The notes below the pieces were generated by a model. The model was given only the letters and a program-made list of their open reading frames with translations, was not told the DNA's origin and ran no database searches. The position numbers and the translations under genes are program-made. Positions 1 through 64,000 of a stretch of DNA of 64,000 nt are shown here, piece after piece; position 1 is the stretch's first letter, and the number at the start of each line of letters is the position of its first letter. The stretch is from Marvania coccoides. Taxonomy: Eukaryota > Chlorophyta > Trebouxiophyceae > Chlorellales > Chlorellaceae. Location: NCBI GenBank assembly GCA_963854735.1, contig OY978103.1:1054001-1118000 (forward strand), written 5' to 3'.

Positions 1-2
1 GC

Positions 3-584
3 GGCAACGCCGGATCGCACGACCTGGAGCTGGGAGCCGCCACGCTGCGGGATCTGCGTGCTGCCGACGCCACCGCCACCGCCCCCGTCGCACTCCCGCG
101 CTACAACAAGTCTGCCTACCAGGGAAAAGGCGACCGTGGGGACCCAACCACCTGGCCGTCAGTTTCTCCCCCCGTGGGAATCGTTTTATTCGAAGGATGG
201 ATGCTGGGCTTTTCAGCCGTGGGCGCCGCTGCTGCAGCCGCTGTGGACCCCAATTTAGCGCCCGTGGACGCACTTTTGCAGGCGTACAAGGGGGAGTGGG
301 ACTCCGCGGTGGACTCCTGGCTGGTGGTGCGCGTGGCCGAGCCAGAGTTTGCGTATCGGTGGCGACTGCAAGCAGAGCGTGCTATGCGTGCTGCGGGGCG
401 CCCCGCGATGACCGACGAGCAGGTGCAGGCGTTCGTGGAGCGGTTTATGCCCGCGTACAAGTGCTACCTGCCGGGGCTGTACGGCAAAGGCCCGACAACT
501 GCCAAAGAGGGAAAGTTATTAGTGGTTGAGGTGGACGAAAATAGGGAGCCAGTGGCCAAACAGCCTTCCCCAGTGAAGTTTTAA
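3..584 (+). CDS. GLYK: D-glycerate 3-kinase, C-terminal part (5' end outside window)
   Basis: This phosphorylates D-glycerate to 3-phosphoglycerate, the last step of photorespiration, in the chloroplast of plants and green algae. One open frame runs from the window edge to TAA at 582-584 and gives 193 residues. Family hallmarks are visible: the LPRYNKSAYQGKGDR stretch, then FEGWMLGF, DSWLV, YRWRLQAE and a C-terminal MPAYKCYLPGLY block, all in the order seen in plant GLYK. The P-loop and earlier exons lie upstream of the window. No intron is needed in this part. The identity is safe from several conserved blocks; only the completeness of the gene is unknown. Confidence 0.93.
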   Translation, partial: GNAGSHDLELGAATLRDLRAADATATAPVALPRYNKSAYQGKGDRGDPTTWPSVSPPVGIVLFEGWMLGFSAVGAAAAAAVDPNLAPVDALLQAYKGEWDSAVDSWLVVRVAEPEFAYRWRLQAERAMRAAGRPAMTDEQVQAFVERFMPAYKCYLPGLYGKGPTTAKEGKLLVVEVDENREPVAKQPSPVKF

Positions 585-970
585 AAGAGCTGCTGCTTGC
601 TGCTCCGTAAATTTCAAATTTAAGGTTCTTATTTTATTGCTTTAATTTTGACGAGGAGACGTGTTTTGTTTTGTTTTCTTTTACACAGTTTTTCTTTCGA
701 GGGCATTAAGAAAGAAAAGTGGTTCATTATAATATTATTATTATAATTAGAGTATGGCACAACAGCGAGTAGTACACAAGAAGATTTCCCTCTCTCCTCT
801 TCAGAGAACAGAGAACAGAGCGTGAAGATCACCGTGAGAGGTGCTGGAACTAAACAAGAAAGACTCTTCTATGGGAGGGGCTTTCAGGCCCCCCGAAAAG
901 GAAATGAAGAGTCCACCGGTGATTCATTGCAAAATTAGTTCATTGCGGTGTGTGATTTTTTGCTGGTTCT
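585..970. other. Intergenic, convergent gene ends
   Basis: This spacer separates the ends of the glycerate kinase and SufA genes. It is AT-rich and presumably holds both 3' UTRs. I see no coding potential or conserved element. Confidence 0.6.
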
Positions 971-1857
971 TTAGACGCTGAACGAGGTGCCGCAGCCGCA
1001 GGAGGCGCTGGCGTTGGGGTTGAAGAATCGGTACCTGCGCATGTCAATTCAGGGTCGTTATTCGCTTTCATTTAGCACCTCTAGACACACCACATGAGCA
1101 CTCCTATAAATAAATAAAACCCAAAATAAAAATTCGCAACAATGGACAGTAGTGTCAAAGTCAGAAGCAGTGAGTGCGATTGCAATTAGCAACCGGTCCC
1201 CCCTTCCTCCAGCTGCAGCCAAACAAAACCGCGTTCAAAACACTAAATAATTCATAACAACACTCACCCTCCCCCGATCAGCTCACTGCTGTAGTCCAAC
1301 TGGAGCCCAAACAGGTACAGCAGCGATTTGGGGTCGATCCTGACCTCAATCTCGCCGTCCGCAAAGCTCAGCACGGTGTCGTCGGGTCGCTTCACCTCGG
1401 ACTCCTCAAAATCCATGGTGTACGACATGCCGGAGCACCCTCCGCTCTTCACACCAACCCGCAGCACCGCTGTGGCCTCGCCGCGCTCCGCCCGCAGCTT
1501 CCGCAGGTGCGCCAGCGCCCTGCATTGTCGAAATGGAGTGGCTCAGCGCGAAAATTCGCAAGGAGTAGTGGCGGAATTGGTGGGGAGGGGGGGGTTGGGC
1601 GCTTACCCATCGGTGAGCTGGATGGGTGAAGGAGGGGCCTTGTTGAGCTCTATCTTGGCTGGTGCGCTTGCGCACACGGCAACGGAGCGAGGAGTGCGCA
1701 GGGATGAGGCTCTGCGCGCGGGCACGGGGGCAACACGCGAAGAATCGATTGATATGTGCGCTTGGGGTGTCAAAAGCTGGCTCGCCATGCCTCGGGATTT
1801 ATAGGCGATAGCTTGTGTGGAGCTTGAGAGCGAAGAGGCTACGCTGAGGAGGACCAT
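971..1857 (-). CDS. SUFA: Plastid SufA/IscA-type iron-sulfur assembly protein
   Basis: A-type Fe-S carrier of the chloroplast SUF pathway. Three exons: 1607-1857, 1268-1519 and 971-1034, with GT-AG introns of 87 and 233 bp; total 188 aa. The first exon encodes a Ser/Ala/Arg-rich transit peptide of about 65 residues. The core contains [12 protein letters not shown] (first ligand Cys), then LIGGGYRFFNPN, and ends in CGCGTSFSV with the two remaining ligand cysteines. The short third exon is needed to supply the CGC motif, which confirms the last junction. Start at 1857; an internal Met at codon 24 is an alternative. The gene converges with glycerate kinase. Confidence 0.93.
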
Positions 1858-4159
1858 GTCGCGTGAAAAATTCTATTCAGCAGATGTTGGAGATATTTTA
1901 TGTTCACACAAAACCGAAGAGCTTTGGCAGGAGACAAGGAGGAAAAAGAAGTATTCGAGGCTGTAAAATATAAATAAATAAAAAATCATGTGCTTGGACC
2001 TCTTTTAAAAGATGAAAACTTCTGGCCACTTCGCCCGCTGGGGCAGCCTGCAGTGCTGGAGCTGGAGCCGTCCTTTCAACGCAGTGGTTGAACCGACTGA
2101 TGGCCAAGCAGAGCTCCGCTTCTGCCATCCTTGGGTCAGATCAGTCTTTCTCCCACGCGCTGCACTCGTAGAAGACGAGGGCGGAGCATTCTCTCTCTTT
2201 CTGCTTCTAGGCTGCTATTTCACTTGAGATGGTTTACACACAGCTATCAAACATTGAGAACCGTGTACAATAGAGAATGAAACAGGTCTCAAGCGCTACC
2301 TACGCCATACCGAATGAAGCTCTTCGGGAAATATAACGAAAAGTTCAACGAGTATGGTGCAGGCGAAGGGGCATGGCGTGTGCCGTGCGCTCCGCCAAGT
2401 CGGAAAGTTGTTGAAAACTGCTTGCATTGGCGACGGCAAGGAAGAAAAGCAGAGCTTCTTTCTTGTTGCCGCCACAAACAGCCGGGGAAGGGGGGAGGGG
2501 GTGGGGGGGGTCCACCACAAGAAACTGCGCCTTCCAGGGGATGTGGTGGAATGGCTAAAGCAAGCTAGGCACAGGGAAAGGAAGCGTGAGCAGAGCCACC
2601 AAGGGATAAACGTGAAGGGAAAAAAACGCGTTCAGGTGGGCTTGCTCGCGCCCTTTACTGGAATAACAGAAAGAATGGAAGAAATTGAGCTAGCATGGAG
2701 CACAACTCCATTCGAAAAAGGGTTCACAGTGCCTTCCCCCGAGGCAGCGAAAGAGGCGGGGGAGGAATTTCACCGCTGCAATTTGGAAAACTGAAGAGCC
2801 CTTCCCGCCCCACGAAATTTTTATGCAATGCAAAGGGGGGGAGGGACAGCAAACCAGACAGGGTAAAATATTGCAAATTATAACACCAGTCAGTCTGCAT
2901 CTGTTAAGCAAGATACTCCAGCAAAGAAAGATTCGACAGAGAAAGCCGTTGAGAAAAAGTCATTGGAAATTTGGCTAATTGGCTGATAAGAATGCCGATC
3001 TTTGAATGCAGGGCCGCGAGAGGGAGCACAGAAAATGACGTTGTGGCAGAATGAATGAAAGAAGCATAGCACACAGGGCTCAAGAGACGAAGAAGTGTCA
3101 AAAAAGAAACAAAAAAAAAGTTGTTTATTTCGAGCACCAAGTTCGAAGAGAAAAAGACGGCCCGTGGTGTACTCTAAGCGTTAGTCCAAGCCAGGAACGA
3201 GGGTGCGGCCCTTTGGCAAGGAAGGAACACAAGTGCCTGATGGCCAGGAAAACAAATTGGCCACCGGGCTCAAATTTATAAAGGATTGAAGGGTATAGGG
3301 GGTTAAGGGACGGGTTAAGTAAGTAGTATAGCGCTCACTCTCAAGTTCTAACCTCTCTCTAAGAAACGGTACAGGTATCGCACAGTCAAATAGTCAGGGA
3401 GCTGCCTGCCGATGCTTTTAAAAACCAGCAATCAGCAGAGCGGCGAAAAAGTAGGGGGTAAAAAGGGGAGCACAAAAAAAAAAGGGTGTAAACAAACAAA
3501 GAAAAGCGAAAACTGAATCGGTGGTGTACAGAGTGGCTGCAACAACGGTACAAATGCGCCCTCATTTCTTTATTTCCACTCGTTCAAAGGACTTCCTTGG
3601 TTGCTGCTGCCGCTGGCTGGAAAACACGCCTCTCTTCCTCAAATTAGCGAAAAATAAAAAAGAAGATTGACGTGACGACGGGGGGAGAGGGGTTTCCAGC
3701 GGAGCGGCAAAGATTAGAACGCGTTAGAGACATATAAAAGAAAGGAAGGAGAAACAAAGGAAGAGCGATGAGGACGGGAAAGAAAGAAGGGACGCCAGCG
3801 GTTATTTTGGCCCTCACACAGACTGTCGGCAGCGTTCAGCCCGCCCCCAGAGGTAAACGCGAAGAAGAAAGAGAAGAAGAAAGCGACTCTTATAAAAAAG
3901 AAAATAAAACCATCGCTGGGGGGGATTTCATCGGGGGTCGCGCGCCAAAAAAAAAAAAAAAAGAAATGCGCATCATTCAGTCTGTTGTCAAAGGTGTACA
4001 CTTGCGTTTTATTTCATCAAACTTTGGGAAGAGAGGGTAGAAGGGGGAACACCCAAACATAACCGCTGGTGTGAATTGTGCCGTTACTGCTGTGTGAACG
4101 CCAGGGGGTGGCGGATAGTTACGGTACGAGGAGTTCGCCCCGCCGCCCCCATACTGCGC
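1858..4159. other. Gene-poor 2.3 kb stretch
   Basis: No recognisable gene. A 146-codon open frame on the + strand (2354-2794) and several shorter ones resemble no family I know and have ordinary upstream sequence. The part next to 4160 is probably the 3' UTR of the DEAD-box gene. Purine-rich tracts and A runs are common, for example around 3480 and 3950. Confidence 0.5.
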
Positions 4160-6184
4160 TCATGCGCAGTACAGCGTCTTTTCGATGACTGCAGGGATGG
4201 GTTTGATCTCGGTGCCCAGTTCCTGCTCGATGCGGTAGAGGTTGAAGCGGTCGTCGTAGGTGATGAGGTTGATGGCCAGGCCCAGGTGGCCGAAGCGCCC
4301 CGACCGCCCCACGCGGTGGAGGTAGGTCTCTGAGTTCTTGGGGAAGTCGAAGTTGATGACGACGTTGACGGCCTGGATGTCAATGCCACGGGTGAACAGG
4401 TCGGAAGAGACCTGACGGGATGGAGTAATAAAAGAAGGGGGGTTAGAGGGTTAATTTGAGGGTAAAAATTTTAGTTTATTTAAATAAATAAACGCTGATC
4501 TTTTATTGCTCGAAAATTCGGTCTTTCTTGTCAGCCAACTCACCAGGTTCCTGCAGTTTCCGTTGCGGAAGTCGTGGAAGACGCGGTTGCGGTGGCTCTG
4601 CAGCATCTTGGCGTGGATGTAGAAGCACGAGTACCCCAGCTCGGTGATCTTCTTGGCCAGCAGCTCCACGCGGTGCACGGAGTTGCAGAAGATGATGGAC
4701 TGGTTGATGGACAGCTTAGAGAACAAAGTGTTCAGGCAGTGCACCTGCAGCAGTAAGGAAGAGAAAACGGAATAATGCATTAGTAATCAAATAATAATCT
4801 TACTCGAAATTAAAAATAAATTGCATCTATTGAGTAATTCACAAATTAAAGAAAATCCACATAACAACAAGAAAAAAATACCACACAAATATGGGCATCA
4901 AATATAGAGTTCAAAAATAATAATCCGTTCACCGCCACCTACCTTTTGGCGCTCCTCCACGAAAGCGTAGTACTGCGTGATGCCCTTGAGCGTCAGCTCC
5001 TCCATCAGGTTGATGATGTAGGGCTTCTTCAGGAACTTGTCCTTGAACTGCTTCACCGTCACGGGGAAGGTCGCGGAATAGAGGCAGATCTGGCGCTGCG
5101 CCGGCACAAAGCCCAGCAGCTGCTCGATGACGGGCTGGAACTCGGGGGACAGCAGCTTGTCAGCCTCGTCCATCACCACGATGCCGGCGTTGCCCAGCTT
5201 GCACACGCCCTTCTGGGACTGCACAGTTATGAAAAAATGACGCAAACTGTTAACCATCAAATCTCGTTGAAATAACCACGAACTGTGCACACGCAGAAAC
5301 AGTTCTCTAATCACAGCATTGCGGCGCTTAGCGTTATTTGCTCCTAAAAAGAGGCTGCTAATATTTATTGATAAAAAAAATCCACCGGAAAAACTTGCAA
5401 ATATAAAAATCGCTCCAATTCAAAGGCTCACCAGATCCAGCACGCGGCCCGGGGTAGCCACCACGATGTGCACGGTGGCTCCCAGCCGCACGATGTCGTC
5501 CCTGAGCGAGGTTCCTCCGGTGGACACCATCACTTCAATGCCCATGTGCTTGCCCAGCTCCTTGCACACCTGTGACGTCTGTAGCGCCAGCTCGCGGGTG
5601 GGCACCAGAATCAGCGCCTGAATCTGGTTCTTGCTGGTGTCCACCTTCTCGAGCACGGGGATGCAAAAGGCAGCGGTCTTGCCGGTGCCGTTCTTGGCGC
5701 GGGCCAGGATGTCGCGGCCGGTGAGCGCGATGGGGATGCTCTCTTCTTGGATGGGACTGGGGGCCTCGAAGCCTTTCTCGTAGATGCCCATCAGCAGCTC
5801 CCTGGGGGTGCCAAAAAAGTCGGGTGAGATGGAGGGATTTTGATCGAGGGAAGCCAAAAGATAGGATCACCCCCCGAAAGAAGAGTGAACGCCATCGCCA
5901 AGCTCACCTCTTCAGGAAATAGTCCTCAAAGCTGTTACCCTTGGTGTTGGTCACATCCTGCAAACACGGACACATTTATTTTTTCATTCAGGGACGCTGT
6001 TTCGGAGGGGCGCCCGCGTTTTATGCAGGCGGGTGGGTCGGGTACCAGGTTGCATTCAATGGCAGCCATGCTTCAGAACACGTGGGTTTCTCACCTCCGT
6101 CTTGTAGCGAAGATCCTTTGCGGGAAGAGCCAGTTCTGACCTCCAGTCTCCCTCCTGTGTCTGTTGGGGTGCTACTGCCGTCAT
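4160..6184 (-). CDS. DHH1: DEAD-box RNA helicase of the DDX6/Dhh1 family
   Basis: ATP-dependent RNA helicase of P-bodies that couples translational repression to decapping. Six coding exons: 6095-6184, 5908-5957, 5432-5801, 4943-5218, 4544-4744 and 4160-4411, all joined in frame by GT-AG introns, giving 412 aa. Motifs in order are the Q motif (PSPIQ), motif [28 protein letters not shown], the second RecA domain with IIFCNS, FTRGID and the arginine motif HRVGRSGR. The N-terminus ([20 protein letters not shown]) is the DDX6 subfamily signature and separates it from eIF4A. It is short compared with animal DDX6 because the flanking tails are minimal. It is divergent from TatC. Confidence 0.96.
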
Positions 6185-6615
6185 GGTGCCGGGCAAAGGC
6201 TCTCAGGCAGACAGGTTCGTAAGCACGCCGAGAAAAAAAATGTGTTGGGCTCCTTGATGATTAGCAAGGAAGCAGAACGATGAATGACCGAGAAAGTATG
6301 GGTTCAAGGGTCTCTTAAATACCGAGATAGCGCGTTCGTGCGTAGCGAATGTAAATATTGTGGGAGGAGGCACGGTGGGCCAAGAGATTTAAGAGGCTTT
6401 GCACGAAGAAAAAAATCCGCGGGGAAAACCGCCAGTTTCTCGCGTGTGAAGAGGAATTATGCCCGATCCCTGCTAATGTTAACACCTATTAATTCTGTGT
6501 ACTTATTCTGAGGACGCTGCAGCCTCCCGACGCCACCCCTTTCCCTCCCACATCCATCTCCACAAAAAAGTGTGGATAACTTTCGCTGTTGGCGCTCGCA
6601 CACGCACCCAACGCC
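6185..6615. other. Divergent promoter region DHH1/TATC
   Basis: This 431-bp spacer between two divergently transcribed genes must contain both 5' UTRs and core promoters. I see no defined box that I can name. Confidence 0.5.
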
Positions 6616-7608
6616 ATGACCGCCCTCACCGTCGCGCTGGCGGACCGGCGTCTCACCCCGCTGGCCGCCAGCTGCTCCTCCCGCTGCTCGCCCTCCCTTC
6701 GCCTGGTGTCGTCCCCTCTCCGCCGCGGCCCCGCCATGCACCGCCCCCGCGCGCAGCCGGAGGACTCCGAAGCCACGCCGGTCGATGCAGAAGCCCCGCG
6801 TCCCCTCTCCCTGGCGCCTCCGCTCCCCGGGGAAGCCCGGGCGGCGGTGGAAAACTGGATGAACCCCGACCCCGAAGATCTTCCTACCGGCTTCGAAATG
6901 CCGATCTGGGACCACCTGGAGGAGCTGCGGGAGCGCGTGTTGGTGGGCGCACTGGCCGCCGGCATCGCCGTGGCCACCTGCTTCTGCTTCAGCAAAGACC
7001 TGGTGGTGTTTCTGGAGGCGCCGGTGGCGGAAAAGGGCGTTCGCTTCCTGCAGCTCTCCCCGGGGGAGTTTTTCTTCACCACCATCAAGGTGGGCGGCTA
7101 CTCGGGACTGCTGCTGGCGGTGCCCACCGTGCTGTACGAAATTATTGCCTACGTGGTGCCCGGACTGACTAAGAGCGAGCGGAACTTTTTGGCGCCAGTC
7201 ATTTTCGGCTCTTCCATCCTGTTCTACGCGGGGCTGTTCTTCTCGTACGAGATCCTCACCCCCGCGGCGCTCAACTTCTTCGTGTCGTACGCCGAGGGCG
7301 CGGTGGAAAGTCTGTGGAGCATTGATCAGTACTTTGAATTTGTCCTGGTATTGATGCTTTCTACCGGACTTTCTTTTCAAGTCCCTGTCATCCAGGTGAT
7401 GCTGGGGCAGCTGGGCATCGTGTCCAGCGAGGCCATGTTCAGCCAATGGCGGTTCGTGGTGGTGGGGGCGACAGTGGCGGCAGCGGTGCTCACGCCTTCA
7501 ACGGATCCCTTCACTCAGACGCTGCTGGCGGTGCCGCTGATTGGGCTCTACATGGGCGGCGCATCCGTGGTGCGGCTGCTGGAGGCGCGCCGGGCGCAAG
7601 CAGCGTAG
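6616..7608 (+). CDS. TATC: Thylakoid TatC, twin-arginine translocase subunit
   Basis: Core receptor subunit of the delta-pH/Tat pathway that moves folded proteins into the thylakoid lumen. It is a single-exon gene of 330 aa from the first ATG at 6616 to TAG at 7606-7608. The first 90 or so residues are a Ser/Ala/Arg-rich transit peptide followed by an acidic linker. The mature part begins with [14 protein letters not shown], the TatC N-terminal signature that binds twin-arginine peptides, and has six predicted membrane segments. The segment [20 protein letters not shown] matches TatC. It is intronless, unlike almost every neighbour, and nuclear-encoded, as in green algae and plants. Confidence 0.95.
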
Positions 7609-7838
7609 AGGTGGTGACCACTTTCTAGAAATGAACAACTCTCTTTGAAAATTTGCCGTTTATTTTAATTTACACTGTGTTTTTCTTGAATGAAAAGGCG
7701 TTACTCAGTTGTTTGTAAACAAAATGGCCATTTATTTCAGCATCGTCACTTTGGCTGAGAGAGAACAACAGCCAAACAATAAAAGAGGGACGGGGCTAGC
7801 TAGCAACGAGATATTTCTTGTAAATTTGTTTTTCAACG

Positions 7839-7906
7839 CTTCGAAAGGGTTCGGCCCTTTGCAGACTGTTATAAGCCGTTGCGCAAAAGGGCGTCATAAT
7901 TCGAAG
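7839..7906 (-). promoter_or_regulatory. Candidate SECIS element in the 3' UTR of selenoprotein K
   Basis: Read on the minus strand, a 7-bp basal stem CTTCGAA (7900-7906) pairs with TTCGAAG (7839-7845). It is followed by AUGA (7894-7897), an upper helix GCCCTTT plus GC with one bulged base (7883-7892) pairing with GCAAAGGGC (7854-7862), an apical loop carrying unpaired AA (7879-7880), and the partner GA (7851-7852). This matches the eukaryotic SECIS core AUGA...AA...GA with 13 nt between AUGA and AA. It lies about 200 nt downstream of the in-frame UGA of the SelK gene, the expected position. The pairing was done by eye. Confidence 0.8.
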
Positions 7907-8012
7907 GTCCGTGCTATGCTACCCACCCCATCGAAACGTTAGGTATGGCACGCCCTGTTGAAGAAAACTAGGGACGGCCGGTAGAAGAAAATATGAAAGA
8001 GAATTAAACAAC

Positions 8013-8044
8013 GAAAAGAAAGAAAGAAAGAAAGAAAGAAAGAG
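8013..8044. repeat. AAAG tetranucleotide microsatellite
   Basis: About seven tandem GAAA units, lying between the SelK stop codon and its SECIS, so it varies the length of the 3' UTR. Confidence 0.85.
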
Positions 8045-8094
8045 ACTGGAAAGAGGAAGAACGTGCTCATCTGCAGTGGTGTGCTGCAGACGAG

Positions 8095-8555
8095 CTACCG
8101 TCCTCAGGCCCCTGCAGCGCAGTTGCCACCTGCGTCTCGAAAATCCGAAAGCCCGGCAATGCGCCGCTGAGGGCCACCGCCGCCTCCGCCGCTGGGACCG
8201 CCGCCACCACCACCACCTCCAAATCCGCCCTTGCCCCTGCCCTTTCGCTTGGCGTAGTCGTCGGCGGCTTTGGGGTCGAAAATAGTTTTGAAGAAGACGG
8301 TGAGAATCTCAACAAAGCTCCAGAAGAGGTTACACCACGACCGCGACCCCGTCACCATCTGACCTGTAAGATTGAAAGAGAAACACGCATGTTTGAGCTT
8401 TGAACGCATTTTTTTCCAATAGACATGTGTTCTCTGTTGGAATTTTCAAAGTGAAACGGAGGCGTGTTTAGTCGCAGACGTGACAGATTTTGTTTTATGA
8501 GAATGATACATAGTTGTGAGCGCAGCCTCTCACCTCCTCTAGACACCCAGACCAT
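8095..8555 (-). CDS. SELENOK: Selenoprotein K with UGA-encoded selenocysteine
   Basis: Small ER membrane selenoprotein linked to ER stress and palmitoylation. Exon 1 is only 22 bp (8534-8555) and exon 2 is 8095-8363. The protein has 96 aa: a short N-terminus, one membrane helix around residues 18-40 (LFWSFVEILTVFFKTIF), then a basic Gly-rich tail typical of SelK. The frame meets TGA at 8104-8106; reading it as Sec gives the ending GAUGR before TAG at 8095-8097, matching the conserved SelK C-terminus GGUGR with Sec third from the end. A SECIS-like fold lies downstream. An ordinary gene caller would stop at the UGA and lose Sec94-Gly-Arg. A Cys also occurs at residue 89. Confidence 0.9.
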
Positions 8556-9056
8556 TCTTGAGTTAAATGTCAAGGTCTCCTCTCTTCCGTGGAGTCCGCA
8601 CGCACCACTATCTCCCCAAGTCTTCTCTTTCTATATGTACTTTATAAATATAAAAATTTAAGACATCGTGGTCGTGCCTTGTCATGGCTCTTTCTACAAA
8701 GCTGACTGGCCATGGCCATGGCAAGCTCAATCTGACTTCCCTTATTGCTGACTTTATGATCGACGTTTCCTGCCTGTTTAAAATTGAGGTAAAATTATAA
8801 GTCACTGCACTCGGGAGGGCTAGTGACCTGGACAGGACTTTGCGGGTAACAAACATGTAATTGTAGTTGAGCGTGTGGTGCTGCAACTGAACGAGAAGTT
8901 CATTGGCAGAGGTGGGGGTGAGCCCCATGGCGGGAAGCAGGATTCGAATTGCTGCTGGGTGCAAATTCGAGCAAAAATTGCGCAATTTTTCCTTCCACTT
9001 TGAATGCGGCTTTTCTCAGAACCTCGGCTTCCAATTGTCAATAAAAAAAAAACACA
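8556..9056. other. Divergent promoter region SELENOK/SDR
   Basis: A 501-bp spacer between divergent genes. A minus-strand open frame overlaps it, but I could not support it as a gene. It ends in an A run directly before the SDR start codon. Confidence 0.5.
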
Positions 9057-10151
9057 ATGTCTCGCAATCCTTACAAGCCCTACAGCATCGCTAAACAGAG
9101 CGTTCTTATCACAGGTGAGGGAGGAGACATTCAAATTTACTTTTTTTTTTACTACGCTCTCTTTATACCACATTCTGGCTCCGCGCCGCAATGCACTTGT
9201 TTTCTGCCCTTTTCTCTCTCAAAATACTTTCCTCCGACGGTACCCTCTATTATTTTTAAATAAACCGCAGGTGCCAGTGCTGGTATCGGAGAGGCCTGCG
9301 CCTGGCGCTTCGCAGACGCCGGCTGCAAGCTGGTGCTCGTCGCCCGCCGCGCCGAGCGCCTGGCGGTGGTGAAAGCCGAGCTTGAAGCGCAGTACCCTGG
9401 CATTCAAGTGCACACAGTGGCCATGGACGTGCGAGTCACAGCAGCCATCACAGCCCTGCCCTCCACCCTCCCTCCCGCCTTCTCTCAAATCGACATTCTC
9501 GTGAACAACGCTGGGTTTGTCCTCGGAGTGGATCCCGCTGATGAAGTGAATCTGACCGAGGCCAGGGACATGATGGACTGCAACGTGATGGCCGTCATCG
9601 CCTTCACCCGGGTATTCGGCAGCGCCATGCGCGAGCGGAACGCGGGCCACATCATTAACATGAGCAGTGTTGCCGCCCACGAAGCCTATAGTGGTGGCAG
9701 CGTTTACTGTGCTACAAAGCACGCGGTAGACGCGCTGACGGTGGCGGCGAGGCACGATTTCATAGGGACCAACATCAGAGTCACGTCAATCAGCCCGTGA
9801 GTGCAATAACAGCTGCTTTTTTCAATTCAAAGCTCTCCGAGACGGGCTTTTTATAGTTAAAGCCTTACTGAGATAATGCCTGCTCAAATTTGTTTTTTAT
9901 TTTCGGTGTGTAGGGGGGCTGTGAAGACGGAGTTTTCCGTTGTGCGCTTCAAGGGAGACGTCGACAAAGCTGACGCAGTGTACGCAGGCTTTAACCCTTT
10001 GACAGCAGCAGACATTGCGGACAACGTCGTTTATGCCGCCACCCGGCCACCGCACGTACAGATTGCGGAGATGATGGTGTTTGCGACGAACCAAGCGAGC
10101 GCCAAGGGGCTGGCGCGCGTGTTGACTGAGGGCGGCGACTCGTTACTGTAA
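9057..10151 (+). CDS. Classical short-chain dehydrogenase/reductase (YdfG/YMR226C type)
   Basis: NAD(P)-dependent oxidoreductase, probably acting on beta-hydroxy acids or serine/allo-threonine like its closest-looking families. Three exons: 9057-9114, 9271-9796 and 9914-10151, giving 273 aa. The cofactor motif TGASAGIG spans the first junction. ARRAER follows the second beta strand and favours NADP. Further on are NNAG, the catalytic Ser in NMSSVAA and YCATK (Tyr and Lys). The conserved SISPGAVKTEF follows at the second junction. No targeting peptide is evident, so it is likely cytosolic. The family is certain; the substrate is inference. Confidence 0.92.
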
Positions 10152-10547
10152 ATGAGCGGGGGTGAAAACTGAGGCCGAGGAAAGAAGTTCTTCATCTGTC
10201 TTTTATATTTACTAATAAAATGTGCACTGTACTAATAAAACACATAATCTAGGTATACTCACTTCTTTCTTGTTTTGTAATGAATCGGTCGGGAGTTCAT
10301 TATTCTCCAAGGCAGCTCCGCTCTATGGAGCCCCTTCCCCTCAACACACCTCCATGCACTGGAATCCCTTTGCCTGGCTTGGGCTATCGCATGCGCCTTC
10401 CCCCCCGCGGGCCTAGATATATGCCATTCAAGAAATTTCTTCGACGATATTTACACAATCTTTTTCACCGCCGCCCTAGCCTATCACCGCTCTCGAAATG
10501 CAGTCACAACGGCCCTTTTCTCCTGTGAATCCACATTACGTCACTCT
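10152..10547. other. Convergent intergenic spacer
   Basis: A 396-bp spacer between convergent genes, with AATAAA-like motifs near 10212-10240. Nothing else was recognised. Confidence 0.5.
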
Positions 10548-13021
10548 TCATGGTCCCGATGGTTTCTCTTCGCCAGCAGCAGCAGCAGCGATACCTGTAC
10601 TAGCACCGCTGCTACTTAAATATTTTCGGGCGTCTTCAACTCCCACAGAAACCCCCCGGCCGCTATGCCCCAACACCGGCCACGCCCCCGTGTTCCTCCT
10701 CAATTTATCCCCCGTGTCCCCCACCACCATCACCGCCATGCCATCCACAGCTTCCATGCCTGCCGCCTCCCCCCCTTGCCACATATAACACCCCACGCCT
10801 TCCTTAAAATTGGTCGCCGAAGACACCCACAGCTGCCCCAGCCGCGCCGTCAGCACCAACCGCCCGTCGGCGGGGCTCAGCAGCTTCCCCACAGCTTCTT
10901 TGGCTGCGCTGTCGTCGGTGGGAAACGCTTGGCGGAAGGCATTGTGTTCGAGCGCAGGCAGCAGGCAGCGGGCCACAGCGACGGCTGGGGCACCGGGCAT
11001 GGGGTCCTCGGTGCTGTCGAGGTATGCAGACAGCGCCGCAGCCAGGGTGGAATGTCCCAGCGCCCTCTGGAGGGTGTCACCTGGCGTAAGGTGGCTGCCG
11101 GTGAGCATTTTGCCGACCAAGGCGACGAGGCGCTCCACTGCTTCGTCTCCCGCCATTTGCGCGACGAAGGAGAGCATGAGGGCGCGCAGCGCGATGGAGT
11201 CTGCGTGCGCCTGATGGCCACCGGGCGCTGCCGCTGCTTGAGACGCGTTAAAATCTGCAGCGACGGTAAGGACGGAGGAGAGGGGCGCGGATTGGATGTT
11301 GAGGGGCTGGCTGGGAACGCCCAGAAGGACATCGCCTGCGATACAAAAATAGCGGAAAAGCGGCGTATAGTTGTTGTCGTAAATTTGAGATACTTGAGCT
11401 TTCCTTTGAAAAAATCAAACCGACCTTTAGGCAGCATGTACAGGATGACGTCCACCGCCGCGCCGATGATCTCTACGACCGGCGCCAACAGCGTGATCAT
11501 GCCGGTGGCCAGTGTGGCCGCAGCTCTCACTGCACCGGCTGCCGGCTCCCTCAGGCCGCCATTCATTCTGCCCCCCAGCTCCCCAACCGCCTGCTGTACC
11601 TCCGGGATGTCTCCAAACCCGCCGCTGGCGTCGTCATCGTCTTCGCCTCCTCCCTGCGAAACTATGCCGGAGGCGCCGCCGCCGCCAGCAGCCACAAACG
11701 CGGTCGCAGCCCGCGCCTGCTGGATCCACGCCTTGCGCTCCAGCGCGCGGTACAGCAGCGCGCCCTTGGCTATGGCCGCCGTGGTCAGCTTGAAGCACCG
11801 CTGCAGCTCAAACTTGGAAAGGAACACTGGCATGAGGTGGAAAGTTCCTCTGCCGCTGCCGTGCAGGTACGCGCTGGTGCCTGGCAGGTAGTGCACCTGC
11901 AGATCCCTCAACTTGTCAGCGCCTTCGTAAATGCCGGTTCCGCCCTCATTCTTTTTATTCCTCTTTTTCGCTGCATCGACGTTCATTGGGCTCAATAAAT
12001 TGCCCCAACGCTGCCGGAAACCGCTCAAAAAGCTGCGTTTAGCGGGTTCTTGCTCTTCTGCCAGCAAGAGGAAGCGCCCGGGGAGGCCTCGCAGCAGATT
12101 CAGCGCCATTCTCACTGGGACGTGCACCAATGCTGGGTTTCCCACATTACTGCTACTAATAGAGGCCCTTGACCCTTCATCTCTCTCCCCTGCACCCCCA
12201 CCCACCCCGCTCTTCTTCTTTGCGCCGCGCAGTTTGTAATGCCGCGGGCCGCCCACCGCTAATGCATCCGCCTTTTGCTTAGTGAGCATCGAAAAACGCT
12301 TCCAGGCATGCCAGGGGCTGCGCATGGCATACCAAAACCCGTATGTGTCTTTAACGCGCGGAGACAGCACCTCCAGTTCGCTTTTCCCCGTCGCCAGCTG
12401 CTCCGCGGCGCCCTTTTCTACAAACAAGACTTTCCGCTTGCGATCGGCGACCCCTTGCAGCAGGTTGGAGGCCATCAGAGGGTCAGTAAGCGACGCCTGC
12501 AGACAGTTTAAGCATACGGGTGTCGATGAAAGTCGATTAGCCCCGTCGCATGCAGTAGAAATTGCGTTTGCTGGTTAAATCTCAGCACCGCCTTCAATAA
12601 ATATATTACTGGTAACGTGAATCTTGAAACTACTCACAACGTCTATGTAGTGTTCCGGGTCGCCGCTGGCGCCCATGGCCGCTGACAGCATTGGCCCCAG
12701 CCCCAGCTGCCGCACAGCCTCCAGCATCTCTGGCGCTGTCGCTCTGCTGCCGGCGGCAATCGGCACAAACACTGCACCGACGGTGAGGAGCGGCACTGGG
12801 GAAGATCGAGCGGGCCCCGGAGGGTCTCGAGAGGCGGCTAAACCTTCGGCTGATGGAGGAGGGAGGGCGGGGGGTACCGCGGGGGTAATGGCGGTGCTGG
12901 GCGATGCGGAAATGGAATGTGCTGCTGCTGCCTCGGTAGAGAGAGTCAACAGGCGCCGCCCCGGGGGGTGTCTGCGACGATGCCTTGCTTCTGACGGGGT
13001 CCACTCGAACTCGAGCTCCAT
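10548..13021 (-). CDS. Unidentified 747-aa protein with one hydrophobic segment
   Basis: I do not recognise this family. Three exons (12638-13021, 11425-12496, 10548-11335) close in frame with GT-AG introns. The N-terminal 100 residues are Pro/Ala/Ser-rich. The middle is basic (RKRKVLFVEKGA, WYAMRSPWHAWKRF). Around residues 460-490 there is a Gly/Asp-rich linker followed by a hydrophobic stretch (ITLLAPVVEIIGAAVDVILYMLP) that could be a membrane helix or reentrant hairpin. The C-terminal 260 residues are Ala/Leu-rich and probably helical. The start is taken at 13021; an in-frame ATG at 13054 lies in AT-rich DNA and is less likely. The exons are clearly coding by composition, but function is unknown. 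Confidence 0.7.
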
Positions 13022-13241
13022 AGTTGCGTGGAGTTTCGTATTTCGAAAATTCAAAATGAAAAAAAATGAATTAAAAAAAAAACGAGTCGTTGGCTAAGGC
13101 AGCCTGTATCAGTTCTGAGGATGATGGATACATTGCCTTCAAAAATAAAAAATAAACCAATTGAAAAATGGCTTCAATCAGCTGTCCGAATGTTTCGTGC
13201 CGACGAGCCCTCATTTTTTTACTTTTATATATTTTTGTAAA

Positions 13242-14481
13242 ATGGGTAAGACTAGATGACGATGATTGCATTGATACACGCTTGAACATGCCACGCAGTT
13301 GTCATTTTTGGAATTGAAATTGTTTGCAGGCAAGGCTTCAAAAGACAAACGCGACATCTACTATCGCAAAGCCAAGGAGGAGGGGTGGCGAGCACGCAGC
13401 GCGTACAAGCTTCTCCAGCTGGACGAGGCCTTCAACATCTTTGAAGGCAAGGCATATTTTTTTCCCACGGCCGCCGCCGTCGCTATTCCCTTTTATTTAT
13501 TATTCCGACTCCCCCCTGCAGGCGTACGCAATGCAGTAGACCTGTGCGCTGCCCCAGGCAGCTGGAGCCAGGTCCTTTCTAGGCGGCTGTGCCTTTCTTC
13601 TTCTGCTCAACGCCCGGTCGCAGATGACCCTAACAATGCCACGGCAACCACAGCAACAGCAGGTGCAGCAGCAGCAGCGCCGGCAGATCCCGACCAGCCC
13701 CGCATTGTGGCCATCGATCTGCAGCCCATGGCCCCCATTGAGGGCGTGAAGCAGCTGCAGGGCGACATCACGTCTGAGCGCACCGCCGCTGAAGTCATTG
13801 CCTACTTTGACGGCGGCAGGGCGGATCTGGTGATCTGTGATGGCGCCCCAGACGGTCAGTTGTGTGTTCCATCAGTTTGTATAGACGATCTCGCTCTTTC
13901 CGACCCTTTTACTCTTTTTTTATAAATTTGCTTTTCTCAACCTAAGTTTTCCTTTTGCTATCAAATGAATTGCAGTCACGGGGCTGCACGATTTCGACGA
14001 GTACGTCCAATCGCAGCTCCTCCTGGCGGCACTGGCCATCGTCACCGCTACTCTGCGCCCTGGCGGCACTTTTGTCGCTAAAATCTTCCGAGGCAAAGAC
14101 GTGTCGCTGCTCTACTCCCAGCTGGCCGCCTTCTTCACAGACGTGGCCGTTGCCAAGCCGAAGAGCTCCCGCAACTCTAGCGTGGAGTCCTTCGTCGTCT
14201 GCCGCGGGTTTGCACCCCCCGAAGGATTCAAACCGTCGGCGCTCCGGGAAATTTTGCAGAGCGTGGAGGCGGGGTACGCTGCGGCACAAAACACGCCGGA
14301 AATGCGGAAATTAGTCCCCTTTGTTGCGTGTGGGGACCTGGGAGGGTGGGATGCGGATGCTTCATATGATCTCCCCGAAGAGGGATATCAACCGCTGAAC
14401 CCTGTGCAGCCACCCACTGCGCCGGCCTACCGCGCTGCGCTTGAGCGGGCTGGGCGGAGCGTGGCTGGAAACGCCGGCTGA
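13242..14481 (+). CDS. TRM7: TRM7/FTSJ1 tRNA ribose 2'-O-methyltransferase
   Basis: SAM-dependent enzyme that 2'-O-methylates positions 32 and 34 in the anticodon loop of tRNAs. Four exons: 13242-13245, 13330-13446, 13522-13854 and 13976-14481, giving 319 aa. Exon 1 is ATGG only; joined to exon 2 it gives [14 protein letters not shown], the universal Trm7 start. The second intron (13447-13521) uses a GC donor (AAG then GCAAGG) and its removal restores [19 protein letters not shown], the conserved SAM site. Further on are [17 protein letters not shown] and AKIFRG, covering the K-D-K-E catalytic residues. An Ala/Thr-rich insert sits between the first two motifs. Frame and family agree fully. 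Confidence 0.95.
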
Positions 14482-15468
14482 TATATTTACAGGGGTGGAA
14501 AGGGGGGAATGAGAGGATGAGAGGTGGAGCGAGAGAAAAAAAAATTATTCTATATACTTATAACTTATAAGTATATAGAATATTCTATATACTTATAAAC
14601 TAATAATTATTCCATATACGTATAAACAAACCAAACCTGGTGCACAGGTTGTATGAAATATGAAAGGGGGAAAAAATAGTATTGGGTGGCATTCGAGGTT
14701 GCCGAATAAACAAGTCAAGCATAGTATGGGAAAAAGGGTTTTGTTTGTTTTGCAATTTTTGGGGGGCGCCACAGGAAGGGGTCAGCATTAAAGGTGAAGG
14801 ATGAGGCAAAGATGACAGCACGTTGTAAATGATAATGGACTCAACATTCAGACTAACCATTTAGTATATGCGAATGTGGAATGGGTTTGAAACGTTAAGT
14901 AGGATAAACCCTCACATTATTATTATTATTATTATGTACTAAAACTATAATAAGAAGAGAACAAGAAAGTCGGTGGCCAGTATACTCTGCTACATTAGGG
15001 TGGCGCCTTTTTGGGCGTATGTCGAAACCGCGCCACAAAACTTGAAGTAGGAGCAAACAGAGAAAATTAAGATGAACGTAAGAATAGTTTTTTAAACGTA
15101 CAAAATTCCAAAAATACCAAAAAGGAAAAGTCCCTAAAAAAAACTACGGAGAAAGCGTGAAAAAGAGGGGGGAAAAGTGGATCCAAAAAAAAGACAAGAG
15201 TTAAAAAAGAAATACGAGAAAGAAAAGGAAGAAGGAATAAGACGAGGAAGGAACACACGCTGAACTGTTTAATGTTTAAATATACAGTTAAAACTGACGA
15301 TTGCTGTCAATTTTTCATGGCCCTTTCATGGCCGTGTCGGCCAATCCTAGAGCCCATTTCATGGACACGCAAAACAAAATAAAAAAAAACCGAGGAAAAA
15401 GGTATGCGGATCTTGATTATGTGTTGTAACGTATAACCGCGCCGTTTATTTTGGGGCGTCTTTGGGCG
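14482..15468. other. Convergent intergenic region, AT-rich
   Basis: About 1 kb between the ends of TRM7 and the GATA gene. It contains the palindrome described separately, an ATT trinucleotide run near 14917-14935 and purine-rich tracts, but no gene that I can support. Confidence 0.55.
14546..14582. repeat. Perfect 18-bp AT palindrome, 1-nt loop
   Basis: Arms 14546-14563 and 14565-14582 are exact reverse complements around a single C. A partial third copy of the arm (TATTCTATATACTTATAAAC) follows at 14581-14600 and a decayed one near 14610. It lies 65 bp after the TRM7 stop. It could be a cruciform, a transcription-end hairpin for both converging genes, or a MITE remnant. Confidence 0.85.
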
Positions 15469-17344
15469 TCACTGCGCGGCTGCTTCCAGGGCCTCGAGGT
15501 GCTCTGCTGCTACACTCACGGCTGCGATGTGATTGATGCCGCCGGTTGGATGCGTGTGGCCGGGGGGAGAGGCGGATCTCGTAGCCCCACCACTATCTGC
15601 GTTGTTGCTCGTAGTAGTAGCCGTGCGAACTTCAGCGCTGTCGCCGCCACCGCCGCCGCCGTCTGCCATCATCAGCTGTTGCTGCGTCTCTGGGGCGCAC
15701 CCTGTGGCCTCCAGCACCAGCCGCATGCTGTCGTACGGGTGCTGGAAGCCCCCTTCTGCACTGGGGACATCAGCAGCGGCTGGCTCTGCAGAGGGGCTCG
15801 CCTGCGGGGGAAGAGGAGGCTGCGGCTGCTCTTGCAGCCTGGGAAGCAGCTGTTGCTGCTGCTCGGGGCTCGCATCTCCGCCGCCAGACCGAGGCGGCAT
15901 CGGCGCAAACACGCCGCTGCCGCCGCCGCCTCTTCCTCCGTTTGACGCTGCCTTGGGGGACATTCCCGCTGAAGGAGGTAACCTTTGCTGTTGCTGCTGA
16001 TGTTGCCAGAAGGCCGGCCCTGGCGCGTTGGCAGGCGAAGCGTTGCCGCTGCGCTGCTGCCCGATGCCGCCACTCCCGCCATCGGAGCTTCCAGGCATCA
16101 ATTGCCCCTCTTTCCACAGCCGCACGGGCCGGTGGTGGTCGTTCTTGGCCGCGTAGAGTCCGCACGCGTTGCACAGGGGCTGGCCCGTCCCCCTGTCTTT
16201 CCTCCAGAACGGCGTGTCGGTTGCCCCGCAGTTGTGACAAACTTTGCTGTCATCGTTGCGCAATCGCTTGGCGGCACCGTAGTACCCGCCGTACTGTTGT
16301 TGCTCCGCCATGCCCCCCATTCCACCCCCACCAGCGAGGTTTCCGGAGGAGTGGATGCGGTGAAGGGGCGGAACCTGCATGCGAGAGGGCTGCGGCGGCG
16401 GCTGTTGCTGCGGGTGGGGAAAGTGGGGGCGCGAGGGAATTCCAGCGGCATGCATGGCCGCCTGCACCGCCGCGGCAGGCACAGGGGGTGAGGGGGTGGC
16501 TGCCGCGATAAGGGCGCCGCCGCCGCCCTGCTGCTGTGCGAGCGTCAGCACCATGCGCAGCAGGTCCTGCTCGGATATGGCGTCCACAGGCTGCTGCGGC
16601 GCGTGCTGCGGCGCGCGCTGCGGCTGCTGGAGGGACGGGCGTTGGTCGAAAATTGCCTGCAGATCGTTGGCAATCTGCAGCAAGATTGCCTTGGGTTGGG
16701 GGGGATCAGACGGTATTTTCGGGTGCGGGAGGACGTAAACAGCGGGCGCAGCGCAAAAAACAGCGGAAAAAGAGCTTACCTGGCTCTGACTGGGCACAGT
16801 ATGGGTGGTCGTGACCTGTCCGAAAATGGCGGGCTCGTGTAATGGCGGGCCAGATGAGCTGCGTAGTGCACCGAGGGTGTCCGCAAGGCCGGGAAATAGG
16901 GTCTGCGCCTGGAGGACGGCTTCCCGCAAGCCCTCGCTGCTGATTTGGTAGAGCTGCACGCACGGGAGGGCAACATGTTTAAAATCAAGGCGAAGTCCGA
17001 AAAGCGAGGAAGCTGGCAATGGTCCTCGGTCTCTTCCGCCTCAGGAGCACGATACGCAGCCGGGAAGGCAGCGTACATGCCAAGGGCCCATAAATGATCG
17101 GATAGAGGCAGTGGAACAGGGATGGCATGTGAAAAAAAGGGTGCCCAGGTACGATTATGCTCCCCAAAATCACGGTTTTGTCGCGCCAGCGTACCTGATG
17201 CCATTGCGATATGCTCTCTAGGCACTTTGCGAGATTGTTGACTACATCATCCTGCTGCGGTGTCCAGTTGCCGGGCCTCTGCTGCTGTTGAACCGAGCTC
17301 ATCAAATGCTGCAGGAGCTGTTGCTCTATGCCCCCGCCTCCCAT
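15469..17344 (-). CDS. GATA-type zinc-finger transcription factor
   Basis: Nuclear DNA-binding regulator. Exons 17195-17344, 16780-16953 and 15469-16674 give 509 aa. The single zinc finger near residue 265 is C-x2-C-x18-C-x2-C (CHNCGATDTPFWRKD...CNACGLY) followed by a basic tail, matching plant/algal GATA fingers. The rest is low complexity: Gln- and Pro-rich before the finger, Gly/Ser/Gln-rich after it, as in activation domains. A Gln-rich N-terminus (residues 6-25) suggests a disordered start. The second intron (16675-16779) has no in-frame stop, so a retained form would stay open; its limits are my choice from the AG preceding ATTGCC. Target genes cannot be inferred. Confidence 0.88.
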
Positions 17345-17778
17345 TTTGGTGTGCGGCCACAAATATAACTTGCCAAATATAAATCTTAAAGATATTGGAT
17401 CTCATCACACGTTCCGTGAGGGGCCATCAAGAAAACGCCTTCACTTTTCTTTTTATGCCCTTCAGCCATACCTTCAGGCTGTGCTGCCTCTCCGGATCAA
17501 TTTTCCAGCAGTGCCTGCAGCCTGCCCACCGCCCTGCACAGCATTGCTTGGCTGCCTGAGTTGCGCGCTGCCCCCCCATGCTCGATTAATCAATATTGCG
17601 CTCGCCGCACCGTGCCAAACTTACCTCATGAAAAGATGCCTCAGGTCCACCGCAGCGGTGGTCTGGGTCATCCCACACACACCCTCATTGACACCACCCT
17701 GATTTGAAACCATACCGAATGGGGCGCACGCTCCGTTTTGGAAGACGTGTATTTACAAAAAGTGTTGAAATTTTTCGT
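17345..17778. other. Spacer between GATA start and mS37 end
   Basis: A 434-bp spacer between two minus-strand genes. It should carry the GATA promoter. No feature was recognised. Confidence 0.5.
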
Positions 17779-18386
17779 CTACTTCATCAATCTGGAGATC
17801 CGTTGCAAGTGAAAGTTTATTGTGTTGATGACCTTGGGTCTCCGCGCCTGCGAAAGGGGGATTGGGAGAGAAATTTGTGAGCTGTTCAGGTGCGCCTCAA
17901 GGAAATACCAACAGATGGCTGGGAAGGGCTTAAGCGCAGTGCATTACATATATTGAGATTGCAAATAGCGTGGGCCAAGGTAGAACTGGAAAATGAGCTT
18001 ATTTATCACCAAAAAAACATGGCTGCTGCTTGCTTTGTTCTCTTACCGCTGCTGTTGCGCACGCCGTCAAGGCCTTCTTCTCCTTTGCGCATTTTTCATC
18101 GAAATCGGTGCCACTTCTCTGCGCATTGAAAGGGCGTAAAATCGAAGGTTTGAGAGTGAGCAACAAAACCACGGCGTTGAATGAGGAAGCGGGCTGGGCG
18201 GCCCTTCGGTAGGCCAGAAAATGAACACTCAGGAGGCCATTTACGCGGCATCAAGCGGTCTGGACTCACCCCCATACAAGCAAAGAACAATTGAAGCTCT
18301 TCTGCGCACGCCTGCACGCTCCGCTTGCCGGCCAATGTCTTTGGATTAATTTTTATGGCTGCTTCCCGCTTGTTTTGTTTTCCCAT
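17779..18386 (-). CDS. MRP10: Mitochondrial ribosomal protein mS37 (MRP10, twin CX9C)
   Basis: Small-subunit mitoribosomal protein imported through the MIA40 disulfide relay. Three small exons (18270-18386, 18047-18118, 17779-17847) encode only 85 aa, so the gene is easily missed. Exon 1 ends in the first CX9C (CAEELQLFFAC) and exon 2 carries the second (CAKEKKALTAC). Exon 3 gives the basic tail NTINFHLQRISRL, which is the mS37 C-terminal signature in fungi and plants. All junctions are phase 0 with GT-AG borders. It is divergent from NTAQ1, sharing about 285 bp of upstream sequence. Confidence 0.88.
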
Positions 18387-18672
18387 GGCCCGTGCTGCTT
18401 TTGACTGATGCTGCTTTTATAATCGAGTTAAGCTTGATAAATGATGAAACAAACTGATTATTGTGCAATTATAAATCGAAAATTGAGAGTTATTCAAGGC
18501 GGACGGCGGGGGTACTTACTTTAAATATTGAATAATATTTAACGCAGTGAGATTTATATTGAATGTTTTGAAACGAGGGCATATCTTTATTATTTTTTCT
18601 TCTTTCCAACGAGTTCACGACATATTTTGAAGGTTTTGTTCTATTCAATGAAAATGGTGATATATACTTGCA

Positions 18673-19519
18673 ATGAGCATAGCAGCAACAACGCCCTCAA
18701 GCAGAGTTCACACCCCTTGCTACTGTGAGGAGAATGTTTTTCAATTGATTCAAGAGTTTGCTCGCTCAGCTGTTGGGGAATGCAGCTTGGACGGCATATA
18801 CGTGGTGTTCATCTCCAACGAAACCGCCCAGGTGAGCTTGCACCCCCACCCTCATCGTATTTTCCCTCTCTATCTCCACACTGCCCCTAACCACCGCCTT
18901 CATTTCAAAAATCGATTACGGCCAGATACCCATCTGGCGACAACGTGCCTCTCAGGCAGCTGGAGGAGGACTCGTCATTTGGGACTACCACGTTGTAGCT
19001 ATCGCGCTTCCATACTCCTCAATTTTTTCATCTTATGCCATTAAAAGTTCAAATCTTCCGCCGCCACCGACAAACGCCTCTCTAGTCTACGATTTAGACA
19101 CCACGCTGCCGCTGCCCTGTCCCATAGATATCTACGCCTCCCACGTCTTCCGCCCTTTCTCCCACTCATTCTTTCCACCTCGCCTCTTCCGTGTCATCCC
19201 CGCTGCCGCTTTCCTCCACAACTTTGCCAGCGACCGGTCGCATATGCTGCTATCAGGCAGTTCTCAGAAGTATAGTGCGACTCTGCCGCCATATGCATGC
19301 ATTACAAATGCAGCTGGGGAGACGCACACCCTCCCTCGGTACTTGAAGTTTCCGGCGCAGGCAGAAGCTGCCAGCGACTGGGCTGCGACATCGTTAGCAG
19401 ATGGGTCTGGCGGTGGCGGCAGCTCGGCGCAGTTGGCATCTTCCTACGGCGTGGTGCTCACAGAAGCAGCGTTTCTGAGCTTCTGTCAACAAAATAATGC
19501 TGTTGCTACGAATGAATAA
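18673..19519 (+). CDS. NTAQ1: Protein N-terminal glutamine amidohydrolase (WDYHV family)
   Basis: Deamidates N-terminal Gln to Glu, feeding proteins into the Arg/N-degron pathway. Two exons: 18673-18831 and 18926-19519, 250 aa. The family triad is present: the nucleophile Cys in CYCEEN (residue 18), His75 in WDYHV and Asp111 in YDLDT. FRVIPAAAFLHNFASDRSHM near residues 150-170 is also diagnostic. The length is slightly longer than animal NTAQ1 (about 205 aa) because of a Ser/Gly-rich loop near the C-terminus. The exon 2 acceptor keeps phase 0. Likely cytosolic or nuclear. Confidence 0.94.
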
Positions 19520-19843
19520 AAACGCCTCGAGATTTGTTTTATGATTCGCGCATTTCATATTTTTCTTTTCCATTCCTCGCTCATTACATTTTTCGCTATT
19601 GAAATTAATTGGTGGCTGTGACTGCCTGTCTGCCTGCCTGCCTGCCTGCTGAATGGGAAAACGAAGAAGGGCAGAGCAAAACATGGCGGTGCCAACATTT
19701 TTGTATTTTCATTTTTTTTCAGTTGCGAGAATAAAGTTCGTATATTTCTTTCTGTTTTTAGTTTTTTTCCAGTATTCTCATTCCCTCCTACACAGTTTAT
19801 GTTCAAACGCTACTGCTCCCATTGACAACCTGACGATACCTGT
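19520..19843. other. Convergent spacer with CTGC repeats
   Basis: A 324-bp spacer. A short CTGC/TGCC tandem repeat (TGCCTGCCTGCCTGCC) lies near 19628-19649. No gene was seen. Confidence 0.5.
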
Positions 19844-22800
19844 TCACCCCGCAGCCAGCAGGGGAATCAGGATGGAAGCCAGGTTGGGGATGCGGTTCGC
19901 GCGCTTCGTGGCCTTCAGCATCTTGTGCCGCCCCTCCTCCAGCCGCTTCTTCACCCCGCCAAAGGCCTCGTGCAGCTTGCGCTTGCCCGCAGCCCTCGCC
20001 TGCCCCACGCCGCGCGCCACCTCCTGGCCCTTTGCTTCCGCCTCAGCAGCCAGCGCGCGGGCCTCCTCCTCCAGCTCGCCCAGCCGCGATTCGTACTCAG
20101 CACGCAAAGCGCGCACGGCATCAACATTTCTTTCCACCTTGGTTTCTACCTCCGCCAGGGCCTGCGCGGCATGGGTCTCGGCGGAGGCGACCCCGGCTTC
20201 GATCTCGGCGCGCACAGCCTCCAGGTGCCCCTTGGCGCCCTCCTCCAGCTTCTTTAGTTCAACGGTGCGGCGGCGCTGCGCCTTGCGCTGCTTGGTGGCC
20301 ATGGTCTGCATGATGAGCTGCTGGATCTGGGCCACCCCGCCGTCGCCCTCGTCGTCCTCGTCCTCGTCGTCGTAGTCACTGGAAGGCAGAAAGGAAGAAT
20401 GGGAAAGAACGAAGGAGCAGTTGTGAGAAACAGGAGAGGGAAATCGTGGTTTTTGGTAGTTAAATCACCGAACGAAATGCACGGAAATGAAAGAATAATA
20501 TGTATTCACTAAGTATCGGCATTTCGCACCTGCCAGCAGAGGGCCCAGCGCTCTGCTCCAGCAGCGCCATCAGGCCCGCTGTGCGCGCTGCCCCGCCGCC
20601 GCCCCCCAGGGGGTTGCCCCCGGCGTCGTCGTCGTCGTCGTCCTCAGAGTCAGAGTGGAGGTAGATGCGGAAATCTTCCTCGGGGGGGCCTTCATAGGCC
20701 TCCCACCCCTTGGGGAGGGGCACAGCGACGGGAGAAACAGGCAAAGCTGCAGGCTTGACAGCTGGAGCTTTGGCAGGCGGCGCCTTGGGAACCGGCTTGG
20801 GGGGGGGGGGGCGCAGCAGCCTTCTCGGACGCCGCCGCGGCGGCCTGCCTCTGGCGCTTGGCGCTTGCGGCAGCGGGGCCCTTAGCAGCCTGCTGCTGCT
20901 GCTCCTCGTCGCTGCTGCTGGCCTCCAGCTGGAGGGGCACCAGCTTCTCTGCAGCTTCAGCCGCGGCGGTGGAGCCGCCGCCGCGCTTGGCACGGGCAGG
21001 CTTGGCGCCAGCGGCAGCAGCCTTGACAGCTGTCGCCTTTCCTGCGGCCTGCTTTGGGTCAGCGGAGTCCGTCGCGGGCTTCTTCAGCTGTTTGGCGGTG
21101 CCAGCCGCAGGAGTGACGGACTGCAGCGTAGCAGCAGCGGTCTTCTGCTGCTTTAGCGGCAGCAGCGGCACGTCATCCTCGTTGCCCTCTTCCTCCTCCA
21201 GCAGCTCTTCCTCGTCAAGAGCGGCAAAATCAGCCGCCGCCGCAGCGGTAGCCGCGTTCTTGCGCTTTCCAGCTCCCTTATTTCCGCCGATGGCAGCAAC
21301 GCTGCCCACCATCCCTGCCAGCCGGCCTTTGCGCTTTTTGACGGATGCAGGCGTGCGCTGCTTCTCTCCCTCTTCGCCACTACCGTCAGCTCCACCGTGT
21401 CCAGCGCGGGGGCGAGTCAGCGCCGCCTTCGGACCACCACCAGCCGGAGCTCCGCTTGCGCCAGCGGTGGTCTTCAGCTGAGCGGCAGCGGAGGCGGCAC
21501 GGGGCGCCTCGGGCTCGGGGGTTATCTCTTCCGCCTGGATCTCGGACTGGGGCTCCGGAGCCTGCATAATTAAATACGAAATACACGGGATGGTATCGAA
21601 AAAAAGTGAAATCTGCATTTAAAACTGTTTAAAAGTTAATTCAGCAAAATAACGAATAGTTAGAAAGCGCGAATATATTAGGAACCGCGCCTGGGTGAGG
21701 AGCCAGCCGGGGCTCCGGTCGTACTCCCCATCGCCGCCGTTGTCGAATTCTCCTCCGCCGCCGCTGCCTCCCTCAAAGTAGTCGTCCGTTCCACCATCCA
21801 TGGCCATAAGGCCCTCCTCAGGGTAAGCAGCAGCTACAGCGCTGTCAAAAACAGGGGCCTCCTCCACCGCCGCAGGCTCCGAGAGCGTCTCGCTCTTCAG
21901 CCGGGCCTTGGTTTTGCCGGCAGCGCGTTCAGCGGCGGCGCGGCCAGAGCCACGCCTAGGCGGCGGAAGCTCGGCTTCCTCCTCCGACACAGCTACAGCC
22001 ACAAACGCAGCAGCAGCAGCAGCAGCAGCAGCCTTGCCCTTGCCCTTGGCAACCGCCTTCTTGGCTGGCGCGGCCTTCTTGGTGGGCACAGCCGCCGCAG
22101 GTGCCGCCTTTTTGGTGGACTGCTTTTTCTTCTTCTGAGCGGCAGCAGCGCGGGGTTTCACGGCCGCCAGGGTCGTGCCCGCACCGCGCGCCGGCTTGGA
22201 CTGGGGTGGAGGGGAAGGAGAAGCTTCGCGCTCGTTTTCCTCCGTTGCAGCTGCAGCGTCGACGGCGGCGACTTTCTTTGATGGCAGAGCAGCAGGCTTG
22301 GGATCTTTCTTCATCAGCAGGTAGTCATCGTCTTCAGAGGAGCTGCTGCTGTAGCCGCTCCCCTGCGGACTGCGCGCAGCCTGCAAGGAACAAATAATTT
22401 TGAATAGGAAGAAAGCGTCATTATGTTTTTTAAAGACACGCCATAAAATATGGAAAGACACAAGAAACCCCGGAAAGACACAGAAAGCTGGTAATTTCTA
22501 GTTGAACACAATCGAAAATTCTGCTTACCTTGCCGAGCTGAGTGGGCTGAGGAAGCCCCGCCCCAGCCCATTCCTGCATCCAATCAGGCAGCTCATCGTC
22601 GGTAGCAGGAGGGGCCTGCCCCGGCATCGGCTGCGTGAAGGGATCCTCGATAGGATCCACATCTTTGGGAGCGCCGAGCATCGCAGCCACCGTCGCAGCA
22701 GCAGCAGGGTTGGCGCTGCGCAGAAAACGTCGGGCGTCTGCAGGGGGCTCGGGGGACGCAGCCGGCCCTTTCTTCTTGGTGGCACCGCCGGCATCTTTCT

Positions 22801-25567
22801 TTTTAGTCGCCGCCGCCGCCTTTTTGCCGCCGCCCTTTCCAGCCGCAGGAACCTTGGTCTCCTTGTCGGTGGCCCGGGCGGCAGTCTTGGGTGCAGCTTC
22901 CTTCTGGGCGTCCTCCTTCTCCTGGTCGACAGCTGGAAGCACTTCAATGGGGGCAGCGCTCGGCGGCAGATCATCGTCAGTTTCTTCCTCTTCGGGGGGC
23001 AGCGCAGGCGCAGCCGGGGCGGGCGCGGGCGCCTTGGTGTGATTCTTTGCCAGGTCCCGGTTGTGGCGCTGCACCTGAGCGAAGACGGGGGCCATGCCGC
23101 GGTGAGAAGTGTCGGCAGCGGGCGGCGGCTTAGCGCCCCCCATAGGGAGGGCCACAGCGCTGCAGGAAGAAAATAGTTTTTTATATAAATTATTAAGATT
23201 GAATAATATTATTCGAGTAAAAACAGCTTGAAAAGTCAGGTTATAAGTGATTAACCGGCTTGCGACCAAATACAAATCTATTTTTTATTATTATTATTGT
23301 TTTCAGTTTATAAAACTTACATGGAGACCTTGCGGCGGCGTTCAGGCTGCGAGATGTCCGCCTCGGAGGCCGCGGGAACGCGAATTCCCGCTGCAGCCAT
23401 GGCTTCCGCCACCTTTGGCGCCCGCCGCGCCGCCCCCGCCAAGCGTGCTGTCTCGAAAGAAAGAACTATCAGAGGGTCCTCCCCGTCCGACAGCTCCGCG
23501 CCAATGCCCTCGTCCTCCAGCACCCCCGGCAGCGCGCTCAGGGACAGCGCCAGCGTAGTGACCCCGGCGGTAGGAAACGAGACGGCAGCACCTGCCAAGG
23601 TCTCGTAAGGCAATTCCAGTACGTCTGGGCAGGTGATGCCGGCTGGGGGCTGGGAGGATTTTGTGCCTGAATTATCGGGGTTGTCGATGCCGTCGGGCTG
23701 CCCCAGGAGCAGCGTCAGCGTGAGGCTCAAGCGCCCAAAGTTGACCCAATTGCCGTGGGCCACCAGGCCGGTGCGGCCACAGATGGTGACGTCTTTGGCA
23801 TTCAGTGAAATCACGCTGTGACAAAAGAGTAAAAAGGAGAAAAAAAGGAGAAATTGTGGGTGTAAGAATTGTGTTATTACTTTAAAAAATTGAAGTTTAA
23901 AAAATTGACGGTGGAAAGGATTCTTGGTACCTGGCGTCAGCGCCCAGCAGGTCGTTGTACTTGACCACCGCCTTGAGCAGCCGCTCCGTCAGCGGCTCAT
24001 CGTCGCCCTCCAGCGCAGCACGCAAAGCGGAGGTCATCGCACACCTCGGCATCAGCATGAACAGCGCGCCAGCGTCCTTTGGGGCCGGCGACTCCTCTGC
24101 GGCCTTCAAGCAGTGATACACACTCTCCGCCATGTCCAGTTGCAGCGTGAAGTCACCGCAGCGGGACAGCAGCGCGTTGAAAGCGGAGCCGCCTTCAATG
24201 GCCGGGTGCTCGGCCAGAGCCAGGCAGTTGTCGGGGCAGCCGTATAAGAAGTCGGCCAGCTTCTCAGCCGCAGCCTTGAGCAGCGGGAGGAGCTGCGGAG
24301 GCTGTTCGTCGTGGGGGAATTCGCTGAAAAAGAAATGAAGGGGGGGGGGGGGGGGGGGGTTCAAATTTCAAGATGCTTAAGGAGGAAAATGGGGGATGTA
24401 TTTAAAACGCACTTGAAGAGGAGGAGGACGTCCACGAGGGTAGGCACAGCGATGGGGCCGATGCAATTGCGGCCTTTGATGCGCTTGGGTTTATATTTAA
24501 TTGAGCCTTCTCCGCTGGGCGCAGGAGCGTCCTCCTTGAAGGTGAGGTCAGCGGCGTCCCCCAGAGCGTAGATAAGCTCAATTAGAGGGGCCGCGGAGGC
24601 GTCCAGGGACAGGGAAGACTGCTGCAGGGCAGAGGCTGCAGAGGTCACGGCCGAGCACAGCGCTGCAGCATAAGAGCCGGTCGCCAGGGCCTTTGCGACG
24701 TCCAGCCTGCAATTGAAGAATGCATCATTTTCCAAGGACAATAACGAGGGCGATTCGGCGTATATTGGGGCGCAATTAGTAAAAACATTCTCACTTTTTC
24801 CTGCCAGCCAGGGTGATGAGCTTGGCGAGGGAACCAGCAGCAGCCAGCGCTTCTCCAGAGATTTTCTTCTCCTTGACGCACTGAAAATGGTGAAAAAGGA
24901 GGGGGCGAAAGTGAGCGAAAGAGGCGCATGGATGAAAAAGGAGGGAAATTGAGTGTTTTACCTGGGCCAAGCAGGTGCCGGCGAGCTGCGCGCCCGCGGC
25001 ATCGAGCGCCAACGACTCCGATTTCTGTAAATCAAGCGCCTTTTCGACATGTTCGAGCAGCTTCGGGGGCGCTTGCCCCGATTTCAGAACCTGATTCAGA
25101 AGCTGCAAAATGGAGGGAAGCGAAAATGCGCAGTGACAAAAGCTGCAGGCGGCAGATATGCAACTATTAGCAAGAGAAGCAGTCATTACCATCATGGCAG
25201 CGGCAAACGTTGTGGCTACGAGGTTGCTTCAAGCTCCAGGAGCAGTTTTCCAGCCTTGCTGTTTCCAGGCCTCAAAGCTGCTGGAAATTGACAATCACAC
25301 GACAAAAAAATATAATATAAACAAACATATTAATTTATACAAAGATATCGAGGCGATCGAGCTTTCGTCCAAAATTATCGAAAGGAAAAAACGTAGGGAG
25401 CATTGAAAGATGCCTGGAAAACGGCAGATATTAGCACCATGCTATTAAACCTTGAAACCTTGTAACCTTATGAATTCATAAACGATTAAAATGGGGAGGC
25501 AAAAAAGCGGCGCTTTTGTAAAGGGAAAAAATACCTGTGCTGCATGGTGTGTCTTGGCCATCGGCAT
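19844..25567 (-). CDS. Large SYCP2-like putative meiotic chromosome-axis protein
   Basis: Ten exons: 25535-25567, 24962-25102, 24795-24880, 24413-24706, 23931-24323, 23321-23815, 22529-23159, 21691-22380, 20530-21561 and 19844-20378; about 1442 aa if one base of a 13-C run is discounted. Residues 1-310 are Ala/Leu-rich helices (ARM-like). Within and after them are GDFTLQ, ESVYHC and then NWVNFGRLSLTLTL, aligning in order with the GDYxLQ, EALC and FWIDF blocks of animal SYCP2 (ARM-like plus Spt16-like domains). A long Lys/Ala/Glu-rich disordered region follows. The last 178 residues form a coiled coil with a hydrophobic end, as in SYCP2/SYCP3/Red1. The exon 8 donor reads GC. Architecture and motifs support SYCP2; a homology search has not been done. 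Confidence 0.6.
20799..20811 (-). other. 13-C homopolymer causing a frame break in the SYCP2-like gene
   Basis: On the minus strand, 13 C bases follow GCTGCG. Twelve would join the upstream frame (EKAAAPPPP) to the downstream frame (KPVPKAPPAK) and also give the exon the phase that its 3' junction needs. As given, the frame shifts and ends at 20692. Either a sequencing or assembly slip or a true indel. Confidence 0.8.
24340..24359. repeat. 20-base G homopolymer in an intron
   Basis: An uninterrupted G run in the fourth intron of the SYCP2-like gene. Its length in the assembly is probably unreliable. Confidence 0.8.
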
Positions 25568-26210
25568 GCTGGCTTCTCCCTTGATTTAAAAGGTTGTGCA
25601 AGACGTTATTATTCAAAAATTGTACAGACGTGGTGAGCAGTCTGCTCTGCTCAGCCACAGAGTTGTCAGAGCTAGCGATGTCGCCGCCTCTGCTCATGCT
25701 GCACCCCCAACAACGCTGGCCCTTGCAGAACTTTTGGTTAGTTTACATCGACTTGATGTTGCTCGCTTAATTATATGCGACTTTCCGAGTAATAAATATA
25801 TGGCAGCAGCATCTTCATGCGCAATCTTTTCAAACAGAAAGCCGGTATTTTTTTAAATAATTTAAATCACGACGAACAGGTCTGCTTATCAAGCATTCGA
25901 CCAAGTATTATCATATATCAAGAAAACAGAAATTACTATCCACGCAAGAAAGAAAAAGAGAGGAAAAAAGAAAGCCTCGCTGCAGAGACGACGGTTTGAC
26001 AAAGGCAAATGGCAAACCGCCAAGGACTCAACAAGTTAGCAGGGTGGACTATCAGGGCGGTATAAGCTATAACTCAAACCAATGCCCTTGTTGCCGAGAA
26101 ACGATAAAAGAATTGCGGAGGTGAAAACAAGCCGTCTGGGCGGCTGGGATAGTGAAAAAACTATATGGCTGCCCTTCAAAATGGGAGTAAACCAACGCAT
26201 ATGCACAATT
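25568..26210. other. Spacer upstream of the SYCP2-like gene
   Basis: A 643-bp spacer between the start of the SYCP2-like gene and the end of the sulfate transporter (both on the minus strand). It is AT-rich, and short open frames here have no recognisable product. Confidence 0.5.
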
Positions 26211-29170
26211 TCAAGCTCCTGCCTCACTCTCAGGCGGAGCGACGATGTCGTAGGCACGAGCCAGGGCGTCCGACAGGTTCACGTGAATGTTCTTCAGCCC
26301 AATTTTCTCAAGCATCTTGGCCCTTTGGAGCGCAGTGAGGGCCGCTTCGGTGGGTTCCGCAAGGATGAGCGTGATGCCATCGCGCTCCAGCTCCTCGCTG
26401 TAGTCGTCAATGAAGTGGCAGGCGGTGGCATCGAAATCAGTGGCGGTGGCAAGGTCGAGGATCACGACGCGGGGGTTGAAACCTTCGTAGCGAGCGCTGG
26501 CAATCCTGTCCTCGATGTCGTCCCGCACGTACATTGCATTGGCGAAAAACAGCGGTGCTTCAGGGCGGATGGCGATGATGCCGTCTTTGAGGGACACAGG
26601 GATGGCATCGGGGAAGAGATGGAGGGAGTTGAACTCTTTGGAGTCGCCAGGCAGTTGGCCCAGGGCGCGGATCTTGGGGAAGGCGGAGCGGATGATGAAG
26701 AGAAGGAGGGACGCCCCGACAGCGCTGGCAATGCCAATCTCAGCGCCGCAGAGAGAGGTGATGAGGAGGGAAACCACGTAGCACAGGCAGTCAAACTTGT
26801 TGACGCGCCAGGTGTAGAAGAATTCGTTGAAGTCGAACAGGGAGACTACGCCGACAATGACGATGGCGCCCTGCACATATATTTCATGATGTAATGCAAT
26901 ATATTATACTCATTATGGTTTCTGAAATTGTTCATAATGCCTGCGATGACATGTAAACGCAGAAATGTGAGTATATTTCCCTACCTGAACGTTCGCTGAC
27001 ATATTCTGAAAGACTGCGCCGGGCGGGGAATCACGAAAGAAAGTTGGAAATGAGCTTGGGACAGCAATTCAACTGAAATATCTTACCTGGAGTCAGCCAA
27101 AGAAGGGTAATCATGATGGTGAATCCAGTGACGAATCCAGACAGCTGCGTCATAGCGCCGATGCTGTTGTTCACAGCGGAGCGAGATAACGCTCCTGTGG
27201 TGGTGTAGCAATTGAACATAGCACCTCCCAAGTTGGCGAGACCCAAGCCACGCAGCTCCTGGGTGCCATCGAGCTTATATTTGTTCTTCACTGCCAGCTG
27301 GCGGGCGATGGAAGTTGACTCCACGATGTCCAGCATGCACACAAGGAACGAGAGCAGGAGCTGCAGAAACAGCGAAATCAAGCTATGCATTTGAATACCT
27401 AAAAAATTATGTATTTAAAAATACTAGCCTGAGGATGCTATTCCGAGTAAACTGTCTTATTACCTGAGCTGACGCATCGTACAGCGGGAACCACCAAGAT
27501 ATGGTGACTTGAGGGAGACCCTTGGGGATGTAGCCAACTGGTGTGATGTAGGGGGTCTCTGGCTGTTCAGGATTGAATACGTAGAGCTTGCCGACGTTCA
27601 TTGCGATGATGGAAATAACGCAGACAGACAGCGGTCCAACAACCTGGAGGAACCTGCAAATTTGAAAATTCAAAACACATTAAGCTCTTAGCTTTAAGTG
27701 CAGAGAAAAGAAAGGAAAAAACATCCAATAGGCTATTGAATGGACTCACCGCAGGCGGTTGTACCTCCGCCCAAAGAAACGGAGGACCACGAGAAGGACG
27801 ATGAAAGAGAATCCCTGCGGATAACCCAGGGGTACGATAGTTTTAATTGGGCTGCTTCAAGCATAATATATATATTTTTTAAGTAAGAACATCGGGGAAA
27901 AAAACGCACCATGACAAACTCCCGCCATTTGAAAAGATTTAGGTTGTTGAAGACCAAGGAGAGGTTGTCCACGACGTTGTCGGACTGTGGCAGCTTCTGA
28001 CCGGTAATGTACTTGATCTGGCCGGTGAGGATGATAAGCCCAGCGCCTGGACAGGAGAAAAGCGGCTGCAATCAGCAAGGCGGTGGGAAAAAGGCAAAAG
28101 GGGAAAAGAAGCATGCCTACCAGTCATGAAGCCTGAGACCACTGGGAGAGAGAGGAAATTGATGATCCACCCCATGCGGAGTAACCCGACAAAGGTGTAG
28201 ATCAGGCTGCCAATGAATGCCACTTGGATGGCAGCTCGGTTGTAGCGATCTTGCAGAGCCTCTTCGAGGGCGTCGCTGGGGTCGGAGGGGTTGATTTGGA
28301 AGTTTCCAAAGATGTTGGAGAGCCCAGAGCCCAGGAGGAGGGAGGTCACGGCCACTGGTCCCACAACCAGCTGGCGAGAGCTGCCCAGGAGACCGTACAG
28401 GATGCAAGGCACAAAGGAGCCGTACAACCCGAATGCCTGGGGCAGGTAGGCGAGGTTCTGGGCATAGCCTGCGCGCCGCAGCGAGCGGGAAGGAAAAGGG
28501 AATTTTTGTCGAATGCTGGGGCCTTAAAATTGACAAATTGGAGCGCAAATGACGGATAGAATGGCTTACTCATGCCCTGGGGGATGACCATAATCGCAAC
28601 TGACAGCCCAGCGAGCACATCCCTCTGTACAAAAAGACACCATCGAGTGAGCGAGGACTGTTTCGTGCCAAAGAGAGGCGATGGCGTGAATTATACTGGG
28701 GAGAAACTTACATACAGCCACGCCTTCCATTGGTATGTGCGAATCCAGGCGAAGAAAGGAATGAAGTAGGCCAGCCACTGCGCAATAAAGGAGATGGTCA
28801 GTTTTTTTTTAATCTCAACGGCAGGCTCATCAAAGCTAGTTTCACACCTGATACCAAGAGTAGGTCTCAGTCGTGCGTTTGAAGCTGCGAACAACGAGGA
28901 GGGGTTTGCGTGAGAGAACGAATTGCGAATTTCAATGGAGGCATGTCCTGGACCTGGCAACGGAAAAACTCACTCCTGCTTCTCAGCCTTCCAGATGTCC
29001 TTGGCTTTCGCCAGGGCAGTCACCTCCTTGATGGGCAGCGGCAGGCGCGTGCGGCTCGCCTCATCTTCGATGTCGGCGCTCGAGCCAGAGTCGAGATTCT
29101 TCGAGTTCTCAGACGACGATGCCAGGGTCGGTGCCTTGGAACGGCGCAGGGCATTCGTCAACCAAGACAT
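26211..29170 (-). CDS. SULTR: SULTR/SLC26 sulfate transporter with STAS domain
   Basis: H+-coupled sulfate (anion) transporter of the plasma or plastid membrane. Eleven exons: 28974-29170, 28848-28884, 28712-28777, 28570-28624, 28121-28468, 27910-28046, 27750-27814, 27464-27653, 27087-27360, 26985-27013 and 26211-26870; all junctions GT-AG and in frame, 685 aa. A hydrophilic N-terminus of about 70 residues is followed by some 12 membrane segments. The signature DVLAGLSVAIMVIPQGMSYAQNLA crosses the fourth junction. GPVAVTSLL and the GALSRSAVN loop are typical. The last 150 residues form the STAS domain with VVILDLATATDFDATA around the conserved regulatory region. Exon sizes down to 29 bp make it hard for automatic prediction. 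Confidence 0.95.
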
Positions 29171-29647
29171 ATTTGTGGCACTGCAACGACTATATATGCA
29201 TGCTGCAGCGACACAGCTACGATTAAATACCGGCCGTATTTTTAGCTGGCAACTTATGTTGGCAAGTTCTTGGATTGATTTGTCGTACTAAGGGAATGTG
29301 CACGCCAATTCGCCTGCAACTCGGAACAGGTTAATTCCGAGGCCCTGGTGCACATTTTCATGCTGCAAATTATATAATCGAGCAAAACTGACACCTTCGA
29401 AACGCTCTGTCCACCCCTTCTCTAGAGAGCAAGAATAAAAATGGTGGGTGCTCATCATCATCATTTTGCCCGCGTACGATTGAATCACGGTGTCGCTGTT
29501 CCCATACAATGCCAGCTTACAATATGAAAAACCACGCCAATGGGCAATGCACCTCATATCCAGCTCAAAATAGCCATTTTTTTTTCACAGCCATTTTCCC
29601 CTTCTCTTTCATTGCAGGCCTTGTCTCATCCCATCAAAGCATTAATT
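29171..29647. other. Divergent upstream region SULTR/CHRD-like gene
   Basis: A 477-bp spacer. A TTTCATTGCAG acceptor-like site just before 29617 suggests a 5' UTR intron, or an upstream coding exon, for the following gene. Confidence 0.4.
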
Positions 29648-31222
29648 ATGATTTTCGCGGTCGTCATTCCCGCTGCTTTTGCGGCCACGGGAGATACGTG
29701 GACAGCGGACCTGGCTGGCAACACGCTGCCGCCAAACTCCGGCTTAGTGAAGGTAACCGTATGGAATCTAAGTGGATCCAGAACTAAATTCATTACACAT
29801 TGACCATTTATATATTTTCCACGCTATCACAGGCCAAGGGCTCCGGCACCATGACCATCACAGAAGAGGAAGGCGACATCTATTACTGGGAGGTCAACAT
29901 TTTTGACACTAAAAAGTTCACCAGCATGAACTTGATTTTGGGGGAAGAAGGTGAGATTGCTGTCGTTTCCGTGGATTTCGTCTTAAAAAGCAATATATTA
30001 ACAACTGTTTTTTCCCTCTCCCGCGGCCGTAATAATGCAGGCTTGCCGAACCTTTTTACCCTTGCCAACGAGACCGATTACATCCCTGAAGAGATCGTCT
30101 ACTATGGAAGTTTTACCCGCAAGTTCTTGGATGAGCAGCTGGCGGCCAATGGCTACGACGTTTCTTCGCTGTACGGCGGTGAAAAACTGTGAGTTGGATC
30201 GATTTGCAAACCGTATTTCATGCATATGCCCGGTATGCTCCGGGAATAATTAAGTTCGTCTTGTTTTAGAAAACACAAGAGTCCCCAGGGTCCCTTTTTT
30301 GCATTATTTTTCACGCGTGCGAAATTATCATGCTTTCTCCGAGCATTTCCTTCCTTCCTGCAGCTGGGGGGCAGTTTACTTTCCCAATAACAGCGCCCTT
30401 GCCGGCCCCATTAGCGCCACCTCTGAAGCCAACTTTGAAAACGTGACATTCGCTCCCGCCCCTGGGGAGGCTCCAGAAGACGAGTTTGAGCTCAGCACCC
30501 AGAGCATCGTCTACGTGGCTCAAATGCAAAACTCTTCCATCCCGTTTTTCGAGTCTGGCTTCAAGGGAACCCCAGGCACAGGCAGCATGCTGCTTCAAGA
30601 CCTTCTGGATGGCACATTTTTCTGGACCCTGGATACTACATGCGAGTATTTTTTTATTTTCATTGCATTTAGTAGTGCTGCAGGTTTAACAGGTTAAAGA
30701 GGTTTATAAATCGTTAGCAGGAAAAACATATATTTCACTGCTTATTTTTTTCCTGGCCTGCAGTTTTCCGTTCCCCCACCAAGCTGGAGCTCCTTTACTT
30801 TAATACCCTGCAAGACCAGCCTTCCGTGTTGACGCTCAAACCCGATCCCAAGCTGGCGGACAAAGTAGAAACATACGAAGGAAGTGAGTGCCGGTTTATA
30901 TATTTATTCATTCATATTTTGTACCATGATGATGTGGCCCAATTCCCAATTTTTTACTGCAGCTTTTACCCTCGAAGAGCTCAAGCAAGGTCTGGCTGCT
31001 GTTGGAGCCCCTAAAGAAGTCTTGGAAAAGACTTTCAATGTCACCCCGCCAAGGCTGTTTGCGAAGCTTGACGACAAGAACAACGGCAGCGTTCTGGGAT
31101 TTCTTTTTGATGCTAACGCTGCACCCACCGCGAACCCCATTGTGAAGGGCGCTGCTAACATGCTGGGCGCTGGGGGCTGGGCGACGCTCGTTGCACTTAT
31201 CCTAGGAATTTGGGTAATTTGA
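29648..31222 (+). CDS. Secreted/anchored protein with two CHRD-like repeats (paralogue A)
   Basis: Extracellular protein of unknown role. Exons 29648-29752, 29833-29950, 30041-30188, 30364-30641, 30764-30883 and 30963-31222 give 342 aa. Two related blocks of pattern GxGxMxxxxxxGxxxWxL...LxL occur near residues 36-70 and 185-230, resembling the beta-sandwich CHRD fold. N-glycosylation sites are present. The C-terminus is hydrophobic (ATLVALILGIWVI) after a Gly/Ala spacer, like a GPI-attachment signal. The signal peptide is short if translation starts at 29648; an in-frame upstream start at 29540 would lengthen it. The fourth intron has a GC donor (T then GCGAGT), supported by the conserved phase in the paralogue. 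Fold assignment is inference. Confidence 0.7.
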
Positions 31223-31524
31223 TTTATTTCAACCTGGTTAGTATTAATATATAATGACAATCTGCTCAGTATTAATATATATATTTACATATTGCATAAA
31301 TTTGCGCGTATCGTGTTTCTTCCGTCTCCTTAATATTAATATTCACTTCACGTTGGTTAACGTTGTTTGTTGAATGCCGAATGTAAACTCGAGCGTGCTT
31401 TTAACTTACGAATCTTACCGAGGGGCAACAGACGCGTCTTTCAGGCGACAATCTACCCCTTTTAGTTAATCGAGACGTCAAATTCAGTTCTCAAGGTACA
31501 TAAACCTTGAAGCATTAGGTACGC

Positions 31525-31549
31525 CCTCTCTCTCTCTCTCTCTCTCTCT
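31525..31549. repeat. CT dinucleotide microsatellite
   Basis: About twelve CT units in the convergent spacer after the CHRD-like paralogue A. Confidence 0.85.
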
Positions 31550-31811
31550 TTTACAGCCTATAGCGTTCAAAGAACACCCTACCGCCTTCACTTCCAAATC
31601 AAAGATAATAACTAACAGGCAAAAATCAAACTACTCAATCAAATCGAATCTTCGTCGTGGGACACGTCCTTGTTCACCTCGCCGTAAAATAATTGTACCA
31701 GGGGTCTCAGCCGAAGACCCAGCCGCGTGTAAGGCTATATATTATCAATGGAAAAACTTGTGAAAGGAAAGAAAGTACGAATTGAAGGCAAGCAACAGTC
31801 CTGGCGCCATT

Positions 31812-31835
31812 GGGTTTATGGGTTTATGGGTTTAT
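31812..31835. repeat. Three tandem GGGTTTAT units
   Basis: An 8-mer repeat. A similar but 9-mer GGGTTTAAT triplet occurs at about 57583-57607 inside the large hairpin. Neither is an exact plant/algal telomere unit. Confidence 0.75.
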
Positions 31836-32386
31836 TAAATAAGCCTTAAAACCTAGCAGAGTTCGGAAGCTGAGCTGGGGAATACGAAATGGTGGGGGAA
31901 TGCGAAGACAGCGATGCAGCACTGGCCGCCGTGCCAGTTGCTTTCTGCTAACTTGCCCAGCATAATTTTCCTCTCGAGAGCTCTGGCATGTTTATTTAAC
32001 GCTAATTACATGTAGTAGAAGGTTGCAAATGTGCTGTTCTATCAACCCGACGATAAACAGCAGGAGAACACAAGCGTGCGGCACACACTGAAAAGCAGAA
32101 GTTGGCCAATTCAAAGTAATTAAGATGAGCAAGACGATGGAATGGTGGGAGGAGAAAACAATTCGTGGGGGATCAGGTGGTGGGCAGAAATGTATTATCA
32201 GACGGTGGACAGAGAGAGGTTTTTCAAACACGGTGATTCTCAACAAATAAAGACCCTCCACAGATTTGAGAAACCAAACAAACAGTGAGCACAATGACAA
32301 GGACAATTCAGGAGGAAGACGGTCACCAGCGCTGCTTGTAAAGCTAGCGAGCTGCAGCAGATGTGAAGGCGCTGGCGGCTGCCCGT

Positions 32387-33152
32387 CTAGCAGCGGGCAT
32401 ACTTGGGGGGGTTCTTGAGGGGGGTCTTGTAGCCCTTGTTGAAGACCTTGTCGATGAAGAGCTTCTGGACGGACTGGCAGTTCTGCAGATGTTTAAAGAG
32501 GGAAAATTCATTTGGTTAATTGACCGTTTGCACACATAAAAAAAGTGTGGTATTAAGGGCAGTTTTTATAGATTAAATCCTGGCAAAGATACATTTTTAA
32601 TGCAGCAAAATCATCACGCTCGAGAAAAAAATTCTGACAGAATCGGTTACTCACCTGGAATTTAACCAGCTCCCGGTTGGTGCGGAAGCGGTAGTAGATG
32701 TAGGTCTTGCAGCCGTACTTCCCGGGCTTGACCTCGATGACGCGAGGCGTGGCGCGGCACAGGCGGAACAGGGTCCGCTTCAGGCCCTCGAGGCCTGCAG
32801 ATTATACGTTGTAATGAGAAGATCGAGTCAGAAGCTAACACTATAATTGATCATCGTGGCGCCTGGATTAATGCGTATAGCGGAGTAAATCTGTAAATAA
32901 TACTTACCTGGGTAGTTCCAGCAGGTGCGGTTGCAGTTAACATTCCCTGCGCGAGGTGAAAGGCGAGATTCGTTATTGCGACGGCAACCAGAATGCAAGC
33001 TGCGAGCATCAGAGATTGACAGCATACAATGCTGTCAGTGTCATGGTTGGGTTAAACTCACGGGGAATGGGCACGGACTCAGCCGCCAGAGCGGGAGCGA
33101 TGGAGGCGCACGCCACTAGGGCAATGATGAGGATGGCAGCAGACTTGGCCAT
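32387..33152 (-). CDS. Small secreted cysteine-rich protein (121 aa)
   Basis: I do not recognise this family. Four exons (33062-33152, 32908-32946, 32655-32794, 32387-32482) join in frame with GT-AG introns. Residues 1-24 are a clear signal peptide (AAILIIALVACASIAPALAA). The mature chain of about 97 aa is basic and has six cysteines (NCNRTC, LCR, YGC, NCQ and the final ARC), enough for three disulfides. The middle contains YKTPLKNPPKYARC at the end and a Tyr/Arg-rich YIYYRFRTNREL stretch. It lies between the two CHRD-like paralogues and is divergent from the second, 258 bp away. Possible roles include cell-wall or antimicrobial functions, but this is only a guess from size and cysteines. Confidence 0.72.
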
Positions 33153-33410
33153 GGCGGACGAACTCGACTTGCCAGCAACAAAAGTTAATAAAAACAATTT
33201 ATTGTGACGGAAATCGGCCGGGAGCAGCCATCAAGAGGTGCACGACAAGTGCGGTCTAAAGTTCTGCCAGAACCTGGCCCCCCTGGGTCGTAGAACCTGA
33301 TGAGTAATGGACAGCAATTTGTACTAACAAAAGCCTGCAGGTGCCCGTCGTACTTGGAATCGGAGAGTTCGCCCCTACCTAATTTATTAAACTTAATTGC
33401 AATTGTAGAA

Positions 33411-35167
33411 ATGGCATCCAGGGCGCTTCTGCTGACCATTTCGGTGCTGGTTCTAGCTGGCACCACAGTTTCAGGTTTGCCGGACGATGCATACGTCGCA
33501 TATCTTTCGGGAGCCGATGTCGCTGCCCTCGAAATCACCACCCTGGATGGCGTGGCGGTCAAAGGGGTAAGTGAGCTAGAGAAGACGCTGGAAGAGGCAC
33601 CAAACCAATCATGTTTTTGCTTGCAGCCGTGCCTGCCACCAGCACTGCTCTAACCCTGAACATTCTCAAATTTTTACGTTCCTTTAATACTGCAGTCTTC
33701 CACAGCAACTGCATTTTTCACTCTGACTGATTTCGGCAAGAACCTCACGTCGTGGACGCTGGACCCTGTCGGTAAGAAAACAAATACTCGGTTTTTTCAA
33801 CCATCGCGGCGAGCCATTATGCATTAATGAATCGTATGCTCGCTTACAAATATTCATCTCTATTCATTTCTCCCTTTGCCTGCAGATAAGCTCCCCAAGG
33901 CTGCTGCCCTGAAGCTCTTCTATTACACGCCAGCGAAAGCTTCCAACCCTCCCAAGCTGTTTGACCTGACGGTTGACTTTTCCGACCCGACACCGTTTGG
34001 AGGTAAGCGCCCCAGTTCCTTATCTATGATAAAACTAAAACCACTGGGCCCACTAATTCTGAAACAAAATACTTGATTATTTCCTCCTTTTTTTTGCACA
34101 GAATTCAACGTTACCAAGCTCAACGCTGCTTTGACTGCCATTGGCGAGCCCACTGTTGGCGGAGACACAGCCATCGGACCCCTTGCCGCAGGCCGCTTCC
34201 TGTGAGCTTTTCTTTGCACAAAACTGTTGCTTGCAATATTAAAATGTCGCCACGCGATTAAATATTTCGGCAATTAAAATTATTCTCGCCCTGATTTGTT
34301 TGTTTGCAGGCTGGCTGCCTGGATCAGCTCCGACGGCTTTGCCATCGTCGGGCGAGTCTCTGACGACCCCGATGTTGGTCCTGAAGTCCCTGTGTACACC
34401 GAGACGGCATATTTAACCAGTATTATCCCGAAAGAAAAGGTTTTCAACCGCACCGGCCTGGTGAGTTTGTTCAAAAATGCCCCGCGATTTTTTCAGGGAT
34501 TCTGCTTTGAATGGACATGCATGCCCGCCACCTCACCCCACCCATACACCCCACACTGATCTACAGGTGGGCGCTGGAGGCACGCTCGATATCGAGGAGA
34601 AGGCTAACGGAGACTACAACTACCAATTCTATACCGATTTGGCGCTCGGTGCCAGCAATGAGAGTGAGCTTTTGCCTTGCAATCATTGCGTACTGGATAT
34701 TTGCAATTTTTTAAAATAACCTGCCAAAATCATGCCGTGTTTTTTTTCCAGCCGTTTTCTGGCCGTACGAGCTCTGGTTGGTTGCCGCCACCTATCCCAA
34801 GGTTGTGCTCAAAAAGAAAGTATATCGCGCCACCAAGGTCTACAAATTCGATCTCCCCGGAAGGAAGTGGCTGAGGGCTGCCAGCGACACCGGCACCAGC
34901 GGAGGTAAACAGTTTTTTCCTGTAGAATTTTCCAGTCTCATTTTCTTCATAGCCTTTTGCCTTTCCTAACGCCCCGCTCTTTCTTTTTGCCATGCAGTCA
35001 TCAAGAGGGCTGACATCCTGAAGGGACTCAAGGGCATTAGAGGAGTGGCCGGACCCAAGGCAACTCTGCTTGCTGCGCTGTACGTCTCTGACATCAACCG
35101 CGATTTTGCCAACTACGGCCAGTTCGACCCCTACTTTAAGATCGTGGTCCCCAAGGCTCTGGGTTAG
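33411..35167 (+). CDS. Secreted protein with two CHRD-like repeats (paralogue B)
   Basis: Eight exons: 33411-33566, 33696-33771, 33886-34002, 34102-34201, 34310-34460, 34567-34663, 34752-34904 and 34998-35167; 339 aa. The signal peptide is strong (RALLLTISVLVLAGTTVSG). The two blocks correspond to those of paralogue A: residues 53-95 (TAFFTLTDFG...WTL...LKLFYY) and about 200-245 (GAGGTLDIEE...YTDLALG...YELWLVA). Several N-x-S/T sites are present. Unlike paralogue A there is no hydrophobic C-terminal tail, so it should be freely secreted. It has two more introns than A, while the intron after the second WxL block keeps phase 1 in both. All introns are GT-AG. Function is unknown. Confidence 0.75.
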
Positions 35168-35574
35168 TCCGTTCCTCTTGCTGATTCAACGGCAACTCAA
35201 GCATAATTTGCCTAGTATTGTATATTCGTGATATTTCCGTGATATTGTCGCACACCGCCACTTGAGGAGGGAGTGCTTTATTATTTCCTTTCCAACTAAA
35301 GCGCTGCGTTCTGGCGCTGCATTCTCATCGTATTAATGCTTTGAAAACGAGCGGGCTGAGCGTTTGGGCCTGAAATATTTCCCTGTTTATGGCAGATCTT
35401 TTTCAGCATTTAGTACTATTAGCGTGATTCCCCAATGTCGTCCATGTCTTTGTCCCTGTAAGCCACGTATTATTTTATCGCCGAAGCTTAAAATGATGCA
35501 AGCATGAAGAATCTACCAAGGAAGAAATAGTCAGCAGAAGAGACCCTGCGCCAGCATGCTGGCGTCTCCCTCGC
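35168..35574. other. Convergent spacer
   Basis: A 407-bp spacer after paralogue B. It is AT-rich and no feature was recognised. Confidence 0.5.
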
Positions 35575-36050
35575 TTAGAATTTTTGGAATACCGTATTGT
35601 CCAAGCAACTTAATTGCCTGGCTACGCGCTCTCTTGCAGTACACATCTTCACAAAGGGATCCATCTTGGAGAACAGCGTCGGCAGGTCTTCGGGGGTGCA
35701 GCGCCACACGGAAAGCAGGACGGTTTCGAGCAGCAAGTGCCCAGCAGGATCATTGGCTTTTTTTTCGACCAGCAGGGAAACTGCTTCTTCGTGAACAGCC
35801 GAAGCAGCAAAGATGAGGGCCAGGGCCGTCATTTTCAGGGGGTAAAGAGCGTCTACCACAGCCCCGTTGGCCACCAAGAGGGTAAAGATGCCCACACCTC
35901 CAGAGTCGCAGCCAGATGCAGGGTTTTCTTGCCATCATAGATGAGGCCGTTGAATTCATCGCCGCACTTGATGAGGAACTCCACTGCGTCTTCGTGGCGG
36001 TTCAGCACGGCGAGCTGCAGCGCAGAGTAATTGCCCTGAGCAGCCAGCAC
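35575..36050 (-). pseudogene. Ankyrin-repeat fragment with a frame break
   Basis: Two minus-strand frames together read as ankyrin repeats. The first (about 35900-36050) has YSALQLAVLNRHEDAVEFLI and KTLHLAAT; the second (35575-35895) continues GIFTLLVANGAVVDAL and MTALALIFAA. One base is missing between them near 35893-35905 in GCGACTCTGGAGGTG. I found no start codon or convincing upstream exon; an AG acceptor near 36060 may begin the fragment. The C-terminal part ends in TAA at 35575. It may be a decayed gene, a sequencing error, or the last exon of a gene whose upstream exons I cannot see. Confidence 0.5.
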
Positions 36051-36338
36051 TCGTACTGTTCATTGAAGATGAGACTTCTCAAAGATTTCTGGCCAGCCTG
36101 AAGTGGAGACGTATTTTACCACAATGGGTCAGCTGAGGGCGGGCTGCACGAGTCCCCCCGTCTCGGATTCTCACCCACCGCTGCCCCGCCAACATCAACT
36201 TGAACCACACTGAAAGGATCCCCTTGAACTACTGCATTCGCTGCGTCTTCGAATTAAATGTTTAAAAACAACAAAACGCGTTTAATACACTAATCTCCAA
36301 TGATAATCTAAAATTAAATTTGTTAATGAAATGTCGGG

Positions 36339-39300
36339 TCACACCACCACAGTCGCTCCCTCCTCAGCTCTCCACACCCCAGGGAGAAGAACGCTCGCCT
36401 TTCTCTGACCATCCGCGGGCGCGAGCACGTATGGCGCGGTCACCCTGGCGCCGTCACTATTACGCAAGCTGCCAGCCAACAAAACCACATGAGCGTTGCT
36501 GCCGGCGGAGGGGCTCTCAAAGCTCTGCCCATGCCTCAACCGCACCACCCGCCCCTGCAGCGCCGCTCTTGCCCGCTCTTCGTCCACCTCCACAGCTTGC
36601 CCCAGCATCTTGGCGTTTTCCACCACAAACACAGCGCTCAGCCGGAGCAGCGCGTCCTCCAGCGCCGCAAACTCCACGCCGCCGCGCAGCAGCTGCTCCA
36701 CCGCAGCCTGCGGCAGGTGAAACACCACGGGGCCGCGCCCCAGCGCGTTCCCTTCAGCCAGCGCCAGCTCAGCCACTCCAGGAAGAAAGGTGCCCGTCAG
36801 GCACAACAGCTCCCCGACCACGCCGCCCGGACCCTGAAAGTACTCTTTAACCGGCGCGCCATTCTTAGTCAGCACCCTCCGCACCACGCCACTCAGCACC
36901 ACAAACAGCCCCGCCCGTGGCTCCCCGCTCCAGATCGGCTGCCCCTTTCGGCACCCTAAAATAGCGCCAGCGGCGTACACCTTGCGGAACGCCGCGTCCG
37001 GGAGGGTGGCCATGAACGGGAGAGACCGCAGCACCGCTTTGGGGCGGGGTGGTTGCCACACAGGGCCCACCAGCTCCAGGTGGCGGACTTTCCGGTCGAT
37101 GGGGTCAGACAGGGCCTCCTCTTCAGCCTCGTCCACCGCTCCCGCCTGGAACAGCTCCCCAGTGAAGCGCAGCTGCTGCCGCAGCACCGCCATGGCGGCA
37201 CGGTAGCTCTGAATGGCTGTAAAAAGGTCTGGCGCCTCGATTTCCCGCTCGATGATGAAGCGATGGGCAGCAGCGCTGTCGGCCTCGATGTCGTCCAGCA
37301 GCGCCCGCCACGCCCCTGCGTGCTCCTCCCGCTTCAACCACCGGATCTGAGGCACGTTGTTGGATCCCAGCGCGAGGTACAGCTCAACCGCCACCTCGCA
37401 GCCGACCAGCATCCTGCGCCCCAAGAACCGCCGCAGCCCCGCGGAAACCTTCTTGAAGGGCCAGGAAAAGGCGCCGCGGAGGAAGCTCGGCAGCCCGCGG
37501 TAGGCGCGCAGCGTGGCGAGGGAGAGCCTGGACGCTGCGCGAGCGGCCCAGCCGCCCCTGATTTCAGCTTCTATAATTGGCCATAGCCGCAGCGTGGAGG
37601 GCTCTCGCTCCATCACCTCATCGCAAGAGTAGTCCAGGATGCGCAGGCCACGGGTGGACAGCATTCCGGCCCCTCTGCGAGCTGCGAAATGCCGCTTCAG
37701 GCCTGCCACAGCTCGCCTCACTTCTTCTAAAACAATCTCTTCGGAGGGCAAACTTGGCTCGCTGGGAGGCACGTCAAGCTTCCCACCCGCAGCTGCGGGG
37801 CCAAAGCGGCTGCCCAGTCGCCCGTTCTTGCCTTCAAAGTCGAAAACTGAGCTGGGCGTGGCATCGGTTGTCGGTGTCCCGTCGGCATCGCTGCTGAAGC
37901 CGTCAGAAGGCAGGGTGAGGGGCACCAGCCCGCCAGGGAAGTCTCCACGTGGCTTTTCTAGAGCAGATGTACGCCTGATGTGCAGCGCGGCGGCCACTGG
38001 GGCCATGCCAGAAGCTCTCCGGGGAACATTAGCAGCAGCTGGAAACCGGCCGTCCCGAGGGCTTTCCTCGTCGCTGGGGGCCAATAAAACGCTGTTTGCT
38101 CGCCTCCGTCCCAGCAGGTCTCTCCCTGGAGATGCCGCGGCGCTGGAAGACCGCTCCGCTATGACCCGCGTCAGCATTTGCTTCAGCTCCGCTGCAAGCC
38201 GCTTCCCAGATGCGCCGCTCACCGTGGCGGTCGCACCAGCTGACGGCCCAGCTTCCTCCTCCCATGATTCTGGTTCTTGGCCGGCGTCTGCTGCGTGCTG
38301 GCGCAGCTCTGTTTGCAGCTGCGCCTGCACTGTGCGGCCGACTGCTGCCGGCATGCTACTCGTGGTGCCAAATGAAGGGCGAGAAGAGGAACCGGAGGAC
38401 CTCAGTGTGCTTCCCCGCGCTTGACTGCCCAGCGAGCTGCGCAGCTCGTTCAGCAGCGCTGCGCCTGCTGCGCCCCGCACGCTGTGCTCTGCTGCCAGCG
38501 TTTCTGTCTCTGAAATCGACACCAGGCTTGCGCTGCTCCCGCTGCTGCGCACGCCGGGCGCAAGCTGCCGCAAGCTGCTGCCCCGCGCGGCCGCGCTGCT
38601 GCCCCCGCCTTCCAGCTGCTGAAGCTCAATTGCCCCTGCTGCTTCTGCCGATTCCCCTCGCTCCAGATCCACAACGCCGTTGGAGTCAGAGGTGAGGTGC
38701 ACCGCAGCCTGGAGTTTCCCTTCGGTTCCAGCTTCCCCGTCGGTCTCATTTTGGCGCACGTGAAGATAGGGACACTCCACTCGGTCTTGAGCCCAGTCAG
38801 CGTCAATCTCACCCCACTGCCCCGCTCCTCCTTTGCCCTCATACTGCTGCTGCTGCTTCTGGGAGACTCCTCCAGACCCCTCACCGCTAGATGCACTCAG
38901 CACTGTGAACGACTGGCTGGTGGAGGCATCAACGGCAGCCAGCTGCTCCTGCCGCCGCCGCTGCCAGAATTTCCAGCGCAGCGATGCCGCCCACTGACGT
39001 GTGCCGCGCAGCGCGCCTCTCCACAGCGTTTTCACGACCCCCAGCGTGGTTTTGATGTTGACGTCGATGGTGGCAGAGGCAGCGGGTTTGGGCGGCGCCT
39101 CGTCGAACCCTTCTGCCGTCACTTGAACGTATTCAGCCACCAAGCTCCAGTCAGCACCTGCAGTGTTTAAAGAATAGAAATTATATAAATATTCATTCTT
39201 TTTATAAATTCAAGAAAATTTGCAAGGGCTTACCTGCCAAAAATTCGTCGTTCTGGCTGGCCTTCAAGGCGGCGACTTTCTGGCCCGTAAACTCCGACAG

Positions 39301-41153
39301 CGCGCGCTTCGCCCGCGCCCGGGAGTGAAACCGCGCCTTTGACACGCTGTCCAGCCGCAGCAGGCGCAGCATGGGTCCGCAGATGGGGCCATTGACCACC
39401 AGCGTTAGCAGCACAAAAGAAGAGGTCCTGCAGCAAAAAAATATATAAAAAGTAACACAAAATACTTATGAAAATTAGCAACGCGTATTAAAAAATATTG
39501 GCATAATAAAACCAAAGAAATAGCAAAGAAATGGGACTTGCCAGAGTAGAATTTCGGCGTTGATTGCTTTTGCGATGTCCACGGCGCTGCTGTCCGCGTC
39601 GGTGTCGGACCCAGTGATGAAGGAGGGATTGCCGATGGCAAACACGCTGGCCATGATGAGAGACACCGAGCCACGCATGCTGGCCCACCCCGAGAACGCG
39701 ATCTCCGCAGGCGTTAACTTCTGTCCCAGCAGCTTGAACACCGGGTTCAGCAGCACCAAGCAGCCGGTGCGGATGACCAGCATGGACACCCATATCACGG
39801 GGATGGCTACAAACGACACCGCGGTGCGGGTGAGCAGGCCGGCGGAGCGAATGAAGAAATTCACCGAAGCCACGCCGCTCCAGAAAAAAACCAACCCATT
39901 GATGGCGAACGCGACCAAATCCCACACCGCATCGAACGCGCCGCTGTCTTCTGATGTGGACAGCATGCCCCACTTGGACGTGGCGTTGCCGTACAGCCCA
40001 AACAGAACCACTGCCATCACGCCTGATGCCTTGGCCGGTTGGTTGGCCACGTAATAGCTGAGGTACGCAACTGCCAGCACCAGTGTGGTCTCAATATAAG
40101 GCCTGGCTCCGCGCCAGCGCAGCCAGCGCAGCAGGTGCCCCGTTGCCCACGACATTGCCAGCCCGATGGCTGCTCCGATGGCTGACACTTTTACAACGTC
40201 TCGAAGGAGGCCAGGCAAAGTGGACCACACCGAGGGCCAGGTGGTGGCGGCAGACGGCGCAGCATTGGCGGCGATGAGCTGCGCGAAGATGTTGAAGAGG
40301 GTGATGCCGGACGCGTCGTTGAACACGGATTCTCCTTTGACGAGCGTGGTGAGTTTGGCAGGGCCGTTGGCTGCGGAGAGGATGGCAGCGACCGCCACGG
40401 TGTCGGTGGGGGCGATGATGGAGGAGAAGATGGCGCCGTGCACCCACGACCACCCCCGGGAGTGAAATCCCAGCACGTAGAGAATGATCGGGGTGAGCGC
40501 TATGACCGAAATGCCGACCAAAACGTAGGCTAGGAAGATCACGTGGACCCACACTTTGCGGAAGAGGAAGAGGTCAATGCGCAGGGTTTCTTCCACCAGG
40601 AGCGGGGGCAGGAAGATGTAAAAAAACAGGTCTGCGGGCTGGATTGACAGCCAGATGGACACAGAGTTGGAAAAGTGCTGCAGGTTGAGGTAATAGTTGG
40701 CTACGCCCAGAACGCCGCCGGACACGAGGGCCCACACCGCGGTGAGCTTGCCGAAGAGCACGGTGGGGATGAGGAGCCCCAGGAATACGAAGAGAATGGC
40801 GTCGGAGCCGCGCAGCGGGACGGTGCAATAATTCATGCTATCTGCATGCGCAGTAGAGCTTTGGAAGGTCAGATGGGTAGTTTGATGATTATTTGTTATA
40901 ATAAACTGTTAATTGCTTTAAACGCGCCTTCAATGTCCACGCGATTGGCCAGAGAAACGTTGGACAGCATGCACAAGACTGGCTGCCACAGGGAAGTGTA
41001 GCTGTCATACGAGTACACGCTGGGGGGCTGGGTGACGTTGAGGATCTGGCTGGAGCACTCCACTTGTTCCGAGGGCGGTGGCAGCGCAAAGCACTGCTCA
41101 TAGTGCTGCCAAGATGAAAAACTTGAAGGGTAGGTGAGGTTGCCTGCCGCCAT
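36339..41153 (-). CDS. SOS1/NHE-like Na+/H+ antiporter with cyclic-nucleotide-binding-like tail
   Basis: Plasma-membrane sodium/proton exchanger. Exons 40907-41153, 39542-40841, 39234-39427 and 36339-39157 give about 1519 aa. The N-terminal 80 residues carry cysteines and N-glycosylation sites and may be extracellular. The exchanger domain (about 85-560) has FFYIFLPPLLVEETL, SSIIAPTDTVAVAAIL and VKGESVFNDASG, typical of the CPA1 family. The long soluble tail (over 900 aa, one exon) includes a cNMP-binding-like barrel (GLFVVLSGVVRRVL, GGVVGELLCLTG), as in plant SOS1, then low-complexity Ser/Ala-rich stretches. The intron after LLW has a GC donor (TG then GCAAGT); its removal gives LWTSSFVLLTLVVNGP, matching the family. 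The first intron donor (A then GTTTAT) is weak, so exon 1 is less certain. Confidence 0.88.
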
Positions 41154-41614
41154 TTTTCTCGAACGCTGCTTGCAGATATTGTTTATTTCATGCTAAAACC
41201 GTATGTGTCTTTGCCATTCAGAAAATAAAATAGCAGTCTGTGTTTTCGCGTGTCACCCAACTGCAAATGTCGCAATGCAGCCCACCTACGCCGATGGGCG
41301 ATATTTGTATGGGACTGTTAAAAATTTCAACCACTCTTTTAAAAATAAACTGATCATCTGAATCGTCTCCTCAAAAACGCGAAGCTGCATTGTGTGCGGT
41401 CAAACCGCGTTGACTGCTAAAAAATTGAAATTCGTAGATTTTCTACGGATTTATCGCATTTAAATTCGCCCAAATGAACTTATTCTTGCCCTGTAAAGCC
41501 TGGAGGCTCCACGACTCGTCAAATTGAGCAGCATAAAATTTCAAATCACAAATCATAAAAGCGCAATTGATCACCAAATCTCAATAAAGCGATGATAATA
41601 ATTCAACGAAAAAA
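41154..41614. other. Spacer between NHE start and mannanase end
   Basis: A 461-bp spacer between two minus-strand genes. It should contain the NHE promoter. It is AT-rich and nothing was recognised. Confidence 0.5.
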
Positions 41615-44078
41615 TCACTGTTGCGGTTCGCTAAAGGTCTGCACGTTGCGATAGGCTTCGATATATTTTCTGCTGGCGTTCACGTTTGAATAAAAGTATG
41701 TCTGCCAGGAGCCGCAGGGGTAGGAATCTCCTCTGGCAGACACGCACATTGTGATGGGCTTCTGCATCAATCAAAATAAATGCATTCAATCGAGCGGGCT
41801 TTTTCAATCGCAATGAAAAAAAAATGTATATGAGTAGAAAAGGGTGGCCGCTGTGCGCACCTCGCAAACTGTTTTCGAGGCCCCGGCTTTGAGAAAACAG
41901 CGCTTTTGGTCGGAGCTGTAGGCAAAGGAGTCACACCCCAGTACCGAAGCGCACGCCAGCATGCAATCTTTGGGCTCTACTGCTGTGCGGGAACCGAAGC
42001 CACCCTTGCAAAAAAGGAAGAAGAAACAAGTAGAAAAATTAGTAATCTGGGAACTGTAAAACAGAATTCATATGGCAGTTAAAACAAAATAGATTATACC
42101 TTCCAGGCTGATGAAATTTTGCGGTCCAACGCTCCCATGAGATCGTAGGCGTACCCAGGCGCATTTTGGGGGTAAATAACGTCGTTTCCTTCGCTACAAG
42201 CCACTTTTCCAGGCCCTTGGCTGGCGAAACCTCTCAAAATTGCATCCAGCCGCGGCGACGGAGCGCAGTGCCGGCCATCGCCTGAGTAGCCAGCAAAGCA
42301 CGCGCAGTGATACCCGCCGAAGGTATTTACGCACGCTGCATTAGTGCCACACACGTCAGTACCTCGAGCGCACTCGTTGATGTCAGTCTCACAGGAGCTG
42401 TTCTCCAGCCCTGTCCCTTCTTCGCCATTGACTCTGCGAAAAGAGCAGTCTGGCACCGGGGGCGCCAGCAGAGCCGATTTGCAAGCGTCCGCTGCCCATA
42501 CTTGCGAGCTAGAGAGCCGCTGCATTGTGGCAGTGAAGTTATCGATGATTTTAAAGGTGGAATCGGTGTCGAAAACGCCAAACAAGCCGCCGTCGTTGCC
42601 GCCCTCCTCCGCAGGCGCCCGCTGTCCCTGCTCAAAGAGCTGCCAAAACATGGCGCCGGCGGTAGGCCCGCCTTTTTTAGCGTCCTGCGATCCAAATAAA
42701 AGAACAACAGCAAAATGTTTTGGGTTACTAACTAGTAGTTAGTTACAGCATACTCCCCAATGGGAGCCTGGCTTCTAGAAGTTGTTTTGATAATTAACAA
42801 ATATATATATACAAATTTGATGTAGACATACATCAAACTAAGCGTAAAGCTACAATTATTCTGCTTTCGTACCTCGGCCATGATGCCGTAGATTACGGTG
42901 TACCACCAGTCGCGCTGCGTCATGTACTCTGCAAGCCCCCACGCCCCAAACTCCTCCAACAGCAGCGGCTTCTTCAATGCCGCCGCGTCCGCAATGTGCT
43001 GGCGAAGCCACCGCCGAGCGAACGCCTCCGTTGGTTCCTCCCAGTTGTTCACCCACAGGTGAATAGAAGCAAAATCAATCAGCGGGGAAGCATGGTCGTG
43101 GTAGAAATGCTGGCCCTCCCAAAAGGCCCAGCTGTTGAGGCCTTGCGGGTTGGAAGCAGACTGGGACACATCTTCCGGGTAGAACCCTTCTTCTCCTACG
43201 GTTAAAAGGTGGTTGGGGTCGATGGATTTTACCCAGGCAGCCATTTCTTCCACCCAATCGGCCAGCAGCCCCCCGCACTGAAAGCACCGCGGCTCGTTGA
43301 TTAAATTCCACGCGAAGATGGTGGGATCGTCTTTGTAGGCTCTGCCGTTGACGGTGTTCACCCGCTCCAGCAATACCTTGACGTGGGCCTTGTAGAGGCG
43401 GCGAGCTTCGGGAAGGTAGAAAAAGTCCTCGTGCACGTCGCTGCCGGCCCACTGCGCGAACGTGTACGCGCCTCCCATCTGCCAGTTGTCGACCAGCGCC
43501 AGGAGCAGACGCACGCCGTGCTTTCGCGCTTCGTCTATGAGGTAGTCCAGCCCTCGCAGTACCGCCTCGTTGTACTGTCCAGGACTGGTAGACAGCGCGT
43601 ACTCCTTGGACACGGGGTGGGCCCAGGCGCGCATCACGTTGAGGCCGTGGGAGCTGGCGCGCTTGAGCAGTCTGCGAGCCAGTTTTGGGCCGGTTGTGTT
43701 TGGCGGCAGAGAGGCGCCAAAGAGCTCCAGCGCGCCTCCCGCGGCCTCCATGGCCTCCCACTGGTTCCATCCTGGAGTACAAAACATAAATTTTATGTGA
43801 GATAGAATAGGAGGGGGAGAGATTACAAACCTTGAAACCTTGAAACCTTGAAACCTTGAAACCTTGAAACCTTAGGGGTTTTCCCCCGCCAAAATCTTAA
43901 TTAAACACTCGCCGCTGATGTAATAAGGCTTGCACTCGGGGCCCACGACGAACTTGGTGCCCTTCACCCTCACAAAGTAATCAATTTCAGAAGGTTTAGT
44001 TGTAGCTTCATACTGAGCATGCACGATTTGGGCGTAGGCAGCGAGAGAGACGATGAACGCCAACGCAGCTGCAGCCAT
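41615..44078 (-). CDS. Secreted GH5 beta-mannanase with EGF-like and PAN-like domains
   Basis: Endo-beta-1,4-mannanase-type hydrolase acting on wall or environmental mannans. Exons 43913-44078, 42873-43771, 42100-42684, 41861-42004 and 41615-41761; 646 aa. It has a signal peptide (LAFIVSLAAYAQIVHA). The catalytic domain has NVMRAWAH, the acid/base Glu in WNLINEPRC, and the nucleophile Glu in LLLEEFGAWG, as in plant GH5_7 mannanases. A Cys-rich EGF-like module (DINECARGTDVCGTNAACVN) and a PAN/apple-like Cys module (DCMLACASVLGCDSFAYSS) follow. The first intron needs a GC donor (G then GCGAGT); this gives YYISGWNQWEAM, the expected family junction, while the nearby GT would break the frame. An unusual domain combination for a plant-type mannanase. 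Confidence 0.88.
43827..43874. repeat. AAACCTTG octamer array
   Basis: Six tandem octamers, the last degenerate, inside the first (GC-donor) intron of the mannanase gene. A shorter copy, AAACCTTG plus a variant, lies near 25447-25470 in the first intron of the SYCP2-like gene. Confidence 0.85.
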
Positions 44079-44925
44079 CTGGCGGCGCTGTGAGCTGTAC
44101 ACGTAGCGAAACGGCCTAGAAAATCGATTCAAATATATGCGGAGGTCTTCATCTGCGCGAAGCCCCAGCATTGGACAAACGAAAATAAAATGGCTACCGG
44201 CCAGCCTGATAATTTCGCTCCAACGCCCTCCAAAGCGCCACTGTCATGCCGGCGACATTATTTATATTACTGTACTTTTTTTAGATATTGAATTGCGCAA
44301 TAAAGGCTTCAGTTTGGCCAGCGTTGGGGCATCAAAAAAATTGAGGAAAGCGAGTTTGACCGGCCGTTGACTGGAAAAAAACCCAGCTGAAAGCCCAAAT
44401 ATGTGGGGGCTGGCTTGAAACATGCTGTTTTTTAGTCATTGGGATGGAGGGGAGGTTGCATGCGGCAGGCTCTTCAGTACTCTGGGCGGCGTAGGCATCG
44501 TGCTTGGATGGGCGGCGGGAGAGGAATGTCAAGATTTCCACATCGCAAAAACGTTTAGTATTAAGAAAATCGATGAATACATGAAAATAAACAATAATTG
44601 GCGAACGAAGAGAAACGCATGAGAGAAATATTTACAAGAGAGCATATGACCTCTCTACTCTACTTTAGAACAATTCCTTTTCATATGAAAAATACTTGCA
44701 AGAGAGAACAAAAGAAAGAAAAAACACGGCTAGAGCTTGTCAATACATTTTTGTGGGGCTTTAAACTGCTTAAAGTTAATATACATATGCAATGATCCTC
44801 AATGGAATAAATTTAGCTACGTCCAAGGCAATCCCCAAGGCTGGAAATTTATTTTGCAGCTTAACTTTTCACATAAAATTTTAATCCTCGGACCTAGACC
44901 TGCAGCAGCAGCCTCAGCCCACGAC
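44079..44925. other. Divergent upstream region mannanase/lipase
   Basis: About 850 bp between divergent secreted-protein genes. It is AT-rich and open frames within it look random. It should hold both promoters. Confidence 0.55.
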
Positions 44926-47092
44926 ATGGGTATCTCAAACAGCATCAATCCAGCCATAGTTGTGCTGCTGGCCTTATCCTTGGCAGCCAGCTCCCATGGC
45001 ATTTCGCTCGGCGAGCTCTTTGGTTCGTCGAATGACGAGGGCCAGAACGTCACGTCAGTGGAAGAATACGGCCCAACTATGTTTAAAACTCTGCAGGCTC
45101 TGTATTTCACAGCTACGCCGCCAGCTGGAGCGGGCATTGGCGCCAATGAGCGCCTGGTCCCTATCTCGCCCGCCAGCCAGGCGCTTGTGCGGCGTGACGG
45201 CCTGAACAGCGTATATATCGCATTTCAAGACAACGAGCCGCAGGATGTGGCCGCAAAATGGGCGACAAACACCACCAGAGTCCCGTTTTTGCAAGACGCA
45301 AGTCAATTATTGGGAAGCAATTGCAATTAATTCACTGGTTTTGTTAAAAGTAATGCACAGCCGTGCGTCTTTCTTCTCCAAATTTGCAGTTTTTGTACAC
45401 CGCTGAGGCGCCTACAGTGTTGGTGAACACATTTTCCAGCCTCACCGGCCTTGGCAGCACCGTCGTTGCCGGGCCATTGACTGAAGCTGTCGAAGCCATG
45501 ATGGCTGGAGAGCGCATCATGTGGGTCACATGCGCCGGAGAAGGCTCAGGCAGGGGGCTTGCCTACCTCTGCGGCGTCGGTGCTGCGCTGTACTTCCCAG
45601 GAACCAGCGTCGATGTCGTCACGTTTGGAACGCCATGGCAAGGCTTCAACCTTCAGTTTGCGTGGTCGTTCGACCGCCTGGTGAGTATGTACTACATGTG
45701 GCCGTTTAACACTAGCACAGTGCCCCGGCCTCCCAGCAATCTGACTCAGGCGGAGCCGTCAGCGCTGCAAGATCTCGCCAGCTGGTGAGCTTAAATCAGT
45801 ATGCTGTTGCCGCTGTGGTTTCCTCCTGAGAGGCCGCAGAATCCGGCCTGAATCTTTATCCATGTCGCTCGTTTATTTAGCTGGATTCATGCATTTTCCC
45901 ACAGCACCACCTAAATTTTTCCGTCCTTCCTTTCACGAGTGCAGTTCAAAGACTAATCGTTGAAGAAGACGTCCTGAAGAGCGCCGTCGCGCTCCCCAAC
46001 CTTCCCCCAGCCCTTCCCAAAGACAACTCCTCCCTGGAAGGCAGCAACATTCAGCAGCCTGCGGGCGAAGAGGACCAACGCGTGGACGCCTGCTACGCTT
46101 CTTTCGCAAACCAAACCTACGGCCTGACCCCCACCTGCATCGCTGGCTCCCCGAAAATAAAAAATTTGGGCGTGTGGGCGCCTGCAACGGGGCTTCCTGC
46201 CCCTGGCCAGCTGCCCCCGCCCTCGCCTTGCCCCCCGGTTATTTGCAGGAGCAGACCGTACCTCGCCATGAGCTGCACCGCGTTTGGGACCGACGAAAGC
46301 CCCGCTGCTGCGGCGGTGCCCGAGGCTCTGGGCGGGCTGCCGTTCCTTCGGGTACACGACAACCGGACCAGCGGGGACGCGCTCGTGGCCTGGAATGACA
46401 CCTCCAAAGAGGCTATCGTTCTGTTTAAATTCACCAATGAGACGCGGGATTGGACCGCCAACGCCCTCGCCTACCTCACTGACAACTTTGCCAAGAGTCT
46501 GAAAGAAGATTTTCCCGCTGCTGCAGCGGTCATCGACGCTGCAGGAGACCCGCAGGTGCACGCGGGCTTCTACGCGCAGTTCAATTCCTTGATTGATGCG
46601 CCGTCAGAGGGAGAACTGAACCTCACGACTGCCCTGTACCAGCTCAATGGAGGCCAGTCGCCGCTCTTCATAGCTGTAAGCGGCTTTTCCCTCGGCGGAG
46701 CCCTCAGCGAGCTCGCAGGCGTGTGGGCGGCGCACAAGTGGCCGCGCGCGCACATTTTGGTGGTCACTCAGGGTGCACCCAAGGTGGGAAACGACGACTT
46801 CGTCACTCTGTTTAAATCCACGGCTGGCGTGGCCTGGCGGTTTCAGTTCAACCTGGATCAGGTTCCCGCGATTCCGCCGCTGGCTGGATACCGCACCACC
46901 AGGCAGCCCGTGTGGATCACCGCTGAAGGTGACGGACCTCACCAAGTTTTGTTTCAGCCGCGGCCTGAAGTTGATTTAGGCGATACCACGTGGTACGATC
47001 ACTGGTGCGAGGTCTTTTACGTTCCAATTCTGATGAACTCTACCTCCTTTGGCATTCCTGCGTGGGTGTACAACGCCTCGGCAGCGGATTAA
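44926..47092 (+). CDS. Secreted class-3 lipase with two lipase-like halves
   Basis: Putative extracellular triacylglycerol lipase. Exons 44926-45297, 45390 to about 45780, and 45945-47092; about 636 aa. A signal peptide opens the protein (NPAIVVLLALSLAASSHG). The second half has the lipase-3 elbow VSGFSLGGALSELAG, followed by QGAPKVGNDDF and FNLDQVPAIPP, so it should be active. The first half repeats this layout (VTCAGEGSGRGLAYL, TFGTPWQGFN), but the nucleophile Ser position holds Gly. The first intron uses a GC donor (GAC then GCAAGT), forced by frame. The second junction is unresolved: the good GT donor at 45785 breaks the frame, and a weak GC donor at 45781 keeps it. N-x-S/T sites are frequent. 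Confidence 0.8.
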
Positions 47093-47392
47093 GATATTGT
47101 GGTATCCGATCTGCCTCCAGGGGAGTGCCCCTGGGAGATCGAGCGACGGCAAGTTGGCGTGTCTGGGAATTCCCAAGGATCGAGTTTTTCATTACAGAAA
47201 GAGGTCTTAGGCCGACTAAACTAGATTCCCAGTTCAGGCTAACCCCCCCTTAAAAAAAAAAAACAGGGTTCGTTCGTCAAAATCGCCCACATTGAATTTT
47301 GGCCTTTCTGAGCCCTGTGAGCCTCTAATTCCTGTAAATTCAATAAATGCAGCATTTACCCACCTCGAAACAAGCGAGGAAGTGCCCACAGG

Positions 47393-48403
47393 ATGCATTT
47401 CGGTGTCAAGGAAATTTGCAAAGAAACAGGGCCTTTAGCAAACTACGAAACGTTCGAATCTTTGCTGGGCGTGTTAGGCCGGCGGCATCCCAAGGTTGGG
47501 GTGGCGGTGCAGAATTTGAACCATTTCGAGGTAAGATGTTTGGGTTTTTGCAAGATTTATCACGGGTTGCTGACCTAATAATGATATGCAGGTGTTCTAT
47601 GGCGATGACAAATAATGGATCTTGATCTCGCAGCCGGAAGCTGACGTCCTTAATGTGCTGAACCACATTTGTCCGTCAGTGTAATACACTGCACTTTTCA
47701 TTCATGTGTAAAACACCATTCCTCCTTCAGCAGTGTTGAATCTGACATTTTTTCGGTGGACGGGGAGGTAAATCGAATGGGTGACATGGTGGTACTACCG
47801 TCGTAGTAGTAGTACTGGGAAGAAAGCTGGGAAGTAAGACGCGATCGTTGGCTCGCTTTTGGGGCGCTGATTTGTGTAATTACAGCTCAAAGACCCCCAG
47901 CGATGGGGCGCAGCAGATGCGCACCGCGATGGAGGAAGCGCGGCGGGAGGAAGCGCAGTGGGAGGCCGCTACCGCCAAAAGCGCTGCTGTGAAGCTCAAG
48001 GCGGCCCGCGATGAATCCAAACGCCTGCTGAGCACGTGGGGACAGCAAGGCGTGCTTCTTCCAGCACCGCCGCCTGCTGAACCTGGCCAAGGCGGAAACC
48101 ACTTGTGAGCTCGCCATCCACGCCAGAGACCACTCCCTGGAGACGGCTCAGTGCCTGGCGGAGCTGGCGCTGCAGCTGCAGAAGGCTACCCACGCCATCA
48201 CCCGCTGGATTTCAGCCGCCATCCCCCCACCAGCACGACACCCGCAACATGGGTGGGCCGCCTACGTGGCAGCCATGCGTGCAGATCTCGCAATCAGCTT
48301 GCTCAGCACCTACTGGGACAGCGACGCCGTCTTTACCTCCGACTACATGTACTGTTACCGCGCTGCAACACGGCCTCGTATCGGCGCATGTAGTCTGGGG
48401 TGA
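47393..48403 (+). pseudogene. Unidentified multi-exon gene with a possible frame break
   Basis: I do not recognise the family. Likely exons start at ATG 47393 (MHFGVKEICKETG, ending at GTAAGA after 47529), then a piece around 47634-47680 (PEADVLNVLNH), a short one near 47735-47769, and a final exon from 47886. The last exon reads QQMRTAMEEARREEAQWEAA, a charged coiled-coil-like stretch, in one frame. After the GGGG at 48038-48041 the more protein-like frame is shifted by one (DSKACFFQHRRLLNLAKAE onward, with ITRWISAA and SLLSTYWDSDAVF) to a stop near 48403. One G too many would explain it. Middle junctions are uncertain, so this may be a live gene with a sequence error or a pseudogene. Confidence 0.4.
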
Positions 48404-48526
48404 AAACGACTTTCATTATTATTTCATAATTATTGTCTTCTGTGACCGTGGCGAACACAATTTGGATTTAATTATGTATCTTTATTTATTTACACACGTG
48501 TAACATAACAACACGAAGCGTAACTT

Positions 48527-50582
48527 TCACACCAGCCCAGCGTCCGCCAGCGCCCTCAAGTGCCGCATCTCTTGCTGCAAAAGCCCGCTGCCATAGGTCA
48601 AATACTCCCGAGCCAACCGCTTCTGCCCAGCCCGATACACCACCGCATCCCGCTGCCTGCCGCTCAACGCCGGGCCCCCTCCTTCTCCCACCAGCAGCGC
48701 CTCGTCCACCTCCAGCCTCCCCGTGCCTTCCTCCGCGCTTTCCAGAACAGCAGTTTTCAGCTCCAGCAGCCGCACCAGCGTCGTCAGCAGCGCCATGCGC
48801 AGCCCTGAGCGCTCCACATCACTCATACTGTGCGCTCCAGGCGCGGACGGCGCGCGACTCGCCGCCGCCCCGCTGCTGCCGCTCCCGTCGCCGCTGGCGA
48901 CTTCTGCCGCCTCAAGCTCCGCCAAAACGTCCTTTGCCTCCATCACAAACACCTCCAGCGTCTCCATCACTCCTGGGGGCAGGTCGAGATCCGCGACGGC
49001 CGTGGCAGAGGCGCTGGAGGCGGCGCCTTTGAGCCGGGAAATTCTGTGGCCGTGGCGGTGGCTATGGGTGGCAGAAAGGTGGTCTTTGGATAAGAAAATT
49101 TGCGGAGAGAGACCCCGCAACTGCAGGAGCGCCACCCGCGACCGCAACACGCCGTCCCATTGATCCGGGGGCGGCAGGGGGCAGGCAACCATGAGGGCGT
49201 CGTTTGGGTTTTTCTCCAGCGTGAATCCATACAGATACAGCAGTTCTTCGTTCGGTTTGCCGCCGTAATCGATGGTCAGCTCGGTGCCTGGCAGCAGCCG
49301 GGACCCGCGGGGTGCCACCAGCCGTACCTCAGTAGTGGCAACTGTACCGCCGCGTTCTTTTGACTGTGGCAGTCTCGAGTTTATTGAAGAGGGAGCAACT
49401 GTCCATCGGCAGGTAGGAGCGGCAGCGTGGTTGGCAAAGTCGAGGCCGGGGACCACGCCCTCTTGGACTTCGATGGAGGGGGAAGACGCGGCGGTGGGGG
49501 ATGGCAGAGCAACGGCCCGAGACCTGAAGACATATTTTGAATACCGACAACGAAGAAAGTTTTCGGTTGGGTTGTAATTGGAAATAGCGTATTTTTTTAC
49601 AATAGAAATCATTGAAAGATAATATAACAGCTTTTCAACGTGTTCATTTTGTTTAAAAGGATCTAAAGACACTCACCAGAAGATGGAGTACGCCCACAGA
49701 AAGTCGGAGAAAGAGGGAGGGGTGTCCACGCCCTCCTTGAGCGCCATCTGGTGGCAGGCGGGCTCCAGGCGACGCCACAGCTCCTCCAGCATGCGCTTTT
49801 TCATCCTACAGTGCAGAAAAAATAATAAAAAATCCTCGAAAAATAATATTTAAACCGAAGGGCATGAAAAGCAACAGTTTTTTATTCGCTCACAGTGTGG
49901 CTTTGTGCAGCGAGGTGCCCCGTAGCCACTGCAGCTCGTCGTTGCTCCAGAAGATGGGCGTGGAGAATGATTCAGGCAGCAGCGACAGCCACGGCCGAAG
50001 CGGGGACCCCGCCCCCCTCAACCGCTCCACCAAAAGATGCAAAATGACCGCGGTGCGCTCGTCAATGGTCCCAATCTCCAGCAACTCCTGCAGCAGCGGT
50101 CCCTGCTGCGCCTGCGTGGCCACAATACTGGCTGCCGTCAACGCTGCGCTCACCGGAAATTTTGCAAGAGCAACGTCGCCTCTGCCAAAGCCTAACAAGC
50201 TCTTGAGCCGCCCCCACAGCCCGCGGGTGGTGCGCCGGCAAGTTTCGGTATTCGCAAACACCCCAAACCGGCCAACATCGGTTAGCACTGCTGTGCTATC
50301 TTTTTCGATGGTTATTGCTGGAGGGGTTAATTTTATGTCCACAGCCTTCAGGTCTGCCCCCCGCCGCTCCAGCCAGCGGTGCAGCTCAGAGAGGGAGACG
50401 GCGGCGGCCTGGGGAGGGCGAACAGGGACCACGCGCTCTGCTGCTGAAGGAGCGGCTGCAGCAGCACAAGCGGCGGAAGGAAATGAAGAGGAAGACGGAG
50501 AGGGCTCGGGGGCGATGATCCAGGCCGCAACGCACGCTGCTCCAGCTGCCGACGCGCCGACAGCTGAGCGGAGGAGCCTCAT
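48527..50582 (-). CDS. SET-domain protein lysine methyltransferase (SETD3/LSMT type)
   Basis: Non-histone protein methyltransferase of the class that includes Rubisco LSMT and SETD3. Exons 49894-50582, 49677-49805 and 48527-49523 give 604 aa. The N-terminus has a hydrophobic Ala-rich segment that may be a targeting signal. Visible landmarks are the N-SET GRFGVFA region, WSNDELQWLRG of the iSET, then VVPGLDFANHA and the C-SET GTELTIDYGGKPNEELLYLYGF, with the conserved Asn-His and Tyr residues. The C-terminal 280 residues fit the helical substrate-binding domain, with a Ser/Ala-rich insert. Both introns are GT-AG and in frame. The substrate cannot be told from the sequence. Confidence 0.87.
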
Positions 50583-50833
50583 AAGAGAAGGGAGGCCCGA
50601 GGCTCCTCACAGAGAAGATTGAGGACGACTGGATATGGTCTTGCAGAGCACACAGGCTATCGCACACCCCTGGCAGGTTGTATATGCCGCCTCGATATTT
50701 TTAAGTATAAAAAATTGATTAAAGGATGAACTCAGAGCTGGTATTGTGATTTTTTTCACTCGCATCGTCAAATTGAATCACTGGCCGCTCTTGTGGGTTG
50801 ACTTCGATTTAAAGTGTTCTATAAATTATTGCA

Positions 50834-52003
50834 ATGAAAACCCTTGCTTGTGGCCCAGCCATGGTTCCGCTGGCAGCTCAGCGAGGTGCAGGCAGATGTG
50901 ATCGATCACGGTCACGCTGTGCCCCTCTGATCGCCCGAATCATTCGGCGAACGCCTCTTTTTACACCCAATTCGACCTCCGGGACATTCAAATCCATCAT
51001 CAATTCCTCGACCACTCGCAGCAGCTGCCTGTCCCGCGCTGCCTGCACCATTCTTGCCACTGCTGCCACAGCTGAGCAGACTTTTCACACGCTGCCGGAC
51101 GGCATGCGCATGGAGATCCTGCAGCTACCTTCCGCCGCTGGCCCCTCCTCCAGACCGCCTCTTCTCTTCATTCACGGCAGCTACCACGGCGCCTGGTGCT
51201 GGGCAGAGCGCTTCATGCCTTTTTTCTCTGCTGCTGGGTACGACACCTACGCCATGAGCATCCGCGCGCAGGGCGGCAGCGACCGCGGCGACCTCAAGTT
51301 CTCCGGCGATCTCACCAGCCATGCAGACGATCTAGGCTCTGTTATCGCCGCCCTCCCTTCTCCGCCTATTTTAGTTTGCCATTCCTTCGGGGGTCTGTTT
51401 GCTGAGAAGTACGTGGCTGACACGGGGAAAGCGGACCGACCGCCGGTGGCTGGGCTGGCGCTGCTGTGCGCTGTCCCCCCCAGCGGCAATAAAAACATCA
51501 TTGGCCGACTGCTTCGAAGGTCCTTGATCGACTCTTTCAAAATTACCTGGTAAGCATGCACCCAAAACATTAGGAATTGCGTAAACAAATTTTAAAAATG
51601 GTTGCGTTTTTTTCCTTGAAATTTCAGGGCTTTTGTGGGGCGCTCGTTTGCCCGAAGCATTGATGAGTGCCGCTACACCTTTTTTAGCCCTGATATCCCT
51701 CTGGAGGACCTGCAGCGCTTCCAGACGCAGCTGGCAGCAGCCAGCCCTGCCCGACTCGTCGACCTGGGCAAGCTGAACAAGGAGCTGCCGTTGCCCCCGC
51801 TGCCCGCCGCCGCCTCCACCCTGCCGGTGTTTGTTGCTGGCGGAGAAGCGGATCTGTGCGTGGATCTAGCCGCTGTTGACGAGGCTGCGGCATATTTTGG
51901 GGCGACGCCGGTGATTTGGCCACGAATGGCCCACGATTGCATGCTGGATACGCGATGGGAGCAAGCTGCAGAGTCACTGAAAGGGTGGTTGGATGGCGTA
52001 TAA
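50834..52003 (+). CDS. Alpha/beta-hydrolase, probably organelle-targeted
   Basis: Esterase/lipase-like serine hydrolase of unknown substrate. Exons 50834-51549 and 51628-52003, 363 aa. About 80 residues at the N-terminus are Arg/Ser/Thr-rich with cleavage-like SRAACTILATAA, consistent with a plastid or mitochondrial presequence. The fold motifs are FIHGSYHGAWCW (oxyanion region), the elbow LVCHSFGGLFAEKY with the nucleophile Ser, the acid in VAGGEADLCVD and the His in MAHDCML. The elbow has Cys where Gly is usual (C-H-S-F-G). The intron joins ITW to AFVGRSF in frame. It is divergent from the SET gene with a 251-bp spacer. Confidence 0.87.
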
Positions 52004-52503
52004 AGCTAGAATTGTATTATTAAAAAAAACTGGATATTTCTATTTTATTTTTTTCCCAATATTAAAGGGTTTCAGCATGTATGGCAGCCGCCTGCAATGT
52101 CTCAGGGTTTCTTTCTTTCATTGCAGCACTTGTTGTTACGTTCAAAATCTGGCTGGAGAATGCTGGCGGCAAAGGCGGGCCAGGCCCATGCCCCTCTTCC
52201 TCTATTGCCCCAGGCACCGCTAGACGGGTGGACTGTGCTATTATTCTTCCGCTGATCACTTTTCATCGACATCATGGCTGTCTTGAAGCTTTGCCTGGCG
52301 GCGGCATCCCCCGCATGAGCATTTCAGGCAGATCATCCACCTTTTAGTCTGGATCTTCGTCTGCAGCAGCAGTGCTGATTGCGAGGCAAACTTAACTGTG
52401 CGAGCACTTAAACGGTCGAAGGCTTATCCGAATTACATGTGAAGTGAGTTCATGTATCCCCTAAGGCACGTCGCGCTCACTGCGCAATCGAGCTCCTTCA
52501 GCC
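52004..52503. other. Convergent spacer with a doubtful small ORF
   Basis: A 500-bp spacer between convergent genes. An 88-codon frame at 52081-52347 starts with a hydrophobic helix (VSGFLSFIAALVVTFKIWLE) and then turns into low-complexity sequence. I cannot identify it, and it may be chance. Confidence 0.35.
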
Positions 52504-55500
52504 TCACATTTCAGAAGTTATCACCGTCGCCACACGCAGCTCGCCCGGCAGCTGCCGCACAAACATCCGGTGCAGCTGATCCCTTCTTCTTTCTCCCTCC
52601 CCCGCTGCGGACATTTCTAGGCACCACTCCGTCCAAAACGGCACAGGCTCCCACCCGCGTTCGCCCTCGCCCTCAATCATCTCCTCAACTAAAACAGCCA
52701 ACTCCGCGGCATTAAGCTCAGCCAGCGTACCAAAGCAAAGCTGCTGCTCCTGCGGCACGTCTTCCCTTGCACCACCGCTGCCATGCCGCAGTGCCGCCCG
52801 CACCAGCCCATCAGCGACCCTGGCTGCAATGGCTTCCAAAGAGAAAGAGGAGGAGGGGGGCTCCTGTCCCGGCACTCTTGGATTTCTGCTGCCTGTCAAC
52901 CGCTGCAGCAGCGACTGCCCAGCCGCCACGCACTGCTCCACGCACCCCAGCGCGCGCACGAGCTCCTGCAGCTGCGGCATGTCCAGTCCGCTGCGGAACA
53001 GAGCATGCGCAGCAGGCAGCTTTGGCACCGCCACTGCAAATTCTTTGAAACTGCTGAAGCTGCTGCTGCCCTCTTCCGCTGTGTCTGCCCCTGATCCCTC
53101 TTCTAAAACCCCTTCTTCTCCTTCAGAGGCGTCTGTGTAGGGCGTTTGAGGCATCTCAGCAGCAGCAGCAGCAGCAGTGGTGGCAGTCTGTGCCGCCACT
53201 CCGCTGTTGCCTAACCACCGCTGCGCAATCTCCCTGAACCTCGCGATCTGCGCCGCCACCGCTGGCAACCGCGCCGCGGGCACGCGATCCAGCGCCTCCA
53301 CTGCCGCCGACAACCCCAGCGCTAGCAGCTCAGCGTGCAGCGCCGCAGGCGGCAACGTCTCTAAAAAATGCAGCGCTCTTTCGCCCTCCAGGCCCGGCTG
53401 GAACAGCGGGCGCTGACTGGACACCGAGGCGGGGGTGGCCGCATCCCACAGCAGGTGCCACCGCCCTTGAGGGTCCGCCATTCTCGCAGACAAGCTTCCT
53501 ATTGCTGCCGTTGTGTCGGTAGTATCACTGGTACCAGCAACCCAGTCTCTGGGGGAGTGCCACCGTACAAAGTCCTCAAATCTGCACCCAGGATTGGCCG
53601 CTTTGAAAGCCTGCATGTCGGACAGCAGCAGCGCGCCGTGGGTGCTAGCCCAAGCTTGCTGCTGTTGCTGCCCCGCCACCGCGGCCTCGGCAGCGTCCGC
53701 CAACTCCGCCAGAGCGTCTTCAGTGGCAGGCGGGGCCTGCTGCGTGGCCGGAACGTTTATTTTACGGTCGGGAAAGTCTAAAAGACTCGTCTCCAGCTGC
53801 GCAACAACCCCTTGTGGCTCCTCATTGGCCGATTGTTCCGCTGCCTCTTCTGCGGAGCTGATTTCAGGGCTAGGGTGCGCCTGGCCCTCGCTTTGACTGC
53901 CTTCCAGCGCTGCAGTGACCTCATCGGACCACGCCCCGCTGGACTCTTCGTCCCAGGCAGACGCCCAGCGAGAAGCAAGGTCCTCACCGTCGGAAGAGCT
54001 GCCGCCGTTTTTTTCTCGGCTGCTGCCGCTGCAGTTTGCGCTTGAAGAAGCTGCATTGTGGGGTTTTATGTTATTGTCCTTTGACTGTCGGCGCATCTCT
54101 CGAATGCACACGTCCAGCAGCTCCAGCTTCTGCTGCAGCAGGCAATGGCTGTGGTCTGGCTGCCTGAGGTCAACACTGCCTTCACCGCTGCTGCTCGCCA
54201 TTCGGGGCAGCGGAACGCCTGCCTCCATGTGCGCAAACCGCAGCTCCCTTAAAAACCGCGCCCATAGCATGCTCACTGCCCGCGGAGTGCCCAGCCGCAG
54301 CGCGTGCAGCGCCAGGCGAGACGCCAATGCTGCCAGCGGCGCTGCCTTCCCTACAGGACCCAGTGCGACTGCAAATCCGCCGCCATATTCGCTGTCGCCT
54401 TCCAGCGAATCCAATAGATGGGCTGACAGCTGCAGCGATTGGTCCCCCATGAGCCCAGCGCCAGGCCAGCTCGGCATCGCCGGAGCGTTGAATAAATCTC
54501 GCAGCGCGTCCTGCATGACGTACGCCGGCGGCACGGGAGGCACGTAGTTCCCTTGCCCCAGCCACCACGCGTCTGTGGCCATCTCTCCTGCGCTCTCCGC
54601 GTGCGCTACCACCGCAGAATGCCCCGCCATTGTGCTCAACATTCCGAAGAAGCTCGCAGCCCCAGGCAGCGCGTCTGAGGGCGGCCGCAGCCCACCCAGA
54701 GCCCCTTCTGCAACTTCTACGATGCTCTGCAGCCGCAGAAACTGCCGGCTTTGGTCCACAGCTTGCAAAAGAATGAGGGGGCGGCGGCCATCATCGGGTG
54801 AGTATTCCCGCCTCAAAGCGGCAACCCGCCACGCGCTGGCGGTAGAAATCGGGCAGCTGGGATCGCTCCACAGCGCCCCAGCTGCAGCAGCTGCTGAGTG
54901 AGTCGTCAAATCGACCCGCCACAGAGCATCGAGCTCCAAGACGCCTAGAGGGTCATCTTCGGCAGCCCAAGGCCGCCACGCCGCGTTGTCGTCCCAAGTA
55001 TCAATCACCAGCTCCAGCTCGTCGTCTCCAGCTGCGTACCTCGCACCGCTGTTCACCCCACGCTCCGGCAACGCAGAGCTTCGCCGCACCGCCCCCCGGG
55101 CCAAATATTTCGCTGCTGCGGGCACAGAAAGACAGCTTTGCACCGCAGCAGCGGCGGAGGCGAGACCTTGATCGCCATGGAGACTGTTATCGCTGCTGGA
55201 AGCTGCGGTGGCGAGCTCAGCAACGGCAGCAGCGGCAGAGGGGGCGTGCCATCGTAGCCTCTCTCCCATGGCAGCGAGCTGGCCTGAGAGGGAGGTGAGG
55301 TGCGTGGGGAAAGACCTGCTGTGCGTGCTGTCTGTTTCTAGACGCATCACGGCACCTCCAGGCTGCAGCAGTGTTATACCGCGATACGCATCACGCATGG
55401 CATCATGTACTGGAATGAGCATAGGCCACGGCAGCCGCAGATGGCTCAGCGCCGCGGTGCCAGCCGATAGAAGAGTTTGAGCCTCCTGCATTCAGTTGAA

Positions 55501-56171
55501 AACCGCAGTTTTGTTAAGAAAAAACAAATTAAATCGAATTGCAATCACGGAAATGCAAAAGGAAATACAGCGATTTTATTTTCCTCTTCCTTGCCTCATC
55601 ATCCAGTACTCTGCCGGAGTAGCTATCTGGCGCAAGGGTCAGACACGGCGTCTCCAAGAACCACTCCTGCAGCTTGTGCGGCTGGTCTCCCAGCGGCCAT
55701 GCCTTTCCTGCCAGCAAAGGGGCGGCGTCAGCATTGTTACTGCTGTGGCGCCATGGCACGTGCAAACTGAGGATGTAGGGCTCGGCACGGAAGGGGAGGC
55801 GGTGGGGGAGCTTGGCAGAGTAGGCGGTGGGCAGCTGCGAGCCAGCTGCGATGCCAGCGCTGATTTCAATGCGGTGGGGGAGGTCTGAATGAAAAAGAAG
55901 GATTAGAAGCAGTACATGGATCTATGGTTGGGATGAAGATGGAAAGCATGTGCAAGGGTTGCCCTACCTTTCGTGAGGATGTGGCGAAGGGCGTTCTCAA
56001 TGGAGGCGATCAACCTGGCGACAGCAGGGAAGCAATGATCAGATCAAAGAGTGAGAGGTCCTCTTAGTTTAAACTACAAACTCGCCTCTCAAGCTGAGTG
56101 ACGATTGTGTAGTCCTGGAAGCCATCATCGTCATCGTGATTTTGCGCTGCGCTTTGCTTTTTGTTTTCCAT
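52504..56171 (-). CDS. RAB3GAP1: Rab3 GTPase-activating protein catalytic subunit
   Basis: Catalytic subunit of the Rab3GAP complex, acting on Rab GTPases (GAP for Rab3, exchange factor for Rab18 in animals) in vesicle traffic, ER and autophagy. Exons 56086-56171, 55968-56014, 55595-55884 and 52504-55485 give 1134 aa. The N-terminus (DGFQDYTIVTQLERLIASIE) spans the first junction. LPWPMLIPVHDAMRDAYRG and the catalytic block FKAANPGCRFEDFVRWHSPR with its finger Arg are diagnostic. The rest is long and Ala/Ser/Gln-rich. Introns 1 (AG then GCGAGT) and 3 (GAG then GCAAGG) have GC donors; a GT alternative for intron 3 would drop six residues. Only intron 2 is plain GT-AG. Confidence 0.9.
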
Positions 56172-56464
56172 GAATTCATAAATATGTATTCGCACTCAAC
56201 CGTCACCCCTGCTTCCGTCTGGTTTGGTCAATGGCAGAGCATCAAATATTCTATCAATGTACAAATTATTTGAAAAACAAAGATGTTCATTTATATATTT
56301 TATATTTTATATCAAAAATTAATTTCTCGGAAGAAAACCTTGACCACACTTGGCTGCTCGACTCCATCGCGCAGGAGTCACGCCAGAGCCTTAAAACCAC
56401 ACTGATCAACCCGCAAAAAACCAAGAATTCGGTTTTCTCGGTCTGTGTTGCGGCAAAAGGCAAG

Positions 56465-57226
56465 ATGCAGCTGTTCCTTCGGGCCCTTCGCGCTGGCACC
56501 ATCGTGCTCAATGTGGACCCCTGCACCGATATTAACAGCCTCAAACACATTATTCAGGTACAATAAGTGCGAAAAAATTTTGCAAGGAGAATCGCGGGCG
56601 ATCTGCGACTCTTTCCCTCGACCAAACATTTTTTTCCACATCCCCAGTGCACTCCGAAAAAAACAATGTTTCCCGCTTGAAGACGGTGCTCATTATTTTT
56701 TTTTATTTTTTTGATGGTTTGCTCAGGAGAGGGAGGGCGTGCTGATTGAGGACCAGGTGCTGGTGCACGGCTGCAAGGTACTGCGAGAGGGCGGCCGCTC
56801 GCTGTTGGCCGCGGGCGTGATGCAGCACTCCACGCTGCACCTCTCGTGCAAAATGCGGGGCGGCAAGCCCGTCAAGGTGAAGCTGATGACCCCCCACCTG
56901 CCGTGCGGCCCTGAGGTGACCATCGATATCGAGCCCGAGGCCAGCAAAGATGAGATAAAAGCCAAGCTGGCGGTGGCAACCGGCGTGCCGATGGAGCACC
57001 AGAAGGTGATGCTGTCCGGAATCAACCAGATCGTGATGGGGGACAAGAGGTGAGCGCGTCTCTTTGGGGAGGTGGGGGGGTGGGCAGGTTGAGCGAGTGG
57101 TTGTTCATACAAAAGAAGAAAAAGAATGGCTTATGAATAGCGAGTTCTTTGCCTTGCAGGACCAATATTGGATTCAGCGCATGCGGCACTACCAACGGTG
57201 TTCAGCTGGCCGTGGGGAAGAAGTGA
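56465..57226 (+). CDS. Divergent tandem ubiquitin-like protein
   Basis: Exons 56465-56557, 56727-57049 and 57160-57226 give 160 aa. Residues 1-77 follow ubiquitin throughout: MQLFLRAL at the start, then TIVLNV, a KHIIQ helix, EDQVLVHGCKVLREGG, and STLHLSCKMRGG at the end. Residues 78-160 form a second, weaker ubiquitin-like domain (VKVKLMTP, ASKDEIKAKLA, HQKVMLSG) ending in AVGKK without a GG. Gly-Gly after the first domain could allow processing or only mark the linker. The frame is also open upstream to 56231, so a longer N-terminus is possible; I start at the Met that aligns with ubiquitin Met1. It is divergent from Rab3GAP1. Role unknown. Confidence 0.7.
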
Positions 57227-59029
57227 ATTGGGAACAACAGAGAGAGTGGGCGGCAAACGAGTATGGCAGAAAGTACCCTGTTTAATTTCTTATGCGCTTA
57301 TTACAAGGGAATACAAGCAACTTCTTGTTTATATTATGTTAACGTTGATAGAAAAGATGGCTGAAGTAGGGAAAAAAAGATATTTTGGGGGGAAAAGTCA
57401 TCAGTGGTATCGGCGTAATGCTGTATCCGTATGCCCCCAGTACCTGAGGTTGATCACCGGTGGAAGGGGGTACTCCGCCTTACTGTGGCGGGGTGAGTGG
57501 CACGTCGGCTTGCACCAACCTTGGTACTAGACGTTACAACCATATGTAAAACCTCCAAATCGTTGCCCAGGTGGGGTAACATGGGTTTAATGGGTTTAAT
57601 GGGTTTACATCTGGTTGCTACGTCTCCTACAGAAGGTGCTCTTATAGAGACCTGCAAGGCGACGTGCCACTTCCCGCCACAGTAAGGCGGGTACCCCCTT
57701 CCATCCGCTGGGATCGACCCCCGGTACGGTGGACGTACGGATACTGCCACTACGCCGGTGACCGCTCCGCCGCCCACAGTTAAGGCTCTGGCCCCCGCCT
57801 TCCGGAGTCCCCCAGCGGCGCGACCGACTAAAATTAAGGGAAAAGCAGGGTTCTCCTGACGGCTACGGCCCGTCAGGTTTGGGGTTCGCGCTTGGGCAAT
57901 GCTGGCCCGCCCAGCACCCCTCCCATCTACAGCGGTCACTCAACCCCTGGCTAAAGGGTTTTTGATGTAGTACCCAATGTGCTCACTGAAATAAGTGGCA
58001 CCCGCCTTTTGTACCCGTCCATTAGAGACTGCGATACCACGGGGAAGTGATGCATCCGACGTTGCAGTGCAGTAAACTACCAAAGTTTACGCACTGGCAG
58101 CTTCAATGAGCTAACTAGTAGGGAGCGCGAACCACCGAACGTGTATGCATAATAAATGGAAGTTAAATAAACAGACTCATCTTGCAAAGTTTCATCTCAT
58201 AACAAATGGGTATAATCGGCTGATTGCAAGGTGAGAAAAAGGCATACGGGAGTGCAAATGGGCGTCGCTGAGGCCCAGGGAGAGCGAAGAGGAGAAGGCA
58301 GGCAATTCCACTAGGCGTGCCTTGTTCATCATTTGAAGTCGCGAATAGAGGCGAATCCAATTAAATAGTTAACAAACAATCAAATTGCGAGGAAATCGTG
58401 TCGGCGAAGAGATGTGAAGAAACGTGGCCCTCTCTCGTTAGGAGGCCATTTCCAATGAACAACAATGGTGTCATAGTATTGCACTACCAAAGAATGTGCC
58501 TGATATCCCCATGGTGTGCTGCTACACCTGGATTCGTAAAGACTGCCACTTTGCGTTCTGCGCTGGGTTTGGTCCTCATGCCAGGGCCAGAACCAGCCGT
58601 CGTCTCCAAGTCTTTGTCAAGTCTTCTTTTCCTCTCGACCCCCCCCCCTTCAAAGTGCAGGCATGGGCTCGCCGTGTAGTTAATGCGTGGTTCACGCTAA
58701 ACTTGCAGCGGAGAAGGAATCATTCCCAGTCTGTCATCTCCCAAGCGGGACGGTTCCCCAGCAGCCTGTATAGCAAGAGATAATATCAACTATTATTTTA
58801 ATTGTTAATGATGCAACCAGCTCCAATTCTAGTCAAATCGATGCGATTCAGTGTACGCCAGCCGCCTCAAATCTTTTTTATATTTGATTGATAACTTTTG
58901 ATTTTAAAAAAATAATGTGAGTCTTATTAACCTTTTCATGACGCACTGATTCAATCGAAGCATTTGTTTGAACCACCCACCGCAATTCAGTTCGTTGTAG
59001 GCTACAAGGGAGAAAAAAATGGTCGTAAA
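57227..59029. other. Gene-poor region with a foldback element
   Basis: It holds the long inverted repeat described separately. From about 57760 to 58140 the DNA is GC-richer than usual spacers here and has no introns or recognisable domains; a 161-codon minus-strand frame at 57454-57939 runs through part of the repeat. The stretch 58400-58800 has open frames with no identifiable product. It may be the decayed body of a mobile element. Confidence 0.5.
57407..57762. mobile_element. Long imperfect inverted repeat (foldback/MITE-like)
   Basis: The left arm at about 57407-57513 and right arm at about 57653-57762 are imperfect reverse complements; for example TGGAAGGGGGTAC and CGCCTTACTGTGGCGGG on the left mirror the right arm. 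The loop of about 140 nt contains three GGGTTTAAT units. I see no clear target-site duplication and no transposase. A non-autonomous foldback element or a structured RNA are both possible. Confidence 0.65.
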
Positions 59030-60806
59030 ATGAAGATCAAAGAACGCACCTTCACGCACTCTGCGCGGAGGCCGCAGGCTGCTGTGGTCTTCGCAAGCCT
59101 GCTATCGCTCTTCCTCCTTCACACAGCGCTGGAGCCCGCGAGATGGCTGGGCGGACTGCATACTACTGCCGCTCCTGGCGGCAGCAGCAGGGGGCGGCGA
59201 CGAAAGCTCTTGGACTCAACAGGCAACGCAAACACCACGACTACTAGTGGCGGCGGTTTTTTTGAGCAGGCTATGAGATTCGACCCCTTCCAGGCGTTTT
59301 CCAACCTTTTTAAGCCAGCAGCGCCTCGAGGCAGCAGCGGCAAAGGCTATGGCAGCCCCAGCTTCGTGAATTCCACCAACGAAGCGTTTGAGCGGGCGAA
59401 AACGTCGCGCAGACCAATGCTGCATCGCCGCGGGTCCGCGCCACTGCTGTTCACGTGCCCAGACGGCAGGAAAGGCCTTCACGTGATCCACACCCGCCTG
59501 CTCATTGCTCAAAACGAAGCCTTCAAATCTTTCGGCACCTTTCGCGCCAGCCGCATCCTGCTCTTCCGCGACTTTGCGCTGCCCTCCATCGCCCGGCAGC
59601 AGTCGCAGAGCTTCTTGTACTACGTGTCCTACGACCTTTTCCAAGACCGGCCCTTCTACGAGGCAGGCCACGACGCAGTTCGGCACCGCCTGGTCAACGG
59701 CGCGAGCTACCTGTACCTCCCCGAGGGCGCCATCCGCCTGGGCATCAAGGCGCACGAAACGCTGGCTTACAAGCGAGTTGCAGACCTCATTGTTGAATTT
59801 GGGTTAGCAACGCAAGCAGAGATCGATTCCGTGCAGGTATACGTGACCTCCCGAGTGGACAGCGACGACGCGGTGCACACGGAGGCGGTGGGCCGCACAC
59901 AGCGGCAAGCTTGCGACTTTTTGAGCCCCGCTGCGGAGAATCGGGTGATGGTGTCGTACTTTCAGCCCAAGCTGTTTTGGTTTCCAGACCGCAGCACGCC
60001 GTACGGCCGCCTCGGGACGTTGAACAACGAAACCCTGTCCCAGAAGGACATGAAGAAGCAGCAGCGGGTGGTGAGGTACAAGCCGATCATGCAGAGTTTG
60101 GCGCTTGATGAAAGCATGCTGCGGTGCTCCAACCCCCCGCTGAACTGCTACGTGCACCAGCACTACGAGCCCGCGTTCATGGTGTACGCGCGCAACGCGG
60201 CGGAGTGCCCCTTCAACTTCTCGATGCGGCACAACATGAAGCTCATCACTCCGACAGACCCAGGTAGGCAGCCTAATTAAAATGGTTTATATTGCATTGT
60301 ATAGATTTATCAACACTTGGCCGAAAAAACGGTCGCACTTTTTGTATATGCCAGTTTTTTTCTCGACGGTAGCTTTATTGCATACTAAAATCTCACTTTT
60401 CGCTTTCATCTTTAAATGAATTAACGCAGCGGCCACTGGCGCTATTTACAGCCGCACCCCCGGCTCGTGGTACTTCAACTCCAGCAACCTGGCGCCCTAC
60501 AAGTTTCTCGACTTTGACATGAAGGTGCTGCGGTCGTGCGGGGTGCGGCCAGGCGAGTTTGCCGCCACGAATCTGATGCTGGCGTCGCTGTTCGCCGAAG
60601 CGCCTCAAGTGGCCAAGCTGAGCGAGGAAGGGATCGAAGGTTTCGGCGGCATTGGGTGGGAGTACAGCAAGAAGGCGGTGCAGTGGCGGCAGGGCGGGCT
60701 GGATCCATTGGCGGAGGAGAAGAAGAAGGCGGCGGCAGCGGTGAAAAAGAAAAAACAGCAACAGCAGCCGCGACCGCAGCAGCCGAAGAAGCCTCCTGGT
60801 GGATAG
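59030..60806 (+). CDS. Type II membrane glycosyltransferase, putative rhamnosyltransferase (PF11316-like)
   Basis: Probable Golgi enzyme adding deoxy-sugars to glycans or wall polymers. Exons 59030-60263 and 60430-60806 give 536 aa. A short basic N-terminus and one hydrophobic anchor (AAVVFASLLSLFLLHTAL, about residues 18-35) are followed by a Ser/Gly stem. The catalytic part has SFLYYVSYDLF, LYLPEGAI and TSRVDSDDAVHTEAV, the DDD-type nucleotide-sugar site of the putative rhamnosyltransferase family. The tail (from 60715) is Lys/Gln-rich (KKKQQQQPRPQQPKK) and likely disordered. Start at the in-frame ATG 59030. The donor sugar is not certain. Confidence 0.8.
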
Positions 60807-61375
60807 GGCAGTGCAGCGAGAAATTTTGAATAAAAGAACTTTTTTCTTTTTTTGGTTAATAATTTACCGGAACTTCCGCTGAAATTTTATTTTACAAATT
60901 TTTTATTTCTAAACCTTGTTGTTTTGTGCACGTCCCATGGTTAGTAATGTGCACTTTAACTTACACAGGGAGGGGCGGGGCATCTATGGCTCTGCATGGG
61001 GACCTTGAAAAGCCCCGGTGGGTGGCAAAAGAGGTGCATGAAGGGAAAGTAGGACACAAAGACAAGATTATTATTTAAACTTCCGTATTCATTATATACG
61101 AGAATAGTCGACACCTCGTACTGCAGGCTCGTTGAAATATTCAGCAGCTTTGAGCAAAGAGGCGACGCTGCGACCTGCTGTGTAAAATAGTAAAATTGGC
61201 GCTGCGTTGATTGATTTCATTTTTTTAATATGATTATGATAACATATAGAAGATACACCATCGCTTGAAGCCGCTGCCATCGCATTTCTCCTTCCTTTTT
61301 TGATTTCATAATAATCGAATTAATTGGGATAGCCGCTGCCTGCGCAATTAAAGTCCATACAATAAACATATAATC
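60807..61375. other. Spacer before bL9
   Basis: A 569-bp spacer. A short spliced minus-strand frame at 61092-61280 is listed separately with low confidence. The remainder is AT-rich. Confidence 0.45.
61092..61280 (-). CDS. Possible 35-aa spliced microprotein
   Basis: Exons 61259-61280 and 61092-61177 with a GT-AG intron would encode MAAASSDAGRSVASLLKAAE and 15 further residues ending YSRI. Unspliced, the same frame is open for 62 codons. The second exon is more balanced in composition than the intron, and the gene would be divergent from bL9. I do not recognise it, and it may be chance. Confidence 0.28.
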   Translation of the reverse strand: MAAASSDGVSSICYHNHIKKMKSINAAPILLFYTAGRSVASLLKAAEYFNEPAVRGVDYSRI

Positions 61376-62141
61376 ATGTCTCGATTGAGAAGATTAGCTA
61401 CCACACTAGAGTCCACGGCGTGGAATTTGCTGCAGATGCGCGGCCAAAAGACCTGCGCAACCAAGCTGCCGGTGGAGCTGCTGCAGGCAAGTCATTCGCA
61501 CGTGCTCTACACATTGATATCGTCAGATAACAGCCACCTGTGGCAGATTTTCATTTCATTTTTTTTTTGTCTGTTGTTCAGGACGTTGAGGGGCTTGGGC
61601 CTGCTGGCAAGATAATGAAAGTGAATCACGGCTACGCCCGCAACTTCTTGGTGCCCCAGCGGCTGGCAGCCATCCGGCGCGGCAAGCAGAGCGGCTCCAT
61701 TGGCGGCACAGAAGGCGGGAGAGTGGGAGCTGGCCAAATTGTCACCTCACAGGAGGAGCTGCAGCGCCTACAGGCCGAAAAACAGCAGAAGCGACTAGAA
61801 GCGGCCGTGAAGAAGCTCACAACGGTGCCATTGGTCCGTTTTCAATCATTTTTTGCTATTTTTCAAAACTATTTGTTTTACCGTTTTTCTCTCTTCCCAC
61901 TGTCCTTCTTTTGCAGACTATTCGACGGAAAGCGAGCGAGGAGGGCGAGTTGGACGCTCCAGTGGCGGCAGAGGACATTGCGGATGCGGTGGCTCGGCAG
62001 ATGCAGATCGAGATCGTGCCAGAGTTGCTGGACATCGGCGGTGACAAACTGAGCATGGTGGGGGAATACTCCCTGCCGCTGAAGATGTTGCTGCCGGGCG
62101 ATAAGAAGGCGACCATGGACGTTACCATCGTCTCGACTTGA
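61376..62141 (+). CDS. RPL9: Organellar ribosomal protein bL9
   Basis: Large-subunit ribosomal protein of the bacterial type, in mitochondrion or plastid. Exons 61376-61486, 61582-61833 and 61917-62141 give 195 aa. The N-terminus (MSRLRRLATTLESTAW) is Arg/Ser-rich, looking mitochondrial. The L9 N-domain signature DVEGLGPAGKIMKVNHGYARNFLVP begins exactly at exon 2, and the long helix and C-domain follow. The first intron has a perfect GC donor (CAG then GCAAGT) and phase 0; no GT donor would join VELLQ to DVEGLG in frame. It is a clean example of a GC-AG intron. Confidence 0.92.
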
Positions 62142-62337
62142 TAACAGAACAGAAAAAGGGAGCTGTAAATACAATGCAGGAAGGAGGGGTGAAGAAGGGA
62201 GAATAAGCGGAGCAGTCGAAGGATTCAAATTTTTTATTAAACTAAATAGGGAAACTTGTATAAAAACAACCGCCATTAAGAGTCGACTCAACGCATTCAA
62301 TGCCGAATAGCAAAAACAAAGATTAAAATTTCCAGAC

Positions 62338-63870
62338 ATGGCAGACAAGGACGAGGAGTTTGCAAGGATTCTGGTGCGTTTGAGACTTTGCACAATACCG
62401 AAACACCTCATCGACGAGGTTTCGTAGCTCTACGAGTCTCGTGCATTTTTCAAATTTAATTCAAAATTACCCCTCAATCATCTTGCTTCGCGATCCCTCC
62501 ATCCCTCCTCCAGACACCCCTAAATACCCCCTTCCAACCCTTTCATTATTCAACTCTGTCCGCAGCAAATCGCGGAGGACAACATCGGCGAGGACTTCTA
62601 CTTTGGCGAAGGCGGCGGTGGCGCTGGCGATGATCCTTACGACTCGGACTACGGCTCGCGCTCCAAAAAGAAAGGGCGAAAAAAGAAGCAGATCAGCGCG
62701 GGTGGTGCCGCAGGCGGCGGCTCCAACGGCGCCGGCCCCTCCAGGACGCCGCAGAGCCCAGCCGCGGCCGCCGCCGCCGCACGACGACGTAAAGAAAAGC
62801 GGGAAGACGACGAGGAGGGGAGCGGCGACGGGGCGCAGGTGACAGTCACGGGGCGGCGAAAAAGAAAGGATGCGGGAAGCACGCGCAGCGGGTCGCGGCC
62901 GTGGGCAGACGATGAAGAACTGCTCTTCGTGGAGGCGTTGACCCTTTACGGGCGGGACTGGAAGCGCTGCGCCGAGCACGTGGTGACGCGCGACCACCGC
63001 GCCATCGCCAGCCACGCGCAAAAGTGGATGATTAAAGTGCTGATGCGGGGGGAGGACCTGCCGGGAGTTATGGCGAGAACAGGGTACACGCTGTCGGGAA
63101 AGCCGCTGGACCCAAATGCGTCGGCAGCGAGAGCCTACGGGCTCAGACCAGACCGCTTCAAAGGTGAGTAAATACGAATCCCAGATTACGGTATTTCAAA
63201 CAGATTATTTTTGTTATTTTTCGAGGGGTTTGAAGGAGGTTGGTGAATTGAGAAGGTCCTATTTTGTTGGCTGCAGAGGTAGCTGCGTCGGGTTTTCTGG
63301 AGGTGGGGGTCCACGTGACAACACTGGAGATGCACGACGGCCCTCCCACCAAACGGGAGCTCAACAAAGTGGCTGGTGCCGCCGCGCCGCCTGGCGCCAA
63401 ACGCGGCCGCAAGCCCGGCAGCAAAAACGCCTCCACAGCCGCCGCCGCCGCCGCTGTTGCCTCTGACACAGACTACGACGACGCTGATGGCACCCTGGCG
63501 GCTGCGATCGCTGCCTCTGCGGGCGACGCTGCCGGCGCTGCCGCCGTGGCTTCCCCTTCGGGCCGCACCGAGTACTCCAAGAACAGACCCAAGCGGCAGG
63601 TGGTGTCCACCAAGGCGCAGATGGGGGCCACCACGGAGAGCCTGGAGCTGACGCACGTGCATCAGTTCTCCAGCCTGGCGCCACAGCCATTCTCAGTCAC
63701 GATAGCGCCCGAGGCGCTGCTGGTGATGGACTTCCACGCCCATCTGAGCTTCTGCGAGGTCATCGGGCTGCTGGGGGGCACGTTCGACCCCAGCCCGCCC
63801 AACGGAGAGAAGCCGGCGCTGGTCATCCAAGCGGCGTTTCCGTGCCGCAGGTCTGCTGGGTCACACTCCA
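62338..63870 (+). CDS. MYSM1: MYSM1-like SANT-MPN histone H2A deubiquitinase (3' end outside window)
   Basis: JAMM-type metalloprotease candidate removing ubiquitin from histone H2A. Visible exons are 62338-62373, 62566-63163 and 63277-63870. The N-terminus is acidic then Lys-rich. A SANT/Myb domain lies about residues 105-155 (RPWADDEELLFVEALTLYGRDWKRCAEHV, continuing RAIASHAQKWM). After a Gly/Ala linker the MPN domain starts (FSVTIAPEALLVMDFHAH) and includes EVIGLLGG with the conserved JAMM Glu. The zinc-binding HxH should lie in the next exon, beyond the window. The last exon is taken to end at the GTGAGT after 63870; in-frame reading stops within it. I see no clear SWIRM domain. Confidence 0.82.
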
Positions 63871-64000
63871 GTGAGTAGCCTGTTGGTAGTTTATTGTGTT
63901 CAATAAACCAAAATGCAATACGGCGGTTCGGTGTTCATTTTGTATTTTTTAAGCCCCAATATGGGTGAAATATCCTTGAATCTCGTATTTTATTGTCCCC

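Follow-up and report, generated by a model that had tools for sequence, protein, structure and literature searches.

Gene structure of a SelK locus with an in-frame UGA codon

The window analysed here, a stretch of 64,000 nucleotides from Marvania coccoides, carries on its minus strand a gene of the selenoprotein K (SelK, SELENOK) family, followed in the predicted 3' UTR by a SECIS hairpin. The span from 7839 to 8555 that a sequence-only reading had assigned to gene and hairpin proved correct to the base, with the A of the ATG start codon at 8555 and the final base of the basal stem at 7839. The features of the gene are the following:

8534..8555, minus strand: SelK exon 1, 22 nt, encoding MVWVSRG and contributing one base to a split Gly codon; the start resembles MVYI (homologs P0009, P0010 and P0014)
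8364..8533, minus strand: predicted GT-AG intron, 170 nt, with GTGAGA at its 5' end and TTACAG at its 3' end
8095..8363, minus strand: SelK exon 2, with the hydrophobic segment, the Gly-rich tail and the C-terminus through TAG
8104..8106, minus strand: in-frame UGA, proposed selenocysteine (Sec) 94, directly after the last residue of 13/13 relatives
8095..8097, minus strand: TAG, read from the sequence and proposed as the true stop after Gly-Arg

When the intron was read unspliced, the first 40 codons were devoid of SelK-like sequence. The 3' end of the gene reads GCC TGA GGA CGG TAG, i.e., Ala-UGA-Gly-Arg-stop, and the protein ends in GNCAAGA-U-G-R-stop. In the gene model rebuilt from the sequence, the SelK product is MVWVSRGGQMVTGSRSWCNLFWSFVEILTVFFKTIFDPKAADDYAKRKGRGKGGFGGGGGGGGPSGGGGGGPQRRIAGLSDFRDAGGNCAAGA-U-GR, 96 residues with Sec 94 as the third from the end. 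The arrangement claimed previously, TGA followed by Gly-Arg-TAG with Sec third from the end of a 96-residue product, is therefore present, at 8106-8095. Sec at the third position from the C-terminus, followed by Gly-Arg-stop, is the SELENOK pattern.

Two other elements were observed close to the gene. A run of TTTC repeats lies at about 8017-8043 of the window (minus strand), in the 3' UTR between the SelK stop codon and the SECIS. On the plus strand, a frame that is TatC-like by eye (window 6580-7608) converges on SelK, with its stop approximately 230 nt beyond the SECIS.

Family assignment and relatives

A Pfam search with the SelK product returned one family, SelK_SelG (PF10961; E 1.5e-9, 38.7 bits compared to a cut-off of 23.3), over residues 2-83. 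Comparison of the 96-residue product with SELENOK, as suggested by the sequence-only reading, thus gave a match over the curated cut-off. In this genome, PF10961 exceeded its cut-off in the SelK gene only. A possible second copy, matching PF10961 at window positions 61823-61993, scored 22.2 bits, below the cut-off; it is located inside an apparent intron (by eye) of a ribosomal L9-like gene and was taken as a chance match. A PDB sequence search with the product gave 24 matches at E up to 1, none of them named SelK and most falling on the Gly-rich part.

Relatives were sought among approximately 5.8 billion proteins, the search being restricted to those of similar length that had short words in common with the query. 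Thirteen of the 17 candidates reached E ≤0.001, and all 13 matched PF10961. Each of these 13 relatives, compared as protein records, ends in GGNCAAGA, i.e., at the residue just before the UGA described here. Identical ends of this kind are expected from unrecognised Sec codons, as gene-calling programs treat every UGA as a stop. The ten residues preceding the UGA, DAGGNCAAGA, were identical in 14/14 sequences (the query and the 13 relatives), and the residues invariant among the relatives include F31-I35, D37, P38 and D84-A93. SelK was not found in contig scans of two collections (viral_contigs and genome_contigs).

The product resembles SELENOK in its short N-terminus, in its one hydrophobic segment leading into FFKTI and in its Gly-rich basic tail, as well as in the Sec-Gly-Arg C-terminus and in the SECIS within the 3' UTR; nothing was different in kind. 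The algal tail, DAGGNCAAGA-U-G-R, corresponds to the subgroup seen in the 13 relatives, whereas the tail of human SELENOK differs just before UGR. According to an excerpt of PMC7539508, SELENOK occurs in algae almost exclusively in its Sec form, and an excerpt of PMC2375036 lists it for Ostreococcus and counts it among the most widespread selenoproteins. As SelK is already known as a widespread algal selenoprotein, the gene described here is an ordinary new member of the family with an established mechanism.

Anatomy of the SECIS hairpin

The hairpin downstream of the SelK stop codon comprises the following parts:

7839..7906, minus strand: whole SECIS element, 68 nt, in the 3' UTR (predicted fold and grammar match)
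7900..7906, minus strand: helix I, 5' arm CUUCGAA, 7 bp with 7839-7845
7839..7845, minus strand: helix I, 3' arm UUCGAAG (predicted fold)
7894..7897, minus strand: core AUGA, 5' side of the non-Watson-Crick quartet; AUGAC in 5/5 SECIS-like elements examined
7851..7852, minus strand: core GA, 3' side of the quartet (sequence and grammar)
7879..7880, minus strand: AA above helix II, left unpaired by the predicted fold within a 4-nt loop (CAAC)
7864..7877, minus strand: apical mini-stem GGCU/AGUC, 4 bp, with a 6-nt loop (predicted fold)

The AUGA begins 209 nt downstream of the SelK UGA. In the minimum-energy fold, helix I is followed by an internal loop, two C-G pairs, an upper helix of 9 bp, the 4-nt loop with AA and the 4-bp mini-stem. 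Folding programs do not model the non-Watson-Crick quartet, and the minimum-energy fold pairs two bases adjoining the core instead; aligned in the register customary for SECIS elements, the upper helix consists of 10 pairs and one bulge. Eukaryotic SECIS elements have an upper helix of about 9-13 bp in addition to the basal helix. All parts of the fold that had been proposed about 200 nt downstream, namely AUGA, AA and GA on a 7-bp basal stem and a 9-bp upper helix, were recovered.

When the 68-nt element was folded alone, within limits picked with the structure known, its energy was -21.6 kcal/mol (z -3.05), and 1/200 shuffles was equally stable. The z value of the hairpin was -0.02 in 111 nt of context, and folding energy alone therefore does not single it out.

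The base next to the AA is C rather than a purine, so that the element has AA but not a strict AAR. Eukaryotic SECIS elements are described, in an excerpt of PMC8704476, as having an AUGA/GA core and an AAR loop motif, with variations. The AUGA/GA core, the unpaired AA and the mini-stem above it resemble the SECIS elements of Ostreococcus and Chlamydomonas that carry an apical mini-stem; long mini-stems have been reported for Ostreococcus and for a number of Chlamydomonas elements (PMC2375036, in excerpt). The same excerpt gives a G before the core quartet in Ostreococcus, whereas the SelK element has an A at this position.

Selenocysteine machinery in the genome

The assembly searched comprised 22,462,713 bases in 15 contigs. 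One Rfam match to tRNA-Sec exceeded the cut-off (74.1 bits) and three more fell below it; ARAGORN classified the top match as tRNA-SeC with anticodon TCA. SepSecS was detected at 410 bits, with 3hl2, an O-phosphoseryl-tRNA(Sec) selenium transferase, as its best PDB match (E 1.3e-147), and SPS at 271.8 bits (cut-off 125), by eye in its Cys form. It was also observed that the SPS frame (L025, C4:1526630), with Cys at the catalytic site, comes after a domain that looks by eye to be of the NADH-dehydrogenase type, a possible fusion.

EFSec was represented by two adjoining matches, at C1:255925 and C1:256456. The best PDB match of the frame at C1:256456 was 5izk, a selenocysteine-specific elongation factor (E 3.3e-84), compared to 2.8e-20 for archaeal SelB and 7.5e-14 for EF-Tu, and the Pfam families euk_SelB_III and eEFSec_4th were both over their cut-offs. 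Locus L022 was in this way confirmed as EFSec by PDB and Pfam, and its neighbour L021 was presumed to be an upstream exon of that gene. No genome match to the selB model TIGR00475 reached the cut-off. Among the 26 matches of the EFSec search, eight (L018, L019, L020, L023, L024, L026, L027 and L028) were assigned to other translation GTPases after inspection of their translations by eye.

SBP2 was located at C9:1194501-1194815 (L035), where the sole PDB match was SECIS Binding Protein 2 (E 2.3e-17). A second SBP2-like protein is encoded at C4:1305857-1306084 (L038), again with SECIS Binding Protein 2 (E 5.3e-7) as the only PDB entry matched within an E limit of 0.01. The weakest of the machinery set was PSTK, with two PSTK-like exons below the model cut-off, at C1:561823 (E 1.8e-4) and C1:562149 (E 1.2e-21). 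The latter gave two PDB matches, both L-seryl-tRNA(Sec) kinases (E 3.5e-7), and PSTK is probably present. Thus tRNA-Sec, SBP2 and EFSec, the three components to which the sequence-only reading had pointed, were all found, together with SepSecS, SPS and this probable PSTK.

Other probable selenoprotein genes and glutathione peroxidases

Four further genes of the genome, SelT, SelW and two GPx genes, show a UGA where the Sec codon is expected and are followed by a SECIS-like hairpin, as had been forecast when other UGA-interrupted genes were predicted for this organism. The in-frame TGA lies inside the family match in SelT (FCTSU) and in both GPx genes (NIASKU and NVASLU), while the UGA exon of SelW (YCGGU) was found by eye upstream of the family match. 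SelT and SelW were named from the Rdx family match and from characteristic motifs; by such motifs, the UGAs are presumably located where the families carry Sec. The SECIS-like elements, each with AUGAC...GA and a matching helix, are the following, in locus coordinates:

L007, 2121-2170, plus strand: element of SelT
L008, 1793-1840, plus strand: element of SelW
L011, 1079-1032, minus strand: element of a GPx gene
L013, 1158-1111, minus strand: element of the other GPx gene

Fold z values were -2.58 for SelT, -1.58 for SelW, -1.87 for GPxA and -3.90 for GPxB. Above the helix, AA is found in SelK, SelT and GPxA, and CC in SelW and GPxB; the AA form thus accounts for three of the five and the CC form for two, compared to the unpaired AA of the Ostreococcus/Chlamydomonas type.

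Two other GPx genes have, by eye, Cys at the Sec position, and one of them (L009) appears to end at an ordinary TGA. An AhpC-TSA_2 (SelU-type) match at C3:218892-219374 (minus strand) contains one in-frame TGA and one TAA, and may be a further selenoprotein gene with an intron. No match to SelM/Sep15 was obtained in the genome, nor in the control genomes, so that this result does not establish absence. Candidates for TXNRD, sought as DNA encoding Gly-Cys-UGA-Gly with T-purine-purine next to it on the 3' side, occurred at 24 places vs. 8 for the reversed pattern. Among the 20/24 that were inspected, a final stop was present in 8/20; the 1.4 kb beyond these 8 contained no strict SECIS-like hairpin, and no reductase-like upstream frame was seen by eye, so that these candidates were rejected. 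Of the other four places, three end in a stop.

An excerpt of PMC7539508 gives 0-5 as the number of selenoproteins reported in Trebouxiophyceae, Sphaeropleales and Streptophyta. With its Sec machinery and few selenoproteins, five among the families sought, this genome resembles green algae outside Mamiellales.

Searches with SECIS grammars and covariance models

A generic SECIS grammar (AUGA or GUGA, at least 9 pairs, AA or CC, GA) was written from the general consensus after the SelK element had been seen, with up to one helix defect allowed in its strict form and up to two in its relaxed form. It matched the 320-nt SelK 3' UTR once; among dinucleotide shuffles of this UTR, 0/3000 matched the strict and 2/3000 the relaxed form. 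In the 128,000 strand-bases of the window, 4 places including the SelK element fitted the strict grammar, vs. 0.35 on average (range 0-1) in each of 20 shuffles. With the relaxed grammar, 9 places matched vs. a shuffle mean of 5.2 (range 1-9), and this form is therefore not specific. The further strict places in the window are 17829 (plus strand), 37720 (minus strand) and 18854 (minus strand); that at 37720, inside a 956-residue open frame of the same strand, is probably due to chance.

The other genome loci were searched over 385,272 strand-bases, a figure in which overlapping loci are counted twice, four smaller organelle loci are kept and L005, L006 and ten plastid pieces (L039-L048) are excluded. 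The strict grammar matched 6 distinct places, three of which were the SelW, GPxA and GPxB elements, and the relaxed grammar matched 18, four of them being the SelT, SelW, GPxA and GPxB elements.

The Rfam SECIS models, run with Infernal, gave no match in the window at the gathering threshold, nor in 7400-8600 at E up to 10. In a control on the four other Sec loci of the genome, only three weak matches were obtained, none to a SECIS family. As the Rfam models also miss these four elements, they do not recognise the SECIS of this alga and provide no evidence either way. In the SECIS check put forward with the sequence-only reading, the Rfam models were consequently uninformative, and the element was recognised by the generic grammar, which matched 4/5 elements in its strict and 5/5 in its relaxed form.

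A covariance model of our own, R1, was built from three elements (SelW, GPxA and GPxB), MAFFT having misplaced the SECIS elements in four alignment trials. It placed the SelK element exactly, at 7897-7851, but at rank 18/27 among the window matches (E about 5). Run on eight loci, R1 gave E 0.56 for the SelT element and E 2.1 for the SelK element, so that SECIS elements were not separated from the background.

Interpretation of the UGA codon

Taken together, the locus is best explained as a normal SELENOK gene of a green alga in which the UGA at codon 94 is read as selenocysteine, a reading to which we assign a probability of about 0.96. Decoding of UGA as Sec in this organism, as claimed in the sequence-only reading, is supported by the machinery genes, the anatomy of the SECIS and the four additional genes with UGA and hairpin; judged from these sequence features, UGA is very likely translated in this alga. 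The SelK transcript would be spliced once. The kink-turn formed by AUGA and GA in the 3' UTR hairpin would then be bound by SBP2, which would bring EFSec, carrying Sec-tRNA with its UCA anticodon, to the UGA at codon 94, where Sec would be inserted before translation continues through Gly-Arg to UAG. The expected protein, 96 residues long, would combine a Gly-rich basic tail with a reactive Sec at the third-last position. It is probably a single-pass membrane protein, a topology suggested by the hydrophobic stretch seen by eye. By analogy with known SelK biology, it may have a redox or ER quality-control role.

It might be argued that the UGA is a true stop, that the protein ends at Ala93 and that Gly-Arg-TAG and the hairpin occur by chance, as 13/13 relatives are recorded as ending at that very residue. 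However, stop calling by rule at UGA would yield the same ends, such a hairpin seldom arises by chance (0/3000 or 2/3000 UTR shuffles), and the genome contains both the Sec machinery and four other genes that combine UGA with a SECIS-like hairpin, which makes a genuine stop very unlikely. That the gene is a decayed copy without function appears highly improbable, given that the frame, the splice sites, the residues invariant in the 13 relatives, the UGA and the SECIS are all intact, and that this is the sole PF10961 match over the cut-off in the genome.

Continuation of the frame past UGA in SelK and in four other genes would also be compatible with a variant nuclear code, in which UGA is generally reassigned to an amino acid other than Sec. 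Against this stand the tRNA-SeC with TCA anticodon called by ARAGORN at the Rfam match, the hairpin in each gene together with UGAs at what are, judged by motif, presumably the families' Sec positions, and the Cys-type GPx gene, by eye apparently terminated by an ordinary TGA. We consider the probability of such a code practically negligible.

With Sec as the very likely meaning of these UGAs, at least five genes in this genome would probably be truncated or misplaced by a standard gene caller. The 13 relatives end one residue before the Sec position, and the functional tail is therefore presumably missing from those protein entries. Reading of UGA as Sec is well known in algae, and automatic annotation shortens such proteins. 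To this picture the genome adds the Sec machinery and a small selenoprotein set, consistent with green algae outside Mamiellales (PMC7539508, in excerpt).

The two SBP2-like L7Ae proteins (C9:1194501 and C4:1305857) might serve different SECIS classes, AA and CC, an idea that we regard as speculative and very unlikely. If it were true, selenoproteins would be expressed in two tiers.

RbcL from the plastid contig had 8q04 (1091.8 bits) and 1gk8 (1058.9 bits) as its best PDB matches. These entries are the Chlorella and Chlamydomonas proteins, and land plant entries scored approximately 1000-1026 bits; on this basis, the scores fit a green alga.
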